Source of the DNA: Actinocatenispora rupis | Lineage (GTDB): Bacteria > Actinomycetota > Actinomycetes > Mycobacteriales > Micromonosporaceae | Direction: 5' to 3' | Length of the DNA: 46,262 bases | Assembly (NCBI RefSeq): GCF_016861975.1 | Contig: NZ_BOMB01000011.1 | Coordinates: 1-46,262 of the forward strand | Shown: positions 1 through 46,262 of the stretch, one piece after another | How positions within the stretch are numbered: the first letter of the stretch is position 1 | Layout of the letters: every line of letters begins with the position of its first letter | Made by a program: the position numbers and the translations under genes | Notes under the pieces: generated by a model | Database searches by the model: none | The model's input: the letters and a program-made list of their open reading frames with translations, nothing else | What the model was told of the DNA's origin: nothing

Positions 1-94
1 CCGGCGCCGCCGCGCGGGCCCGGACGGGGTCGCGCGGCACCGGTCAGCGGGTCACTGCTTAGACGTCCTGACAGGGCGCCGACGGTCCTTACTG

Positions 95-724
95 TTAGGA
101 CCTCTTGGGCCCGGTACCGGCGCGCAGCGGGGTGACGGTCACCTTGCCGTGCTGGCAGACCGGGCCGAACGACCAGGTCGCCACCTTGTACCGGGTCTCG
201 TCGGGCGGCGTGACCTCCGTCGAGGCCGGCACCGGCTCGCAGTTGCCGCTCTGCGACTCGTCGCCGGCCGGGATGGCCGCCCAGCTGGCCGTCGCGTACA
301 CGCTCGCGCCGGCCGGTACGGACACCAGCGTCGGTTTCACGCTGCCGTCCCGTACGACGGTGGTCTTGATCTTGTCGCCGGAGCCGGTGAGCAACTGCAT
401 CCCCGGGTACCCGTACGCCCGGCAGGCGGTGCCGCCGGTGTTGGTGAGGACGACGGCGGCGTAGTGCGTGCCCGCGGCGGCGCCCATCGCCTTCGTGACG
501 ATCTTCAGCGCGGCGGTGTGGCAGCGGTCCGGGCCCGCCGCGGTCGGCGACGGCGACGCGGACGTCGGGTCGCCCTTCGACGGCGCCGTCGACGGCGTCC
601 CGGATCCGCCCGACGCGGCGCCGGTGCCGCCCTGCCTGCCGCAACCGGCGGCCAGGCCGGTCAGGAGGACCACCCCGGCGGCGGCCAGACAGTACCGCCG
701 GGCGAGAACGGAACGCTTCCGCAT
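95..724 (-). CDS. DUF4232 domain lipoprotein
   Basis: Predicted exported lipoprotein of 209 residues. The N-terminus has basic residues, a hydrophobic stretch and a lipobox LAAGC with the lipidated cysteine at residue 28, followed by a Gly/Ser/Thr/Pro-rich linker to about residue 60. The rest matches the actinobacterial DUF4232 family: an early CHTAAL segment, VVLTNTGGTACRAYGYPG, VPAGASVYATASW and a late Cys (FGPVCQHG) that may pair with the first. The start at 724 is chosen because GGGAGG lies just upstream and the signal peptide begins there; the longer frame to 775 only adds an arginine-rich run. Function of the family is unknown; it probably sits on the outer face of the membrane. It stands alone, with the RpiR-type gene upstream on the same strand about 110 bp away. 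Confidence 0.85.
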   Translation of the reverse strand: MRKRSVLARRYCLAAAGVVLLTGLAAGCGRQGGTGAASGGSGTPSTAPSKGDPTSASPSPTAAGPDRCHTAALKIVTKAMGAAAGTHYAAVVLTNTGGTACRAYGYPGMQLLTGSGDKIKTTVVRDGSVKPTLVSVPAGASVYATASWAAIPAGDESQSGNCEPVPASTEVTPPDETRYKVATWSFGPVCQHGKVTVTPLRAGTGPKRS

Positions 725-835
725 GGCGACCTCCCGCGGTCGGGTCCGGCCGCCCGGTGCGGAACACCGACGCATGTCCCGCGGACGGCCTCAGACCGGC
801 GATCCTAGCGGGATTTGTCCGGCCTCGCCCCGCAA

Positions 836-1774
836 TCAGCCCCGCCGACGCCCGCCCCGCGTGGTACGGCGCGACTTCACCGCCGCGGCCGTCGACTCCA
901 GGTTCCGCCGGGTACGTCCCCGGTTGCGTGCGGCGACCCCGACGAACAGGCAGTCCACCACGGTCAGCTGCGCCAGCCGGCTCGCCGTCGCCCCCGACCG
1001 GTACGTGGTCTCGCGCGCGGCGGTGGTCAGCACCAGGTCGGCCACGTCGGCGATGGCCGAGCGCGGAAAGTTCGTCAGGCCGATCGTCGTCGCGCCCCGC
1101 TCGCGCGCCTCGGCCAGTACGTCGACACAGTCGGTGGTCGCGCCGGAGTGCGAGATCCCGAACGCCACGTCGCCCTTGCCGAGCAGCGCGGCACTCGTCA
1201 GCGCGGTGTGCGTGTCGGGCCAGTAGTACGCGGTGCGGCCGATGCGGTGCAGCTTCTGCTGGAAGTCGGCCGCGACGAAACCGCTCGCACCGACGCCGAA
1301 CACGTCGATGCGGCCGGCCGAGGCGAGCGCCGCGACCGCCTCCTCGCACGCCCGTACGTCGAGCTGGTCGGCGGTCTCCTCGACGGCGCGGGCGTCGTTG
1401 AACGCGATCGTCGCGACGATCTGCGCCATGTCGGCACCCGGCGGGATGTCACCGCCGACGACCCGCGCGTCCGGCGGCTCGACCCGGCGGGCGGCCTCGG
1501 CGGCCAGCCGGATCCGGAGCTGCGGGTATCCGGCCATGCCGACGGACCGGCAGAACCGGATGACGGTGGCCTCGGACGTACCGGCCGCGGAGGCAAGCTC
1601 GGTGATGGTCTGCCGCGCCGCGGCGGCCGGATCGGCCGTGACCAGGCGGGCGACCCGCTGCTCCGCCGGCGACAGCGACGGCAGCAACCCGGTGACGTGG
1701 ACGATCAGCCCGCCCTGCGCCCCGCCGCGCGCGTCCGACGCGTCGTCGGCGGAATCCTTCGCATTCTTCGACAC
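836..1774 (-). CDS. MurR/RpiR family transcriptional regulator (HTH + SIS)
   Basis: A 312-residue sugar-phosphate-responsive regulator. The N-terminal third holds an RpiR-type helix-turn-helix (LASAAGTSEATVIRFCRSV) after the typical LLPSLSPAEQRVA helix. The C-terminal half is a SIS sugar-isomerase-fold domain (VFGVGASGFVAADFQQKL, then GISHSGATTDCVDVLAEAR), which in this family binds a phosphosugar. The tail is Arg-rich. The frame extends to a GTG at 1840, but a promoter-like TTGACC-N18-TACGTT ends 5 nt before the GTG at 1774, so I take this as a leaderless start; GTG 1792 is the other option. No sugar-metabolism partner gene is adjacent, so the target is not apparent from context. Confidence 0.82.
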   Translation of the reverse strand: MSKNAKDSADDASDARGGAQGGLIVHVTGLLPSLSPAEQRVARLVTADPAAAARQTITELASAAGTSEATVIRFCRSVGMAGYPQLRIRLAAEAARRVEPPDARVVGGDIPPGADMAQIVATIAFNDARAVEETADQLDVRACEEAVAALASAGRIDVFGVGASGFVAADFQQKLHRIGRTAYYWPDTHTALTSAALLGKGDVAFGISHSGATTDCVDVLAEARERGATTIGLTNFPRSAIADVADLVLTTAARETTYRSGATASRLAQLTVVDCLFVGVAARNRGRTRRNLESTAAAVKSRRTTRGGRRRG

Positions 1775-1809
1775 TCGCGAACGTACTTTCACTCTCGGGT
1801 ACAGGTCAA
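1775..1809 (-). promoter_or_regulatory. Putative leaderless promoter of the RpiR gene
   Basis: On the minus strand TTGACC (1809-1804) is followed after 18 bp by TACGTT (1785-1780), then 5 nt and the GTG at 1774. The -10 overlaps the imperfect palindrome GAAAGTACGTTC (1790-1779, one mismatched pair), a plausible autoregulatory operator. Inference from spacing only. Confidence 0.45.
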
Positions 1810-1988
1810 ACTTCGGCCCGCCGGCGCGCCGACGCGACAACCGGACAGCGAGAGGTCGTGGGCATCAGGCCACCCCGATCCACCGTTCCCGGGTGTAGGG
1901 GACAAGTAAAGCTCACGCCCCACCGGTACGGCACAGCAGGTCACCGCGGTACCCGGGGCGCGGGTCCACGCACCCCGGGTACCGGCGG

Positions 1989-2987
1989 TCAGGGGCGGGC
2001 GTGCCAGGCGGCCAGCAGCGCCGACTCGTCCTCGGCCGTGATGCCGCCGTCGCGCTCGTGCGGGCGCCACGACTCGCGGGTCCAGGCCAGCGTGTCCCGC
2101 GCCGTCTCCGCCAGGTCCCGCGTACGCAGGCCGGCGGCCAGCGACCGCGTCACGTCCCGCCGCAGGAACCCGCCGTACTCCGGGAGCGGCAGCCACAGCG
2201 GCAGCGACCGCTTCCCCGCCCACGGGTTGACGCCCTGCTCCACCAGGAACTCCTGGTCCACCCAGGTCAGCTTCGGCTCGACGCCGACCCCGGCGGCGAT
2301 CCGGGCCAGGAACTCGCGCATCGGCACCGGCGCGCCCGTCCCGTCGTACGCACCGGCGAGGCCGTCGACGCCCGCCCGGACGATCCAGTCGGACAGATCC
2401 CGTACGTCGATCACCTGGACCGGCCGGTCCGGGTCGCCGGGCGCCAGCACCTCGCCGCCACGGGCCAGCCGGTCCGGCCAGTACCCGAAGCGGACGACGG
2501 AGTCGCGCGGCCCGACGATCAGCCCCGCCCGGCACAGGAACGACCGGTCGGCGCCCATCGCGTCGACGACCGCCACCTCGCAGGCGCGCTTGCAGATCCC
2601 GTAGTTCTCCTGGTCCGACTCGTCGACGTCGGCGGGCGCCGGCGCCACCAGCGGCGCGGTGTCGGCGACCTGACCGGGCGTCGCGTCGTCCGAGTACACG
2701 TTGCAGGTCGACACGAACGTCCAGTGCCCGACCCGGCCGGCCAGCGCGGCCAGCGCCGACCGCACCTCGCTCGGCCGCCGCGCCACGTCCACCACCGCGT
2801 CGAACTCACCAGTCAGCCCGTCGTACCCGCCGGGTTCCGCGCGGTCCGCCCGGACGAACCGGACACCCTCCGGCGGCTCCCCGGACCGGCCGCGGGCCAG
2901 GCACGTCACGTCGTGCCCGGCGTCCCGGGCCGCCTCGGCCACCGTCCGCGACAGCATCGCGGTTCCTCCCAGTACCAGCGTTCGCAT
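1989..2987 (-). CDS. NAD-dependent epimerase/dehydratase family protein
   Basis: A 332-residue extended short-chain dehydrogenase. The Rossmann motif LVLGGTAMLSRTVAEAA lies at the N-terminus; the central region has FVSTCNVYSDD and then ENYGICKRACEVAV, which fits the YxxxK catalytic pair (Y-G-I-C-K). CRAGLIVGPRDS and VIDVRDLSDWIV follow the usual order of NAD-dependent epimerase-like enzymes. The start at 2987 is preceded by AGAGGG; the longer frame to 3140 is Arg-rich and lacks a ribosome site. Members of this group are often annotated as reductases or RNA-binding-like SDRs of unknown substrate; nothing nearby fixes the substrate. Confidence 0.85.
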   Translation of the reverse strand: MRTLVLGGTAMLSRTVAEAARDAGHDVTCLARGRSGEPPEGVRFVRADRAEPGGYDGLTGEFDAVVDVARRPSEVRSALAALAGRVGHWTFVSTCNVYSDDATPGQVADTAPLVAPAPADVDESDQENYGICKRACEVAVVDAMGADRSFLCRAGLIVGPRDSVVRFGYWPDRLARGGEVLAPGDPDRPVQVIDVRDLSDWIVRAGVDGLAGAYDGTGAPVPMREFLARIAAGVGVEPKLTWVDQEFLVEQGVNPWAGKRSLPLWLPLPEYGGFLRRDVTRSLAAGLRTRDLAETARDTLAWTRESWRPHERDGGITAEDESALLAAWHARP

Positions 2988-3169
2988 CGGGTCGCCCTCT
3001 CCTCGTCGTACGGTCACCCGATGCTCGCCGCCCGGACCCCGCCACGCCCGGTACGTTCGCCGGCAGCGGATACGCCGACAGCGGAATCCGCGGGACGCAC
3101 CGGAAAAGCAGCCCGACCGTTCCGGCCGTTTCCGGTACATCGAGCCGTTCCGCGCGCCAGGATCGAAAG

Positions 3170-3538
3170 ATGATCGTCCTCAAGCGCGTGTACGAGGAAG
3201 CGGCGAGCGCCGACGGCAAGCGGGTCCTGGTCGACCGGCTCTGGCCGCGCGGGCTCGCCTCGCAAGACGCCGACTTCGACTGGGAGAAAGCCGTCGCGCC
3301 GTCCGACGCGCTCCGCATGTGGTACGGCCACACCCCGGAGCGGTTCGCCGAATTCACCCGGCGGTACCGGGAGGAACTGACCTCGCCGGACCGCGCCGAG
3401 GCGGTCGAACGGCTCGCCCGGCTCGCCGAGTCCGGCACGCTGACCCTGCTCACCGCCACCAAGGACCCCGAGCACAGCCAGGCCGAAGTACTCAAGGAGG
3501 TCCTGCAGGAACGGGCCAGCCAGTCACCCGCCACTTAG
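3170..3538 (+). CDS. DUF488 family protein (YeaO-like)
   Basis: Small cytosolic protein of 122 residues that fits the DUF488/YeaO family over its whole length. The hallmark segments are KRVYEEA near the start, [12 protein letters not shown] at about 20-32, the acidic/Trp stretch [15 protein letters not shown], then [19 protein letters not shown], and [18 protein letters not shown] near the end. Biochemical function of the family is not established. The ATG has AGGA about 10 nt upstream. It ends 16 bp before oligoribonuclease, but that gene carries its own promoter-like -10, so the two are not necessarily one operon. Confidence 0.88.
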
Positions 3539-3541
3539 GCA

Positions 3542-3547
3542 TAGGCT
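3542..3547 (+). promoter_or_regulatory. Putative -10 element of a leaderless orn transcript
   Basis: TAGGCT is followed by exactly 7 nt (TACCGCC) and the GTG start of orn. There is no Shine-Dalgarno sequence in this gap. No convincing -35 is seen. The same arrangement occurs before other genes of this window. Confidence 0.4.
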
Positions 3548-3554
3548 TACCGCC

Positions 3555-4166
3555 GTGACAGGACACCTCGTCTGGATCGACTGTGAAATGACCGGCCTGG
3601 ACCTGCGCCGCGACGCTCTCATCGAGGTCGCGGCGCTGGTCACGGACGCCGAGCTGACCGTGCTCGGCGAGGGCGTGGACATCGTGATCAAGGCGGACGA
3701 CGCGCTGCTCGACGGAATGACCGAGGTCGTCCGGGACATGCACGCCAAGTCCGGCCTCACCGAGGAGGTCCGCGCCTCCAGCATCTCGATGGCCGAAGCC
3801 GAGGACACCATCCTCGACTACATCACCACACACGTCCCCGACCGGCGGACCGCGCCGCTCTGCGGCAACTCCATCGCCACCGACCGCGGCTTCCTCGCCC
3901 GCGACATGCCCCGCCTCGACGACCACCTGCACTACCGCATGATCGACGTCTCGTCGGTCAAGGAACTGTGCCGCCGGTGGTACCCCCGGGCGTACTTCGG
4001 GCAGCCGCAGAAGGGCCTCGCCCACCGCGCCCTCGCCGACATCAAGGAAAGCATCCGCGAGCTCGCGTACTACCGGCAGGCCATCTTCGTACCCCCGCCC
4101 GGCCCCGACGTCGAGACCGCCAAGGCCCTCGCCGCCGCCCTCCCCGACCCCACCGAAACCCCGTAG
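3555..4166 (+). CDS. orn: Oligoribonuclease (3'-5' exoribonuclease, DEDDh)
   Basis: Orn degrades 2-5 nt RNA oligomers and pGpG to mononucleotides in the cytoplasm, finishing mRNA turnover and c-di-GMP breakdown. At 203 residues it has the expected length. All DEDDh elements are visible: [11 protein letters not shown] (Exo I, D and E), [15 protein letters not shown] (Exo II) and [11 protein letters not shown] (Exo III with H and D); the [12 protein letters not shown] segment is also family-typical. The start is GTG with no ribosome site, consistent with leaderless translation. A tRNA-His gene follows 58 bp downstream, which is a neighbourhood seen in other actinobacteria. Recognition is very secure. 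Confidence 0.97.
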
Positions 4167-4188
4167 CCGACCCCATCCGAACACCCGC

Positions 4189-4194
4189 TATCAT
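4189..4194 (+). promoter_or_regulatory. Possible -10 box of the tRNA-His gene
   Basis: TATCAT lies 30 nt before the tRNA, after the orn stop. It is the only TAnnnT hexamer in the gap. No good -35 is seen at 17 bp, so this is weak. Confidence 0.25.
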
Positions 4195-4224
4195 GAACCG
4201 GCGCACCTGAGCCAGGCGCGCGAT

Positions 4225-4298
4225 GGTGGCTGTAGCTCAGCTGGTAGAGCACCGGGTTGTGGTCCCGGGTGTCGTGGGTTCAAGTCCCATCAGTCACC
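4225..4298 (+). tRNA. tRNA-His (anticodon GTG)
   Basis: The cloverleaf folds fully. Acceptor arm GTGGCTG (4226-4232) pairs with CAGTCAC (4291-4297). The anticodon stem CCGGG/CCCGG (4252-4256 and 4264-4268) encloses loop TTGTGGT with anticodon GTG at 4259-4261, and the T arm carries GTGGG-TTCAAGT-CCCAT. The extra G at 4225 opposite C at 4298 is the encoded G-1:C73 pair peculiar to tRNA-His. The CCA end is not encoded (CCT follows). Confidence 0.96.
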
Positions 4299-4310
4299 CT
4301 TCTCTCGGGG

Positions 4311-4358
4311 CGAGATGTGTCCGCACAGTACGCGGACCATCTCGCTCCGGTTTTCTTT
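4311..4358 (+). terminator. Intrinsic terminator of tRNA-His
   Basis: Stem CGAGAT/ATCTCG (4311-4316 with 4339-4344) plus GTCCGC/GCGGAC (4319-4324 with 4332-4337), 7-nt loop, followed by the T-rich TTTTCTTT at 4351-4358. This is one of the few classical T-tract terminators in the window. Confidence 0.7.
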
Positions 4359-4762
4359 CCGGGGGCGCAGCCCCCGGGCCCCGCGCCGGCGGGGCTTCGC
4401 CCCCCGGCACCCCCGCTCCCGTCACCGGTTCCCCAACCACCGTCCGTACCGGGGGCCTGCCCGGTAGTCCGCTGCCTTCACCGGGCTGCACTCACCCGAC
4501 TGACCGGAGCGTCCCGCTCCGCTGTGCTTCCCGGGGGCGCAGCCCCGGGCCCCGCGCCGGCGGGGCTTCGCCCCCCGGCACCCCCGCTCCCGTCACCGGT
4601 TCCCCGACCACCGTCCGTACCGGGGGCCTGTCCGGTTGTCCGCTGCCTTCACCGGGCTGCACCTCACCCGACTGACCGGAGCGTCCCGCTCCGCTGCGCT
4701 TACCGGGGGCTCAGCCCGCGACACCCCGCTCCAGCCATCGGTTCCCCGACCACCGGGCCGCT
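4359..4762. repeat. Tandem repeat, 172-bp unit, 2.3 copies
   Basis: Copies start at 4359, 4531 and 4703, each with the palindromic CCGGGGGCGCAGCCCC head; the first two copies are nearly identical (a few substitutions, one compensating 1-bp gain and loss), the third decays after about 60 bp. Each unit contains two short hairpins (GGGGGCGCAGCCCCC-like and GGGGCTTCGCCCC). No reading frame looks coding. Such GC-rich hairpin clusters are common in actinomycete spacers, but tandem duplication of the whole unit next to a tRNA is notable. Confidence 0.85.
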
Positions 4763-5657
4763 GTCACCCCACGCGACCTGTCCGGCCTTCCGGTAGGCCG
4801 CCGCGGGCGGCCGGGCGCCTCCATCGGACCCACGACCCGGCCCACCAGGCCATGCCACGGTTGCCCGCGGCGGAACGTCTGGCACCTCGACCGAACTGCA
4901 CCCGCCCCACTCGAACTGCATCCACCGACCGGCCCTGTCCAGATGACCCGCGTCGGGATCGTCAGGCACCCATCGCGCTTGGGCCGACCTACCGGGCTCT
5001 GCTTGGTACCGCCGTCGGATGGGCGGGCTGCTCGGCTGACTCGATCCGACCGGCCATGCTGGGCTCGATGCCCCGCCTTCGACGCCGGCGCAGTACCACG
5101 GTTGGGCGCGGTGATCGCCCTGGCCCGACATGCGAGCTGAGGGGTACCAGGGCGTGGGAATCGAGGCGTGGGGCTGGCATCGGGACGTTCGACGTAGCAG
5201 GTGGGTACTGGCCTGTTCTCGGGGGTTTCCGCAGGCGCCGAGATGTGCGGGGAAACGCGAGCTTTCCTCGTACTGGCAGCGCTTGGTGGGTCGGGGCATA
5301 GCGGGGCGAAACGGCGCCATCGCGGGGTACGTCGGGTACGGGACGGAGCGGCGGGGCACAAGAGCGGCGAACCCGGGAAACGGCGGGTACCAAGGCGGAA
5401 CGTCGCCGACCATCCGAATCCGCCCACCGCTCAGCCAGGGGGTGGGGGGTCTTTGGTCCCAACGGTTGGGGCCGAACGGTCAGCACCGTCACCCGCCACG
5501 CGTGCCTAGGCTGTTCCCAGCGGCGTCGGCCGGGCTCTTCTGGGGGGTGGGGCGCGGTACGACCGCCACGATCGGGTGCTGACACGGCTGGATGAGCTGG
5601 GTCTCGTTCGAGGATCGAGGCGTGACACGTCGCCGGTCCGGGTACCTGGTCCGATGA
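4763..5657. other. Non-coding stretch, no gene recognised
   Basis: About 900 bp between the tandem repeat and a strong hairpin. Open frames exist on both strands, but their translations are low-complexity Arg/Pro/Gly-rich, have no recognisable domain, lack ribosome sites and lack the third-position GC bias of the neighbours. No integrase remnant or duplicated tRNA 3' end is seen. Confidence 0.5.
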
Positions 5658-5709
5658 GCCCGTCCCCCGATGTTCTGGGGGGTGCACCGGGGGACGGGCC
5701 CGTCCTTTT
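5658..5709 (+). terminator. Strong hairpin with T-run (plus-strand terminator-like)
   Basis: Perfect 12-bp inverted repeat: GCCCGTCCCCCG (5658-5669) with CGGGGGACGGGC (5688-5699), 18-nt loop, then CCGTCC and TTTT at 5706-5709. The T-run is on the plus strand although no plus-strand gene lies within 1.3 kb upstream, so it may end an unannotated transcript; it could also act on the CDF message from the other side. Confidence 0.55.
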
Positions 5710-5824
5710 CGCTTGGGGCGCAACGAATCCGACACCTCGTGCGTGTTCGCGCGTTACGGTACGCGGGGCGCGGACGCGACGCCTGTTCCGTCCACATCGG
5801 ACTGTCCAAGGTGGACAGCGGCGG

Positions 5825-6781
5825 TCAGCCGGTCCGGTCCGGGGCGGTCACGTTGCGGTGCACCGGCCCGTGCGACTGCTCGCAGTACGGCTCGGCCTCG
5901 GTGCGCGCGAGGTCGTCGGCGTGGTCGACCTGCAGCGTGGTGTGTTCGATGTGGTAGCCGTCGCGCAGCGTCCGCTCCATGTCCCGCCGTACTCCGTGGC
6001 AGTCGTGGCCGGGACGAACGAGGACGTGCGCGGACAGCGCCGGCTCGCCGGACGTGATGGTCCAGACGTGCAGGTCGTGGACCTCGTCGACCCCGTCGAG
6101 CCCGGCGAGGCGGTGGCCGAGCGCGGTGGTGTCGAGCCCGGCGGGCGCGGCCTCCAGGAAGACCCGGCCGGAGTCGCGGAGCAGTCCGATGCCCGCGCGG
6201 GCCATGAGTACGACGACGACGAGGGTGGCGATGGCGTCCGCGCGGGCGTACCCGGTGAGGACGATGACCAGCCCGGCGACCGCCGTGCCGATGAACGCGA
6301 ACAGGTCGTTCAGGATGTGCTGGTACGCGCCGCGCACGTTCAGGCTGGTGCGGTTGGCGCGGCTGAGCAGCCAGGTGGCGGCGATGTTGACGACGACGCC
6401 GGCGAGCGCGGTGCCGAGCACGAGCCCACCGGTGACCTCGGGCGGGTTGACGAGCCGCCGGACCGACTCGTACCCGAGCCAGACGGCGAGGAGCAGCAGG
6501 GTGAGCCCGTTCGCCTGGGCGGACAGGATCTCGGCGCGCCGGAACCCGTAGGTGAAGCCGCCGCGCGGCGGGCGGGCGGCGAGCCGCATGGCGATCAGGG
6601 CGAGCGCGATGGACGCGGCGTCGGTGAGCATGTGCGCCGCGTCGGACAGCAGTGCCAGCGACCCGGCGAGGACGCCGAGGACGACCTCGGCGGCCATGAA
6701 CGCGACGATCAGCACCAGCGCGGCGGTCAGCCAGCGCCGGTCGGCACCTGCCGTGACTCCGTGTTCGTGTCCCGCTCCCAC
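5825..6781 (-). CDS. Cation diffusion facilitator (CDF) metal efflux transporter
   Basis: A 318-residue, six-TM divalent-metal/proton antiporter of the CDF (CzcD/ZitB) family in the cytoplasmic membrane. The His-rich start (GHEHG) is followed by TM2 with [14 protein letters not shown] (the D-x3-H...D metal site), an Arg/Gly loop [15 protein letters not shown]5 with [12 protein letters not shown] (second half of the site), and a cytoplasmic tail from about residue 215 with [23 protein letters not shown] as in zinc-type CDFs. I chose GTG 6781, not TTG 6790, because a promoter ends 7 nt before it and the TTG would lie in the -10 element. The operator-like palindrome points to repression by a metal sensor of ArsR/SmtB type, which is not encoded in this window. 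Zn is the likeliest substrate. Confidence 0.92.
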
Positions 6782-6788
6782 GCCGGCC

Positions 6789-6817
6789 AATATATGCGCA
6801 CATTGCTATATGTGCAA
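6789..6817 (-). promoter_or_regulatory. Sigma70-type promoter with internal operator for the CDF gene
   Basis: Minus strand: TTGCAC (6817-6812), 17-bp spacer, TATATT (6794-6789), 7 nt, GTG start. Inside the spacer lies the perfect inverted repeat GCACAT-N6-ATGTGC (6798-6815), also part of a TATATGCGCA/TATATGTGCA direct repeat with 16-bp period. Position across -35 and spacer suggests repressor occlusion of RNA polymerase. AT-rich dyads of this form are typical of ArsR/SmtB metal sensors. Confidence 0.75.
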
Positions 6818-7003
6818 ACGGCGGCTCGACGGGCGCCCGCCGTCGATCCGGCAAAACCGTGCCCGGGAGACCGAGCAGGACTATGGTCCATGGTTAGGGC
6901 GCGGTCGCGGGGCGATTCGCGCAAAACGGCCAGCCCGCAGCGCCTCGAAAACCCAGTCGCAGAGCCATTTCGCCAGACCGGACCATGCTTGCGGAGGCTG
7001 GCC

Positions 7004-8809
7004 ATGACCGTCACGGCACCGAAACCCGGCGGTGAACTCACCCCGCGGCCCATCGTGTCCCGGCCGTACCCGGTGTACCAGGGCGTACGCGGCTCCTGGC
7101 TCGCCCGTACGCTCCGGACCACCGACGCGAAGCAGATCGGGATCATGTACATGGTCACCGCGTTCGGCTTCTTCATCGTCGCCGGCGTGATGGCCCTGCT
7201 GATGCGCGCCGAGCTGGCCCGCCCCGGCCTCCAGTTCCTGTCGACGGAGCAGTACAACCAGCTGTTCACCATGCACGGCACCATCATGCTGCTGCTGTTC
7301 GCGACGCCGATCCTGTTCGCCTTCGCCAACTACATCGTGCCGTTGCAGGTCGGCGCGCCCGACGTGGCGTTCCCCCGCCTCAACGCCTTCGCGTACTGGG
7401 CGTACCTGTTCGGCGGCCTGCTCGTCCTCGCCGGCTTCGTCGCGCCCGGCGGCGCGGCCGACTTCGGCTGGACCGCGTACCAACCGCTCGCCGACGCGAC
7501 CAACTCGCCCGGCGTCGGCGGCAACCTCTGGTACGTCGGGCTCGCCATCTCCGGCCTCGGTACGATCCTCGGCGGCGTCAACATGGTCACCACGATCCTG
7601 ACGCTGCGCGCGCCGGGCATGACGATGTTCCGGATGCCGCTGTTCACCTGGGCCATCCTCATCACCAGCCTGCTCGTACTGATGGTGTTCCCGATCCTCG
7701 CCGCCACGCTCGCCGGCGCCCTCGCCGACCGGATACTCGGCGCGCACGTGTTCGACTCCGCCACCAAGGGCGGAATCCTGTGGCAGCACCTGTTCTGGTT
7801 CTTCGGCCATCCCGAGGTGTACGTGGTGGCGTTGCCGTTCTTCGGGATCATCTCCGAGGTGATCCCGGTGTTCAGCCGCAAGCCGCTGTTCGGGTACAAG
7901 GGGATGGTCGGCGCGCTGATCGGGATCGCGGCGCTGTCGATGACGGTGTGGGCGCACCACATGTTCGCCACCGGCCAGGTGCTGCTGCCGTTCTTCTCGT
8001 TCCTCACCTTCCTCATCGCGATCCCGACCGGCATGAAGTTCTTCAACTGGATCGGGACGATGTGGCGGGGATCGGTGACGTTCGAGTCGCCGATGCTGTT
8101 CTGTCTCGGCTTCCTCGTCACGTTCCTGCTCGGCGGGCTGTCCGGCGTGCTGCTCGCCTCGCCGCCGATCGACTTCCACGTCACCGACTCGTACTTCGTC
8201 GTCGCGCACTTCCACTACGTACTCTTCGGCACCATCGTCTTCGCCGTGTACGCCGGGGTCTACTTCTGGTTCCCCAAGATGACCGGCCGGATGATGGACG
8301 ACCGGCTCGGGAAGCTGCACTTCTGGCTGACGTTCATCGGGTTCCACACGACGTTCCTGGTGCAGCACTGGCTGGGCGCCGAGGGCATGCCGCGCCGGTA
8401 CGCGGACTATCTGCCGTCCGACGGCTTCACCACGCTCAACATGGTGTCGACGATCGGCTCGTTCATCCTCGGGATCTCGCTCCTGCCGTTCCTGTGGAAC
8501 GTCTACAAGTCCTACAAGTCCGGCCCCATCGTGGAGGTCGACGACCCCTGGGGCTACGGCAACTCGCTGGAGTGGGCGACGAGCTGCCCGCCGCCGCTGC
8601 GCAACTTCGACCGGATGGTACGGATCCGCAGCGAGCGGCCGGCGTTCGACCTGAAGTTCCCGGAACTGCGCGACGAGCCGCCGACCACCGCGACCACGAT
8701 GGCGGACGTCGCCGCGGCCGAACACTCCACTGTGGAGGGTTCGCGGCCGGAGGGTTCGGGGCCGGAGGGCGAGCGCCGGGACGGTGGCGCGCACCGCGCC
8801 GAGGACTGA
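7004..8809 (+). CDS. ctaD: Cytochrome c oxidase subunit I (aa3-type)
   Basis: Catalytic subunit of the terminal oxidase: reduces O2 at the heme a3-CuB site and pumps protons. 601 residues with about 12 TM helices. Diagnostic motifs are [10 protein letters not shown] (low-spin heme His region), [17 protein letters not shown] (CuB His and cross-linked Tyr), [10 protein letters not shown] (the two further CuB His) and [10 protein letters not shown] (heme a3 and heme a ligands). Start ATG 7004 has GGAGG 7 nt upstream; the frame is open far upstream but that part is non-coding and overlaps the CDF gene. The C-terminal 60 residues are hydrophilic, Glu/Gly/Pro-rich and variable. It stands alone, without ctaC or ctaE, as often seen for actinobacterial ctaD, though it could be a second copy. 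Confidence 0.96.
8725..8737. repeat. TCCACTGTGGA palindrome, copy inside ctaD
   Basis: CTCCACTGTGGAG, a 6-1-6 palindrome in the 3' end of ctaD, read as codons TCC-ACT-GTG-GAG; ACT is a rare codon here. Shares the 11-bp core with 10560-10570 and 18862-18872. Confidence 0.5.
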
Positions 8810-8814
8810 CGCAC

Positions 8815-8839
8815 GGGCCCGACCGCTCCGGTCGGGCCC
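8815..8839. terminator. Bidirectional hairpin terminator between ctaD and gad
   Basis: GGGCCCGACC (8815-8824) pairs perfectly with GGTCGGGCCC (8830-8839), 5-nt loop. It sits 6 nt past the ctaD stop and 8 nt before the stop of the convergent decarboxylase, so it can serve both. No T-tract, as usual at this GC content. Confidence 0.75.
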
Positions 8840-8846
8840 CCGCCGT

Positions 8847-10235
8847 TCAGTGGTGGAAGGCGTGCATGCCGCCACCCGAGCGGCGGCCACCGTCCCGCTC
8901 CAACTGCGCCACCGTACGCGTCAGGGTGTCCAGCAACAGGTCGGCGAGGTCCCGGCTGAAACTGTTGCGCACCACCACACGCAGCACGGCGAGGTCGGTC
9001 CGGTTCTCCGGGAAGGTGTACGCCGGCACCAGCCAACCGCCCTCGCGCAGCCCGCGCGACACGTCGAACACGTCGTAGCCGGTGACACCGTCGGCGAGGC
9101 GTACCGCGAAGACCGGCAGCTCGGAACCGTCGGTGACCAGCTCGAACTGGGGCAGCGCGGCGATCCGGCCGGACAGGTACATGGCGACGTCGCGGCACGC
9201 CTGCTGCACCGCCTTGTACCCGGCCCGGCCGAGCCGCAGGAAGTTGTAGTACTGGGCGACGACCTGCGCGCCGGGCCGCGAGAAGTTCAGCGCGAACGTC
9301 GGCATCTCGCCGCCGAGGTAGTTCACCTTGAACACCAGGTCGTCCGGCAGCGCCTCCTCGTTGCGCCACACGATCCACCCCACACCCGGGTACACCAGCC
9401 CGTACTTGTGGCCGGAGGTGTTGATGGACGCGACCCGCCGCAGCCGGAAGTCCCACGGCAGCTCGGGATCGATGAACGGGGCGATCATCGCGCCGGACGC
9501 GCCGTCCACGTGCACCGGTACGTCCGGGCCGCCGCGCGCGGCCAGATCGTCGAGTACGCCGGCGATCTCGGCGACCGGCTCGTACGAGCCGTCGAACGTG
9601 GAGCCGAGGACGGCGACCACGCCGATGGTGTTCTCGTCGCAGTGCGCCACGGCTTCGGCGGCGTCCAGGTGGAACCGTTCGCCGGACATCGGCACGTACC
9701 GCGGCTCGACCTCGAAGTAGTTGGCGAACTTCTCCCAGCAGACCTGGACGTTGACGCCCATGACGAGGTTGGGCCGGTCGGTCGACTTGCCCGCGGCGCG
9801 GCGCGCGTGCTGCCAGCGGCGCTTGAGCGCGAGCCCGCCGAGCATCGCCGCCTCGCTCGACCCGGTGGTGGAGCAGCCGGTGGCGTGCGTGTGGTCCGGG
9901 CTGTGCCACAGGTGCGCGAGCATCGAGACGCAGCGCGCCTCCAGCTCTGCGGTCTGCGGGTACTCGTCCTTGTCGATCATGTTCTTGTCGAACGACTCGG
10001 TCATCAGTACGCGGGCCTCGGGTTCCATCCACGTGGTGACGAACGTGGCGAGGTTGAGCCGCGCGTTGCCGTCGAGCATCAGTTCGTCGTGGATGATCTC
10101 GGCAGCGGTCGCGGGCAGCATCTCGTTGTCCGGCAACCGGTTCCGCGACACGGACCTCGTCTCCGCGGTCCGTGCGTACATCGGGTTGATGTCGAGATCC
10201 GGCCGCCCGACCGGATGCGTCCGCTTGACTGCCAT
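8847..10235 (-). CDS. gadB: Glutamate decarboxylase (PLP-dependent)
   Basis: Converts L-glutamate to 4-aminobutyrate and CO2, consuming a cytoplasmic proton. 462 residues, the usual GadA/GadB length. Visible family features: NLATFVTTWMEPEA, the substrate-region TTGSSEAAMLG, VHVDGASG (PLP-contacting Asp), and the Schiff-base lysine in NTSGHKYGLVYPGVGW at residue 277 (276 in E. coli GadB). The C-terminus ends in HAFHH; a near-terminal His closes the active site at neutral pH in E. coli GadB, so similar pH control is possible but inferred. Start ATG 10235 is preceded by GGGGGAG; the frame to 10424 has no ribosome site. No GABA antiporter lies nearby, so a GABA-shunt or acid-tolerance role cannot be separated. 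Confidence 0.95.
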   Translation of the reverse strand: MAVKRTHPVGRPDLDINPMYARTAETRSVSRNRLPDNEMLPATAAEIIHDELMLDGNARLNLATFVTTWMEPEARVLMTESFDKNMIDKDEYPQTAELEARCVSMLAHLWHSPDHTHATGCSTTGSSEAAMLGGLALKRRWQHARRAAGKSTDRPNLVMGVNVQVCWEKFANYFEVEPRYVPMSGERFHLDAAEAVAHCDENTIGVVAVLGSTFDGSYEPVAEIAGVLDDLAARGGPDVPVHVDGASGAMIAPFIDPELPWDFRLRRVASINTSGHKYGLVYPGVGWIVWRNEEALPDDLVFKVNYLGGEMPTFALNFSRPGAQVVAQYYNFLRLGRAGYKAVQQACRDVAMYLSGRIAALPQFELVTDGSELPVFAVRLADGVTGYDVFDVSRGLREGGWLVPAYTFPENRTDLAVLRVVVRNSFSRDLADLLLDTLTRTVAQLERDGGRRSGGGMHAFHH

Positions 10236-10346
10236 CGCACTCCCCCACAGATGCGCCGGTTGCCCGTCATCATCCTCCGATGGGCCGCGCGAACGGCGGG
10301 AAACGCGGCGATCGACCGCCCCTTTTGGTAGGAAAGTTACGGCGTT

Positions 10347-10382
10347 TGATGTCTTGACGCATGAGATCGCCGTTGACATCAT
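10347..10382 (+). promoter_or_regulatory. Dyad and promoter-like element in the gad/Cys-rich intergenic region
   Basis: TGATGTC (10347-10353) and GACATCA (10375-10381) form a perfect 7-bp inverted repeat 21 bp apart. It brackets TTGACG (10354-10359) and a CATCAT hexamer (10377-10382) 17 bp downstream. This would drive the plus-strand leader peptide starting at 10441. Spacing-based inference; the -10 is poor. Confidence 0.35.
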
Positions 10383-10440
10383 TGCCCCATTCGCCCCCGT
10401 ACCTGTCGCCATGGCGATGACCACACCCCTCGGAGGTCAC

Positions 10441-10470
10441 ATGCGACAGACCCACCAGATCCCCCGGTAG
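10441..10470 (+). CDS. Leader peptide MRQTHQIPR
   Basis: A 9-residue open frame (MRQTHQIPR, TAG stop) with a near-ideal ribosome site, GGAGG, ending 4 nt before the ATG. It begins about 60 nt after the putative promoter and 240 nt before the Cys-rich gene. Two competing hairpins lie between. Short, well-initiated frames before structured leaders act as attenuation sensors in actinobacteria; the peptide has two Gln but no Cys or Trp run, so the sensed signal is unknown. Too short to be excluded as chance, but the ribosome site is among the strongest in the window. Confidence 0.45.
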   Translation: MRQTHQIPR

Positions 10471-10555
10471 CACCAGATCCGCGCGCCGATCCCCACGGCG
10501 CCGCACCACCACCGCGCCCTGCCCCTCGGCACGCGGTGGCCCGCCCCGGGTCCAC

Positions 10556-10574
10556 ACAGTCCACTGTGGACTGT
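10556..10574. repeat. 19-bp perfect palindrome with TCCACTGTGGA core
   Basis: ACAGTCCACTGTGGACTGT, arms of 9 bp around a single T. It lies in the leader of the Cys-rich operon between the leader peptide and the competing hairpins. It may be a regulator site or one copy of a genome-wide motif, since the 11-bp core recurs at 8726 and 18862. Confidence 0.6.
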
Positions 10575-10591
10575 CCGTACCCATCCTCGCG

Positions 10592-10666
10592 GTGCCGGTC
10601 GCGCACCGGCACGCCGTACCGCCGCACCGGTCGCGCCGATCCCCCGACCGGGCGGTACGGCGTGCC
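10592..10666 (+). promoter_or_regulatory. Mutually exclusive hairpins (attenuator-like) before the Cys-rich operon
   Basis: Hairpin A: GTGCCGG (10592-10598) with CCGGCAC (10606-10612). Hairpin B: a perfect 16-bp inverted repeat, 10608-10623 with 10651-10666, closed by an inner CGGTCG/CGACCG stem (10628-10633, 10645-10650). A and B share 10608-10612 and cannot form together. B is by far the more stable and ends 42 nt before the next start codon. The layout, leader peptide then alternative stems, resembles transcription attenuation. No T-tract follows B. Confidence 0.5.
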
Positions 10667-10708
10667 CGTGGTACGGCCGGATCGCCTGGCACGAAAGGGT
10701 TTCCCGTC

Positions 10709-11134
10709 ATGGGCTGTTCCAACAGCGCATCCCCCGCGTACGGCGAGATGTCGTGGTTCTGCTGCGGCGCCGCCTGGGGTCCGTGCGGTTCCGCCGGCGG
10801 CGGCGCCTGCGGTACCTGCAACTCCGGCTCGCACCAGTGCGCATGGCCGCACGCCTCCGACGCCTGCTACAACATCACCCAGCCGTACGCCTGCGGCCAC
10901 AACCTCGCGCTCCGCGGCTGCGGCCACGTCTTCTACGTCACGAACCGGTGCAACGGTTCCTGCGTCAGCGCCAGCGTCGCCGACTGCGGCCCGAACACGC
11001 ACCAGTTCTGCGGCGAGTCGCACTGCTGCGGCTCCACCTGCGGTACCGACCGGCTGATCGACCTCACGCCGTCGGCGTTCAGCGCCATCGCCAGCCTGTC
11101 CAGCGGCCTCCTGCCGTGCCGGATCGACAGTTGA
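10709..11134 (+). CDS. Cysteine-rich double-psi beta-barrel-like protein
   Basis: 141 residues with 18 Cys (13 per cent), enough for nine disulfides. The N-terminal 55 residues form a Cys/Gly/Ser-rich segment (FCC, GPC, GAC, GTC spacing). The C-terminal 80 residues resemble the RlpA/barwin double-psi barrel: CGHNLALRGCGHVFYVTN, VSASVADCGPN, and DLTPSAFSAIASLSSG with GLLPCRID as in RlpA-type domains, but with Cys at many core edges. No signal peptide is seen at ATG 10709 (AAAGGG upstream) nor in the longer frame from 10592. It is the first gene of an operon with a Tat substrate and a MauE protein 13 bp and 620 bp downstream. By analogy, MauE helps mature the 12-Cys methylamine dehydrogenase small subunit, so this protein is the likely client here; sequence similarity to that subunit is not visible. 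Export might occur by co-transport with the Tat partner. Role unknown. Confidence 0.8.
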   Translation: MGCSNSASPAYGEMSWFCCGAAWGPCGSAGGGACGTCNSGSHQCAWPHASDACYNITQPYACGHNLALRGCGHVFYVTNRCNGSCVSASVADCGPNTHQFCGESHCCGSTCGTDRLIDLTPSAFSAIASLSSGLLPCRIDS

Positions 11135-11147
11135 GGAGGGGGACGAC

Positions 11148-11759
11148 ATGGACGCCATGGACCGTCGGCGGCTGCTGACCTCCGCCGTACTCGGGACCGC
11201 CGGGCTCGCCACCGCCACCGCGCTCGGCCCGCTGTCGCCGGAGCCCGCGCACGCCTCCCCCGCGCTTCCCGCGACGGAGCCGGTCGTGGAGGACCCGAAC
11301 TTCGCCGAGGGCCGGATCACCGGCATCTCCGGCACCATGCTGCTCGTGACCGGCTCGGACACGGTGCTGCACCGGATCCGGGTCACCAACGGTACGAGCA
11401 TCTGGAAGCTGTACCCGACGACGTTCGACGCGGTCGACGTCGGCGACGGCCTCTACGCCCGCGGCGTACGGATGGCGGACGGGACGCTCGCCGCGGATTC
11501 GTTGTGGGTCAACATCGTCAGCATGTCGGTGCAGATCACCGCGATCGGCAACGGCTGGCTGCACCTGGACCACGACAACAAGCGGATCGTCGGCCGGGTC
11601 GTGCCGGGGCGTACCGCCGCGGTGTACCGGGACGCGCCGACCACCGGTGACCTGTCGAAGCTGCGGGTCGGCCGCCACGCGCACATCATCGGCGCGTGGC
11701 GGCCGGACACCAACGAGGTCGACCTGGCCACCGTCTACGCGGGCACGGTGGCGGGATGA
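11148..11759 (+). CDS. Tat-exported protein with two DUF5666-like repeats
   Basis: A 203-residue exported protein. The N-terminus is a twin-arginine signal (DRRRLL, hydrophobic TSAVLGTAGLATATALG, cleavage near AHASPA at about residue 40). Two beta-rich repeats follow, about 52-125 and 126-200, of the form GRITGISGTMLLVTG...V..GD.LYARG...DGTLAADSLWVN, which resembles OB-fold DUF5666 modules. GAGGAGGGGG precedes ATG 11148; ATG 11157 is an alternative. Its stop overlaps the MauE start (ATGA), so the two are translationally coupled, and it lies 13 bp after the Cys-rich gene. A folded, signal-bearing partner next to a signal-less Cys-rich protein suggests joint Tat transport; this is inference. 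Confidence 0.8.
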   Translation: MDAMDRRRLLTSAVLGTAGLATATALGPLSPEPAHASPALPATEPVVEDPNFAEGRITGISGTMLLVTGSDTVLHRIRVTNGTSIWKLYPTTFDAVDVGDGLYARGVRMADGTLAADSLWVNIVSMSVQITAIGNGWLHLDHDNKRIVGRVVPGRTAAVYRDAPTTGDLSKLRVGRHAHIIGAWRPDTNEVDLATVYAGTVAG

Positions 11760-12568
11760 CCGTGCCGGCCGCCGTCCAGCCGCTGCTGCTGGCCCTCGTC
11801 CTCGCCGCCTCCGCCCGCGTCAAGCTGACCAGCCGTACGGCCCGCAGCCGCGCGACCGGTACGGCGCTGGCGGCGATCGTGGGCAAGCGCCGCGCCCCGC
11901 TGGCGTACGGGATGGTCGGCGGGGTCGAGGCGGTCGTCGCACTGGCGCTGCTCGCCGGCGGTGTTCCCGTTGTGCCGCAACGGATCGGGGCGGCGCTGGC
12001 GGTCGCGGCGAGCACCGCTTTCGTCGGCTACCTCGGCTACGCGCGGCTGTTCGCGCCGGACTCGTCGTGCGGCTGCGTCAGCGCGCGGCAGGCGCCGATC
12101 CGGTGGCGGTCGTTCGCGCGGGCCGTACTGCTGCTCGCCGCGTCGGTGGTGGCGCTGGTCGCCGGCACCCCGTGGCCGGCGGCGGTCGCCCGGCCGTACC
12201 TGGCGGTCGGGGTGCTCGTGGTGGAGCTCGCCGCGGTGGCGCTGCTGTCGCCGGAACTCGACGAGCGGTGGCTGTTCCCGGTGCGCCGCCTGGTACTCCG
12301 GGTCCGGCCGCACCCGCTCGCCGGCCTGGCGTACGACCTGCCGCTCGCGTCCACGGTGCGGCAGCTCGAACGCAGCCCCGCGTACCGGGAGGTGGGTGGC
12401 CGGTTGCGCAGCGACGTGCTCGACCACTGGGACGAGGGCGAGTGGCGGATCGTCTGCTACCGCACGGATTCCGCCGCCACGGCGGTGTTCGCGGTACCGC
12501 GGCTGCGCTACGACCCCGACTCGGTACGCGTCGCCGTGGTCACCGATCCCGAGCCCGTACCGGCCTGA
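11756..12568 (+). CDS. MauE/DoxX-like redox-associated membrane protein
   Basis: A 270-residue integral membrane protein. TM segments lie near residues 5-20, 45-65, 70-95, 115-140 and 145-165, with the charged start and GKRRAPLAYGMVGGVEAVVALALL typical of MauE. A CxC pair (SSCGCVS, about residue 102-104) sits in a loop and could be the redox site, as expected for a family linked to disulfide formation. The last 90 residues form a soluble domain (VRQLERSPAYREVGG to RYDPDSVRVAVVTD) not part of MauE proper. The ATG overlaps the preceding stop by 4 bp, giving tight coupling. Together with an 18-Cys client this argues for disulfide maturation at the membrane. MauE function itself is only known genetically, from methylamine utilization operons. 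Confidence 0.82.
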   Translation: MTVPAAVQPLLLALVLAASARVKLTSRTARSRATGTALAAIVGKRRAPLAYGMVGGVEAVVALALLAGGVPVVPQRIGAALAVAASTAFVGYLGYARLFAPDSSCGCVSARQAPIRWRSFARAVLLLAASVVALVAGTPWPAAVARPYLAVGVLVVELAAVALLSPELDERWLFPVRRLVLRVRPHPLAGLAYDLPLASTVRQLERSPAYREVGGRLRSDVLDHWDEGEWRIVCYRTDSAATAVFAVPRLRYDPDSVRVAVVTDPEPVPA

Positions 12569-12572
12569 CGTG

Positions 12573-12597
12573 CCGCCCCGGTGAGAGGCCGGGGCGG
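12573..12597. terminator. Hairpin terminator after the MauE operon
   Basis: CCGCCCCGG (12573-12581) pairs with CCGGGGCGG (12589-12597), 7-nt loop, 5 nt after the MauE stop and 30 nt before the stop of the convergent flavoprotein. Confidence 0.7.
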
Positions 12598-12626
12598 CGT
12601 GCGGCGCCCCGCGTGGACGGTCGGCG

Positions 12627-13595
12627 TCACGCGGGGAGTACCGCCGCCGAGGTCCGGGTGCGATCGTCCGATGTGGACTGTCGCGCCCGGACCGCCGTCG
12701 CGGCGTCCTGCTCGATCAGGTCGGCGTTGACCATCGCGCCCGCGCGGGCGCCCGCGGCCGCCGCGGTGATGAGCTGCCCGGGCGGGTCCGCGGCGTTGCC
12801 GACCGCCCACACCCCCGGCACGCTGGCCCGACCGGTCTCGTCGGTGTCGATCCAGGTACCCGTCGGGCCCTCGCGCAGCGCCAGGCCCAGCGCGTCCGGC
12901 AGCGTCCGGTCCACCTGCATCCGGCTGCCGGCGAACAGCGCCGCACGCGGGTGTTCGGTACCGTCGGCGAGCCGTACCGCGGTCAGGTGGTCGTCCTCGA
13001 CGGTGACGCCGGTGACGCGCCCGTCGACCACCCGTACGCCGATCGCGTCGAGCATGGCGCGGTCCTCCGCCGACACCTCCGCGGTGTGCGGGAACAGCAC
13101 CACGTCGGCCGACCACTGCCGGAGCAGCTGCGCGCGGTGCGTGGTCATCGGCCCACCGAGTACGCCGATCGGCCGGTCCGCCACCTCGTACCCGTGGCAG
13201 TACGGGCAGTGCAGGACGTCGCGTCCCCAGCGCTCGGCCAGGCCCGGGATGTCCGGCAGCTCGTCGCGTACGCCGCCGGCGAGTACCAGGCGGCGCGCGG
13301 TGACCGCGGAGCCGCCGGCCAGTACGGCGTGGAAGCCGTCGCCGGTGCGGGTCACCGCGGTGACGGTGCCGGTCCTGATCTCGCCGCCGTAGCCGGCGAC
13401 CTCGGCGCGGCCGGCGGACAGCAGCTCGGCCGGCGCGGCGCCGTCCCGGGACAGGTACCCGTGCAGGTGGGCGGCGGGTGCGTTGCGCGGGTTTCCGGCG
13501 TCCACCACCAGTACGCGGCGGCGGGCCCGGGTGAGGACGAGCGCCGCGCTGAGCCCCGCCGCGCCACCGCCGACCACCAGTACGTCGTGATCCAT
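12627..13595 (-). CDS. Thioredoxin-reductase-like FAD disulfide oxidoreductase
   Basis: A 322-residue flavoprotein of the low-molecular-weight thioredoxin reductase superfamily. FAD motif VVGGGAAGLSAALVL at the N-terminus, active-site HCPYCHGYEVADRP at about 129-142 (CxxC), NAD(P)-domain GVLGGPMTTHRAQLL (note no clean GxGxxA) and the FAD-closing motif VPGVWAVGNAADPPGQLITAAAAGARAGAM near the C-terminus. The CPYCHGYE form is that of TrxR-like proteins without a thioredoxin partner and of the GliT/HlmI dithiol oxidases. Start ATG 13595 has GGAGG 9 nt upstream. It lies tail to tail with the MauE operon, so a functional link through thiol chemistry is attractive but not shown. Divergent from pirin. 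Confidence 0.88.
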   Translation of the reverse strand: MDHDVLVVGGGAAGLSAALVLTRARRRVLVVDAGNPRNAPAAHLHGYLSRDGAAPAELLSAGRAEVAGYGGEIRTGTVTAVTRTGDGFHAVLAGGSAVTARRLVLAGGVRDELPDIPGLAERWGRDVLHCPYCHGYEVADRPIGVLGGPMTTHRAQLLRQWSADVVLFPHTAEVSAEDRAMLDAIGVRVVDGRVTGVTVEDDHLTAVRLADGTEHPRAALFAGSRMQVDRTLPDALGLALREGPTGTWIDTDETGRASVPGVWAVGNAADPPGQLITAAAAGARAGAMVNADLIEQDAATAVRARQSTSDDRTRTSAAVLPA

Positions 13596-13762
13596 CGTGT
13601 GTCACCTCCGCCGCGAGCGTGCCGGGCGTGGCGCGGAGTCGACAAGCTTCGTTGCCGGTACGGCAAATGACCGCGCGGTTCGGCGGACAGCGGGCCGGCG
13701 CCGGCGCACGGTGGAGGGAGCGACGCCCGGGTGCCGCCGGCCACACTTTGATTCGTGGAATA

Positions 13763-13783
13763 TTGCTTAGGCAACTATAGTTG
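13763..13783. promoter_or_regulatory. Overlapping palindromes upstream of pirin
   Basis: TTGCTTAGGCAA (13763-13774; TTGC/GCAA arms) overlaps the perfect 12-bp palindrome CAACTATAGTTG (13772-13783), which contains a TATAGT -10-like hexamer. The AT-rich island lies 50 nt before the pirin start in the divergent region with the flavoprotein. Shape fits a MarR-type operator on a redox-responsive promoter. Confidence 0.5.
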
Positions 13784-13833
13784 GTGCCGGCAGGACCGAA
13801 GGGGTCCGCAGCGACGACACCGAGGAGCACGCC

Positions 13834-14808
13834 ATGCCAGCGGTCACCGTGGAGAATCTTCTGGTTCTGCCCCGCGTACCCGAGATCGCCCCGACCCAGG
13901 TCGACCGCGAGGTCCGCTCCGTCACGACCGCGCCCGCCGGCTTCGAGGGCGAAGGCTTCCCGGTCCGGCGCGCGTTCGCCGGCGTCGACCTGAAGGACCT
14001 CGACCCGTTCATCCACATGGACCAGATGGGCGAGGTGGAGTACGCGCCGGGCGAGCCCAAGGGTACGCCGTGGCACCCGCACCGCGGCTTCGAGACCGTC
14101 ACGTACATGATCGACGGGACGTTCCAGCACCACGACTCGAACGGCGGCGGCGGGCTCATCACCGACGGCGACACCCAGTGGATGACCGCCGGCGGCGGCA
14201 TCCTGCACATCGAGAAGCCGCCGGAGTCGCTCGTCGTGTCCGGCGGGCTGTTCCACGGCTTCCAGCTCTGGGTCAACCTGCCCGCCAGCCTCAAGATGAC
14301 GCAGCCGCGGTACCAGGACATCCGGGGCGGCGAGGTCGCGCTGCTGTCGTCGACCGACGGCGGGGCGCTCGTCCGCGTCATCGCCGGCTCCGTCGGCGAC
14401 CACGACGGCCCCGGCGTCACCCACACCCCGATCACCCTCGTACACGCCACCGTCGCCGCCGGCGCGCGGCTGCGGATGCCGTGGCGCACCGACTTCAACG
14501 CCCTCGTGTACGTGCTCGCCGGGCGCGGCACCGTCGGACCGTCCCGGCGACCCGTCGAATCCGGCCAGCTCGCGGTGTTCGGCCCCGGCGACACGATCAC
14601 CGTCGACGCCGCCGACACGCAGGAGTCGCGCAGCCCGGCCCTGGAAGTACTGGTGCTGGGCGGGGCGCCGATCCGCGAACCCGTCGCCGCGTACGGGCCG
14701 TTCGTCATGAACACCCGCCGCGAACTGATCCAGGCGTTCGAGGACTACCAGGCCGGCCGGCTCGGATCCATCCCCGCCGAGCCGCACCCCGGACACGACG
14801 TCCTCTGA
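13834..14808 (+). CDS. Pirin family protein
   Basis: A 324-residue bicupin of the pirin family. The N-terminal cupin shows DPFIHMDQMGEVEYAPGEPKGTPWHPHRGFETVTYMIDG with the metal-binding His residues (HPHRGFE) and a downstream HIEKP; FHGFQLWVNLP marks the inter-domain region. The C-terminal cupin holds YVLAGRGTVG and the PIREPVAAYGPFVMNT motif typical of pirins. Family roles are quercetinase activity or metal-dependent transcriptional co-regulation; none can be assigned here. ATG 13834 is preceded by GAGGAG. The upstream palindromes suggest redox or phenolic-responsive control. A 12-bp hairpin terminator follows directly. Confidence 0.93.
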   Translation: MPAVTVENLLVLPRVPEIAPTQVDREVRSVTTAPAGFEGEGFPVRRAFAGVDLKDLDPFIHMDQMGEVEYAPGEPKGTPWHPHRGFETVTYMIDGTFQHHDSNGGGGLITDGDTQWMTAGGGILHIEKPPESLVVSGGLFHGFQLWVNLPASLKMTQPRYQDIRGGEVALLSSTDGGALVRVIAGSVGDHDGPGVTHTPITLVHATVAAGARLRMPWRTDFNALVYVLAGRGTVGPSRRPVESGQLAVFGPGDTITVDAADTQESRSPALEVLVLGGAPIREPVAAYGPFVMNTRRELIQAFEDYQAGRLGSIPAEPHPGHDVL

Positions 14809-14818
14809 CCCATCCGGT

Positions 14819-14850
14819 ACGTGGGCGGCGTCGCTGGGCGCCGCCCACGT
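14819..14850 (+). terminator. Hairpin terminator of pirin
   Basis: ACGTGGGCGGCG (14819-14830) pairs perfectly with CGCCGCCCACGT (14839-14850), 8-nt loop, 10 nt past the pirin stop. Confidence 0.75.
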
Positions 14851-14931
14851 CCTGTCGTACCGGCTACTTTCGTTGCGGCGCCTCGCTGTGCGGTGTCCAC
14901 CTCGGTGCCGGGCGCGGGTGCCGGCGCGGGA

Positions 14932-14964
14932 AGTGCGGGAAAGGGCGCCACCCTCTCCCGCACT
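14932..14964 (-). terminator. Hairpin downstream of the HU gene
   Basis: AGTGCGGGA (14932-14940) pairs with TCCCGCACT (14956-14964), then one A/C mismatch and AGGG/CCCT (14942-14945, 14951-14954) around a CGCCA loop. It lies 120 nt beyond the HU stop in the 3' region of that minus-strand gene and is its likeliest terminator. Confidence 0.5.
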
Positions 14965-15085
14965 CTCTCCTGTCCCAACGGGCTCCGTGTGATCCCGACG
15001 TAAGCGGGGTTCTTCCTTGCCCGGTCACCGTCTCCCCGGGTGTTGCCCGTGCACCGGTGCCGGGCCCTCGACGTTCTACTTCCGC

Positions 15086-16018
15086 TCAGCGGCGCGGTTT
15101 CCTGGAGGTCGCGGCGCGCTTCGCGGCCGACTTGGTGGGCCGCTTGGCGGCCGACTTCGTCGGGCGCTTGGCGGGAGTGCGGCTGGTTGCCTTGGCCGAC
15201 TTCGTTGCCGGGGCCTTCGCCGCGGCCTTCGTGACCGTCGCCTTCTTCGCGGGCGCCGTACGGGTGGCCGACTTCGTCGCACGCTTGGCCGGAGCCTTCG
15301 CCGCGGACTTCGTTGCGCGCTTGGCCGTGGTCTTCGCCGCCGCCGTCTTCCTTGTGGTACTTGCCTTTGCGGGTGCCACCTTCGTGGTCGTCTTCGCCGC
15401 GGCCTTGGTCGTAGCGGCCTTGCGGGTCGTGGCCTTGGCGGTACGGGTGGACTTCGCGGGAGCCTTGGCGGCTGCGCGGGTCGTCTTGGCCGGCGCGGTC
15501 TTCGCCGTCGCGCGGGTCGACTTCGTCGCGGGCGTGGCCTTCGTCGTCGTCTTCGCCGTCGCGCGGGTGGCCTTGGCGGTGGCGGACTTCGCCGCCGTTG
15601 CGGCCTTCGTCGCCTTGGCGGTCGCCGCCTTGGTTGCCTTGGTGGCGGCCGCCTTCGTCGCCTTGGCCGCGGACTTCGTCGCCTTGGTGGCGGTCTTGGT
15701 CGCGGGGCGGGCGGTCTTCGTGGTCGGGGCCTTGGGTGGTTTCTTCTTTCCGGTCACCAGATCCTTGAACGTCTGGCCCGGACGGAACGCCGGAACGGAC
15801 GTCTTCCGCAGTTTCACCGGCGCTCCGGTACGCGGGTTCCGTGCCGTACGAGCGGAACGGGCGCGTTTCTCGAAGACGCCGAAGCCGGCGATGGAAATGG
15901 TGCCACCCTTGGCAACGGTGCGTTGGATCTCGTTGAGTACGGCGTCGAGCGCCTCGGTGGCCTGCTTCTTGTCGCCGATGCGCGCGGTCAGCGCGGTGAC
16001 GAGCTCTGCCTTGTTCAC
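15086..16018 (-). CDS. HU-family nucleoid protein with long Lys/Ala/Thr tail (HupB/HupS type)
   Basis: A 310-residue histone-like protein. Residues 1-90 are a complete HU domain: NKAELVTALTARIGDKKQATEALDAV, TISIAGFGVFEKRARSARTARNPRTG (the DNA-binding arm) and VPAFRPGQTFKDLV. The remaining 215 residues consist almost only of Lys, Ala, Thr, Arg and Ser in SPKK/PAKK-like repeats (ATKATKAA, AAKRPTKSAAKR), as in mycobacterial HupB and streptomycete HupS, but longer than those (about 214-220 residues in total). The tail binds and compacts DNA and is a target for acetylation in mycobacteria. GTG 16018 follows GGGAG at 5 nt; ATG 16030 lacks a site. A CATACT hexamer at 16071-16066 may be the -10. Confidence 0.95.
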   Translation of the reverse strand: MNKAELVTALTARIGDKKQATEALDAVLNEIQRTVAKGGTISIAGFGVFEKRARSARTARNPRTGAPVKLRKTSVPAFRPGQTFKDLVTGKKKPPKAPTTKTARPATKTATKATKSAAKATKAAATKATKAATAKATKAATAAKSATAKATRATAKTTTKATPATKSTRATAKTAPAKTTRAAAKAPAKSTRTAKATTRKAATTKAAAKTTTKVAPAKASTTRKTAAAKTTAKRATKSAAKAPAKRATKSATRTAPAKKATVTKAAAKAPATKSAKATSRTPAKRPTKSAAKRPTKSAAKRAATSRKPRR

Positions 16019-16197
16019 GACATCTCCCATACGAGGTCGGTGAGCATGTGGCTGCCTTGTGGAACAGTATGCACACAGATTGCTCAACTGACCACATAGG
16101 ACAGCTCGCGGAATTCCGCGTGGCTATGGACGATCGGCCCGCGGAGATGTGTCCTAATGCGACGGTGAAAGGCCGGAACCGTTTGCCCGCAACGGTT

Positions 16198-16851
16198 CTA
16201 GAGGCCGAGTGCGCGGGCGCGGGCGCCGGCCTGGAAGCGCGATTCGGCGCCGAGCAGATCCATCAGTTCGGCGACCCGGCGCCGGTAGGTACGAAGGGAA
16301 AGGCCGAGAGTGCGGGCGGCGGCCTCGTCCTTTCGGCCGGCGGCAAGCTCGCGGAGGATGGCGCGGGTTTCGGGGCGCAGCGCGGGAATCCCCGCCCGTG
16401 CGTACTCGGCGAGCGGGACGGCCTGCTCCCACGCGGCGTCGAACAGCGCCCGTACGCCGGCGACGACGCCGGGGGACGTGACGAGGGTGAAGGTGCGCGC
16501 GGCGTCGGCGCCGGTGTCGGCGAGTACGGCGAGGCGGTGGTCGACGACGATGGTCTCGCGCGGCAGATCGGCCCGGCAGATACGGATCCGGGCGCCGCCG
16601 GCGGCCACGGTGGCGAGGTGCGCGACGGAGCGGTCGTCGTCGAGTACGGCCGGGCTGAACAGCTTCCGCACGATGCCGGTGGGTGGCGCGGTCATCCGCA
16701 TCCGGTCGGCGAGCCGCTCCCGGATGCCGCTGCGGTCCCAGGTGTTCAGGTCGGTCGCGGCGCACAGGAACTCCTCGCGCGGCGCGACGAGCAGGTGTCC
16801 GGCGCGGGCGACCAGCTCGTCCTCGCCCCGCACCGTCACCACGTCCGTCAC
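16198..16851 (-). CDS. LuxR-type helix-turn-helix transcriptional regulator
   Basis: 217 residues. The last 60 form a LuxR/GerE-type HTH, LRPETRAILRELAAGRKDEAAARTLGLSLRTYRRRVAELMDLLGAESRFQAGARA. The N-terminal 145 residues are the phospholipase-D-like/TrmB-C-type effector domain found in a large actinobacterial LuxR group (FSPAVLDDDRSVAHLATVAAGGARIRI, ETIVVDHRLAVLADTG, SPGVVAGVRALFDAAWEQAVPL); no receiver domain is present, so it is not a two-component regulator. Start GTG 16851 is chosen because TAGACT lies exactly 7 nt upstream; the frame continues to 17793 but that part is the antisense of the neighbour. Divergent from the aldo/keto reductase (71 bp apart), which it may control. Confidence 0.85.
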   Translation of the reverse strand: MTDVVTVRGEDELVARAGHLLVAPREEFLCAATDLNTWDRSGIRERLADRMRMTAPPTGIVRKLFSPAVLDDDRSVAHLATVAAGGARIRICRADLPRETIVVDHRLAVLADTGADAARTFTLVTSPGVVAGVRALFDAAWEQAVPLAEYARAGIPALRPETRAILRELAAGRKDEAAARTLGLSLRTYRRRVAELMDLLGAESRFQAGARARALGL

Positions 16852-16858
16852 GTACCCG

Positions 16859-16864
16859 AGTCTA
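16859..16864 (-). promoter_or_regulatory. -10 element of leaderless LuxR-type gene
   Basis: TAGACT on the minus strand followed by CGGGTAC (7 nt) and the GTG at 16851. Same geometry as orn and the 27595 gene. No clear -35. Confidence 0.45.
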
Positions 16865-16922
16865 CGTGGCACGTTGCTGCCAGACCGCGGCACGGACGGG
16901 CGTACCGGGGCACGGTGGGGGC

Positions 16923-17750
16923 ATGACGAACGAGTTCCGGTTGGGTGACCTGACGGTGCGGCGGATGGGGTTCGGCGCGATGCGGACGCCGATGGCGGAC
17001 CGGGAGACCGCGCTCGCGGTACTGCGTACCGCGGTGGAGTCGGGGGTCGACCACATCGACACGGCCGACTTCTACCGGTGGAACGGCCAGGCCGCCAACG
17101 AACTGATCGGCGCCGCGCTGCGGCCGTACCGGAAAGGGTTGGTGATCGCGACGAAGGTCGGCCCGATCCCGGGCCGGCCGAACGGGTTCCCGCGGGAGGG
17201 CACGATCGACGACCTGGTCCCGTCGGTCGAGCGGAACCTGCGCGAGCTGGGGCGCGACCACCTCGACCTGGTGTACCTGCGGGTGGGTGGGATCGACGGC
17301 CCGCCGGACGAGTCGGTCGCCGACCGTTTCGCGGTACTCGCCGGCCTGCGCGAGCGCGGGCTGGTCCGGCACCTCGGGCTGAGCAACGTACACGCGGGGC
17401 ACCTGGCGGAGGCGCGGGCGATCGCGCCGGTGGTCGCGGTGCAGAACGAGTTCCACGTGGCGGACCGTTCCGACGACGCGGTACTCGCGGCCTGCGCGGC
17501 GGCGGGCATCGCGTACGTGCCGTACTTCCCGCTCGGCGGTGGGCGTACGTCGATCGGGTCGGCGGCGGTGTCGGCGGTGGCGGCGCGGCACGGGGCGACC
17601 GCCGCGCAGGTGGCGCTGGCCTGGCTGCTCGCGCGCTCCCCGGTCGTCCTCGCCATCCCCGGTACGTCGTCGCCGGCGCACCTGGCGGAGAACCTGGCGG
17701 CGGCCGACCTCGTACTGACCGGCGCGGACCTCGCGCGACTCGCCGGCTGA
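16923..17750 (+). CDS. Aldo/keto reductase family protein with atypical active site
   Basis: A 275-residue (beta/alpha)8 NADPH-dependent oxidoreductase-like protein. LGDLTVRRMGFGAMRT starts the barrel; tetrad residues Asp46 and Tyr51 (HIDTADFYRWNGQAANELIG) and Lys78 (VIATKVGPIPGR) are present, but the position of the catalytic His is Arg120 (LDLVYLRVGG). Phosphate-binding LAIPGTSSPAHLAENLAA is at the C-terminus. An Arg at this site (often DVVNLRV) is shared by an actinobacterial subgroup, so activity may be altered rather than lost. ATG 16923 follows GGTGGGGG. Divergent from the LuxR-type gene, its probable regulator. Substrate unknown. Confidence 0.9.
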   Translation: MTNEFRLGDLTVRRMGFGAMRTPMADRETALAVLRTAVESGVDHIDTADFYRWNGQAANELIGAALRPYRKGLVIATKVGPIPGRPNGFPREGTIDDLVPSVERNLRELGRDHLDLVYLRVGGIDGPPDESVADRFAVLAGLRERGLVRHLGLSNVHAGHLAEARAIAPVVAVQNEFHVADRSDDAVLAACAAAGIAYVPYFPLGGGRTSIGSAAVSAVAARHGATAAQVALAWLLARSPVVLAIPGTSSPAHLAENLAAADLVLTGADLARLAG

Positions 17751-17852
17751 TTCCGGCGGTTCCTGGCGGGCGGCCGCCGGCGTCGGGTAGCATTCCCGAT
17801 TAACCCTACAGTTTTGATGGGGAATGTGCCGACGGGTGGTCGAGGAGTGCGC

Positions 17853-19151
17853 GTGGCGCGACCGGTGGTGGTGATCGGCGACGGGGCCAGCGGGGTGCTG
17901 GTCGCGCTCGCCCTGTCGCGCCGCGGCGTCGGCCCCGTGCTGCTCGTCGGCGACGGCAGCACCCCCGGCGCCGGCTGCGCGTACGGGACCACCGAGCCGT
18001 ACCACCTGCTCAACGCGCGCGCGGGGACGATGAGCGCGCGGGCCGACGTACCGGACGATCTGGTGGGGTGGAGCCGGACCACGAGCCGGCCCGTCGACGC
18101 CGACGCGTTCCTGCCCCGCCGGCGGTACGCGGGATACCTGGCGGACCGGCTCGGCTCGCTGCCCGGCACCGACCGGGTCGCCGGCCGGGCCGTCGGGCTG
18201 CGCGAGGACGCCGGCGCGGTCGAGGTGACGCTCGCCGACGGGCGCCGGATCGGCGGTGACGCGGCCGTGCTCGCCGTCGGGCACGCCGCCCCGGCCACCC
18301 CGCGCGTACCCGGGCTGGCCGGAAACCCCTGGTACGTGGCGGATCCGTGGGCGCCGGGCGCGCTCGACCGGATCACCTCAGCCGACCGCGTCGTCCTGCT
18401 CGGTACCGGGCTGACCGCCGTCGACGTGGCGCTCGTCGTACACCGGCGGCGGCCGGACGGGCGGCTGCGGGCGCTGAGCCGGCACGGCCTGCTGCCCGCC
18501 GCGCACCGTACCGACCCGCCGGAAACGGTGCGGTTGAGTCGGATCCCGACGACCACCACGGGACTGCTGCGTGCGGTACGGCGGGCGGTCGCGGCCGGCG
18601 CCGACTGGCGTGCGGTCGTCGACGGGCTGCGCTGCGACGCCGGCCCCGCGTGGCAGGCGCTGTCCCCGGTCGAGCGGGACCGCTTCCGCCGCCACGTCGA
18701 CCGGTACTGGCAGGTGCACCGGCACCGGATGGCGCCGCCGGTCGCGACCGCGGTCGACGCGATGCGCGACGCCGGCACGCTCACCGTCACCCGCGGCACC
18801 CTCGCCCGGGTCGAGTCCGGCCGGAACGGCCTCACCGCGACCTGCGCGGACGGCAGTACGGTCCACTGTGGACTGTTGGTGAACTGTACCGGGCCGGGCA
18901 GGTGGGCCACCGGAACCGATCCGCTCGCGGTGTCGGTCCGCGGCACCGGCCTCGCCCGGCTCGACGACTCCGCGACGGGGCTGCGCTGCGACGCGTACGG
19001 CCGGCTCGCCGGCAGCGGTCGGGTCTTCGCGCTCGGACCGCCCCGGCTCGGCGACTCCTGGGAGACCACCGCGATCCCGGAGATCCGCGCCCAGGCCGAC
19101 ACGATCGCCGCCGCCCTCGCCGCCGTCCCCGCGCGCCGCCCCGCGGCGTGA
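17853..19151 (+). CDS. FAD/NAD(P)-binding protein of thiol-metabolism operon
   Basis: 432 residues, first gene of a three-gene operon with cysteine dioxygenase and rhodanese. FAD motif VVVIGDGASGVLVALAL at the start and the HLLNARAGTMSA segment match the NAD_binding_9 (YdhS-like) group of flavoproteins; a second nucleotide motif VVLLGTGLTAVDVALV lies at about 185-200, and FALGPPRLGDSWETTAIPEIRAQA closes the FAD site. Substrate of the family is unknown; the company suggests a sulfur compound or a persulfide. GTG 17853 has GAGGAG 6 nt upstream; ATG 17814 and 17817 in frame lack a site. The stop overlaps a possible GTG of the next frame. Confidence 0.8.
   Translation: MARPVVVIGDGASGVLVALALSRRGVGPVLLVGDGSTPGAGCAYGTTEPYHLLNARAGTMSARADVPDDLVGWSRTTSRPVDADAFLPRRRYAGYLADRLGSLPGTDRVAGRAVGLREDAGAVEVTLADGRRIGGDAAVLAVGHAAPATPRVPGLAGNPWYVADPWAPGALDRITSADRVVLLGTGLTAVDVALVVHRRRPDGRLRALSRHGLLPAAHRTDPPETVRLSRIPTTTTGLLRAVRRAVAAGADWRAVVDGLRCDAGPAWQALSPVERDRFRRHVDRYWQVHRHRMAPPVATAVDAMRDAGTLTVTRGTLARVESGRNGLTATCADGSTVHCGLLVNCTGPGRWATGTDPLAVSVRGTGLARLDDSATGLRCDAYGRLAGSGRVFALGPPRLGDSWETTAIPEIRAQADTIAAALAAVPARRPAA
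18861..18873. repeat. GTCCACTGTGGAC palindrome inside the FAD gene
   Basis: Perfect 6-1-6 palindrome read as GTC-CAC-TGT-GGA-C, using the rare codons TGT and GGA. Frame differs from the ctaD copy, so DNA-level constraint is more likely than protein constraint. Confidence 0.5.
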
Positions 19152-19192
19152 CCACCGCGGCACCGCCGCACCCAGCGATCCGGAGACTTCCC

Positions 19193-19636
19193 TTGCCCAC
19201 CAGTACATCCACGAACCCCGCCACGCTCGTCCGCCGGTACGCCGCGGTCGGGTACACGCCCGTCTTCGACGCGGAGAACCGCTGGTTCCGGCGGCTGCAC
19301 GCGGACGCCGACCACGAGGCGTGGCTGCTCACCTGGCTGCCCGGCCAGGGCACCGACCTGCACGACCACGGCGGCGCGTCCGGCGCGTTCACGGTCCTGC
19401 GCGGCACGATCGCCGAGGACGTCGTCGCCCCGAACGGGCTCACCACGGTCAGCTGGACCGAACGCGAGGTCCGCCCGTTCGGACCGCACCACGTGCACCG
19501 GGTACACAACGCCGGCGACGCGCCCGCCGTCACCCTGCACGTGTACGCCCCCGGCCTCACCGCCATGTCCCAGTACTCCTACGCCAACGGCGAACTGACG
19601 CTGGTGCGTACCGACCGGGCGGGGGTGGACTGGTGA
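19193..19636 (+). CDS. Cysteine dioxygenase
   Basis: Oxidises L-cysteine with O2 to cysteine sulfinate at a mononuclear Fe(II) site. The 147-residue cupin has the 3-His site, DLHDHGGASGAF (HxH) and HHVHRVHN, and the family core ENRWFRRLHADADHEAWLLTWLPGQGT. The position of the eukaryotic cross-linked Cys is Gly (DHGG), as in bacterial enzymes; SQYSYANGE holds the conserved Tyr. TTG 19193 with GGAGA 7 nt upstream is taken as start; GTG 19148, overlapping the previous stop, is the alternative. The stop overlaps the start of the rhodanese gene by 4 bp. The pair can convert cysteine to sulfinate and handle released sulfane or sulfite. Confidence 0.92.
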   Translation: MPTSTSTNPATLVRRYAAVGYTPVFDAENRWFRRLHADADHEAWLLTWLPGQGTDLHDHGGASGAFTVLRGTIAEDVVAPNGLTTVSWTEREVRPFGPHHVHRVHNAGDAPAVTLHVYAPGLTAMSQYSYANGELTLVRTDRAGVDW

Positions 19637-20013
19637 CGGCCACGATCGACCGGATGCTCGCGCAGGCCCGCGCACGGCTCGACCGGCTGACACCCGAGCG
19701 GGCGTACGAGGCGGTGCACGACGGCGCCGTACTGGTGGACATCCGGCCGGCCGGGCAGCGCGCCGAGGAGGGCGTCGTACCGGGGGCGTTGATGGTCGAG
19801 CGCAACGTGCTGGAGTGGCGGTTCGACCCGACCTCGCCGCACCGGCTCGCCGAGGCCACCGACCACGACGTCCGCGTGGTGGTGCTGTGCTCGGAGGGGT
19901 ACACGTCGTCGCTGGCCGCGGCGAGCCTGCAGGATCTGGGGCTGCGGCACGCGACCGACGTGGCCGGCGGCTTCCGCGCCTGGCGCGACGCCGGCCTGCC
20001 CTGGCGCCGGTGA
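19633..20013 (+). CDS. Rhodanese-like sulfurtransferase
   Basis: A single-domain rhodanese of 126 residues. AYEAVHDGAVLVDIRPAGQRAEEGVVPGALMVERNVLEWRFDP is the N-terminal half; the active-site loop is VVLCSEGYTSSLAAASLQDLG with the catalytic Cys, and AGGFRAWRDAGLPW ends the domain. The loop CSEGYTS is of the type that transfers sulfane sulfur to small thiols. GTG 19633 overlaps the dioxygenase TGA, so it is coupled to it. In the operon it likely handles thiosulfate or persulfide sulfur formed during cysteine breakdown. Confidence 0.93.
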   Translation: MTATIDRMLAQARARLDRLTPERAYEAVHDGAVLVDIRPAGQRAEEGVVPGALMVERNVLEWRFDPTSPHRLAEATDHDVRVVVLCSEGYTSSLAAASLQDLGLRHATDVAGGFRAWRDAGLPWRR

Positions 20014-20023
20014 CCCGGCCGGG

Positions 20024-21100
20024 TCAGGGCAGGTAGACGCGGCGGGCGGTGCCGTCGGCGACGAGACCGGCGAGGCGCTCGGCGTCGGGCAACCCGTCGA
20101 GTACGGCGGCGAGCGCGTCGCGGTACAGCAGCGCGGCGAGATGGTGGTGCTCGGCCAGGGCGTACGCGTCGGAGGAGTACAGGAGCTTGGTGAGGGGGGC
20201 GAGTTCGGTGACCTCCGCCAGGATCTCCGCGGTACGCCCGGCGGCGCCGTGCCCGGCGAGCCCCACGTCCACGAACACCGGGTCGTACGCCAGCGCCAGG
20301 TAACCCGCCTGCCGGTGGTACGGGTAGGTGTGCAGCAGCAGGACCGGTACGCCGGCCGGGGCGAGCGCGCGCAGCAGATCGGTCAGCAGCAACGGATCCG
20401 CGCGCGCCAGGTCGAGATCGGCGTCGCCGAAACCGGTGTGGAACTGCACCGGCAGCCCGGTGTCCACCGCCGTCCACACCAGGTACGCGTGCAGCACCGG
20501 ATCCGCGATCCGGCCCGTACCACGGAGGCAGCGGTCCGCGGCCGCGGTCACCTCCGCGGCGCCCGGCCGCGCGCCCGGCAACGCCAGCCCACCCCGGTAC
20601 GCGGCGATCGACTTCCACCCCACGACGTCCGGTGCCACCGCGGCGATCCGGTCGGCGACACCGGCCGCGAACCCCGCCGCCGACGTCCCGGCCAGCACCC
20701 CCTCGGCGATCGTCTCCAACCGTCCGATCCGGTACGCCGGCGCGCCCGCCGCGGCGCCCAGCTCGGCCGGCGACGTCAACGGCTCCGGCTCGTACCCGGT
20801 GTCCACGCACAGCCCGGACAGCACGGCGGCGCCGAGGAACCGCCGCGTCACCTCCGCGTACCCCAGCTCGGCGCGCCGCGCCAGGTACTCCCCCGCCGGT
20901 ACGTCGGGCGGCAGGTCGAGTACCGGTGCGCACCAGCGTCGTACGGCGAGGCCGACGCGGGTGTCGAAGCGGCTGCCGCCCCACCGCCCCGCGGCACCAC
21001 CCTCGGTCAGCAACGCCTCGAACCCGGCCCGGTCCAGGTCCCGGCGTACGACGCCGTGGCAGTGGTGGTCGAACAGGGCGAGAGGCTCCGTGACCCGCAT
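20024..21100 (-). CDS. Amidohydrolase family protein (FluG N-terminal-like)
   Basis: A 358-residue metal-dependent hydrolase of the amidohydrolase-2 type. LFDHHCHGVVRRD gives the beta-1 HxH motif; further metal or acid residues are in VVGWKSIAAYRGGL, VQFHTGFGDADLD, LLLHTYPYHRQAGYLA and LLYSSDAYALAEHHHLAALLYRD (the beta-8 Asp region). Order and spacing match the N-terminal domain of fungal FluG and bacterial homologues paired with glutamine-synthetase-like proteins. Start ATG 21100 is preceded by GTGGGGCG. It is divergent, 140 bp, from exactly such a GS-like gene. Substrate unknown. Confidence 0.87.
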   Translation of the reverse strand: MRVTEPLALFDHHCHGVVRRDLDRAGFEALLTEGGAAGRWGGSRFDTRVGLAVRRWCAPVLDLPPDVPAGEYLARRAELGYAEVTRRFLGAAVLSGLCVDTGYEPEPLTSPAELGAAAGAPAYRIGRLETIAEGVLAGTSAAGFAAGVADRIAAVAPDVVGWKSIAAYRGGLALPGARPGAAEVTAAADRCLRGTGRIADPVLHAYLVWTAVDTGLPVQFHTGFGDADLDLARADPLLLTDLLRALAPAGVPVLLLHTYPYHRQAGYLALAYDPVFVDVGLAGHGAAGRTAEILAEVTELAPLTKLLYSSDAYALAEHHHLAALLYRDALAAVLDGLPDAERLAGLVADGTARRVYLP

Positions 21101-21240
21101 CGCCCCACGGTATCCCGGGCTCACGGCGCCCCGGGGCACAGCATCGCGGGGCCGCCGCGCCCCGGACGCGCGACGGGCGAACCGGCCGCGGAGTGCGCGG
21201 AGGTGTCCTACGGTGGCGCTGACGAAGACGGGGAGGCGCC

Positions 21241-22602
21241 GTGGATGCAGCGGAACGGGCGGCCCGGGGCGCGCAGGCCCGGCAGCGGGCGGCGGCACTC
21301 GCCGGGCAGGGCGTCGAGGTGGTCGCGCTGACCTGGGTGGACACCAGCGGACTGACCCGGGTCAAGGCGGTACCGGTGGAGCGGCTGGAACACGCGGCGG
21401 CGTGGGGAGTCGGCGCGTCGCCGGTGTTCGACACGTTCCTGGTGGACGACTCGGCCGTGGTCGGCGGGTACGCCGGGGGCCCGGTCGGCGACCTGCGCCT
21501 GCACCCGGACCTGGCCCGGCTGACCGTGCTCGCCGCGCACCCGGGCTGGGCGTGGGCGCCCGCCGACAGGTACGACCAGGACGGTGCGCCGCATCCGGGT
21601 GACGCCCGGGACGCGGCCCGGCGCGCGGTCGCCCGGCTCGCCGCCGACGGGTACGAGGTGCGCGCGGCGTTCGAGGTGGAGTGGTGCGTGTCCCGCGGCG
21701 ACGGGGACGGGTTCGTGCCCGCCGCCACCGGCCCCGCGTACGGGACGGGTCGGCTGGCCGGGCTCGCCGACCACCTGCGCGACGTGGTCACCGCGCTGCG
21801 CGCCGAGGGCGTCGCCGTCGAACAGATCCATCCCGAGTACGCGGCGGGCCAGTGCGAGGTGTCCGTCGCCGCCGGGTCACCGGTCGCCGCCGCCGACACC
21901 GCCGTCCTCGTACGGGAGACGGTGCGGGCGGTGGCGGCGCGCGCCGGGCTGCGCGTCACGTACGCGCCGAAGGTGCTCGCGGACGGGGTCGGCAACGGCG
22001 GGCACGTGCACCTGAGCCTGTGGCGGGACGGCGCGAACCTGTTCGCCGGCGGCGACCGGCGGTACGGGACGACCGCGGCCGGCGAGGCGTTCGCGGCCGG
22101 GATCCTCGACCACCTGCCCGCGCTGCTCGCCCTCGGCGCGCCGTCGGTCGCCAGCTACCTGCGGCTGATCCCGTCGCACTGGGCCGGGGCGTACCGGTGC
22201 TGGGGGCGGGAGAACCGGGAGGCCGCGCTGCGCCTCGTGACCGGCGCCGCCGGGGAACGGCACCGCGCGGCGAACATCGAGGTGAAGTGCTTCGACCAGG
22301 CCGCCAACCCGTACCTGGCGGTCGCCGGGCTGCTCGCCGCCGGGCACGCCGGGCTCGCCGCCGGCGCCACGCTCCCCGCGCCCGTCGACGTCGACCCCGC
22401 AACCCTGCCCGCCGGTACGGTCGAGCCGCTGCCGCGGGACCTCGCCGCCGCGGTCGCCGCGTTCGGCGCCGACCCGGTGCCCGCCGACGCGCTCGGCGCG
22501 CACCTCGCCGACACCGTCACCGCGGTACGCCTCGGCGAGGTCGCGCTGTTCGCCGACGCCACCGCCGACGAGGTCGTCGCGCGCACCCGCTGGCGCTGGT
22601 GA
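21241..22602 (+). CDS. Glutamine-synthetase-like (GlnA-family) ligase, FluG C-terminal-like
   Basis: 453 residues of GS type I fold but not housekeeping GlnA. The catalytic pieces are present: AAFEVEWCV (metal Glu), EQIHPEYAAGQCEVSV, NGGHVHLSLW (His-x-His), SYLRLIPSHWAGAYRCWGRENREAALRL (substrate Arg) and ANIEVKCFDQAANPYLAVAGLLAAG. The adenylylation loop with NLYDLP is absent, so GlnE at 43.1 kb is not expected to act on it. Such proteins are gamma-glutamyl-amine ligases of polyamine or ethanolamine use, or of unknown substrate. GTG 21241 follows GGGGAGG. Its divergent amidohydrolase neighbour supports joint use, as a ligase/hydrolase pair. Confidence 0.9.
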   Translation: MDAAERAARGAQARQRAAALAGQGVEVVALTWVDTSGLTRVKAVPVERLEHAAAWGVGASPVFDTFLVDDSAVVGGYAGGPVGDLRLHPDLARLTVLAAHPGWAWAPADRYDQDGAPHPGDARDAARRAVARLAADGYEVRAAFEVEWCVSRGDGDGFVPAATGPAYGTGRLAGLADHLRDVVTALRAEGVAVEQIHPEYAAGQCEVSVAAGSPVAAADTAVLVRETVRAVAARAGLRVTYAPKVLADGVGNGGHVHLSLWRDGANLFAGGDRRYGTTAAGEAFAAGILDHLPALLALGAPSVASYLRLIPSHWAGAYRCWGRENREAALRLVTGAAGERHRAANIEVKCFDQAANPYLAVAGLLAAGHAGLAAGATLPAPVDVDPATLPAGTVEPLPRDLAAAVAAFGADPVPADALGAHLADTVTAVRLGEVALFADATADEVVARTRWRW

Positions 22603-22608
22603 CCCGCC

Positions 22609-23616
22609 TCAGTACTTGGTGACCGCGGCCAGCGTGGTCGGCGTGAACGCCCACGGCGGGCGCGACGGCCGGCCGTCGAGTACGTCGGTGACGCGGGCCG
22701 GGATCCCGTCGAGTACGGCGAGCGGACCGAACGCGCTGCGCTGGCGTACGCAGGCGCCGGCGCGGACCAGGGTGCCCGGACCGAGCCGGGCGCCGTCGCA
22801 CACGATCGCGCCGGACTCGATCACCGAGTGCGCGCCGATCCGGCCGCCGTGCACCAGCGCGCCGGGCCCGATCACCACGTCGTCCTCGACGACGAGTTCC
22901 TCGTCGGGCAGCAGGTGCAGCACCGCGTTCTCCAGGATCTGCACGTTGCGGCCGAGCCGGATCGGGCCGCCGCCGTCCGCGGCGATCTTCACGCCCGCGG
23001 CGAGCACGCAGTCCGGCCCGATCTCGACGTCGCCGGTCACCTCGGCCGAGTCGAACAGCACGGCCGACTCGTGCACCCACGGCCGCTTCCCGTCGTACGC
23101 GTACAGATGACCCATGGTCGCTCCCGAGACGGGGCGCGCCGCGAGGCGCTGGTAGCCGTGGTCGGTCAGCCCGGTACGGTGCCCGCGCAGTCGCGCCAGC
23201 CGGGCCCGGTCCGCGTCCGTCGCCGACCGCACCGCGTGCGGTGGCCGGCCGGCCAGGACCGTACCGGCGGGGACGACCATGCCGGCCGGGATCACGGTGC
23301 CCTCCGCGAGGATGCAGCCGTCGCCCAGCCACGAACCGGGCAGCAGGATCGAGCCCGTACCGATCTCGCACAGGTCACCCACCCGGGCGCCGGACACGCT
23401 CACCCGGTGCCCGACCACGGTGCGCCGGCCGATCCGTACCGGATGGCGGGCGTCGCCCCAGACCGTCGCGTTCTCCCGGACCACGCTGTGGTGGCCGATC
23501 TGCACCGCCCGGTCGTGCGCGCGCACCACGACGCCGTGCCCGATCGACACGCCGGCACCGAGCCAGACCTCGCCCAGTACCACCGCCGACCCGGCCAGCG
23601 CCGCCACGGACTCCAT
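22609..23616 (-). CDS. Tandem left-handed beta-helix (hexapeptide/gamma-carbonic-anhydrase-like) protein
   Basis: 335 residues with two consecutive LbH domains joined by an Arg-rich linker. Domain 1 (about 1-120): ALAGSAVVLGEVWLGAGVSIGHGVVV, IGHHSVVRENATVWGD, VGDLCEIGTGSILLPGSWLGDGC and PAGTVLAGRPPHAVR. Domain 2 (about 170-335): WVHESAVLFDSAEVTGDVEIGPDC, GGPIRLGRNVQILENAVLH, VIGPGALVHGGRIGAHSV. Both resemble gamma-carbonic anhydrases, but the exact three-His triad cannot be confirmed, so enzyme, acyltransferase or scaffold roles all remain open. ATG 23616 has GGGGAGG 8 nt upstream. Lies downstream of larA (242-bp gap) and ends 6 bp from the convergent GS-like stop. The tandem fusion is unusual. 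Confidence 0.83.
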   Translation of the reverse strand: MESVAALAGSAVVLGEVWLGAGVSIGHGVVVRAHDRAVQIGHHSVVRENATVWGDARHPVRIGRRTVVGHRVSVSGARVGDLCEIGTGSILLPGSWLGDGCILAEGTVIPAGMVVPAGTVLAGRPPHAVRSATDADRARLARLRGHRTGLTDHGYQRLAARPVSGATMGHLYAYDGKRPWVHESAVLFDSAEVTGDVEIGPDCVLAAGVKIAADGGGPIRLGRNVQILENAVLHLLPDEELVVEDDVVIGPGALVHGGRIGAHSVIESGAIVCDGARLGPGTLVRAGACVRQRSAFGPLAVLDGIPARVTDVLDGRPSRPPWAFTPTTLAAVTKY

Positions 23617-23858
23617 CGCACGTCCTCCCCGCCCGCGACGGTAGTCGAGGAAAACCCTTGGGGTGGCGAGGATCCCGCGATTCATCCGCCCGCCGCGCCA
23701 CGGGGCCGCAGCGTGCCGCCGCCCCGTGCCCGCCGCGCTCCACGTGCCCGTACCGGCCGGGTGGTCCCCCACCGGCCCCGGCGTGCAGGTCGCGCAGCGG
23801 CACCGGTTGCACGCGCCACGGCCGATTCCGGTTGAACGGCGCACCAGGTACGCACGCC

Positions 23859-25115
23859 TCAGGTACGCAGGCGGTAGAGGTCCTCGCCCGCGTCCCGGAC
23901 GACGAGGGCGTCCGGGTCGGCCAGCCACGAGGCCACGTCGATCCCCGCCGGATCCCGGTACTCCAGCCCCACGGCGCGGGTGGTCGCCTCGTCGATGCCC
24001 GTCGCCAGGGTCACGGTGAGCCGGCAGCTCTCGCCGCGCTCGGCGCTCCACGTACCGTCGCCGCGCAGGTGGGTGGAGTGCGCGAGGACGCCCCACGGGT
24101 GGTGCCGGTAGCGGTCCCACTGGCCGGTGAAGTAGTCCCGGCAGTGGTAGCCGATGTCGGCGATCTCCGGGTGGGTGTGGCTGATCGTGCGGATGCCCGG
24201 CGCGTACAGCACGACCTCGCCGCCGTCCGCGACGACCGGCTCCACCTTGTACATGCCCTTCGCGCCGGTCCACAGCTCGTCGTACCGGTCGGACACGAGC
24301 GACAGCACCCGCCGCACCGGCCGGTCCAGGTACGTCACGTGCGCGGCGGCGGCCACCTCGGCGGCCCGCGCCCACGACTCCTCGGCCGATCCGTACGCGA
24401 CGGAGTGCAGGTCGGTGCCGCCGGAACGGACGACCACCGACAGCGCCCGCCGCTCCGCCGGTACCAGCGCCGCTGCCTCGTCGATCAGCGCCCGCACCGG
24501 TGTCGTACCGGGGGTGCCGATGAGCGCGGCGGAGGTGATCAGCGCGCCGAGCCAGTGCGACACGTCGATCACGTCCGGCCCGGAGATCCCCGGGAACAGG
24601 TACTTGTTACCGCCCGAGAAGCCCACCACCTCGTGCGGGAACACCGGCCCGACGACCAGGACCACGTCGTGGTCGAGTACGGCGCGGTTGACGGTGACGT
24701 CCACGCCCTCGGTCAGCCGCCCGCCGGACAGTTCCGCGAGCCGCGACCCGTCGATCCGCCCGACCGTGGTCAGCTCGCGCCGGTCGTGGTCCCGCACCGT
24801 CGTCCCCGGGTACGGCCCGCCGACCAGTGCGGTGCGCCGGGCCGCGCCGAGCGGCGCGTGCGTACCGAGGGCGACGAGGACGTCGAGCGCGGTGGCCCGG
24901 CCGGCGAGCGCCTCGTGCACCGCGCCGACCAGCAGCGGCAGCGGGCAGCTCCGCGTCGCGTCCGGTACGAGGACCAGCACGCGGCGGCCGGTGTAGTCGT
25001 CGGCGGCGAGCCGGTCCAGCACGAACCGCCGTACGTCGGCCGGGTCGAGCACGGTGTCCGCCGACCCGATCCCGTCGGCGACGGCCACCGGCCCGGTTTC
25101 CTCAACCATGTCCAT
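23859..25115 (-). CDS. LarA-family nickel-pincer racemase/epimerase
   Basis: 418 residues of the lactate racemase family (DUF2088), which uses a nickel-pincer nucleotide (NPN) for 2-hydroxyacid racemisation or epimerisation. The signature is complete: PDATRSCPL (nucleotide-binding), GTHAPL with His86, FPHEVVGFSGGNKYLFPGISG with His161 and Lys171 (the NPN-linked Lys), and Ni ligand His187 in DVIDVSHW, with the 10 and 16 residue spacings of L. plantarum LarA. The NPN-making genes larB, larC and larE are not in the window. Many homologues act on substrates other than lactate. The start ATG lies inside the 3' end of the marR gene (14-bp overlap) behind GGGAG, which suggests control by that regulator. 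Confidence 0.9.
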   Translation of the reverse strand: MDMVEETGPVAVADGIGSADTVLDPADVRRFVLDRLAADDYTGRRVLVLVPDATRSCPLPLLVGAVHEALAGRATALDVLVALGTHAPLGAARRTALVGGPYPGTTVRDHDRRELTTVGRIDGSRLAELSGGRLTEGVDVTVNRAVLDHDVVLVVGPVFPHEVVGFSGGNKYLFPGISGPDVIDVSHWLGALITSAALIGTPGTTPVRALIDEAAALVPAERRALSVVVRSGGTDLHSVAYGSAEESWARAAEVAAAAHVTYLDRPVRRVLSLVSDRYDELWTGAKGMYKVEPVVADGGEVVLYAPGIRTISHTHPEIADIGYHCRDYFTGQWDRYRHHPWGVLAHSTHLRGDGTWSAERGESCRLTVTLATGIDEATTRAVGLEYRDPAGIDVASWLADPDALVVRDAGEDLYRLRT

Positions 25116-25596
25116 GGGTACTCCCGTCGGCGGAGTTGAGCCGGTCGAGCAGGGCGGTCAGTTTGTGCAGCAACGGTACGCAGATGTCCCGTTCGGCCGC
25201 CGTCATGTCCTGCCACACCCCGTCGAGCAGGTCGAGGAACAGCCCGCGCGCCGCGGCGAGCGTCGTACCGCCGGCGTCGGTGAGCCGCAGGACGCTGCCG
25301 CGGCCGTCGCTCGGGTCGGTCGCCCGCTCCACCAGTCCGCGTTCCACCAGTGCCCGCACGGTACGCGTGGCGGTCGGCTGGGCGATCCCGATGTCGGCCG
25401 CGACGGCGACCACGCCCTTCTCCCCGACCCGGTCGACCGCCTGCAGCGCGATGAGCTGCGCGGCGGACAGGTCGGTCAGCTGCCGCTGCACCCGCCCGCG
25501 GGTACGCCGGGCGGCCTGCATGAGGCCGGTGAGCGCCATGGCGAACTCCGGTACCGGCCCGTCGTCGCCCCGCGTCGTCGTCACGCTCCCGATCAT
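25102..25596 (-). CDS. MarR family transcriptional regulator
   Basis: A 164-residue winged-helix repressor-type protein. AAQLIALQAVDRVGEKGVVAVAADIGIAQPTATRTVRALVERGLVERATDPSDGRGSVLRLTDAG contains the recognition helix and the DPSDGRGS wing of MarR proteins; the flanking helices (dimer) have the expected length. ATG 25596 is taken as start, GTG 25584 is possible. Overlaps the start of larA by 14 bp, so marR-larA-LbH may be one operon. A dyad ATAGCCTGCTAT lies in the divergent region 105-116 bp upstream and could be the operator for this unit and the stress-protein gene. Confidence 0.9.
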   Translation of the reverse strand: MIGSVTTTRGDDGPVPEFAMALTGLMQAARRTRGRVQRQLTDLSAAQLIALQAVDRVGEKGVVAVAADIGIAQPTATRTVRALVERGLVERATDPSDGRGSVLRLTDAGGTTLAAARGLFLDLLDGVWQDMTAAERDICVPLLHKLTALLDRLNSADGSTHGHG

Positions 25597-25678
25597 CCTG
25601 CATGGCCGGGCCGGCAGCGTACGGCGAGGTCGGGCGACGCCGCGCGGTCCGGCGGGTTGCCAGGTGGTGAACCGGCCC

Positions 25679-25712
25679 TTGCGGCGGGACGGTCAAGTCC
25701 ATAGCCTGCTAT
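25679..25712 (+). promoter_or_regulatory. Promoter and dyad upstream of the universal stress protein
   Basis: TTGCGG (25679-25684), 17 bp, TAGCCT (25702-25707). The -10 overlaps the palindrome ATAGCCTGCTAT (25701-25712; ATAGC/GCTAT). Located between the divergent marR and usp genes. Candidate MarR operator. Confidence 0.45.
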
Positions 25713-25761
25713 CTACATTGCACGCCGACGCCGTACGAAACACGGCCGAAACGGGTGATCG

Positions 25762-26265
25762 ATGATGACCGTGGACAGCGGCCGGCGCCCCGACGCCGGC
25801 TCCCGGACCGGGGGCACGCTGCGCCGGATCATGGTCGGCGTGGACGGCAGTCCGGCCGGACGCGCCGCACTCCTCGCCGCGCGTACCGAGGCGGCCGCCG
25901 ACGGGCTCGGCGTCATCGCCGTGCACGTACGCCGCGGGCTGAGTCCGGTGGAGGCGCTGGGCGCGACGTTCGCCGGTGCGGCCGGCGGCTGCTGGCTCGA
26001 CTGCCGCGACGACGGCGAGCTGACCGCCTGGCTGGACTGCGTGCAGACGCTGGAGACCGCCGGCCTGCGCTGGCAGTTCCTGGTACGCGAGGGCGAGCCG
26101 GCGCGGGCGCTGCGCGCGGTGGCCGAGGAGTACCCGGTGCGGTCGATCCACCTGGCGGCGCGGCCCCGTCCGTGGTGGGCGCGCGGCTTCCACCACTGCC
26201 CGGCCCGCGCGCTGGAGAGCTACGCCGGCTGTCCGGTGCACGTCGCCGCGTACTCGACCGGGTGA
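25762..26265 (+). CDS. Universal stress protein (UspA) domain protein
   Basis: 167 residues with the N-terminal Usp motif RRIMVGVDGSPAGRAALLAART (Asp and the following Gly-Ser of the fold) and a final GCPVHVAAYSTG strand. The ATP-binding loop GxxGxxGSV of the C-terminal part is not visible, and the middle is Cys/Trp-rich (GGCWLDCRDDGELTAWLDC), so it is a non-canonical, likely non-ATP-binding member. ATG 25762 and ATG 25765 are both possible; no strong ribosome site. Actinobacterial Usp proteins are usually dormancy or stress genes; none of that can be shown here. Confidence 0.8.
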   Translation: MMTVDSGRRPDAGSRTGGTLRRIMVGVDGSPAGRAALLAARTEAAADGLGVIAVHVRRGLSPVEALGATFAGAAGGCWLDCRDDGELTAWLDCVQTLETAGLRWQFLVREGEPARALRAVAEEYPVRSIHLAARPRPWWARGFHHCPARALESYAGCPVHVAAYSTG

Positions 26266-26438
26266 ACCGCCGCGAAACCGACACCCTCCAGGCGCTTCTC
26301 AGCTAGGCGGAGTATCTTGCCCGGAGCCGTCATCACCCCCCGCGGCGATTCCCACCTGGATGGGCGTTTCAGGGCGGTGCGGTGACGGGAGTGCCGCCCG
26401 AGAGGTTCGGGCCCGGGTACAGGTGTGAGGAGGTCCCG

Positions 26439-27521
26439 TTGGGTGGTCACCGACCGTCCCGAATGAAGCGCCGGCACGCCCCGTGGTGGGCGAGAGTGTC
26501 GCTGGTGCTGGGTGTCGTGTTCGTCGTACTCAGCGGCGCGAGCCTGGCCGCCGGCTCCATCGTGCTCGACAAGGTGGACAACGCGATCCCGCAGACCAGC
26601 CTGATCGGTGGAGACGCCCGCAAGCACAAGACCGGGTCCGACGTGAAGGGCCCGATCGACATGCTGCTCGCCGGCAGCGACCTGCGTGACTCGTGGAAGT
26701 CGACCGGCGAGAAGCCCCGCACCGACTCGATCATGTGGCTGCACATCCCGGCCACCCTCGACCGGGCGTACCTGCTGTCGCTGCCGCGCGACATGCGGGT
26801 GACGATCCCGGCCGACCCGCACAGCCAGTACCAGGGCGGGCAGGACAAGCTGAACGCGTCGTTCCCGAACGGGATGAAGTCCGTCAACGACATCGCCGGC
26901 GGAATGGCTCTGTTGAGCCGGACCACGAGCAAACTCACCGGGGTCGAGTGGGACATGGCCGGCCTCGTCAACTGGGACGGGTTCAAGGACATCACCACCG
27001 CGCTCGGCGGCGTCACGATGTGCCTCGACCAGGGCTTCACCTCGCACCAGCCCGGCTTCACCAACGGCCCGCCGCTGACGTTCCCCAAGGGCTGCCACCA
27101 CTACGACGCCGACAAGGCCCTCAAACTGGTACGCCAGCGCGACGACGTACCGGGTGGCGACTACGGGCGGCAGAAACTCCAGCAGCAGTACGTGAAGCAG
27201 ATCCTGAAGCAGGCCACCAGCAAGGGTGTGGTGAGCAACCCGGCCAAGCTGAACGACGTGATCACGGCGGCCGGCAAGGCGGTCCGGCTGGACCTCGGCG
27301 GGTACAGCGTCGCCGATCTGGCGCTGGCGCTGCACGGCATCACCGCCGACAAGATCACCACCCTGCAGGTGCCGCACTACGCGATCGGCCAAGGCGACGC
27401 GTACCAGGGTGAGGGGTTGCAGCAGCCGCTCGGCAACGAGCTGTTCAGGGCGATGCGGACGGACAAGGTCGACGACCTGCTGCTGTCGCATCCGGAGCTG
27501 GCGTCGAAGCTCCCGAGCTGA
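26439..27521 (+). CDS. LytR-CpsA-Psr (LCP) family cell-wall ligase
   Basis: LCP enzymes transfer lipid-linked glycopolymers to peptidoglycan outside the membrane. 360 residues: short basic cytoplasmic start (MKRRHAPWW), one TM segment (about 20-42), then the LCP domain with IDMLLAGSDLRDSW, RTDSIMWLHIP, YLLSLPRDMRVTIP, KLNASFPNG, DGFKDITTALGGVTMCLDQG and LVRQRDDVPGGDYGRQKLQQQ, where the conserved Arg/Asp residues bind the pyrophosphate. TTG 26439 is preceded by GAGGAGG at 6 nt, the best site; GTG 26382 gives 19 more residues without a site. Probably monocistronic. Confidence 0.9.
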   Translation: MGGHRPSRMKRRHAPWWARVSLVLGVVFVVLSGASLAAGSIVLDKVDNAIPQTSLIGGDARKHKTGSDVKGPIDMLLAGSDLRDSWKSTGEKPRTDSIMWLHIPATLDRAYLLSLPRDMRVTIPADPHSQYQGGQDKLNASFPNGMKSVNDIAGGMALLSRTTSKLTGVEWDMAGLVNWDGFKDITTALGGVTMCLDQGFTSHQPGFTNGPPLTFPKGCHHYDADKALKLVRQRDDVPGGDYGRQKLQQQYVKQILKQATSKGVVSNPAKLNDVITAAGKAVRLDLGGYSVADLALALHGITADKITTLQVPHYAIGQGDAYQGEGLQQPLGNELFRAMRTDKVDDLLLSHPELASKLPS

Positions 27522-27581
27522 CGAGGTGCCGGTCCCACCGCGGGGCCGGCATCGCGGTCAGGATCCGACCGCGGCGCTCGC

Positions 27582-27587
27582 TAGGCT
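27582..27587 (+). promoter_or_regulatory. -10 element of leaderless winged-helix gene
   Basis: TAGGCT, then CGGCGGC (7 nt) and the GTG at 27595. No ribosome site. Same hexamer and spacing as at orn. Confidence 0.4.
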
Positions 27588-27594
27588 CGGCGGC

Positions 27595-28701
27595 GTGACA
27601 CGGACGATCGGTCGACGCGCGCTCAACCGGGCCACGCTGGCCCGGCAGTACCTGGTGGAACGGGCCGACGTGCCGGTGACCGCGGCGGTCGGGCACCTGG
27701 TGGGACTCCAGGCGCAGGCACCGGCCCCGCCGTACGTGGGGCTGTGGTCGCGGCTCGCCGGGTTCACCGCCGCGGACCTGTCGGACGCGATGGCCGACCG
27801 CCGCGTCGTACGGGTGGTCGCGATGCGCGGCACGATCCACACCCTCACCGCCGCCGACTGCCTCGACCTGCGCGCCCGCCTCCGCCCCGTACTCGACCGG
27901 CAGCTCGCCGGCCAGTTCCGCGGGCGGTTCGACGGGCTGGACCGGGCCGCGGTCGCCGCCGCCGGACGCGTGCTGGTCGAGGACCGGCCGCTGACGTACG
28001 CGGAGCTGGGTGCGGCGCTCGCGGAGCGCTTCCCGGGGACGAAGAGCGAGCTGCTCGGGCACGTGGTCCGCACCGACGTGACGCTCGTGCAGGTCCCGCC
28101 GCGCGGGCTGTGGGGCCGCTCCGGGAAGGCGGCGCACACCACCGCAGAGTCGTGGCTGGACGCGCCGTCCGGCACCGACGACACCCCGGATCCCCTGGTA
28201 CTGCGGTATCTCGCGGCGTTCGGCCCGGCGACCGTGGCCGACGTGCAGACGTGGTCCGGCCTGACGCGGCTGCGCGAGGTAGTGGAGCGGCTGCGCCCGC
28301 GGCTCGTCACGTACGTCACGGAGGACGGCGCCGAACTGTTCGACCTGCCCGACGCGCCCCGCCCCGACGCCGACACCGCCGTGCCCGTACGGTTCCTGCC
28401 GCAGTGGGACAACCTGCTGCTCTCGTACGCCGACCGCAGCCGCGTGCTGCCCGACGAGTACCGGCCGCGGGTGTTCGCCAGCGCCAACGGCATGGTGCCC
28501 GGCACCGTACTGGTCGACGGTCTGGTCCGCGGCGAGTGGGCGCACACCGCCACGCGCACAGCGGCGACGCTCACCGTCACCCCGTACCGTGCGCTGTCCC
28601 GCCGGCACGAGTCCGCCGTCACCGCGGAGGCCGGCCGGCTCGCCGCGTTCCTCGCCCCCGACCTGCCCACCGACGTACGCCTCGCGCCGGTCCCCGACTG
28701 A
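27595..28701 (+). CDS. Winged-helix DNA-binding protein, AlkZ/AlkX DNA glycosylase-like
   Basis: 368 residues of the HTH_42 (DUF1006) family. The N-terminal RRALNRATLARQYLVERADVPVTAAVGHLVGLQAQAPAPPYVGLW carries the QxQ motif (LQAQ) that is catalytic in AlkZ, the DNA interstrand-crosslink glycosylase of Streptomyces, and in E. coli YcaQ (AlkX). VVRVVAMRGTIHTLTAADCLDLRARL, GKAAHTTAESWL, RYLAAFGPATVADVQTWSGLTRLREVVERL and FLPQWDNLLLSYADRSRVLPDEYRP follow the family order. Function is inferred: base excision of bulky lesions, or simply DNA binding. Leaderless GTG start. Stop is 14 bp from the convergent hypX stop. Confidence 0.85.
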   Translation: MTRTIGRRALNRATLARQYLVERADVPVTAAVGHLVGLQAQAPAPPYVGLWSRLAGFTAADLSDAMADRRVVRVVAMRGTIHTLTAADCLDLRARLRPVLDRQLAGQFRGRFDGLDRAAVAAAGRVLVEDRPLTYAELGAALAERFPGTKSELLGHVVRTDVTLVQVPPRGLWGRSGKAAHTTAESWLDAPSGTDDTPDPLVLRYLAAFGPATVADVQTWSGLTRLREVVERLRPRLVTYVTEDGAELFDLPDAPRPDADTAVPVRFLPQWDNLLLSYADRSRVLPDEYRPRVFASANGMVPGTVLVDGLVRGEWAHTATRTAATLTVTPYRALSRRHESAVTAEAGRLAAFLAPDLPTDVRLAPVPD

Positions 28702-28715
28702 GCGAGGCCGGGGTG

Positions 28716-30356
28716 CTACCGGCGGTGGACGGCGAGCTTCGCCGGGGTGGCGACCGGCGCCACCTTGCGGACGAACGACTCGCGGGCCTCGACGAAGCCG
28801 GACCGGTCGTCGAAGATGTCGCGCGCCATCTCGGCCAGTTCCAGCGTCTCGTGGTAGTCCAGCGGGCGCGGCGCGGGCTTGCGCGACTCGACCACGTCCC
28901 GCCACATCCCCGGCTGCGCGTACTGGTCGGCCAGGTCGGACAGCCACGAGTCGAACGTCGCCGGGTCGCCCGGGCCGACCAGGTCCACCATGCCGAGCCG
29001 CGCGGCCGTACCGGCGCCGACGGGCAGGCACTCGGACAGCAGCCGTTCCGCGGTCTCGATGCCGACCCGCCGCGGCAGCGCGTACGAGTGCAGCTCCGAG
29101 CCGTACAGCCCGATGTCGTAGTACGGGTTGAGGACGACGCCGGCGCGGGCGGCGACCACGTCGGCACCGAGGCCGAGCATCACGCCGCCGGCGCCCGCGT
29201 TCCCGGTGAACGCGGCGATCGTCACCTGGTCCTCGGCCGCCTCGATCAGCTCGCGGCACACCAGGTTGATCGCCTTGATGTTCTCCCACGCGTACGCCGC
29301 GGGGTCGGCAGCGGCCGAGATCTCGGTCAGGTGCACGCCGTTGCAGAACACGTCCGGTCCACCGCGCAGCACGAGTACCCGGGTGTCCTGGCGGGCGGCA
29401 CGGTGCAGCTCGCGGCGCAGCCGGCGGCACTGGTCGACACCCGCGGCGCCGTTGTAGAAGCGGAACGTCAGCTCGCCGACCGGTCCGCGCCGCCGGTAGC
29501 TGATCTCCGGCGGCCCGTCCGTACGCACCGGGACGCGGTCCAGCGCCTCCCGCAGCACCGTCGCCGCGGGCAGCTTCACGCCGCCGCGCTGCCGCAGGTG
29601 CCCCAGCCACACCGCACCGGTACCGGCGGCGACGAGCACGTACCCGTCCTGGCGACCGATGATCTCGCCGGGCCGACCCGTACCGGTGCCGGGGTGCGCG
29701 TCGAACGCGTTCACCGGCACGCCCGCCAGCTCGGTCCGTACGCCGGGGAACCCGTCCGCGGCGCGGATCTTCCGGATGATGTCGGCCGCGTCGTCGGACC
29801 AGTCGAACGCCCGCTCCGCCTGCTTCATCAGCGGGCGCAGCCGCGCGTCCGGGATCGGCCGCGCCGCCTCGGCCAGCGGCGTCGGTACGAAGTCCGGGTC
29901 GGCGGCGCGCTCCACGACCTCCAGCGCGCACGCGATCGCCGCGTCCGCCACCGGGCCCGTGTACAGCGCGGACTTGCGCGGCGGGTCGGCCGGCAGGTCG
30001 AACTCGCGGTGCGCCCAGATCGGCCCCGCGTCCATCTCCTCGACGGCCGACAGCGCGGTCACGCCCCAGCGCGGCGCGCCCTCGGCGATGGCGTAGTCCA
30101 AAGAGGACGGTCCCCGGTCGCCGACCGGACCCGGGTGGATGATCACGGTGCGCCACTTCGTCCACACCTCGGCCGGCACCCGCTCCTTCAGGTACGGGCA
30201 CAGGATGAGGTCGGGCTGGGCCTGGTACACGCCGTCACAGATGGTGCGCTCGTCGAGCGCGAACTCGACGGCGACGTCGTGACCCCTCTCCCGCAGTTCG
30301 TCCCACAGGCGTTGGGTCAGGCCGTTGAACGCGGACACGAGCAGTAGCAGGCGCAC
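28716..30356 (-). CDS. hypX: HypX/HoxX-type CO-forming hydrogenase maturation protein
   Basis: 546 residues of the HypX type: N-terminal formyl-THF-transferase domain (LLLVSAFNGLTQRLWDELRERGHDV, ILCPYLKERVPAEVW, HPGPVGDRGPSSLDYAI) and C-terminal enoyl-CoA-hydratase-like domain (ISYRRRGPVGELTFRFYNGAAG, VLVLRGGPDVFCNGVHLTEI, FTGNAGAGGVMLGLGADVVAARAGVVLNPYYDIGLYGSE). HypX makes the active-site CO of [NiFe]-hydrogenases from formyl-THF via formyl-CoA. No hydrogenase or hyp gene is in the window, so it is an orphan here. GTG 30356 is chosen because TAGCGT lies 8 nt before it with TTGCAT 18 bp further up; ATG 30386 is the longer option. Divergent from the MHYT gene. Confidence 0.9.
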   Translation of the reverse strand: MRLLLLVSAFNGLTQRLWDELRERGHDVAVEFALDERTICDGVYQAQPDLILCPYLKERVPAEVWTKWRTVIIHPGPVGDRGPSSLDYAIAEGAPRWGVTALSAVEEMDAGPIWAHREFDLPADPPRKSALYTGPVADAAIACALEVVERAADPDFVPTPLAEAARPIPDARLRPLMKQAERAFDWSDDAADIIRKIRAADGFPGVRTELAGVPVNAFDAHPGTGTGRPGEIIGRQDGYVLVAAGTGAVWLGHLRQRGGVKLPAATVLREALDRVPVRTDGPPEISYRRRGPVGELTFRFYNGAAGVDQCRRLRRELHRAARQDTRVLVLRGGPDVFCNGVHLTEISAAADPAAYAWENIKAINLVCRELIEAAEDQVTIAAFTGNAGAGGVMLGLGADVVAARAGVVLNPYYDIGLYGSELHSYALPRRVGIETAERLLSECLPVGAGTAARLGMVDLVGPGDPATFDSWLSDLADQYAQPGMWRDVVESRKPAPRPLDYHETLELAEMARDIFDDRSGFVEARESFVRKVAPVATPAKLAVHRR

Positions 30357-30364
30357 GAGGCGTG

Positions 30365-30394
30365 ACGCTAGCGATGTTCCATCCATGCATGCAA
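30365..30394 (-). promoter_or_regulatory. Putative promoter of hypX
   Basis: Minus strand TTGCAT (30394-30389), 18 bp, TAGCGT (30370-30365), 8 nt, GTG 30356. Leaderless geometry; the ATG alternative at 30386 would lie within the spacer. Confidence 0.4.
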
Positions 30395-30520
30395 ATCAAG
30401 TAATGAAGACCACGTGAAGATCAGGCGACCGATCACGGTACGCATTGCCGGTTCCACTCAACGCCCACAATGGTGCGACCCTGGCGCATCGTCTACAGTC
30501 CTGCCAAACTTCCCTCGTAA

Positions 30521-30600
30521 CGCAGAGTCCCGCAGGTCCGAGGACTACGTACGGGGGTCATACCGGTAGGCGTCTCGGTGGGGGACGCGGAACCGATCTG
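30521..30600 (+). promoter_or_regulatory. Structured 5' leader of MHYT gene (candidate)
   Basis: Between hypX and MHYT, 260 bp. Hairpins include AGTCC/GGACT (30526-30530 with 30542-30546) with an extended ACG/CGT closure, the palindrome TACCGGTA (30561-30568), and GCGTC/GACGC (30570-30574 with 30584-30588). No known riboswitch could be matched. Leader length supports RNA-level control, but this is suggestive only. Confidence 0.25.
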
Positions 30601-30618
30601 CGAAAGGCGGCTGTCGCC

Positions 30619-31566
30619 GTGCTCATGCATCACTTCAGTTACGGAGCGCTCACGCCGATCCTGGCGTACGCGGCGTCGTACGTGGGCTGTCTGCTCGGCC
30701 TGATGTGCGCCGCGCGCGCCCGCGTCCTGACCGGACCGGGCCGCCGGGGATGGCTCACCGTCGCCGCGGTCTCGCTCGGTGGTACCGGCATCTGGGTCAT
30801 GCACTTCATCGCGATGCTCGGCTTCTCCATCAACGACACCGTCATCCGGTACAACATGCTGCTGACCGTCGTCAGCGCGCTGGTCGCGATCGTCGCCGTC
30901 GGCGCGGGTCTCGGTGTCGTCGGCAACGACGCGCGCAAGCTGCACCGCATCGCGCTCGCCGGCGTACTGACCGGCATCGGGGTCGCCGGGATGCACTACC
31001 TCGGCATCGCCGCCATCGTCATGCCGGCGTCGATCAGCTACGAGCCGATCCTGTTCACGCTGTCCGTCCTGATCGCGGTCGTGGCGTCCGCCGTCGCGCT
31101 GTGGTTCACGCTCGTCATCAAGGGGCGCGCCGCGACGCTGGCCGCCGCCGCCGTGATGGGCGTCGCCGTGTGCGGCATGCACTACGTCGGCATGGCCGCG
31201 ATGCGGCTCACCCCCGACGCGCAGGCCGACATCAGCGTCGGCACCACGTTCAACAACCTGCTCCCGCCGGTACTGCTGGTCACCAGCATCGTCACCGTCG
31301 TCCTGCTGATCTTCGTGGCGTTCTCCGCGTCGCCGGCCGAACTGGTCGAGGACGCCGCGTTCGCCGCCCGCCTGGAGCGCAGCGTCGAGGAACGCGAGCG
31401 GCTCGCCGCGGAACGCTGGACCGGCCCGCGCCCCCAGTCCGAGTCCGTACTGCCGCCCCCGGCGCAGCCCGGCACGCCGGCCGCCCAACCGGCGAAGCCC
31501 GCGGCGCAGCAACCGATCTCCCGGCGACTCACCCGCAACCCCACGGTCGGTACGCGCCGCCGCTGA
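30619..31566 (+). CDS. MHYT domain integral membrane protein
   Basis: A 315-residue membrane sensor-like protein. Seven TM helices with the motif repeated three times: WVMHFIAML, AGMHYLGIAAIVMP and CGMHYVGMAAMRL, whose Met/His residues are thought to bind copper and sense O2, CO or NO. No GGDEF/EAL output domain is fused; the 90-residue C-terminal tail is Ala/Pro/Glu-rich and soluble. GTG 30619 has AAAGG 10 nt upstream; ATG 30625 is possible. The nearby orphan HypX (CO producer) makes a gas-sensing link tempting but unproven. Confidence 0.88.
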   Translation: MLMHHFSYGALTPILAYAASYVGCLLGLMCAARARVLTGPGRRGWLTVAAVSLGGTGIWVMHFIAMLGFSINDTVIRYNMLLTVVSALVAIVAVGAGLGVVGNDARKLHRIALAGVLTGIGVAGMHYLGIAAIVMPASISYEPILFTLSVLIAVVASAVALWFTLVIKGRAATLAAAAVMGVAVCGMHYVGMAAMRLTPDAQADISVGTTFNNLLPPVLLVTSIVTVVLLIFVAFSASPAELVEDAAFAARLERSVEERERLAAERWTGPRPQSESVLPPPAQPGTPAAQPAKPAAQQPISRRLTRNPTVGTRRR

Positions 31567-31641
31567 GGTGGGGCCAGGCCCACCCCCGAACGGGGTCGAG
31601 CAGGCTGTCGGCCCCGTGCGCCGCTCGGCGAGACTGGTGGG

Positions 31642-32994
31642 GTGACCGCCTTCCGGACCGCCGTACGCCAGCGGATGTGCCTGCTCGGCCGCGTGATCGC
31701 GCTCTTCGCGCTGACCGCGGCCGAGCTGGCGTTGCTCGGCCTGCCGGCCTCGGCGATCGTCGTACCGGCGATCTGGCCGGTGGTACTGCTGCACGGCGCG
31801 GCCGTCGGCGGGCTGCTGTGGCTGTGGTTCGTCCCGGCGTCCGCGGTGTTCCTCGTCGTCAGCCGGGGCCTGCTGCGCGTCCACCGTCGGCTCGTCGCCG
31901 AGTGGTGCGGCGTGCAGATCCCCGACCCGTACCGGGAACGGCCGCGCCTCGAACGCACCGAACACGGCTGGTACTGGAACGGCCACGACTACAACAAGTA
32001 CCGGTGGCTGTCGCGGATCAACCTGTGGCTGCGCTGGCGCGGCAACGACCCGGCCACCTGGCGCGACCTGTGCTGGCAGATCCTCGGCATCCCGCTCAGC
32101 GTCGTCGTGCTGCCCGCCGCCGCCTGCGTGTACGGCACGCTCGCGGTGGTGCGGCTGTGCGGCGCCACCGCCCTCGACCCCCTGTTCTTCGGCTCGTACG
32201 TGGTGGCCGGGGCAGCCGCCGGCGCCGCCCTCGTCTTCGCGTACGTGTCGCCGAAGCAGATGCTGTCCTGGCACGGCCTCACCGCCCGCTGGCTGCTCGC
32301 CCCGACCGAACGCAGCCGGCTGCGTACCCGGGTCGCGCGACTCACCCAGACCCGTACCGACGCGACCGACGCGCAGGCCACCGAACTGCGCCGGATCGAA
32401 CGCGACCTGCACGACGGCGCGCAGGCCCGGCTCGTCGCGCTCGGCCTCACCCTCGGCGCCATCGAACGCCTCCTCGACACCGACCCCGCCGCCGCCCGCG
32501 AACTCCTCGCCAGGTCCCGCGAGGCGTCCGCCCAGGCCCTCACCGAACTCCGCGACCTCGTCCGCGGCATCCACCCGCCCGTACTCGCCGAACGTGGCCT
32601 CGCCGACGCCCTCCGCGCGCTCGCCCTCGACGGGCCCACCCCCGTCCAGGCCCGCATCGACGTACCCGGGCGGCTGTCCGCACCCATCGAGTCCGCCGCG
32701 TACTTCGCCGTCGCCGAGCTCCTCACCAACACCGCCAAACACGCCCGCGCCGCCCACGTCACCCTGACCGCCGAGTACGCGGCGAACGTGCTGCGCATCG
32801 AAGTCACCGACGACGGCCGCGGCGGCGCCACCGACAGCGCCGGGACCGGGCTGCGCGGCCTCCGACGCCGATTGGGTACGTTCGACGGGACGCTCGCGCT
32901 GGACAGTCCGCCGGGCGGACCCACCCGGGCCACCCTGGAGATCCCGTGCGCGTTGTCCTCGCCGAAGACCTCTACCTCCTCCGGGAGGGACTGA
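31642..32994 (+). CDS. Sensor histidine kinase (HisKA_3)
   Basis: A 450-residue membrane kinase. TM segments at about 17-37, 43-75 and 150-205 enclose a sensor region with HGWYWNGHDYNKYRWLSRINLWLRW, resembling the actinobacterial putative-sensor domain. Dimerisation/phosphoacceptor domain: RRIERDLHDGAQARLVALGLTLG (His in DLHDG). ATPase domain: AVAELLTNTAKHARA (N box), DDGRGGATDSAGTGLRGLRRRLGTFDG (G1/G2). GTG 31642 follows a GGTGGGG run. Its 3' end overlaps the response regulator by 49 bp in another frame, so both are co-translated. Signal unknown. Confidence 0.93.
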   Translation: MTAFRTAVRQRMCLLGRVIALFALTAAELALLGLPASAIVVPAIWPVVLLHGAAVGGLLWLWFVPASAVFLVVSRGLLRVHRRLVAEWCGVQIPDPYRERPRLERTEHGWYWNGHDYNKYRWLSRINLWLRWRGNDPATWRDLCWQILGIPLSVVVLPAAACVYGTLAVVRLCGATALDPLFFGSYVVAGAAAGAALVFAYVSPKQMLSWHGLTARWLLAPTERSRLRTRVARLTQTRTDATDAQATELRRIERDLHDGAQARLVALGLTLGAIERLLDTDPAAARELLARSREASAQALTELRDLVRGIHPPVLAERGLADALRALALDGPTPVQARIDVPGRLSAPIESAAYFAVAELLTNTAKHARAAHVTLTAEYAANVLRIEVTDDGRGGATDSAGTGLRGLRRRLGTFDGTLALDSPPGGPTRATLEIPCALSSPKTSTSSGRD

Positions 32995-33596
32995 CCCACC
33001 TGCTGCGCGCACACGGGTTCGACGTCACGGCATCCGTCGAGACCGGGCCCGACCTGCTCGCCGCCCTCACCGGCGGCGACCCGCCCGACGTCGCCATCGT
33101 CGACGTACGGCTCCCGCCCACCTTCACCGACGAAGGACTCCAGGCCGCCCTCACCGCCCGCCGCGCCCGCCCCGGCCTCCCCATCCTCGTACTCTCCCAG
33201 CACGTCGAACAGCTCTACGCCCGCGAACTCCTCGCCGACGGCACCGGCGCCATCGGCTACCTGCTCAAGGACCGGGTGTTCAACGCCGACCAGTTCATCG
33301 ACGCCGTACGCCGCGTCGCCGCCGGCGGCACCGCCATGGACCCCGACGTCATCGCCACCCTCCTCACCCACCACGACCAGCCACTCAGCCGCCTCACCCC
33401 GCGCGAACGCGACGTACTCGGGCTCATGGCCGAAGGCCGCTCCAACGCCGCCATCGCCGCGCAGCTCCACCTCAGCGAAGGCGCCGTCAGCAAGTACACC
33501 ACCAGCATCTTCACCAAACTCGACCTCGCCGCCTCCGACGACGACAACCGCCGGGTACTCGCCGTGCTGGCGTACCTGAACGGCACCCGGTACTGA
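32946..33596 (+). CDS. NarL/FixJ-family response regulator
   Basis: 216 residues. Receiver domain: VVLAEDLYLLREGL (acidic pair), phosphoacceptor Asp in VAIVDVRLPP (about residue 53), YLLKDRV (conserved Lys). C-terminal LuxR HTH: LTPRERDVLGLMAEGRSNAAIAAQLHLSEGAVSKYTTSIFTKLDL. GTG 32946 lies inside the kinase gene and gives the only frame with a full receiver domain. Cognate partner of the kinase. Targets not evident; the downstream gene is convergent. Confidence 0.95.
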   Translation: MRVVLAEDLYLLREGLTHLLRAHGFDVTASVETGPDLLAALTGGDPPDVAIVDVRLPPTFTDEGLQAALTARRARPGLPILVLSQHVEQLYARELLADGTGAIGYLLKDRVFNADQFIDAVRRVAAGGTAMDPDVIATLLTHHDQPLSRLTPRERDVLGLMAEGRSNAAIAAQLHLSEGAVSKYTTSIFTKLDLAASDDDNRRVLAVLAYLNGTRY

Positions 33597-34021
33597 TCGG
33601 GGTACGGGTTGGGCGGCGGCTTCGCGGTCGGGTGGCGCGGGCGGCGTCGCGCCTCGGCCGTGTCCGGGTGACGTGACGGCGTCGCGGCTGGGCGGGATCC
33701 GGATGACGTGACAGACGCGCGAGGCGGGTCGGCCGAGGCGGGCTGGGGTGAGGCGGCGCGAAGCTGGATGGCGTGGCCGATGACGGCTGTACGAACCCGG
33801 TGGCGCGCCGGATTGCTTCGCGGGGCGGGGTTGCTTCGCAGGGCTGGATTGCCTCGTAGGGCTGGGTTGCTTTCGCAAGGCCGAGTTGCTGCCTGGACCT
33901 GGGTGACTCGGCGGCTGAGTGGGTTGGCGGCCGGGGCGAGTCGGGCGTGACGGGCCGGCTTGCCGACCCGTCACGCAGCTGGCGGATCGGGTCACAACCG
34001 AGCCGAACGGTCCGACCGATT
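33597..34021. other. Gene-poor stretch after the two-component pair
   Basis: No credible gene on either strand. It holds the 18-bp tandem repeat at 33813-33885. The 80-residue frame 33708-33950 encodes only the translated repeat (AGLLRG-type units) with Trp/Arg filler and lacks a ribosome site, so I do not call it. Confidence 0.5.
33813..33885. repeat. Degenerate 18-bp tandem repeat, four units
   Basis: Units start at 33813, 33831, 33849 and 33867 (last one 19 bp): consensus TTGCYTCGYRGGGCKGGR. They are contiguous, so no CRISPR spacers. Purpose unknown. Confidence 0.6.
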
Positions 34022-34082
34022 ATTGTTCAATTGTCTCATTGTTCAATTGTTGAACAGTTGAACAATGAGACAGTTGGACAAT
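34022..34082 (+). repeat. 61-nt near-perfect inverted repeat (large hairpin)
   Basis: Arms 34022-34046 and 34058-34082 (25 bp each) are complementary except at two positions, which are U opposite G in a plus-strand RNA and A opposite C in a minus-strand RNA. Loop of 11 nt (34047-34057). GC is about a third, in a window of about 70 per cent GC. It lies 425 bp beyond the response regulator stop and 85 bp from the convergent chitinase stop. Confidence 0.75.
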
Positions 34083-34089
34083 CGATTAA

Positions 34090-34110
34090 GTCTGTCCACT
34101 GTAGACAGAC
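34090..34110. repeat. 21-bp palindrome, one mismatch (TCCACTGTRGA family)
   Basis: GTCTGTCCAC-T-GTAGACAGAC, 10-bp arms around a T with a single mismatch. Differs by one base in the core from the copies at 8726, 10560 and 18862. Confidence 0.5.
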
Positions 34111-34166
34111 AGATCAGTGGGCCCCGCCCGAACGACATCCCAACCGCCCAGGCGAGGCCCCCACCC

Positions 34167-35135
34167 CTACCCGACGAACGCCTTCGTGAAGTCGAGCGGG
34201 TTCTGACTGACGCCGCTGCACGTCGAGGACGCGTCCGGGTGTACGTCACCGGCGAGCGATCCGCACGACTGGTCCCGGTCGACGGACCAGAACGCGAGTC
34301 TCCCGACGCCCTGCGTCCGGGCCCATGACGCGACGGACTGCGCGTTGTCGAGGCTGAACGTGGAGCCGTCGTCGTTGGTACCGATCATCGGGGTGATCCC
34401 GATGTTGCCGTACGTGTAGCTGCTGTCGACGCCCTGGATCTGGCCGAGGGTGGCACTGGCGGCGTCGGTGGCGGCTTTGCCCATGTCCTGGTCGCCCTGG
34501 TAGTAGTCCATGGCCATGACGTTGACGATGTCGAGCTTGACGCCGGCGTCGTGCGCGGCCTTGACGAGGTTGACGCCGTCGGCGGTGAGCCCGTTGGGCA
34601 GTACCGGCAGGGTGACGGAGAAGGTGAGCCCGGAGTCCTTGTCCTTCAACGTTTTCAGCGCCTGCATGTTCCGCTGGATGGACGCGGTGTCGGCGATGGC
34701 GGCGCCTTCGATGTCGAAGTCGAGCGCCGTCACGTGGTACGTGTCGATCAGGTTCTGGTACCCGGCGACGATGGACGCCTGGTCGGTGCAGGTCCAGGCG
34801 AGGGGGAGGCCGGCGGCGCCACCGCTGGAGATGATGGGTTCGGCGCCTTCGGAGCGGGCCTTGTCGATCTCGCCGTCGACGTTGGGGTCGTTGCCGACGG
34901 GCAGCGTGTCGCCCCAGATCTGGTTGCAGCCGGACCCGATCACGAACGCCGCCGTGTACGTCTTCAGCCCGGCTCCGGCGGCCTGGTCCAGCATGCCGAC
35001 CTGCGAGTTCGACATGTCGACGTACGGCGCGACGGTGCCGGCGGCGGCCAGCCCGGGTTCGGCGGTACCGAGGACGACCGCGCCGGCCGCGCCGACGGTG
35101 AGGGCGAGCGCGGTCCACCAGCGTCTTCTGAGCAT
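34167..35135 (-). CDS. Secreted GH18 chitinase-like glycoside hydrolase
   Basis: 322 residues. A Sec signal peptide (RRRWWTALALTVGAAGAVVLGTAEPGLAAAG, cleavage near residue 32) leads to one GH18 catalytic barrel: YVDMSNSQVGML, IISSGGAAGLPLAW, and the catalytic DxDxE motif in TALDFDIEGAA, then VTLPVLPNGLTADGVNLV and VNVMAMDYYQGDQD (substrate Tyr). No carbohydrate-binding module. Cys pairs are few. Hydrolyses chitin or related beta-1,4-GlcNAc polymers outside the cell. ATG 35135 has GGGGAGG 8 nt upstream. No DasR-type site is seen; a GCGG-N5-CCGC dyad lies about 70 bp upstream. Confidence 0.93.
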   Translation of the reverse strand: MLRRRWWTALALTVGAAGAVVLGTAEPGLAAAGTVAPYVDMSNSQVGMLDQAAGAGLKTYTAAFVIGSGCNQIWGDTLPVGNDPNVDGEIDKARSEGAEPIISSGGAAGLPLAWTCTDQASIVAGYQNLIDTYHVTALDFDIEGAAIADTASIQRNMQALKTLKDKDSGLTFSVTLPVLPNGLTADGVNLVKAAHDAGVKLDIVNVMAMDYYQGDQDMGKAATDAASATLGQIQGVDSSYTYGNIGITPMIGTNDDGSTFSLDNAQSVASWARTQGVGRLAFWSVDRDQSCGSLAGDVHPDASSTCSGVSQNPLDFTKAFVG

Positions 35136-35200
35136 GGAGCCTCCCCTTCGTACGTCCGGGTTGCCGGGGGCACTTCAGTGCGCTCCCGACAACCCGTTCA

Positions 35201-35220
35201 ATGCAGCGGATTTGCCGCAT
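35201..35220 (-). promoter_or_regulatory. Dyad upstream of the chitinase gene
   Basis: ATGCAGCGGATTTGCCGCAT: GCGG/CCGC arms (35206-35209, 35215-35218) inside near-symmetric AT-rich flanks, 66 nt before the start codon in an otherwise AT-rich promoter region. Possible operator. Confidence 0.3.
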
Positions 35221-35326
35221 TTCAAATGTTAGGTTTGTTTACCGTACGACCGGCGGCCCGTCAACACCGTCCCCACCAGCCCGCCAACGCCCCAGCCGGT
35301 ACCCGCTCCCCCACCACCCCCGAAAC

Positions 35327-35343
35327 CCCTTGCCCTGCAAGGG
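35327..35343. terminator. CCCTTGC/GCAAGGG hairpin in spacer
   Basis: Perfect 7-bp stem (35327-35333 with 35337-35343), 3-nt loop CCT. Could be a structural element of an unknown transcript; no T-tract. Confidence 0.25.
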
Positions 35344-36004
35344 ATCCGTACCGCCACGACCGCCAGCCAGCCCAGCTCCACCCCACCGCCAACCCGCCGC
35401 CAGCACCGAACGAACCCCGCCACCCAGTCCGATCCGACCGACAGCCAACCCGTGCCCCCGCACAGAACCGTCCCCACCAGCGACCACGTGTCGTCGCCGC
35501 GACCGCCCCGCCCGCGAGGACCCCGCTCATGGCCGACCCTGTGCTGTCAGCCACGCTCGTGACAGTCCCCGCTCCTGGCAGTCGGCAACGCCCGCCCACC
35601 GGGCGATCACTGCCCGCCGCCCTACCCCGCGATCGCCCCCACCACGGTCACCACCGACCGACCGTTACGCGGCAGAGCGGCGCCCGCCACGAACTCGGCA
35701 TGGGCCCTGACTGCGGAACGCAGCATGGGGTCACGCGGGAGAGCCGCAACAGCAACGGATCCCACTCACCAAGGCGTTGAACGGCGCGACGGCAACAGCT
35801 CTCGGGGCTCCAACGAAAGACCGCCACGGAACAACGAACCGGGCGCCCTCGACGCGAGGTTCCCGTTGGCACAACGGATCCCCGGCACGCGACACGCAAC
35901 CCGCGGAACGAACCCCGGCATACCCGACACGGAACTGGGCGGCGCAAGGGATCCCGGCGTGGACGACACGGCCGCGGCGACCTGAGGCGCGACACAGGGT
36001 CGCG
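35344..36004. other. C-rich non-coding stretch
   Basis: Very C-rich and G-poor on the plus strand from about 35270 to 35640. Frames on both strands translate to Gly/Trp/Arg- or Pro-rich low-complexity sequence without motif, signal peptide or ribosome site. I see no gene. Confidence 0.45.
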
Positions 36005-36120
36005 GTGACACAACCGATCCCGGCGCACACCACACGCGACCGCGGTGACACAACCGACCCCCGGCGCACGCCCGACCGTGGTGTCCCAACCGATCCCGGC
36101 GCACACGACACGGATCGGCG
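36005..36120. repeat. Degenerate tandem repeat, 36-40-bp unit
   Basis: Units at 36005, 36045 and 36081 begin with GTGACACAACCG or GTGTCCCAACCG and share ACCGATCCCGGCGCAC. Related, more decayed units extend upstream to about 35860 (ACAACGGATCCCCGGC). No frame looks coding. Confidence 0.55.
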
Positions 36121-36222
36121 CGGCACCACATCACTGTAGGCGCGCGCTCCCCTTGGCCGGCGCGCGGCGGAGTACCGGAAATGGTGTGGTGGCAAGGGTT
36201 CCGGCGGAGTGGAAGCTGTGGG

Positions 36223-37167
36223 TCAGGGGGTGTCGAAGAGGGCGCTGACGGACTCGCCGTTGTGGATGCGGCGCATCGCCTCGGCGAGCGCGGGGGCGAT
36301 CGACAGTACGCGGAGCTTGTCGGTACGGCGCTCGTGCGGTACCGGAACGGTGTTGGTGCAGACGATCTCGGTGACGTCGGGTTGGGCGGCGAGCCGGTCG
36401 AGGGCTCCGGCGGCGAAGAGTCCGTGGGTGCAGGCGACGCGGACGGAGCGGACCTTGAGTTCGCGGAGCCGGTCGAGGAGTTCGAGGATGGTGCTGCCCT
36501 TGGCGATCTCGTCGTCGAGGACGATCACGTCGCGGCCGGCGACGTCGCCGATGACGGAGGTGATCTCGACGCGGTCGTCGGAGAAGCGTTGCTTGGCGCC
36601 GGCGGCGACGCCGACGCCGAGCAGCCGGGCGAACGCGGACGCGGGTTTGGCGTTGCCGAGGTCCGGGGAGACGACGACGGCGTCGGACAGGTCGTACTGC
36701 CGGAAGTGGCGGGCGAGTTCGCGCAGCGCGTGCAGGTGGTCGACCGGTACGCCGAAGAAGCCGTGCACCTGCGGGGAGTGCAGCGTCATGGTGAGGACGC
36801 GGTCGACGCCGGCGGTGACGAGCAGGTCGGCGACGAGGCGGGCGCCGATGGAGATGCGCGGCGCGTCCTTCTTGTCGGACCGGGCGTAGGCGTAGTGCGG
36901 CATGACCACCGTGGTACGCGCGGCCGAGGCACCGCGCGCCGCGTCGGCCATCAGCAGCAGCTCGACGAGATGCTCCTGTACGGGCGGGACGAGCGGCTGC
37001 ACCAGGTAGACGTCGCGCTCCCGGCAGTTGGCCTCCAGCTGCACTTCGAGGCAGTCGTTCGCGAACCGGGTGACCCGCGAGGGCCGCAGCGGTACCTCAA
37101 GGTGCTGGCAGATCTCCGTCGCCAGCTCGGGATGGGCGGACCCGGAGAACACGGCGATCTCGTGCAC
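36223..37167 (-). CDS. prs: Ribose-phosphate pyrophosphokinase
   Basis: Makes PRPP from ribose 5-phosphate and ATP for nucleotide, His and Trp synthesis. 314 residues, canonical length. IAVFSGSAHPELATEI, PHYAYARSDKKDAPR (flexible loop), LTMTLHSPQVHGFFGVPVDHLHA and the ribose-5-phosphate loop DVIVLDDEIAKGSTILELLDRL, which departs from the usual DDxxxTGGT form. VSPDLGNAKPASAFARLLG is the flag region. GTG 37167 follows AGGAG at 8 nt; the frame to 37203 adds Arg-rich residues. It may be a second, non-housekeeping copy given the loop change. LtrA lies upstream on the same strand, 138 bp away. Confidence 0.94.
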   Translation of the reverse strand: MHEIAVFSGSAHPELATEICQHLEVPLRPSRVTRFANDCLEVQLEANCRERDVYLVQPLVPPVQEHLVELLLMADAARGASAARTTVVMPHYAYARSDKKDAPRISIGARLVADLLVTAGVDRVLTMTLHSPQVHGFFGVPVDHLHALRELARHFRQYDLSDAVVVSPDLGNAKPASAFARLLGVGVAAGAKQRFSDDRVEITSVIGDVAGRDVIVLDDEIAKGSTILELLDRLRELKVRSVRVACTHGLFAAGALDRLAAQPDVTEIVCTNTVPVPHERRTDKLRVLSIAPALAEAMRRIHNGESVSALFDTP

Positions 37168-37305
37168 GGCCTGGCGCTCCTGTCGTCGGCGGACGGCACG
37201 CACACGGTACCCAGCGGGCCGCAGCCCGCCGCCGCCGGCCGTTATGCCCTGCCGCGGGCCCGGTTTCCGGTTGCGAAAAGCGGGCGAGCGCGCCGCCGCC
37301 CGGGG

Positions 37306-38445
37306 TCAGGTGCGGGTGGCGGTGCGGTTGGCGGTGACGACACCGAGGCCGACGAGGGCGGCGACGAGCAGCCCGATGACGAGGATCGCGGCCGGTACGC
37401 CGAGAACGCCGGCGCCGCCCGCGGTCAGCAGGATGAGCGCGGCGGCCACGAGCAGCGGGATGAGCTGCACCGAGCCGGGGCGCATCCGGGCGTGCAGCAG
37501 CCCGCTGACGAGCAGGTACCCGACGACGGGGACGGCGACGGTGGCGGCGGTCGCGGCGGGCGGGATGTCGCTCCCGGCGGCGACGACGGACAGGCCGGCA
37601 CCGACGGCGGCCACCGCCGCGAAGATCACGTAATGCGCGTAGCCCCAGAGCATGTTGGTGAACTGGCTGACGCGGAGGGCGGCGGTGGCCTCGTGCTTGA
37701 AGTACGACCACCACATGGCGAAGAGGAGGACGAGGCCGCCGGCGGCGGTGACGAGCAGGCCGGTGGACAGCCCGTGCCGGGTGGTCGCCCCCTGTACGGC
37801 CAGGGTCGACGCGGACACGCACTCGCCGAGCACGATCAGCGTGAACAGGCCGTACCGTTCGTTGATGTGGCCGGGGTGCCAGGACGTGCGGCGGCCGCGC
37901 GCCTCCGCCCACACGGGGACGGCGAGTTCGGCGACGACGAGCACCGCGAACCCGACGTACGCGGCGTCGCCGGGGAGCAGGAGCCGCAGCAGCCAGCCGA
38001 TCTGGACCACGACGATGCCGACCGCGTACCGGAGGGCGGCGGCGCGGCCGGCCGGGTCCTGGCGTGCGGCGCGCAGCCACTGCGCGACGAGCGCCACCCG
38101 CATCACCACGTACCCGATGGTGATGACGGTGAAGTCGTAGTGCTCGAACGCCCGCGGTACGCCGGCGGCGAGCACCAGCCCGCCGGCGATCTGCACGAGC
38201 GTCAGCAGCCGGTAGAGCACGTCGTCCGTGTCGTACGCGGAGGCGAACCAGGTGAAGTTCATCCAGGCCCACCAGATCGCGAAGAACACCATCGCGTACC
38301 CGAGGATCACGCTCGGGTGGCCTTCGGCCAGGCCGTGGTGCAGCTGGCCGGACGCCTGCGCGACGGCGACCACGAAGCACAGGTCGAACAGCAGTTCCAG
38401 CGGGGTCGACGCCCGGTGCTGCTCGCCCGGGTCGCGCCCCTGCAT
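37306..38445 (-). CDS. Low temperature requirement protein A (LtrA) family
   Basis: 379-residue multi-pass membrane protein. STPLELLFDLCFVVAVAQASGQLHHGLAEGH is the diagnostic LtrA start; WWAWMNFTWFASAYDTDDVLYRLL, RYGLFTLIVLGECVSAS and WWSYFKHEATAALR are the further conserved parts among about 10-12 TM segments. Function unknown; the name derives from a Listeria cold phenotype. ATG 38445 puts the family start at the usual distance; GTG starts at 38475 or 38493 give 10-16 more residues and cannot be excluded. Confidence 0.9.
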   Translation of the reverse strand: MQGRDPGEQHRASTPLELLFDLCFVVAVAQASGQLHHGLAEGHPSVILGYAMVFFAIWWAWMNFTWFASAYDTDDVLYRLLTLVQIAGGLVLAAGVPRAFEHYDFTVITIGYVVMRVALVAQWLRAARQDPAGRAAALRYAVGIVVVQIGWLLRLLLPGDAAYVGFAVLVVAELAVPVWAEARGRRTSWHPGHINERYGLFTLIVLGECVSASTLAVQGATTRHGLSTGLLVTAAGGLVLLFAMWWSYFKHEATAALRVSQFTNMLWGYAHYVIFAAVAAVGAGLSVVAAGSDIPPAATAATVAVPVVGYLLVSGLLHARMRPGSVQLIPLLVAAALILLTAGGAGVLGVPAAILVIGLLVAALVGLGVVTANRTATRT

Positions 38446-38524
38446 GCGGCGTACCCACACCCCCACGACACTCACGCCACGTGATGCTGCCACAGCCGGC
38501 GGGAATCCGGTGACGGGCGCCGGG

Positions 38525-39619
38525 TCAGAGCGCCCGCGCGACGAGTTCCGCGAGGTGCACGACGCGGGTGCCGGAGCCGCGCAGCCCGGCCGCCATCTGC
38601 CGGTAGCAGCCGGGGTTGACCACGACGAGGTAGTCGAGGTCGAGCTCGGCGATCGCGGCGACCTTCGGGGCCAGTACCTCGCGCGAGTCGGCCGGCCGGA
38701 GCACCGAGTACGAGCCGGCGGCGCCGCAGCACGACCCGGCGTCCGGTACCTCGACGTAGTCGCCGAGGTGGGCGAGGACCTCGCGGGGCTCGCGCCAGAC
38801 GCCGAGGGCGTTGCGCAGGTGGCAGGAGTCCTGGAGGCCGAGGCGGGCGCGCCGGCCGTCCACCTGGATGGGCGTGAGGTCGGCCAGGTCGGGGCCGTGG
38901 CCGGCGGCGAGCCAGGCGGAGAACTCCTGTACCCGGTCGGCGCCGAGTTCGGCGGCGAGGTGCGCGGAGCAGCCGCCGGACGTGGTGACGATCGTGCCGG
39001 GCAGCTGCCGGCCGAGCCGGCGCGCCATCCGCCTGCCGAGTCCGGACTCGCCGTTGTGCGCGTGCAGCGCGCCGCAGCAGCCCTGTACGGCGGGCGCCAC
39101 GAGCGACGGGTCCGCCCGGCGCGCCGCGCGCGACACCTTCGGGTACAGGACGCGTTCGACGCAGCCGAGCATCAGGTTGGGTGCCGCTGGCGTACCGCGG
39201 CGGGTGCGGGCGGCGCGGCGGACCAGGCCGGCGAGCGTGATGCCGACCATGCCGAGCCGGGACATCATCAGCATCAGCAGCTTCGCCAGTACGGGGCGGT
39301 TCCGGCCCTGCCAGGCGGTGTCGCGCCACTCCTCCAGCAGCTCGCCGTACTGCACGCCCGCGGGGCACACCGGTTCGCAGGCGCGGCAGCCGAGGCAGAA
39401 CTGCGACTGCGCCAGTACGGTCGGGTCGGTGACGTCGAGCCGGCCGTCCTGTACCGCCCGCATCAGGGTGATGCGGCCGCGCGGCGACGACGCCTCCTCC
39501 CCCGTCATCCGGTACGTGGGGCACGACGGCAGGCAGAACCCGCACGACATGCACCGGCTCAGCAGGTCCGGATCGAACACGTCCCCGGTACCCGCGGCGG
39601 TGCGCGGCTCGTCGCTCAT
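38525..39619 (-). CDS. glcF: Glycolate-oxidase-type iron-sulfur subunit (GlcF-like)
   Basis: 364 residues of the Fe-S electron-transfer subunit. Two 4Fe-4S sites: CMSCGFCLPSCPTY (about residues 23-36) and CLGCRACEPVCPAGVQYG (about 74-91). The remainder has the two CCG (heterodisulfide-reductase-like) domains, with GCCGALHAHNGE, CHLRNALG and GSCCGAAGSYSVL. The start overlaps the glcD stop by 4 bp, so the two are coupled. It passes electrons from the FAD subunit to the chain. Confidence 0.92.
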   Translation of the reverse strand: MSDEPRTAAGTGDVFDPDLLSRCMSCGFCLPSCPTYRMTGEEASSPRGRITLMRAVQDGRLDVTDPTVLAQSQFCLGCRACEPVCPAGVQYGELLEEWRDTAWQGRNRPVLAKLLMLMMSRLGMVGITLAGLVRRAARTRRGTPAAPNLMLGCVERVLYPKVSRAARRADPSLVAPAVQGCCGALHAHNGESGLGRRMARRLGRQLPGTIVTTSGGCSAHLAAELGADRVQEFSAWLAAGHGPDLADLTPIQVDGRRARLGLQDSCHLRNALGVWREPREVLAHLGDYVEVPDAGSCCGAAGSYSVLRPADSREVLAPKVAAIAELDLDYLVVVNPGCYRQMAAGLRGSGTRVVHLAELVARAL

Positions 39620-41022
39620 GCCGTACCCGCCTCGGTGGTCTGGTCGCCGGTCGAGCCGAGCTTCCCCGGGTTGAGGATGCCGGCCGGGTCGAACGCGGTC
39701 TTGATCCGGCTCAACAGGGCCATCTGGTCGTTGCCGAGCCGGCGCGACAGGTACGGCAGCTTGGCGGCGCCGACGCCGTGCTCGCCGGTGATCGTGCCGC
39801 CGAGGTCGATCGCCGCGCCGAAGATCTCGCCGAACGCGGCGTGCGAGCGTTCCACCGCCGCCGCGTCCGAGGCGTCGAGTACGCAGGTGGGGTGGAGGTT
39901 GCCGTCGCCGGCGTGGCCGAACGTGCCGATGGTCAGCTCGTGCTTCGCGGCGATCGCGGTGATCCGGTCGGCCATCTCCGCCAACCGCGGCCTCGGTACG
40001 GTCGCGTCCTCCAGGATGGTCAGCGAGCCGAGCCGGGACAGCGCCGGCAGCGAGCAGCGGCGGGCGGCGAGCAGGTCCTCGGACGCGGCGACGTCGGCGG
40101 CGAGCGTGACGCCGGTGGCGCCGTGCTCCGTGCAGACGTCGGCGATCCGGCCAAGGCTCCTGTCGACGAGTTCCGGGTCGCCGTCGTCACCGAACAGCAG
40201 CAGCGCGCCGGCCTCGGTGTCCAGCCCGAGGTGCGCGTAGTCCTCGACCGCGGCGACGCACGTACGGTCGAGGAACTCGCAGGTGGCGGGCGTGATCCCG
40301 GCGCCGATGACGGCGTCGACGGCACGGCCCGCGGCGGCCAGGTCCGCGAAGTACGCCACCCCGGTACGGGTCGCGGCGGGTGCGGGCAGCAGCGCCACGG
40401 TGACCTCGGTGATCACGCCGAGCGTGCCCTCGGAGCCGGTGAGCAGCCGGGTCAGGTCGTAGCCGGCGACGTCCTTCCAGAGCCGCCCGCCGGTACGGAC
40501 CACCTCGCCGGTCGGCAGCACGACCTCCAGCCCCAGTACGTAGTTGCGGGTCACCCCGTACTTGAGGCCGCGGAGGCCACCCGCGCAGGTGGCGACGTTG
40601 CCGCCGACCGTGGAGACGACCTTGGAGCCGGGATCCGGCACGTACAGCAGGCCCTGGGCGGCGGCGGCCGTGGCGAGCGCCTGCGTGGACACGCCCGGTT
40701 GGACCCGGGCGAGGAGTTCGGGTCCGGAGACTTCCAGGATCTCGTCGAGCCGGGTCAGCACCAGCACGATCCCGCCGGCCAGCGGTACGGTCGCGGCGCA
40801 CAGGTTCGACCCGGCGCCCCGCGGTACGACGGGGATCCGCAGCTCGGTCGCCAGCCGCAGCACCTCCGCCACCTCGGCCGTACTGCCGGGGAAGACCACG
40901 ACGTCCGGCCGGTGGTGGAACAGCGGGGTGGCGTCGCGGGCGTACACCTCCAGTTCGCCGGCGGCGGTCCGGACGTGTGCGGCGCCGACGATCGAGGTCA
41001 GCCGCTCGACGAGTGTGGCCAC
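39616..41022 (-). CDS. glcD: FAD-linked 2-hydroxyacid oxidase subunit (GlcD-like)
   Basis: 468 residues. FAD-binding VAO-type domain: VVVFPGSTAEVAEVLRLATE, VVPRGAGSNLCAATVPL, VPDPGSKVVSTVGGNVATCAGG and LLTGSEGTLGVITEVTVALLP; C-terminal FAD-oxidase domain: IGTFGHAGDGNLHPTCV and GTITGEHGVGAAKLPYL, which hold the catalytic His/metal site. Oxidises glycolate, lactate or another 2-hydroxyacid. GTG 41022 has AGGAGGGG 7 nt upstream. Followed by glcF; no glcE. A dyad at 41069-41098 in its upstream region may bind a regulator. Confidence 0.94.
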   Translation of the reverse strand: MATLVERLTSIVGAAHVRTAAGELEVYARDATPLFHHRPDVVVFPGSTAEVAEVLRLATELRIPVVPRGAGSNLCAATVPLAGGIVLVLTRLDEILEVSGPELLARVQPGVSTQALATAAAAQGLLYVPDPGSKVVSTVGGNVATCAGGLRGLKYGVTRNYVLGLEVVLPTGEVVRTGGRLWKDVAGYDLTRLLTGSEGTLGVITEVTVALLPAPAATRTGVAYFADLAAAGRAVDAVIGAGITPATCEFLDRTCVAAVEDYAHLGLDTEAGALLLFGDDGDPELVDRSLGRIADVCTEHGATGVTLAADVAASEDLLAARRCSLPALSRLGSLTILEDATVPRPRLAEMADRITAIAAKHELTIGTFGHAGDGNLHPTCVLDASDAAAVERSHAAFGEIFGAAIDLGGTITGEHGVGAAKLPYLSRRLGNDQMALLSRIKTAFDPAGILNPGKLGSTGDQTTEAGTA

Positions 41023-41068
41023 GCGCCCCTCCTGTACGGGGTGGTGGGTCGTTGCGGGTGGAGCCCAC

Positions 41069-41098
41069 GGTCACCAGGCGACCCACGCCCTGGTAACC
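41069..41098. promoter_or_regulatory. Dyad between glcD start and the membrane-protein stop
   Basis: GGTCACCAGG (41069-41078) and CCTGGTAACC (41089-41098), 10-nt spacer, one mismatched pair. It can be a terminator of the gene ending at 41135 or an operator for glcDF; the GGT-ACCAGG/CCTGGT-ACC form recalls GntR-type sites. Confidence 0.35.
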
Positions 41099-41134
41099 GA
41101 CCTGCACGCCATGACGGTACGACGGCGAAAAACT

Positions 41135-43060
41135 TCAGCAGCGGTGGCCCTGCCGCAGGTGCCACCCACTGGAAATCCGGTACCGCCCGGGTTTGCCCAC
41201 GGTGACCGACGTCCAGCCGTCCGGTTCCGGGGCGAAACAGGCATCCGGCCCGGACAGGGTCAGCCAGTGACTCCACCGCACCCGTACCGTGGCGCGGCCC
41301 GCGGACGTCGCGTCGAACGTCACCCCGGTCGGCCCCGAGTCGACCAGCACGCCCACCCCGGACACCAGCTGCTGCGCGCCGAGCACCCGGTAGACCAGCC
41401 AGTCCGCGTTCGACCAGGACAGCCGCAGGTACGGCAGGCCGGCGGCGATCAGCGCCGCCTCCTCCCGCCCGTACTTGTCGAGCTTGACCTGTCGCGGCAC
41501 CGCCACGTACGACACCGCGTTGCGGTACAGCCAGGTCAGGTAGTTGCCGGGAGTGAGGCTGTCGTCGTAGAAGAGCGGGTTGCGCTCCACGTCGACCTGC
41601 CGCTCCCAGCCGCGCGCCAGCGGCACCGCCTCCGCCACGTACGTGGACTCCCAGTGGTCGTACAGCGGGACGACCTCGATCCGGCCCACCGGGCGCAGGG
41701 TGTCGAGCCGCTCGATCAGCGGCTGGTAGAAGACGGACTGCGCGGCCGGGTCGCCGGCGCTGCCCAGGTCGCTCGCCACCAGCGGCGGCTGCCACAGGGT
41801 CAGCGCGACGATCGCGCCGGCCAGCTTGAGCCGGCGTACCTGGCTGACCGCGGCGACCAGCGGCGCGCAGAACAGCATCGGCAGGCGCGTCACGTTCGAC
41901 CCGATCGGGCTGGGTACGAAGTACGACAGCAGGATCGCCAGTACGAGCAGCACCGCGCCCACCCGCAGCGCCCGGTACCGCGCCGGGACCAGGAAGAACG
42001 ACGCCACCCCGACCGCGACGAACACCTTCATCGAGTCGCCGTTGAACGGCTGCACCCCGCCGTCGGCGAACATCAGGCTCGGCGTCAGCCCGAGCAGCGC
42101 GCCCAGGCACAGCACCAGGCCCTCCCGCCAGGCGCCGGTCAGGTGCCACCCGCCCGGCAGCCGCGGCCCGACGGGCACCCCACCCTCCGGCGTACGGCGG
42201 CGCAGGCCGGCGATCAGTACCGCGGTGCCGGCGAGCCCGAGGAAGAGCCCGGACACCGGACTGCCCGCCACCGACCCCGTGGCCAGTACGAAACCGAGCG
42301 GCAGCCGTACCCGGCGGGGCGCGCGCGGCAGCGACACCGCCACCACCGCGAACATCGCGACCGCCAACCCCAGCGCGAACGTGGTCCGCCCGCTCACCAG
42401 GTTGAACACCCCGACCAGCGCCGCCAGTACGCCGCCGACGGTCGGGCGGGGCACCCGGTAGCGGGCGAGCAGCCACGCGAACGCCGCCGAGGTGAGTACG
42501 CAGGAGACGGCGCCGACCCCGCGCGCGCCGATCAGCGCGTTCAGCGGCCCCGCCAGCAGGCTGTACCCGAACGGGTAGACCCCGCCGTACCAGCGGAAGT
42601 CGATCGTGTGCCAGCCGTACGTCTCGAAGAAGTGGCCGCGGGCGACCTGCGCGGACAGGTCCGTGCCGGCCAGCGGCAGGAACAGGAACGCCACCGTCAG
42701 CGTCAGCGACACCGCCGTCGTCGCGATCGTCGGCACCCGGTACCGCTCCGGGAACCAGTGGTCGACCAGGTCCACCCAGTCCCGGCGTACCTTCGGGATC
42801 ATCGCCGTCGGCGTCGGCTCCACGTACGGCCCGGCCCGCTCCGGCAGCCCCGCGTCCACGGGGTCCGACCGCTCCCGCCGGTCGTCCACCCCCTCCTCGA
42901 CAGCGTCCATCCCCTGCGTACCGCCCAGGTCGTCCACCGCGTCCATGCCCTGCGTACCGCCCAGGTCGTGCACGGCGTCGATGGGCTGCGTACTGCCCAG
43001 GTCGCCGGCGGGGCGCGGCGGATCGTCGTCCGGCGGGCGGCGCCCGGCCGGTACGGACAT
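41135..43060 (-). CDS. Large integral membrane protein with N-terminal 12-residue repeats
   Basis: 641 residues, not recognised beyond a multi-pass membrane protein. Residues 1-90 are hydrophilic and Asp/Pro-rich with three tandem copies of a 12-residue unit (DLGGTQGMDAVD type, residues 20-55). About 8-10 TM segments follow (110-445), then an exported C-terminal domain of about 190 residues with WVLVYR-like strands (NADWLVYRVLGAQQ, RISSGWHLRQGHRC). FETYGWHTIDFRWYGGVYPFGYSLLAGPLNAL after the first TM resembles the exported loop of GT-C glycosyltransferases, though no catalytic motif can be pinned down. ATG 43060 has GAGG 8 nt upstream; GTG 43090 is an alternative. Precedes glcD, gap 112 bp. 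Confidence 0.75.
   Translation of the reverse strand: MSVPAGRRPPDDDPPRPAGDLGSTQPIDAVHDLGGTQGMDAVDDLGGTQGMDAVEEGVDDRRERSDPVDAGLPERAGPYVEPTPTAMIPKVRRDWVDLVDHWFPERYRVPTIATTAVSLTLTVAFLFLPLAGTDLSAQVARGHFFETYGWHTIDFRWYGGVYPFGYSLLAGPLNALIGARGVGAVSCVLTSAAFAWLLARYRVPRPTVGGVLAALVGVFNLVSGRTTFALGLAVAMFAVVAVSLPRAPRRVRLPLGFVLATGSVAGSPVSGLFLGLAGTAVLIAGLRRRTPEGGVPVGPRLPGGWHLTGAWREGLVLCLGALLGLTPSLMFADGGVQPFNGDSMKVFVAVGVASFFLVPARYRALRVGAVLLVLAILLSYFVPSPIGSNVTRLPMLFCAPLVAAVSQVRRLKLAGAIVALTLWQPPLVASDLGSAGDPAAQSVFYQPLIERLDTLRPVGRIEVVPLYDHWESTYVAEAVPLARGWERQVDVERNPLFYDDSLTPGNYLTWLYRNAVSYVAVPRQVKLDKYGREEAALIAAGLPYLRLSWSNADWLVYRVLGAQQLVSGVGVLVDSGPTGVTFDATSAGRATVRVRWSHWLTLSGPDACFAPEPDGWTSVTVGKPGRYRISSGWHLRQGHRC
42896..43003 (-). 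repeat. Three 36-bp tandem repeats in the membrane-protein gene
   Basis: In-frame 36-bp units encode DLGSTQPIDAVH, DLGGTQGMDAVD and DLGGTQGMDAVE. They are nearly identical at DNA level, so copy number may vary between strains. Confidence 0.75.
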
Positions 43061-43144
43061 GCCACGCGCCTCGTCCCTACCCATGACCACACCCGAACAA
43101 CGACCGGCGGCGCACCACGCTCCGGCGTACGGGGACGGTGGCGG

Positions 43145-46144
43145 TCACGGGACCTCGGCCTCCATCCGGTCGGCCACCACGTGCCGGGCGCGGCGCGCGG
43201 TGCGCAGGTACTCGTCAACGAACTCGCCCGGGTCCTCGCCGTCGAAGCGCAACGCCCGGACCACCCCGGCCAGCTCGACGCCGTGCCGCGGAAGCTGGTC
43301 CGACGGGCGGCCCCGCACCAGCATCATCGCGTTGCGTACCGAACCGGCGAGGCGCCACGCGGCGGACAGTTCCATCGCGTCGGCGGCGGTCAGCAGCCCC
43401 GCGCCGACCGCGGCGTCCAGCGCGTCCAACGTCCGGGTGGTACGCAGGGTCGGCGTCGCGCCGGCGTACCGGAGCTGGAGGAGCTGCACGGTCCACTCGA
43501 CGTCGGCGAGCCCGCCGCGGCCGAGCTTGGTGTGCGTCGCCGGGTCGGCACCGCGCGGCAGCCGTTCGGCGTCGACCCGGGCCTTGATCCGCAGGATCTC
43601 CCGTACCTGCGCGGTGTCCAGGCCCTTCGCCGGGTACCGCACCGGGTCGGCGACCGCGAGGAACTCGTCGCCCAGCGCGGCGTCGCCGGCCACGTACCGG
43701 GCGCGCAGCAGCGCCTGCGACTCCCACACCCGCGACCAGCGCGCGTAGTAGCTCCGGTACGCGGCGAGGCTGCGGACCAGCGGGCCCTGGCGGCCCTCGG
43801 GGCGCAGGCCGGCGTCGATCGGCAGCGGCGGGTCGGGCGCCGGCGCGGACAGCAGCGCGCGCAGCTTCTCCGCGACCGCGTGCGCCCGGGACTGCGCGTC
43901 GTCGCCGCCGGAGTGGACGAACAGCACGTCGGCGTCCGAGCCGTAGCTCATCTCCGCGCCGCCCAGCCGGCCCATCCCGATCACCGTGAACCGCAGGTCG
44001 GCGGGCGCGTCGACGGCGGCGCGGGCGACCCGGAGCGCCGCGGCGAGTACCGCGTCGGTCACGTCCGACAGGGCGCGGCCGACGGCGACCACGTCGAGCC
44101 GGCCGAGCAGGTCCGCGCAGGCGATCCGGAACAGTTCGCGCCGGCGCAGCGCGCGCAGCGCACCCACCGCGTCGTCCGGCCGGTCGTGCCGGCGTACCGC
44201 GGCGGACATGGCTTCGGTGAGCGCCGCCGGCTCCCGCGGTACGAGTTCGGCGTCGTCGGCAAGCAGCCGCAGCGCCTCCGGGTCGCGGGCGAGCAGGTCC
44301 GTCACGTACCGGCTGGTGCCGAGGAGCCGGGCGAGCCGGATCGCGACCGGGCCCGAGTCGCGCAGCAGCCGCAGGTACCACGGGGTACGGCCGAGCTTCT
44401 CCGACACCCGCCGGTACGCCAGCAGCCCGTGGTCCGGCTCCGGCGCGTCCGCGAACTCGGGCAGCAGCGCCGGCAGCAGCGTCCGCTGGATCGCCGCCGT
44501 ACGCGACACGCCGCCGGTCAGCGCGCCGATGTGGCGCAGCGCCCCGGCCGGGTCCTCGAACCCGAGCGCCGCCAGCCGCGACTCGGCCGCGCCGCTGGTC
44601 AGCCGCAGCGCCTCGGTCGGCACCTTCGCGACCGCCTCCAGCAGCGGCCGGTACAGCAGCTTCTCGTGCAGCCGCCGGACGTTGCGGGCCAGCCGGGACC
44701 AGTCGCGCAGGAACGCCTGCACCACCGTACGGTCGCCCTCCGCCCGGTAGCCCAGCGCGTGCGCCAGCCAGCGCAGCCCCGCCTCGTCGTCCGGGATCCG
44801 GTGCGTACGCCGGAGGTGCTGCAACTGCAGCCGGTGCTCCACCGTCCGCAGGAACCGGTACGACCCGGCCAGCTCCTCGCCGTCGGCGCGCCCCACGTAC
44901 CCGCCGGCGGTCAGCGCGGCGAGCGCGGCGAGCGTGTTCGGCTCGCGCAGTTCCGGATCCGACCGCCCGTGTACGAGCTGGAGCAGCTGCACCGCGAACT
45001 CGATGTCGCGCAGCCCGCCGCGCCCCAGCTTGATCTCGCGCTCCACGTCCGCCGCGGACAGCTGGTCCTCGACCCGGCGGCGCATCGCCCGCACCTCGGC
45101 GACCATCTTCGGCCGCTGCGCCGCGTCCGTCGCCTGCCACACCAGCGGCCGTACGCAGTCCAGCCACTCCTCGGCCAGCGCCGCGTCCCCCGTCACCGGC
45201 CGCGCCTTCAACAGCGCCTGGAACTCCCAGCCCTTCGCCCAGCGCGTGTAGTACGCCCGGTAGCTCGCGACCGTACGCACCAGCGGGCCGTCCCGGCCCT
45301 CCGGCCGCAGCCCCGCGTCCACCTGCCACGCCACCTGCCGGCACACGTCGATCAGCCGTACCGCGATCGCGGTCGCCGCCCGCAGCGCCGCGTCCGTGTC
45401 CCCGTCGCCGACCGGCTCCGCCACGAACAGCACGTCCACGTCGCTCACGTAGTTCAGCTCGCGGCCGCCGCACTTGCCCATCGCGACCACCGCCAGCCGC
45501 GGCAGCTCGCCCGGCGCCTCCGCCTCGGAGATCCGCAACGCCGCGGCGAGCGTCCCGTCCGCCAGCGCCGCCAGCTCCGCCATCACCTCGTCCACGGTCC
45601 GCGCCCCGGTCAGGTCCGCCGCGGCGATCCGCAACAACACCCCCCGGTACGCCAGGCGCAGCTCCTCCACCGCCGCCGTACCGCCGCCCGCCGGGGACAG
45701 CTCCGCCCGCAACGCCTCCGCGCCCCGGAACGTGTCCGGATCGGTGTCCGAAGCCAACTGCGCCCAGTGCGTCGGCGCACCGACGAGATGGTCCCCCAAC
45801 GCCTCCGACGCCCCGAGTACGGCCAGCAGCCGCGCGGCGAGCCCCGGGTCGGCGCGCAACGCCGCCGGCACCTCCGGCGCCACCGCCACCAACCGGTGCA
45901 CCTGGTGCAGCGCCAGGTCCGGGTCCGCCGTCGACCCCACCGTACGCACCAGCGCCGCCGCCCCGTCGTCCGTCGGCCCGCCCGCGCCCGCATCCCACCA
46001 GCCCAGCCCGTCCGGGCCGAGCAACGCCGCCGCCCGCGCCACGTCGGCGAACCCGTACCGGCTCAGCCGGTCACCCCGCCGACGCGCCGACTCCGGCCGC
46101 GACACCAGACCGCCCGACGCCCCGGCCCGCACCGCCGCCACCAC
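43145..46144 (-). CDS. glnE: Bifunctional glutamine synthetase adenylyltransferase/deadenylase
   Basis: 999 residues, the usual GlnE size. Two nucleotidyltransferase domains separated by helical bundles: N-terminal AR domain with LAVVAMGKCGGRELNYVSDVDVLFV, and C-terminal AT domain with TVIGMGRLGGAEMSYGSDADVLFVHS; each has the catalytic SDxDxxF. RPEGRDGPLVRTVASYRAYYTRWAKGWEFQALLKAR and its counterpart LRPEGRQGPLVRSLAAYRSYYARW are the repeated halves, and KLGRGGLRDIEFAVQLLQL/KLGRGGLADVEWTVQLLQL likewise. Adds or removes AMP on housekeeping GlnA according to nitrogen status. GTG 46144 is taken as start; the frame stays open to the window edge with no ATG, so an upstream start outside the window is possible. 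Confidence 0.94.
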   Translation of the reverse strand: MVAAVRAGASGGLVSRPESARRRGDRLSRYGFADVARAAALLGPDGLGWWDAGAGGPTDDGAAALVRTVGSTADPDLALHQVHRLVAVAPEVPAALRADPGLAARLLAVLGASEALGDHLVGAPTHWAQLASDTDPDTFRGAEALRAELSPAGGGTAAVEELRLAYRGVLLRIAAADLTGARTVDEVMAELAALADGTLAAALRISEAEAPGELPRLAVVAMGKCGGRELNYVSDVDVLFVAEPVGDGDTDAALRAATAIAVRLIDVCRQVAWQVDAGLRPEGRDGPLVRTVASYRAYYTRWAKGWEFQALLKARPVTGDAALAEEWLDCVRPLVWQATDAAQRPKMVAEVRAMRRRVEDQLSAADVEREIKLGRGGLRDIEFAVQLLQLVHGRSDPELREPNTLAALAALTAGGYVGRADGEELAGSYRFLRTVEHRLQLQHLRRTHRIPDDEAGLRWLAHALGYRAEGDRTVVQAFLRDWSRLARNVRRLHEKLLYRPLLEAVAKVPTEALRLTSGAAESRLAALGFEDPAGALRHIGALTGGVSRTAAIQRTLLPALLPEFADAPEPDHGLLAYRRVSEKLGRTPWYLRLLRDSGPVAIRLARLLGTSRYVTDLLARDPEALRLLADDAELVPREPAALTEAMSAAVRRHDRPDDAVGALRALRRRELFRIACADLLGRLDVVAVGRALSDVTDAVLAAALRVARAAVDAPADLRFTVIGMGRLGGAEMSYGSDADVLFVHSGGDDAQSRAHAVAEKLRALLSAPAPDPPLPIDAGLRPEGRQGPLVRSLAAYRSYYARWSRVWESQALLRARYVAGDAALGDEFLAVADPVRYPAKGLDTAQVREILRIKARVDAERLPRGADPATHTKLGRGGLADVEWTVQLLQLRYAGATPTLRTTRTLDALDAAVGAGLLTAADAMELSAAWRLAGSVRNAMMLVRGRPSDQLPRHGVELAGVVRALRFDGEDPGEFVDEYLRTARRARHVVADRMEAEVP

Positions 46145-46262
46145 CGACGCCGGCTCACCCCCCGGTACAACCGAATGCCCCGGATCCGCTTCCGCCCCAA
46201 CGGATCCCGCCCCCGAAGCCCCACCCGGAAGAGGCGATTCGCTCCGACCTCCGGCAGGTACA

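What the first reader, a model, noticed from the sequence alone, without database searches (positions are those of the whole stretch)
10441..12568. Candidate new system: Cys-rich double-psi protein, Tat partner and MauE in one operon under attenuator-like leader
Seen: an 18-Cys, 141-residue protein, then a Tat-signal protein 13 bp later, then a MauE-type membrane protein coupled by ATGA. Known: MauE is tied to maturation of the disulfide-rich small subunit of methylamine dehydrogenase. Here no methylamine dehydrogenase gene is present and the client has a RlpA/barwin-like fold instead. Inference: a separate export and disulfide-assembly route where a signal-less Cys-rich protein may ride with the Tat partner and be oxidised by MauE. 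I know of no description of this trio.
Basis: partly seen in the sequence, partly recalled or inferred. Interest (0 to 1): 0.78.

Follow-up and report, generated by a model that had tools for sequence, protein, structure and literature searches.

The report
Conserved Cys-rich barrel/Tat/MauE operon
Three neighbouring genes (a cysteine-packed barrel protein with no clear export signal, a partner with a Tat export signal, and a membrane redox protein) travel together in many soil actinobacteria and look like an undescribed kit for making and exporting one heavily cross-linked protein.

Summary

New here: long M paralogs in a Streptosporangiaceae-type family lie directly after one gene fusing T-like and C-like domains (24 of 24 loci), so T and C probably act as one unit. 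Loop charges place M's invariant CxC on the cytoplasmic side.

Best reading: C and T pair in the cytoplasm, M helps form C's disulfides, Tat exports the pair. Export and oxidation are inferred; a metal-binding C is the main rival. The 'attenuator' leader is conserved only within the genus.

The parts
10354..10382 (+). promoter-like pair TTGACG-17-CATCAT with extended TG
   Evidence: consensus scan, 1 found against 0.1 expected; the TTGACG...GTTGACA..AT stretch is kept in both congeners L169 and L170
10441..10470 (+). short upstream reading frame MRQTHQIPR* with GGAGG before it
   Evidence: sequence; start context kept in two congeners (MRQHPPPAPEVG, MRQHPPPAVEVD), no MRQ frame in the other loci examined
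10604..10670 (+). 20-nt inverted repeat (95% complementary, 27-nt loop) in the leader just before gene C
   Evidence: leader folds with z -4.5
10709..11134 (+). gene C: 141-aa Cys-rich (18 Cys, 14 of them invariant in 56 aligned members) double-psi beta-barrel protein, no signal peptide
11148..11759 (+). gene T: Tat-signal protein with two OB-fold (weakly DUF5666-like) domains, no Cys in the window copy
11148..11255 (+). twin-arginine signal of T (DRRRLLTSAVLG...AHA); end of the signal judged by eye
   Evidence: RR plus hydrophobic stretch in 66 of 66 trio T proteins
11756..12568 (+). gene M: MauE-family membrane protein with about 100-aa C-terminal domain
   Evidence: Pfam MauE E 4.7e-13
12068..12076 (+). 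Cys-Gly-Cys (residues 105-107 of M), invariant CxC between the third and fourth hydrophobic stretches
   Evidence: present in 62 of 62 M proteins examined

Best explanation
A self-contained three-gene module that makes and exports one heavily cross-linked barrel protein. C (a double-psi barrel with 14 invariant Cys, enough for 7 disulfides) has no signal. It binds T, which has two OB domains and a Tat signal, while both are still in the cytoplasm. M, a MauE-type membrane protein whose CxC appears to face the cytoplasm, supplies or shuffles oxidising equivalents so that C's disulfides form before Tat, which prefers folded cargo, exports the T-C pair. Shown by computation: the genes, the conserved order, the fold models, the absence or presence of signals, the invariant Cys, and the T-C fusion relatives next to M paralogs. 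Inferred: T-C binding, hitchhiker export, disulfides in C, oxidation by M, its sidedness. The role outside the cell (wall or surface protein) is a guess from the fold.
For: Order C-T in 65 of 65 scanned loci and M in 64 of 65, the last cut by the contig end; C-T-M in 44 of 44 other C-positive genomes among 150 of the window's family; strong C, T and M in exactly the same 9 of 130 genomes of another family. No other neighbour found conserved: after the trio and an antisense overlap of C, the next cluster is in 7 of 66 loci; the simple gene caller used there recovered C in only 22 and M in 51 of 66, so weaker neighbours could be missed. Pairwise distances of C, T and M correlate at r 0.91-0.95 over 62 members, as one inherited operon would. 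C's chosen start lies 2-19 residues before its core in 66 of 66; T has RR plus a hydrophobic stretch in 66 of 66. Fusion proteins: T profile to N-terminal half Prob 96.6, E 6e-10; C profile to C-terminal half Prob 93.8, E 1.7e-7; on the same strand and directly before long M in 24 of 24 loci fetched. Loop charges: trio loop1 +5.7, CxC loop +2.8 (59 of 62 positive), loop2 -0.6, loop4 -0.4; five MauE of the DCGCFG type, one of them beside a DsbA-like gene, CxC loop -0.6, loop2 +1.0. Precedents: Tat hitchhikers HybOC and PaoABC (PMC4273604, passages); Tat refusing an scFv without cytoplasmic disulfides (PMC6708511, passages); MauE beside precursors with 8 or more Cys (PMC7794033, passages).
Against: The T-C fusion relatives mostly keep an RRRxLAAAxLG-like N-terminus (RR in the matched motif of 37 of 42 distinct fusions, some of the rest being mis-anchored) but have no hydrophobic stretch after it (peak mean 0.54, maximum 1.29, against mean 1.67, minimum 1.42, in 66 trio T). 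They do not look exported, so the fusion argues for T-C partnership without proving export. The fusion C domain has a CxxCxxC cluster (FCDRCVEC) that could be a metal site. In 33 of 66 loci an earlier in-frame start of C exists within 60 codons, and in three Micromonospora loci (L047, L049, L055) it would add a hydrophobic N-terminus; I judge the ribosome-binding-site start right, but this is not proven. Sidedness of M rests on the positive-inside rule alone, and 7 other short MauE proteins show the same charge pattern. No complex was modelled, no disulfide geometry was read, and C residues 21-30 are poorly predicted (mean pLDDT 50).
Confidence: 0.45

Rival explanations
1. C is a cytoplasmic, reduced metal-binding (zinc, copper or iron) or redox-sensing barrel; T is an independent secreted OB protein, and M handles cytoplasmic thiol balance as DoxX-type proteins are thought to do (recalled).
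Against: Fusion of T-like and C-like domains puts them in one compartment, while trio T is clearly Tat-marked. C has 14 invariant Cys in a fold whose matches include kiwellin, barwin and sugarwin, which are secreted Cys-rich proteins (recalled).
Confidence: 0.27
2. C and T are exported together by Tat but M acts from outside: the positive-inside reading is wrong and M oxidises or shuffles C's cysteines after export, as envisaged for MauE in methylamine dehydrogenase maturation.
For: MauE is speculated to act on disulfides of the MADH beta subunit (as told in PMC7794033, passages); the own-genome MauE at C40 lies beside a protein that by eye is DsbA-like, with CPNC and an N-terminal anchor.
Against: Loop charges of trio M and of the fusion-linked M are opposite to those of that DCGCFG-type MauE.
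Confidence: 0.2
3. The trio is a RiPP-like or precursor-type cluster: C is cut or further modified and M is the modifying enzyme.
For: decRiPPter listed three mauE-bearing candidate RiPP families in Streptomyces with precursors of at least 8 Cys (PMC7794033, passages).
Against: C is modelled as a folded 141-aa DPBB and is conserved along its core; no protease, transporter or other maturase was found conserved nearby (with the limits told there).
Confidence: 0.05

Closest known systems
mau cluster: MauE with MauD and the disulfide-rich small subunit of methylamine dehydrogenase
   Same: MauE-family membrane protein with CxC tied to a Cys-rich client (Pfam PF07291)
   Different: MADH small subunit not found in the genome (inconclusive); MauD was not searched for; client is a DPBB protein without its own signal; M has an extra C-terminal domain
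Tat hitchhiker pairs (HybOC, PaoABC; MelC1-MelC2 of Streptomyces recalled)
   Same: one partner with a Tat signal, one without, adjacent genes
   Different: no cofactor enzyme; cargo is Cys-rich; a MauE protein is part of the unit; co-export not tested
RlpA / expansin / kiwellin / Streptomyces papain inhibitor double-psi barrels
   Different: 14 invariant Cys, no signal peptide, dedicated T and M partners
two-gene unit (T-C fusion plus long MauE) of the family of G131, found here
   Same: homologous T, C and M
   Different: T and C fused in the order T-C, fewer Cys (8 invariant or nearly so in 14 rows), no hydrophobic signal stretch

Membership tests
MauE (PF07291) | profile match over Pfam cut-off | tested here: met
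   50 bits against 27
MauE (PF07291) | CxC between the third and fourth membrane segments (seen in the MauE proteins here, not a published criterion) | tested here: met
   62 of 62 M examined
mau / methylamine dehydrogenase maturation | small subunit (PF02975) encoded in the genome | tested here: inconclusive
   0 hits in the own genome, but no control genome rang
RlpA-like double-psi beta-barrel | DPBB fold | tested here: met
RlpA-like double-psi beta-barrel | Pfam DPBB_1 over its cut-off | tested here: not met
   14.8 bits in the window, best of three members scanned 27.2 against 28.8
RlpA lytic transglycosylase | glycan-cleaving activity | not testable with these tools
   Asp of DCGP is invariant in 56 C but replaced in 12 of 14 aligned fusions; that this Asp corresponds to RlpA's catalytic one is recalled
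Tat substrate (T) | twin Arg plus hydrophobic stretch at the N-terminus | tested here: met
   66 of 66
Tat hitchhiker (C) | no signal of its own | tested here: met
   best start 2-19 residues before the core in 66 of 66; earlier starts possible in 33, hydrophobic in 3
Tat hitchhiker (C) | export depends on the partner's Tat signal | not testable with these tools
   needs an experiment
DUF5666 (T) | Pfam match over cut-off | tested here: not met
   best 19.9 bits against 27, in L005
ribosome-mediated attenuator | conserved leader peptide with regulatory codons and a terminator | tested here: inconclusive
   MRQ frame seen only in the genus, no Cys codons, no terminator-like site by a simple scan

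The most novel reading that the evidence does not exclude
A dedicated bacterial route for disulfide formation on the cytoplasmic side: a MauE protein of inverted topology oxidises a signal-less protein of about seven disulfides in the cytoplasm, and an OB-fold Tat partner then carries the folded product out.
Probability: 0.28. Interest if true: 0.85.

Novelty: new variant of a known kind. Interest (0 to 1): 0.58.

Why it matters
If right, it would be a compact natural system that pre-folds a disulfide-rich protein before Tat export, which has been done artificially by adding cytoplasmic oxidases (CyDisCo; PMC6708511, passages). It would also give MauE, best known from methylamine metabolism, a second job with a clear client. 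The fusion relatives and the two opposite MauE charge patterns make both ideas testable with simple strains.

Tried and rejected
Attenuator regulation: no MRQ leader frame outside the genus in the loci examined, no terminator-like site, no Rfam match there, and no second leader copy in the own genome: of 44 matches the non-self ones are at most about 70 nt. A TTGAC/TANNNT search upstream matched 0 of 66 loci (L057 was not properly tested because its upstream stretch is short) and is not used.

Homology of C to the MADH small subunit was considered but not tested: no MADH sequence was obtained. Metagenome and viral collections were not scanned.

Broad samples: C in 2 of 296 class genomes and 8 of 396 phylum genomes; in the latter only the window's own was strong. 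Of its seven weak hits I looked at one, L075, by eye an ordinary RlpA protein with a signal; L082 and L083 were fetched but not studied. T: 3 of 396, only the window's own strong; of the two weak hits L079 is by eye a DUF5666-like secreted protein. The 5 weak C hits turned out to be T-C fusions.

Rows dropped: L009 out of the tool alignments of T and M; L041, L049 and L067 out of M (contig ends); A4 holds 56 of 66, A5 52 of 66, A6 31 of 65. One fusion-M row (L117) was read in a wrong frame and removed. The first fusion N-terminus measure (mean 0.90, 45 rows) held duplicates and mis-anchored rows and was replaced (42 distinct fusions); there L097, L102 and L108 are still mis-anchored, and L099 (RWR) and L152 (RAR) lack RR; L097 is also RWR by eye. 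In the 44 family genomes a crude pattern found a Tat-like T start in 41 of 43 examined; the two misses were not inspected and L182 has a C core that my pattern did not match. L018 and L004 look like the same organism. The 44 family genomes and the 65 scanned loci partly overlap in species, so the counts are not independent. Of 11 short-MauE loci without a fusion, L127 begins at a contig end and is uninformative.

Full report
WHAT IS THERE. Three genes on the + strand: C 10709-11134, T 11148-11759, M 11756-12568. C has 141 residues with 18 Cys. T has a twin-arginine signal and no Cys. M matches Pfam MauE at 50 bits, cut-off 27. The C-T gap is 13 nt and T-M overlap by 4 nt. The flanking genes are a glutamate decarboxylase (opposite strand, 8847-10424), a thioredoxin-reductase-like flavoprotein (opposite strand, 12627-13595) and a pirin (13834-14808).

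CONSERVATION OF THE TRIO. A scan of genome contigs with a two-row C profile found 65 loci in Streptosporangiaceae, Thermomonosporaceae, Micromonosporaceae, Pseudonocardiaceae and Streptomycetaceae (families as printed). All 65 carry C then T on the same strand; 64 carry M, and the other contig ends first. Because that scan was seeded from trio members, I added samples chosen without regard to T or M. In 130 genomes of the family of G131 (apparently Nonomuraea deserti, as its contig has the length of L018's), strong C (9), strong T (9) and M at E below 1e-100 (9) were in the same 9 genomes. In 150 genomes of the window's family, 45 had C, the window's own included; I fetched the other 44 and all 44 had C-T-M in order. 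In broader samples C is rare: 2 of 296, and only the own genome strong among 396. No other neighbour was found conserved: beyond T, M, C and an antisense overlap of C, the next cluster occurs in 7 of 66 loci, with a simple gene caller that itself recovered C in only 22. C, T and M distances correlate at r 0.91-0.95 over 62 members, and the joint tree mostly follows families.

T. All 66 T proteins have RR followed by a hydrophobic stretch (peak hydropathy 1.42-1.91) and, by eye, usually an AxA-type end such as AFA. The body is two OB folds with a weak DUF5666 match in two members.

M. Five hydrophobic stretches with an invariant CxC (SCGC in the window) between the third and fourth, then a C-terminal domain of about 100 residues. 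Mean net loop charges are loop1 +5.74, loop2 -0.58, CxC loop +2.76, loop4 -0.40, after TM5 +3.63 in 62 trio M; 23 fusion-linked M give +3.52, -0.35, +3.35, -0.22, +0.09. Five MauE of the DCGCFG type, one of which (L111, own genome) is next to a protein that by eye is DsbA-like (CPNC), give -0.2, +1.0 and -0.6 for loop1, loop2 and CxC loop. By the positive-inside rule M's CxC is cytoplasmic and that of the DCGCFG type is external. Seven further short MauE proteins have the M-like pattern, so it is not unique to the trio.

THE FUSION RELATIVES. M's profile also hits paralogs: 117 of the 130 genomes have some match, most of them along nearly the whole of M. I fetched 24 long-M loci: five that carry weak C hits, the ten best paralogs, five second copies in trio-bearing genomes, and four more. 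In 24 of 24 one gene on the same strand, directly upstream, combines a T-like N-terminal half and a C-like C-terminal half. Profile comparison: T to the N-terminal half Prob 96.6, E 6.3e-10; C to the C-terminal half Prob 93.8, E 1.7e-7. Eleven loci with only short MauE proteins had no such gene, one of them cut by a contig end. The fusion is in 21 of 246 class genomes, all of one family, and not in the own genome. Fused in one lineage and adjacent in another is classic evidence that T and C act together. Against a simple export story, the fusions keep an RRRxLAAAxLG-like start (RR in the matched motif of 37 of 42 distinct fusions) but not the hydrophobic stretch (peak mean 0.54, maximum 1.29), and their Cys cluster FCDRCVEC resembles a metal site.

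LEADER. The 268-nt leader folds better than shuffles (z -4.5), with a 20-nt inverted repeat at 10604-10670. Two of three other genomes of the genus held here have C, and both keep the TTGACG element, a GGAGG site and a short frame beginning MRQ. The frame is MRQTHQIPR in the window and MRQHPPPA.EV. in the others; it has no Cys codons. No MRQ frame was seen in the 65 scanned loci or in 41 more family genomes. An attenuator is not supported, though not excluded.

MECHANISM. Most likely C and T pair in the cytoplasm, M helps to form C's disulfides from the cytoplasmic face, and Tat exports the pair. Tat is known to carry signal-less partners (PMC4273604, passages) and did not export an scFv lacking cytoplasmic disulfides (PMC6708511, passages). 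Each step after the sequence evidence is inferred. Rivals are a cytoplasmic metal-binding C, and MauE acting after export.

LITERATURE. Five searches naming MauE with DPBB, Tat, DoxX, disulfide, Cys-rich or mau terms listed no description of this trio (listings and starts of abstracts only). The nearest is PMC7794033 (passages): three candidate RiPP families with mauE homologs and precursors of at least 8 Cys in Streptomyces. Whether any of those is this trio was not checked.

VERDICT. Real, conserved and undescribed in what I could search; built from known kinds of parts in a new combination.

Noticed in passing
L091-L110, L117, L130-L132: Two-gene unit of a T-C fusion protein and a long MauE in the family of G131; most fusion N-termini keep an RRRxLAAAxLG-like motif without a hydrophobic stretch, reason unknown.
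   Followed up: partly
L091, L092, L106, L107, L109 (about 1-2 kb upstream of the fusion): A gene that by eye is a MarR-type regulator recurs upstream of the fusion unit.
   Followed up: no
L111:2982-4959 (own genome contig C40): A DCGCFG-type MauE overlapping the start of a membrane-anchored, by eye DsbA-like CPNC protein, with a by eye peroxiredoxin-like gene after it: probably an ordinary MauE-DsbA pair.
   Followed up: partly
MauE proteins: MauE proteins fall into two opposite loop-charge patterns, suggesting that homologs may sit in the membrane in opposite orientations.
   Followed up: partly
L047, L049, L055 (Micromonospora, upstream of C): An earlier in-frame start would give C a hydrophobic N-terminus (MVSVITIAIYIDI...); it overlaps the ribosome-binding site of the usual start.
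   Followed up: partly
window 10354-10380 and L169, L170: Two neighbouring TTGAC elements (TTGACG...GTTGACA) are kept upstream of the trio in the genus.
   Followed up: no
window 15086-16087 (- strand): A histone-like DNA-binding protein with a very long Lys/Ala-rich tail, judged by eye only.
   Followed up: no
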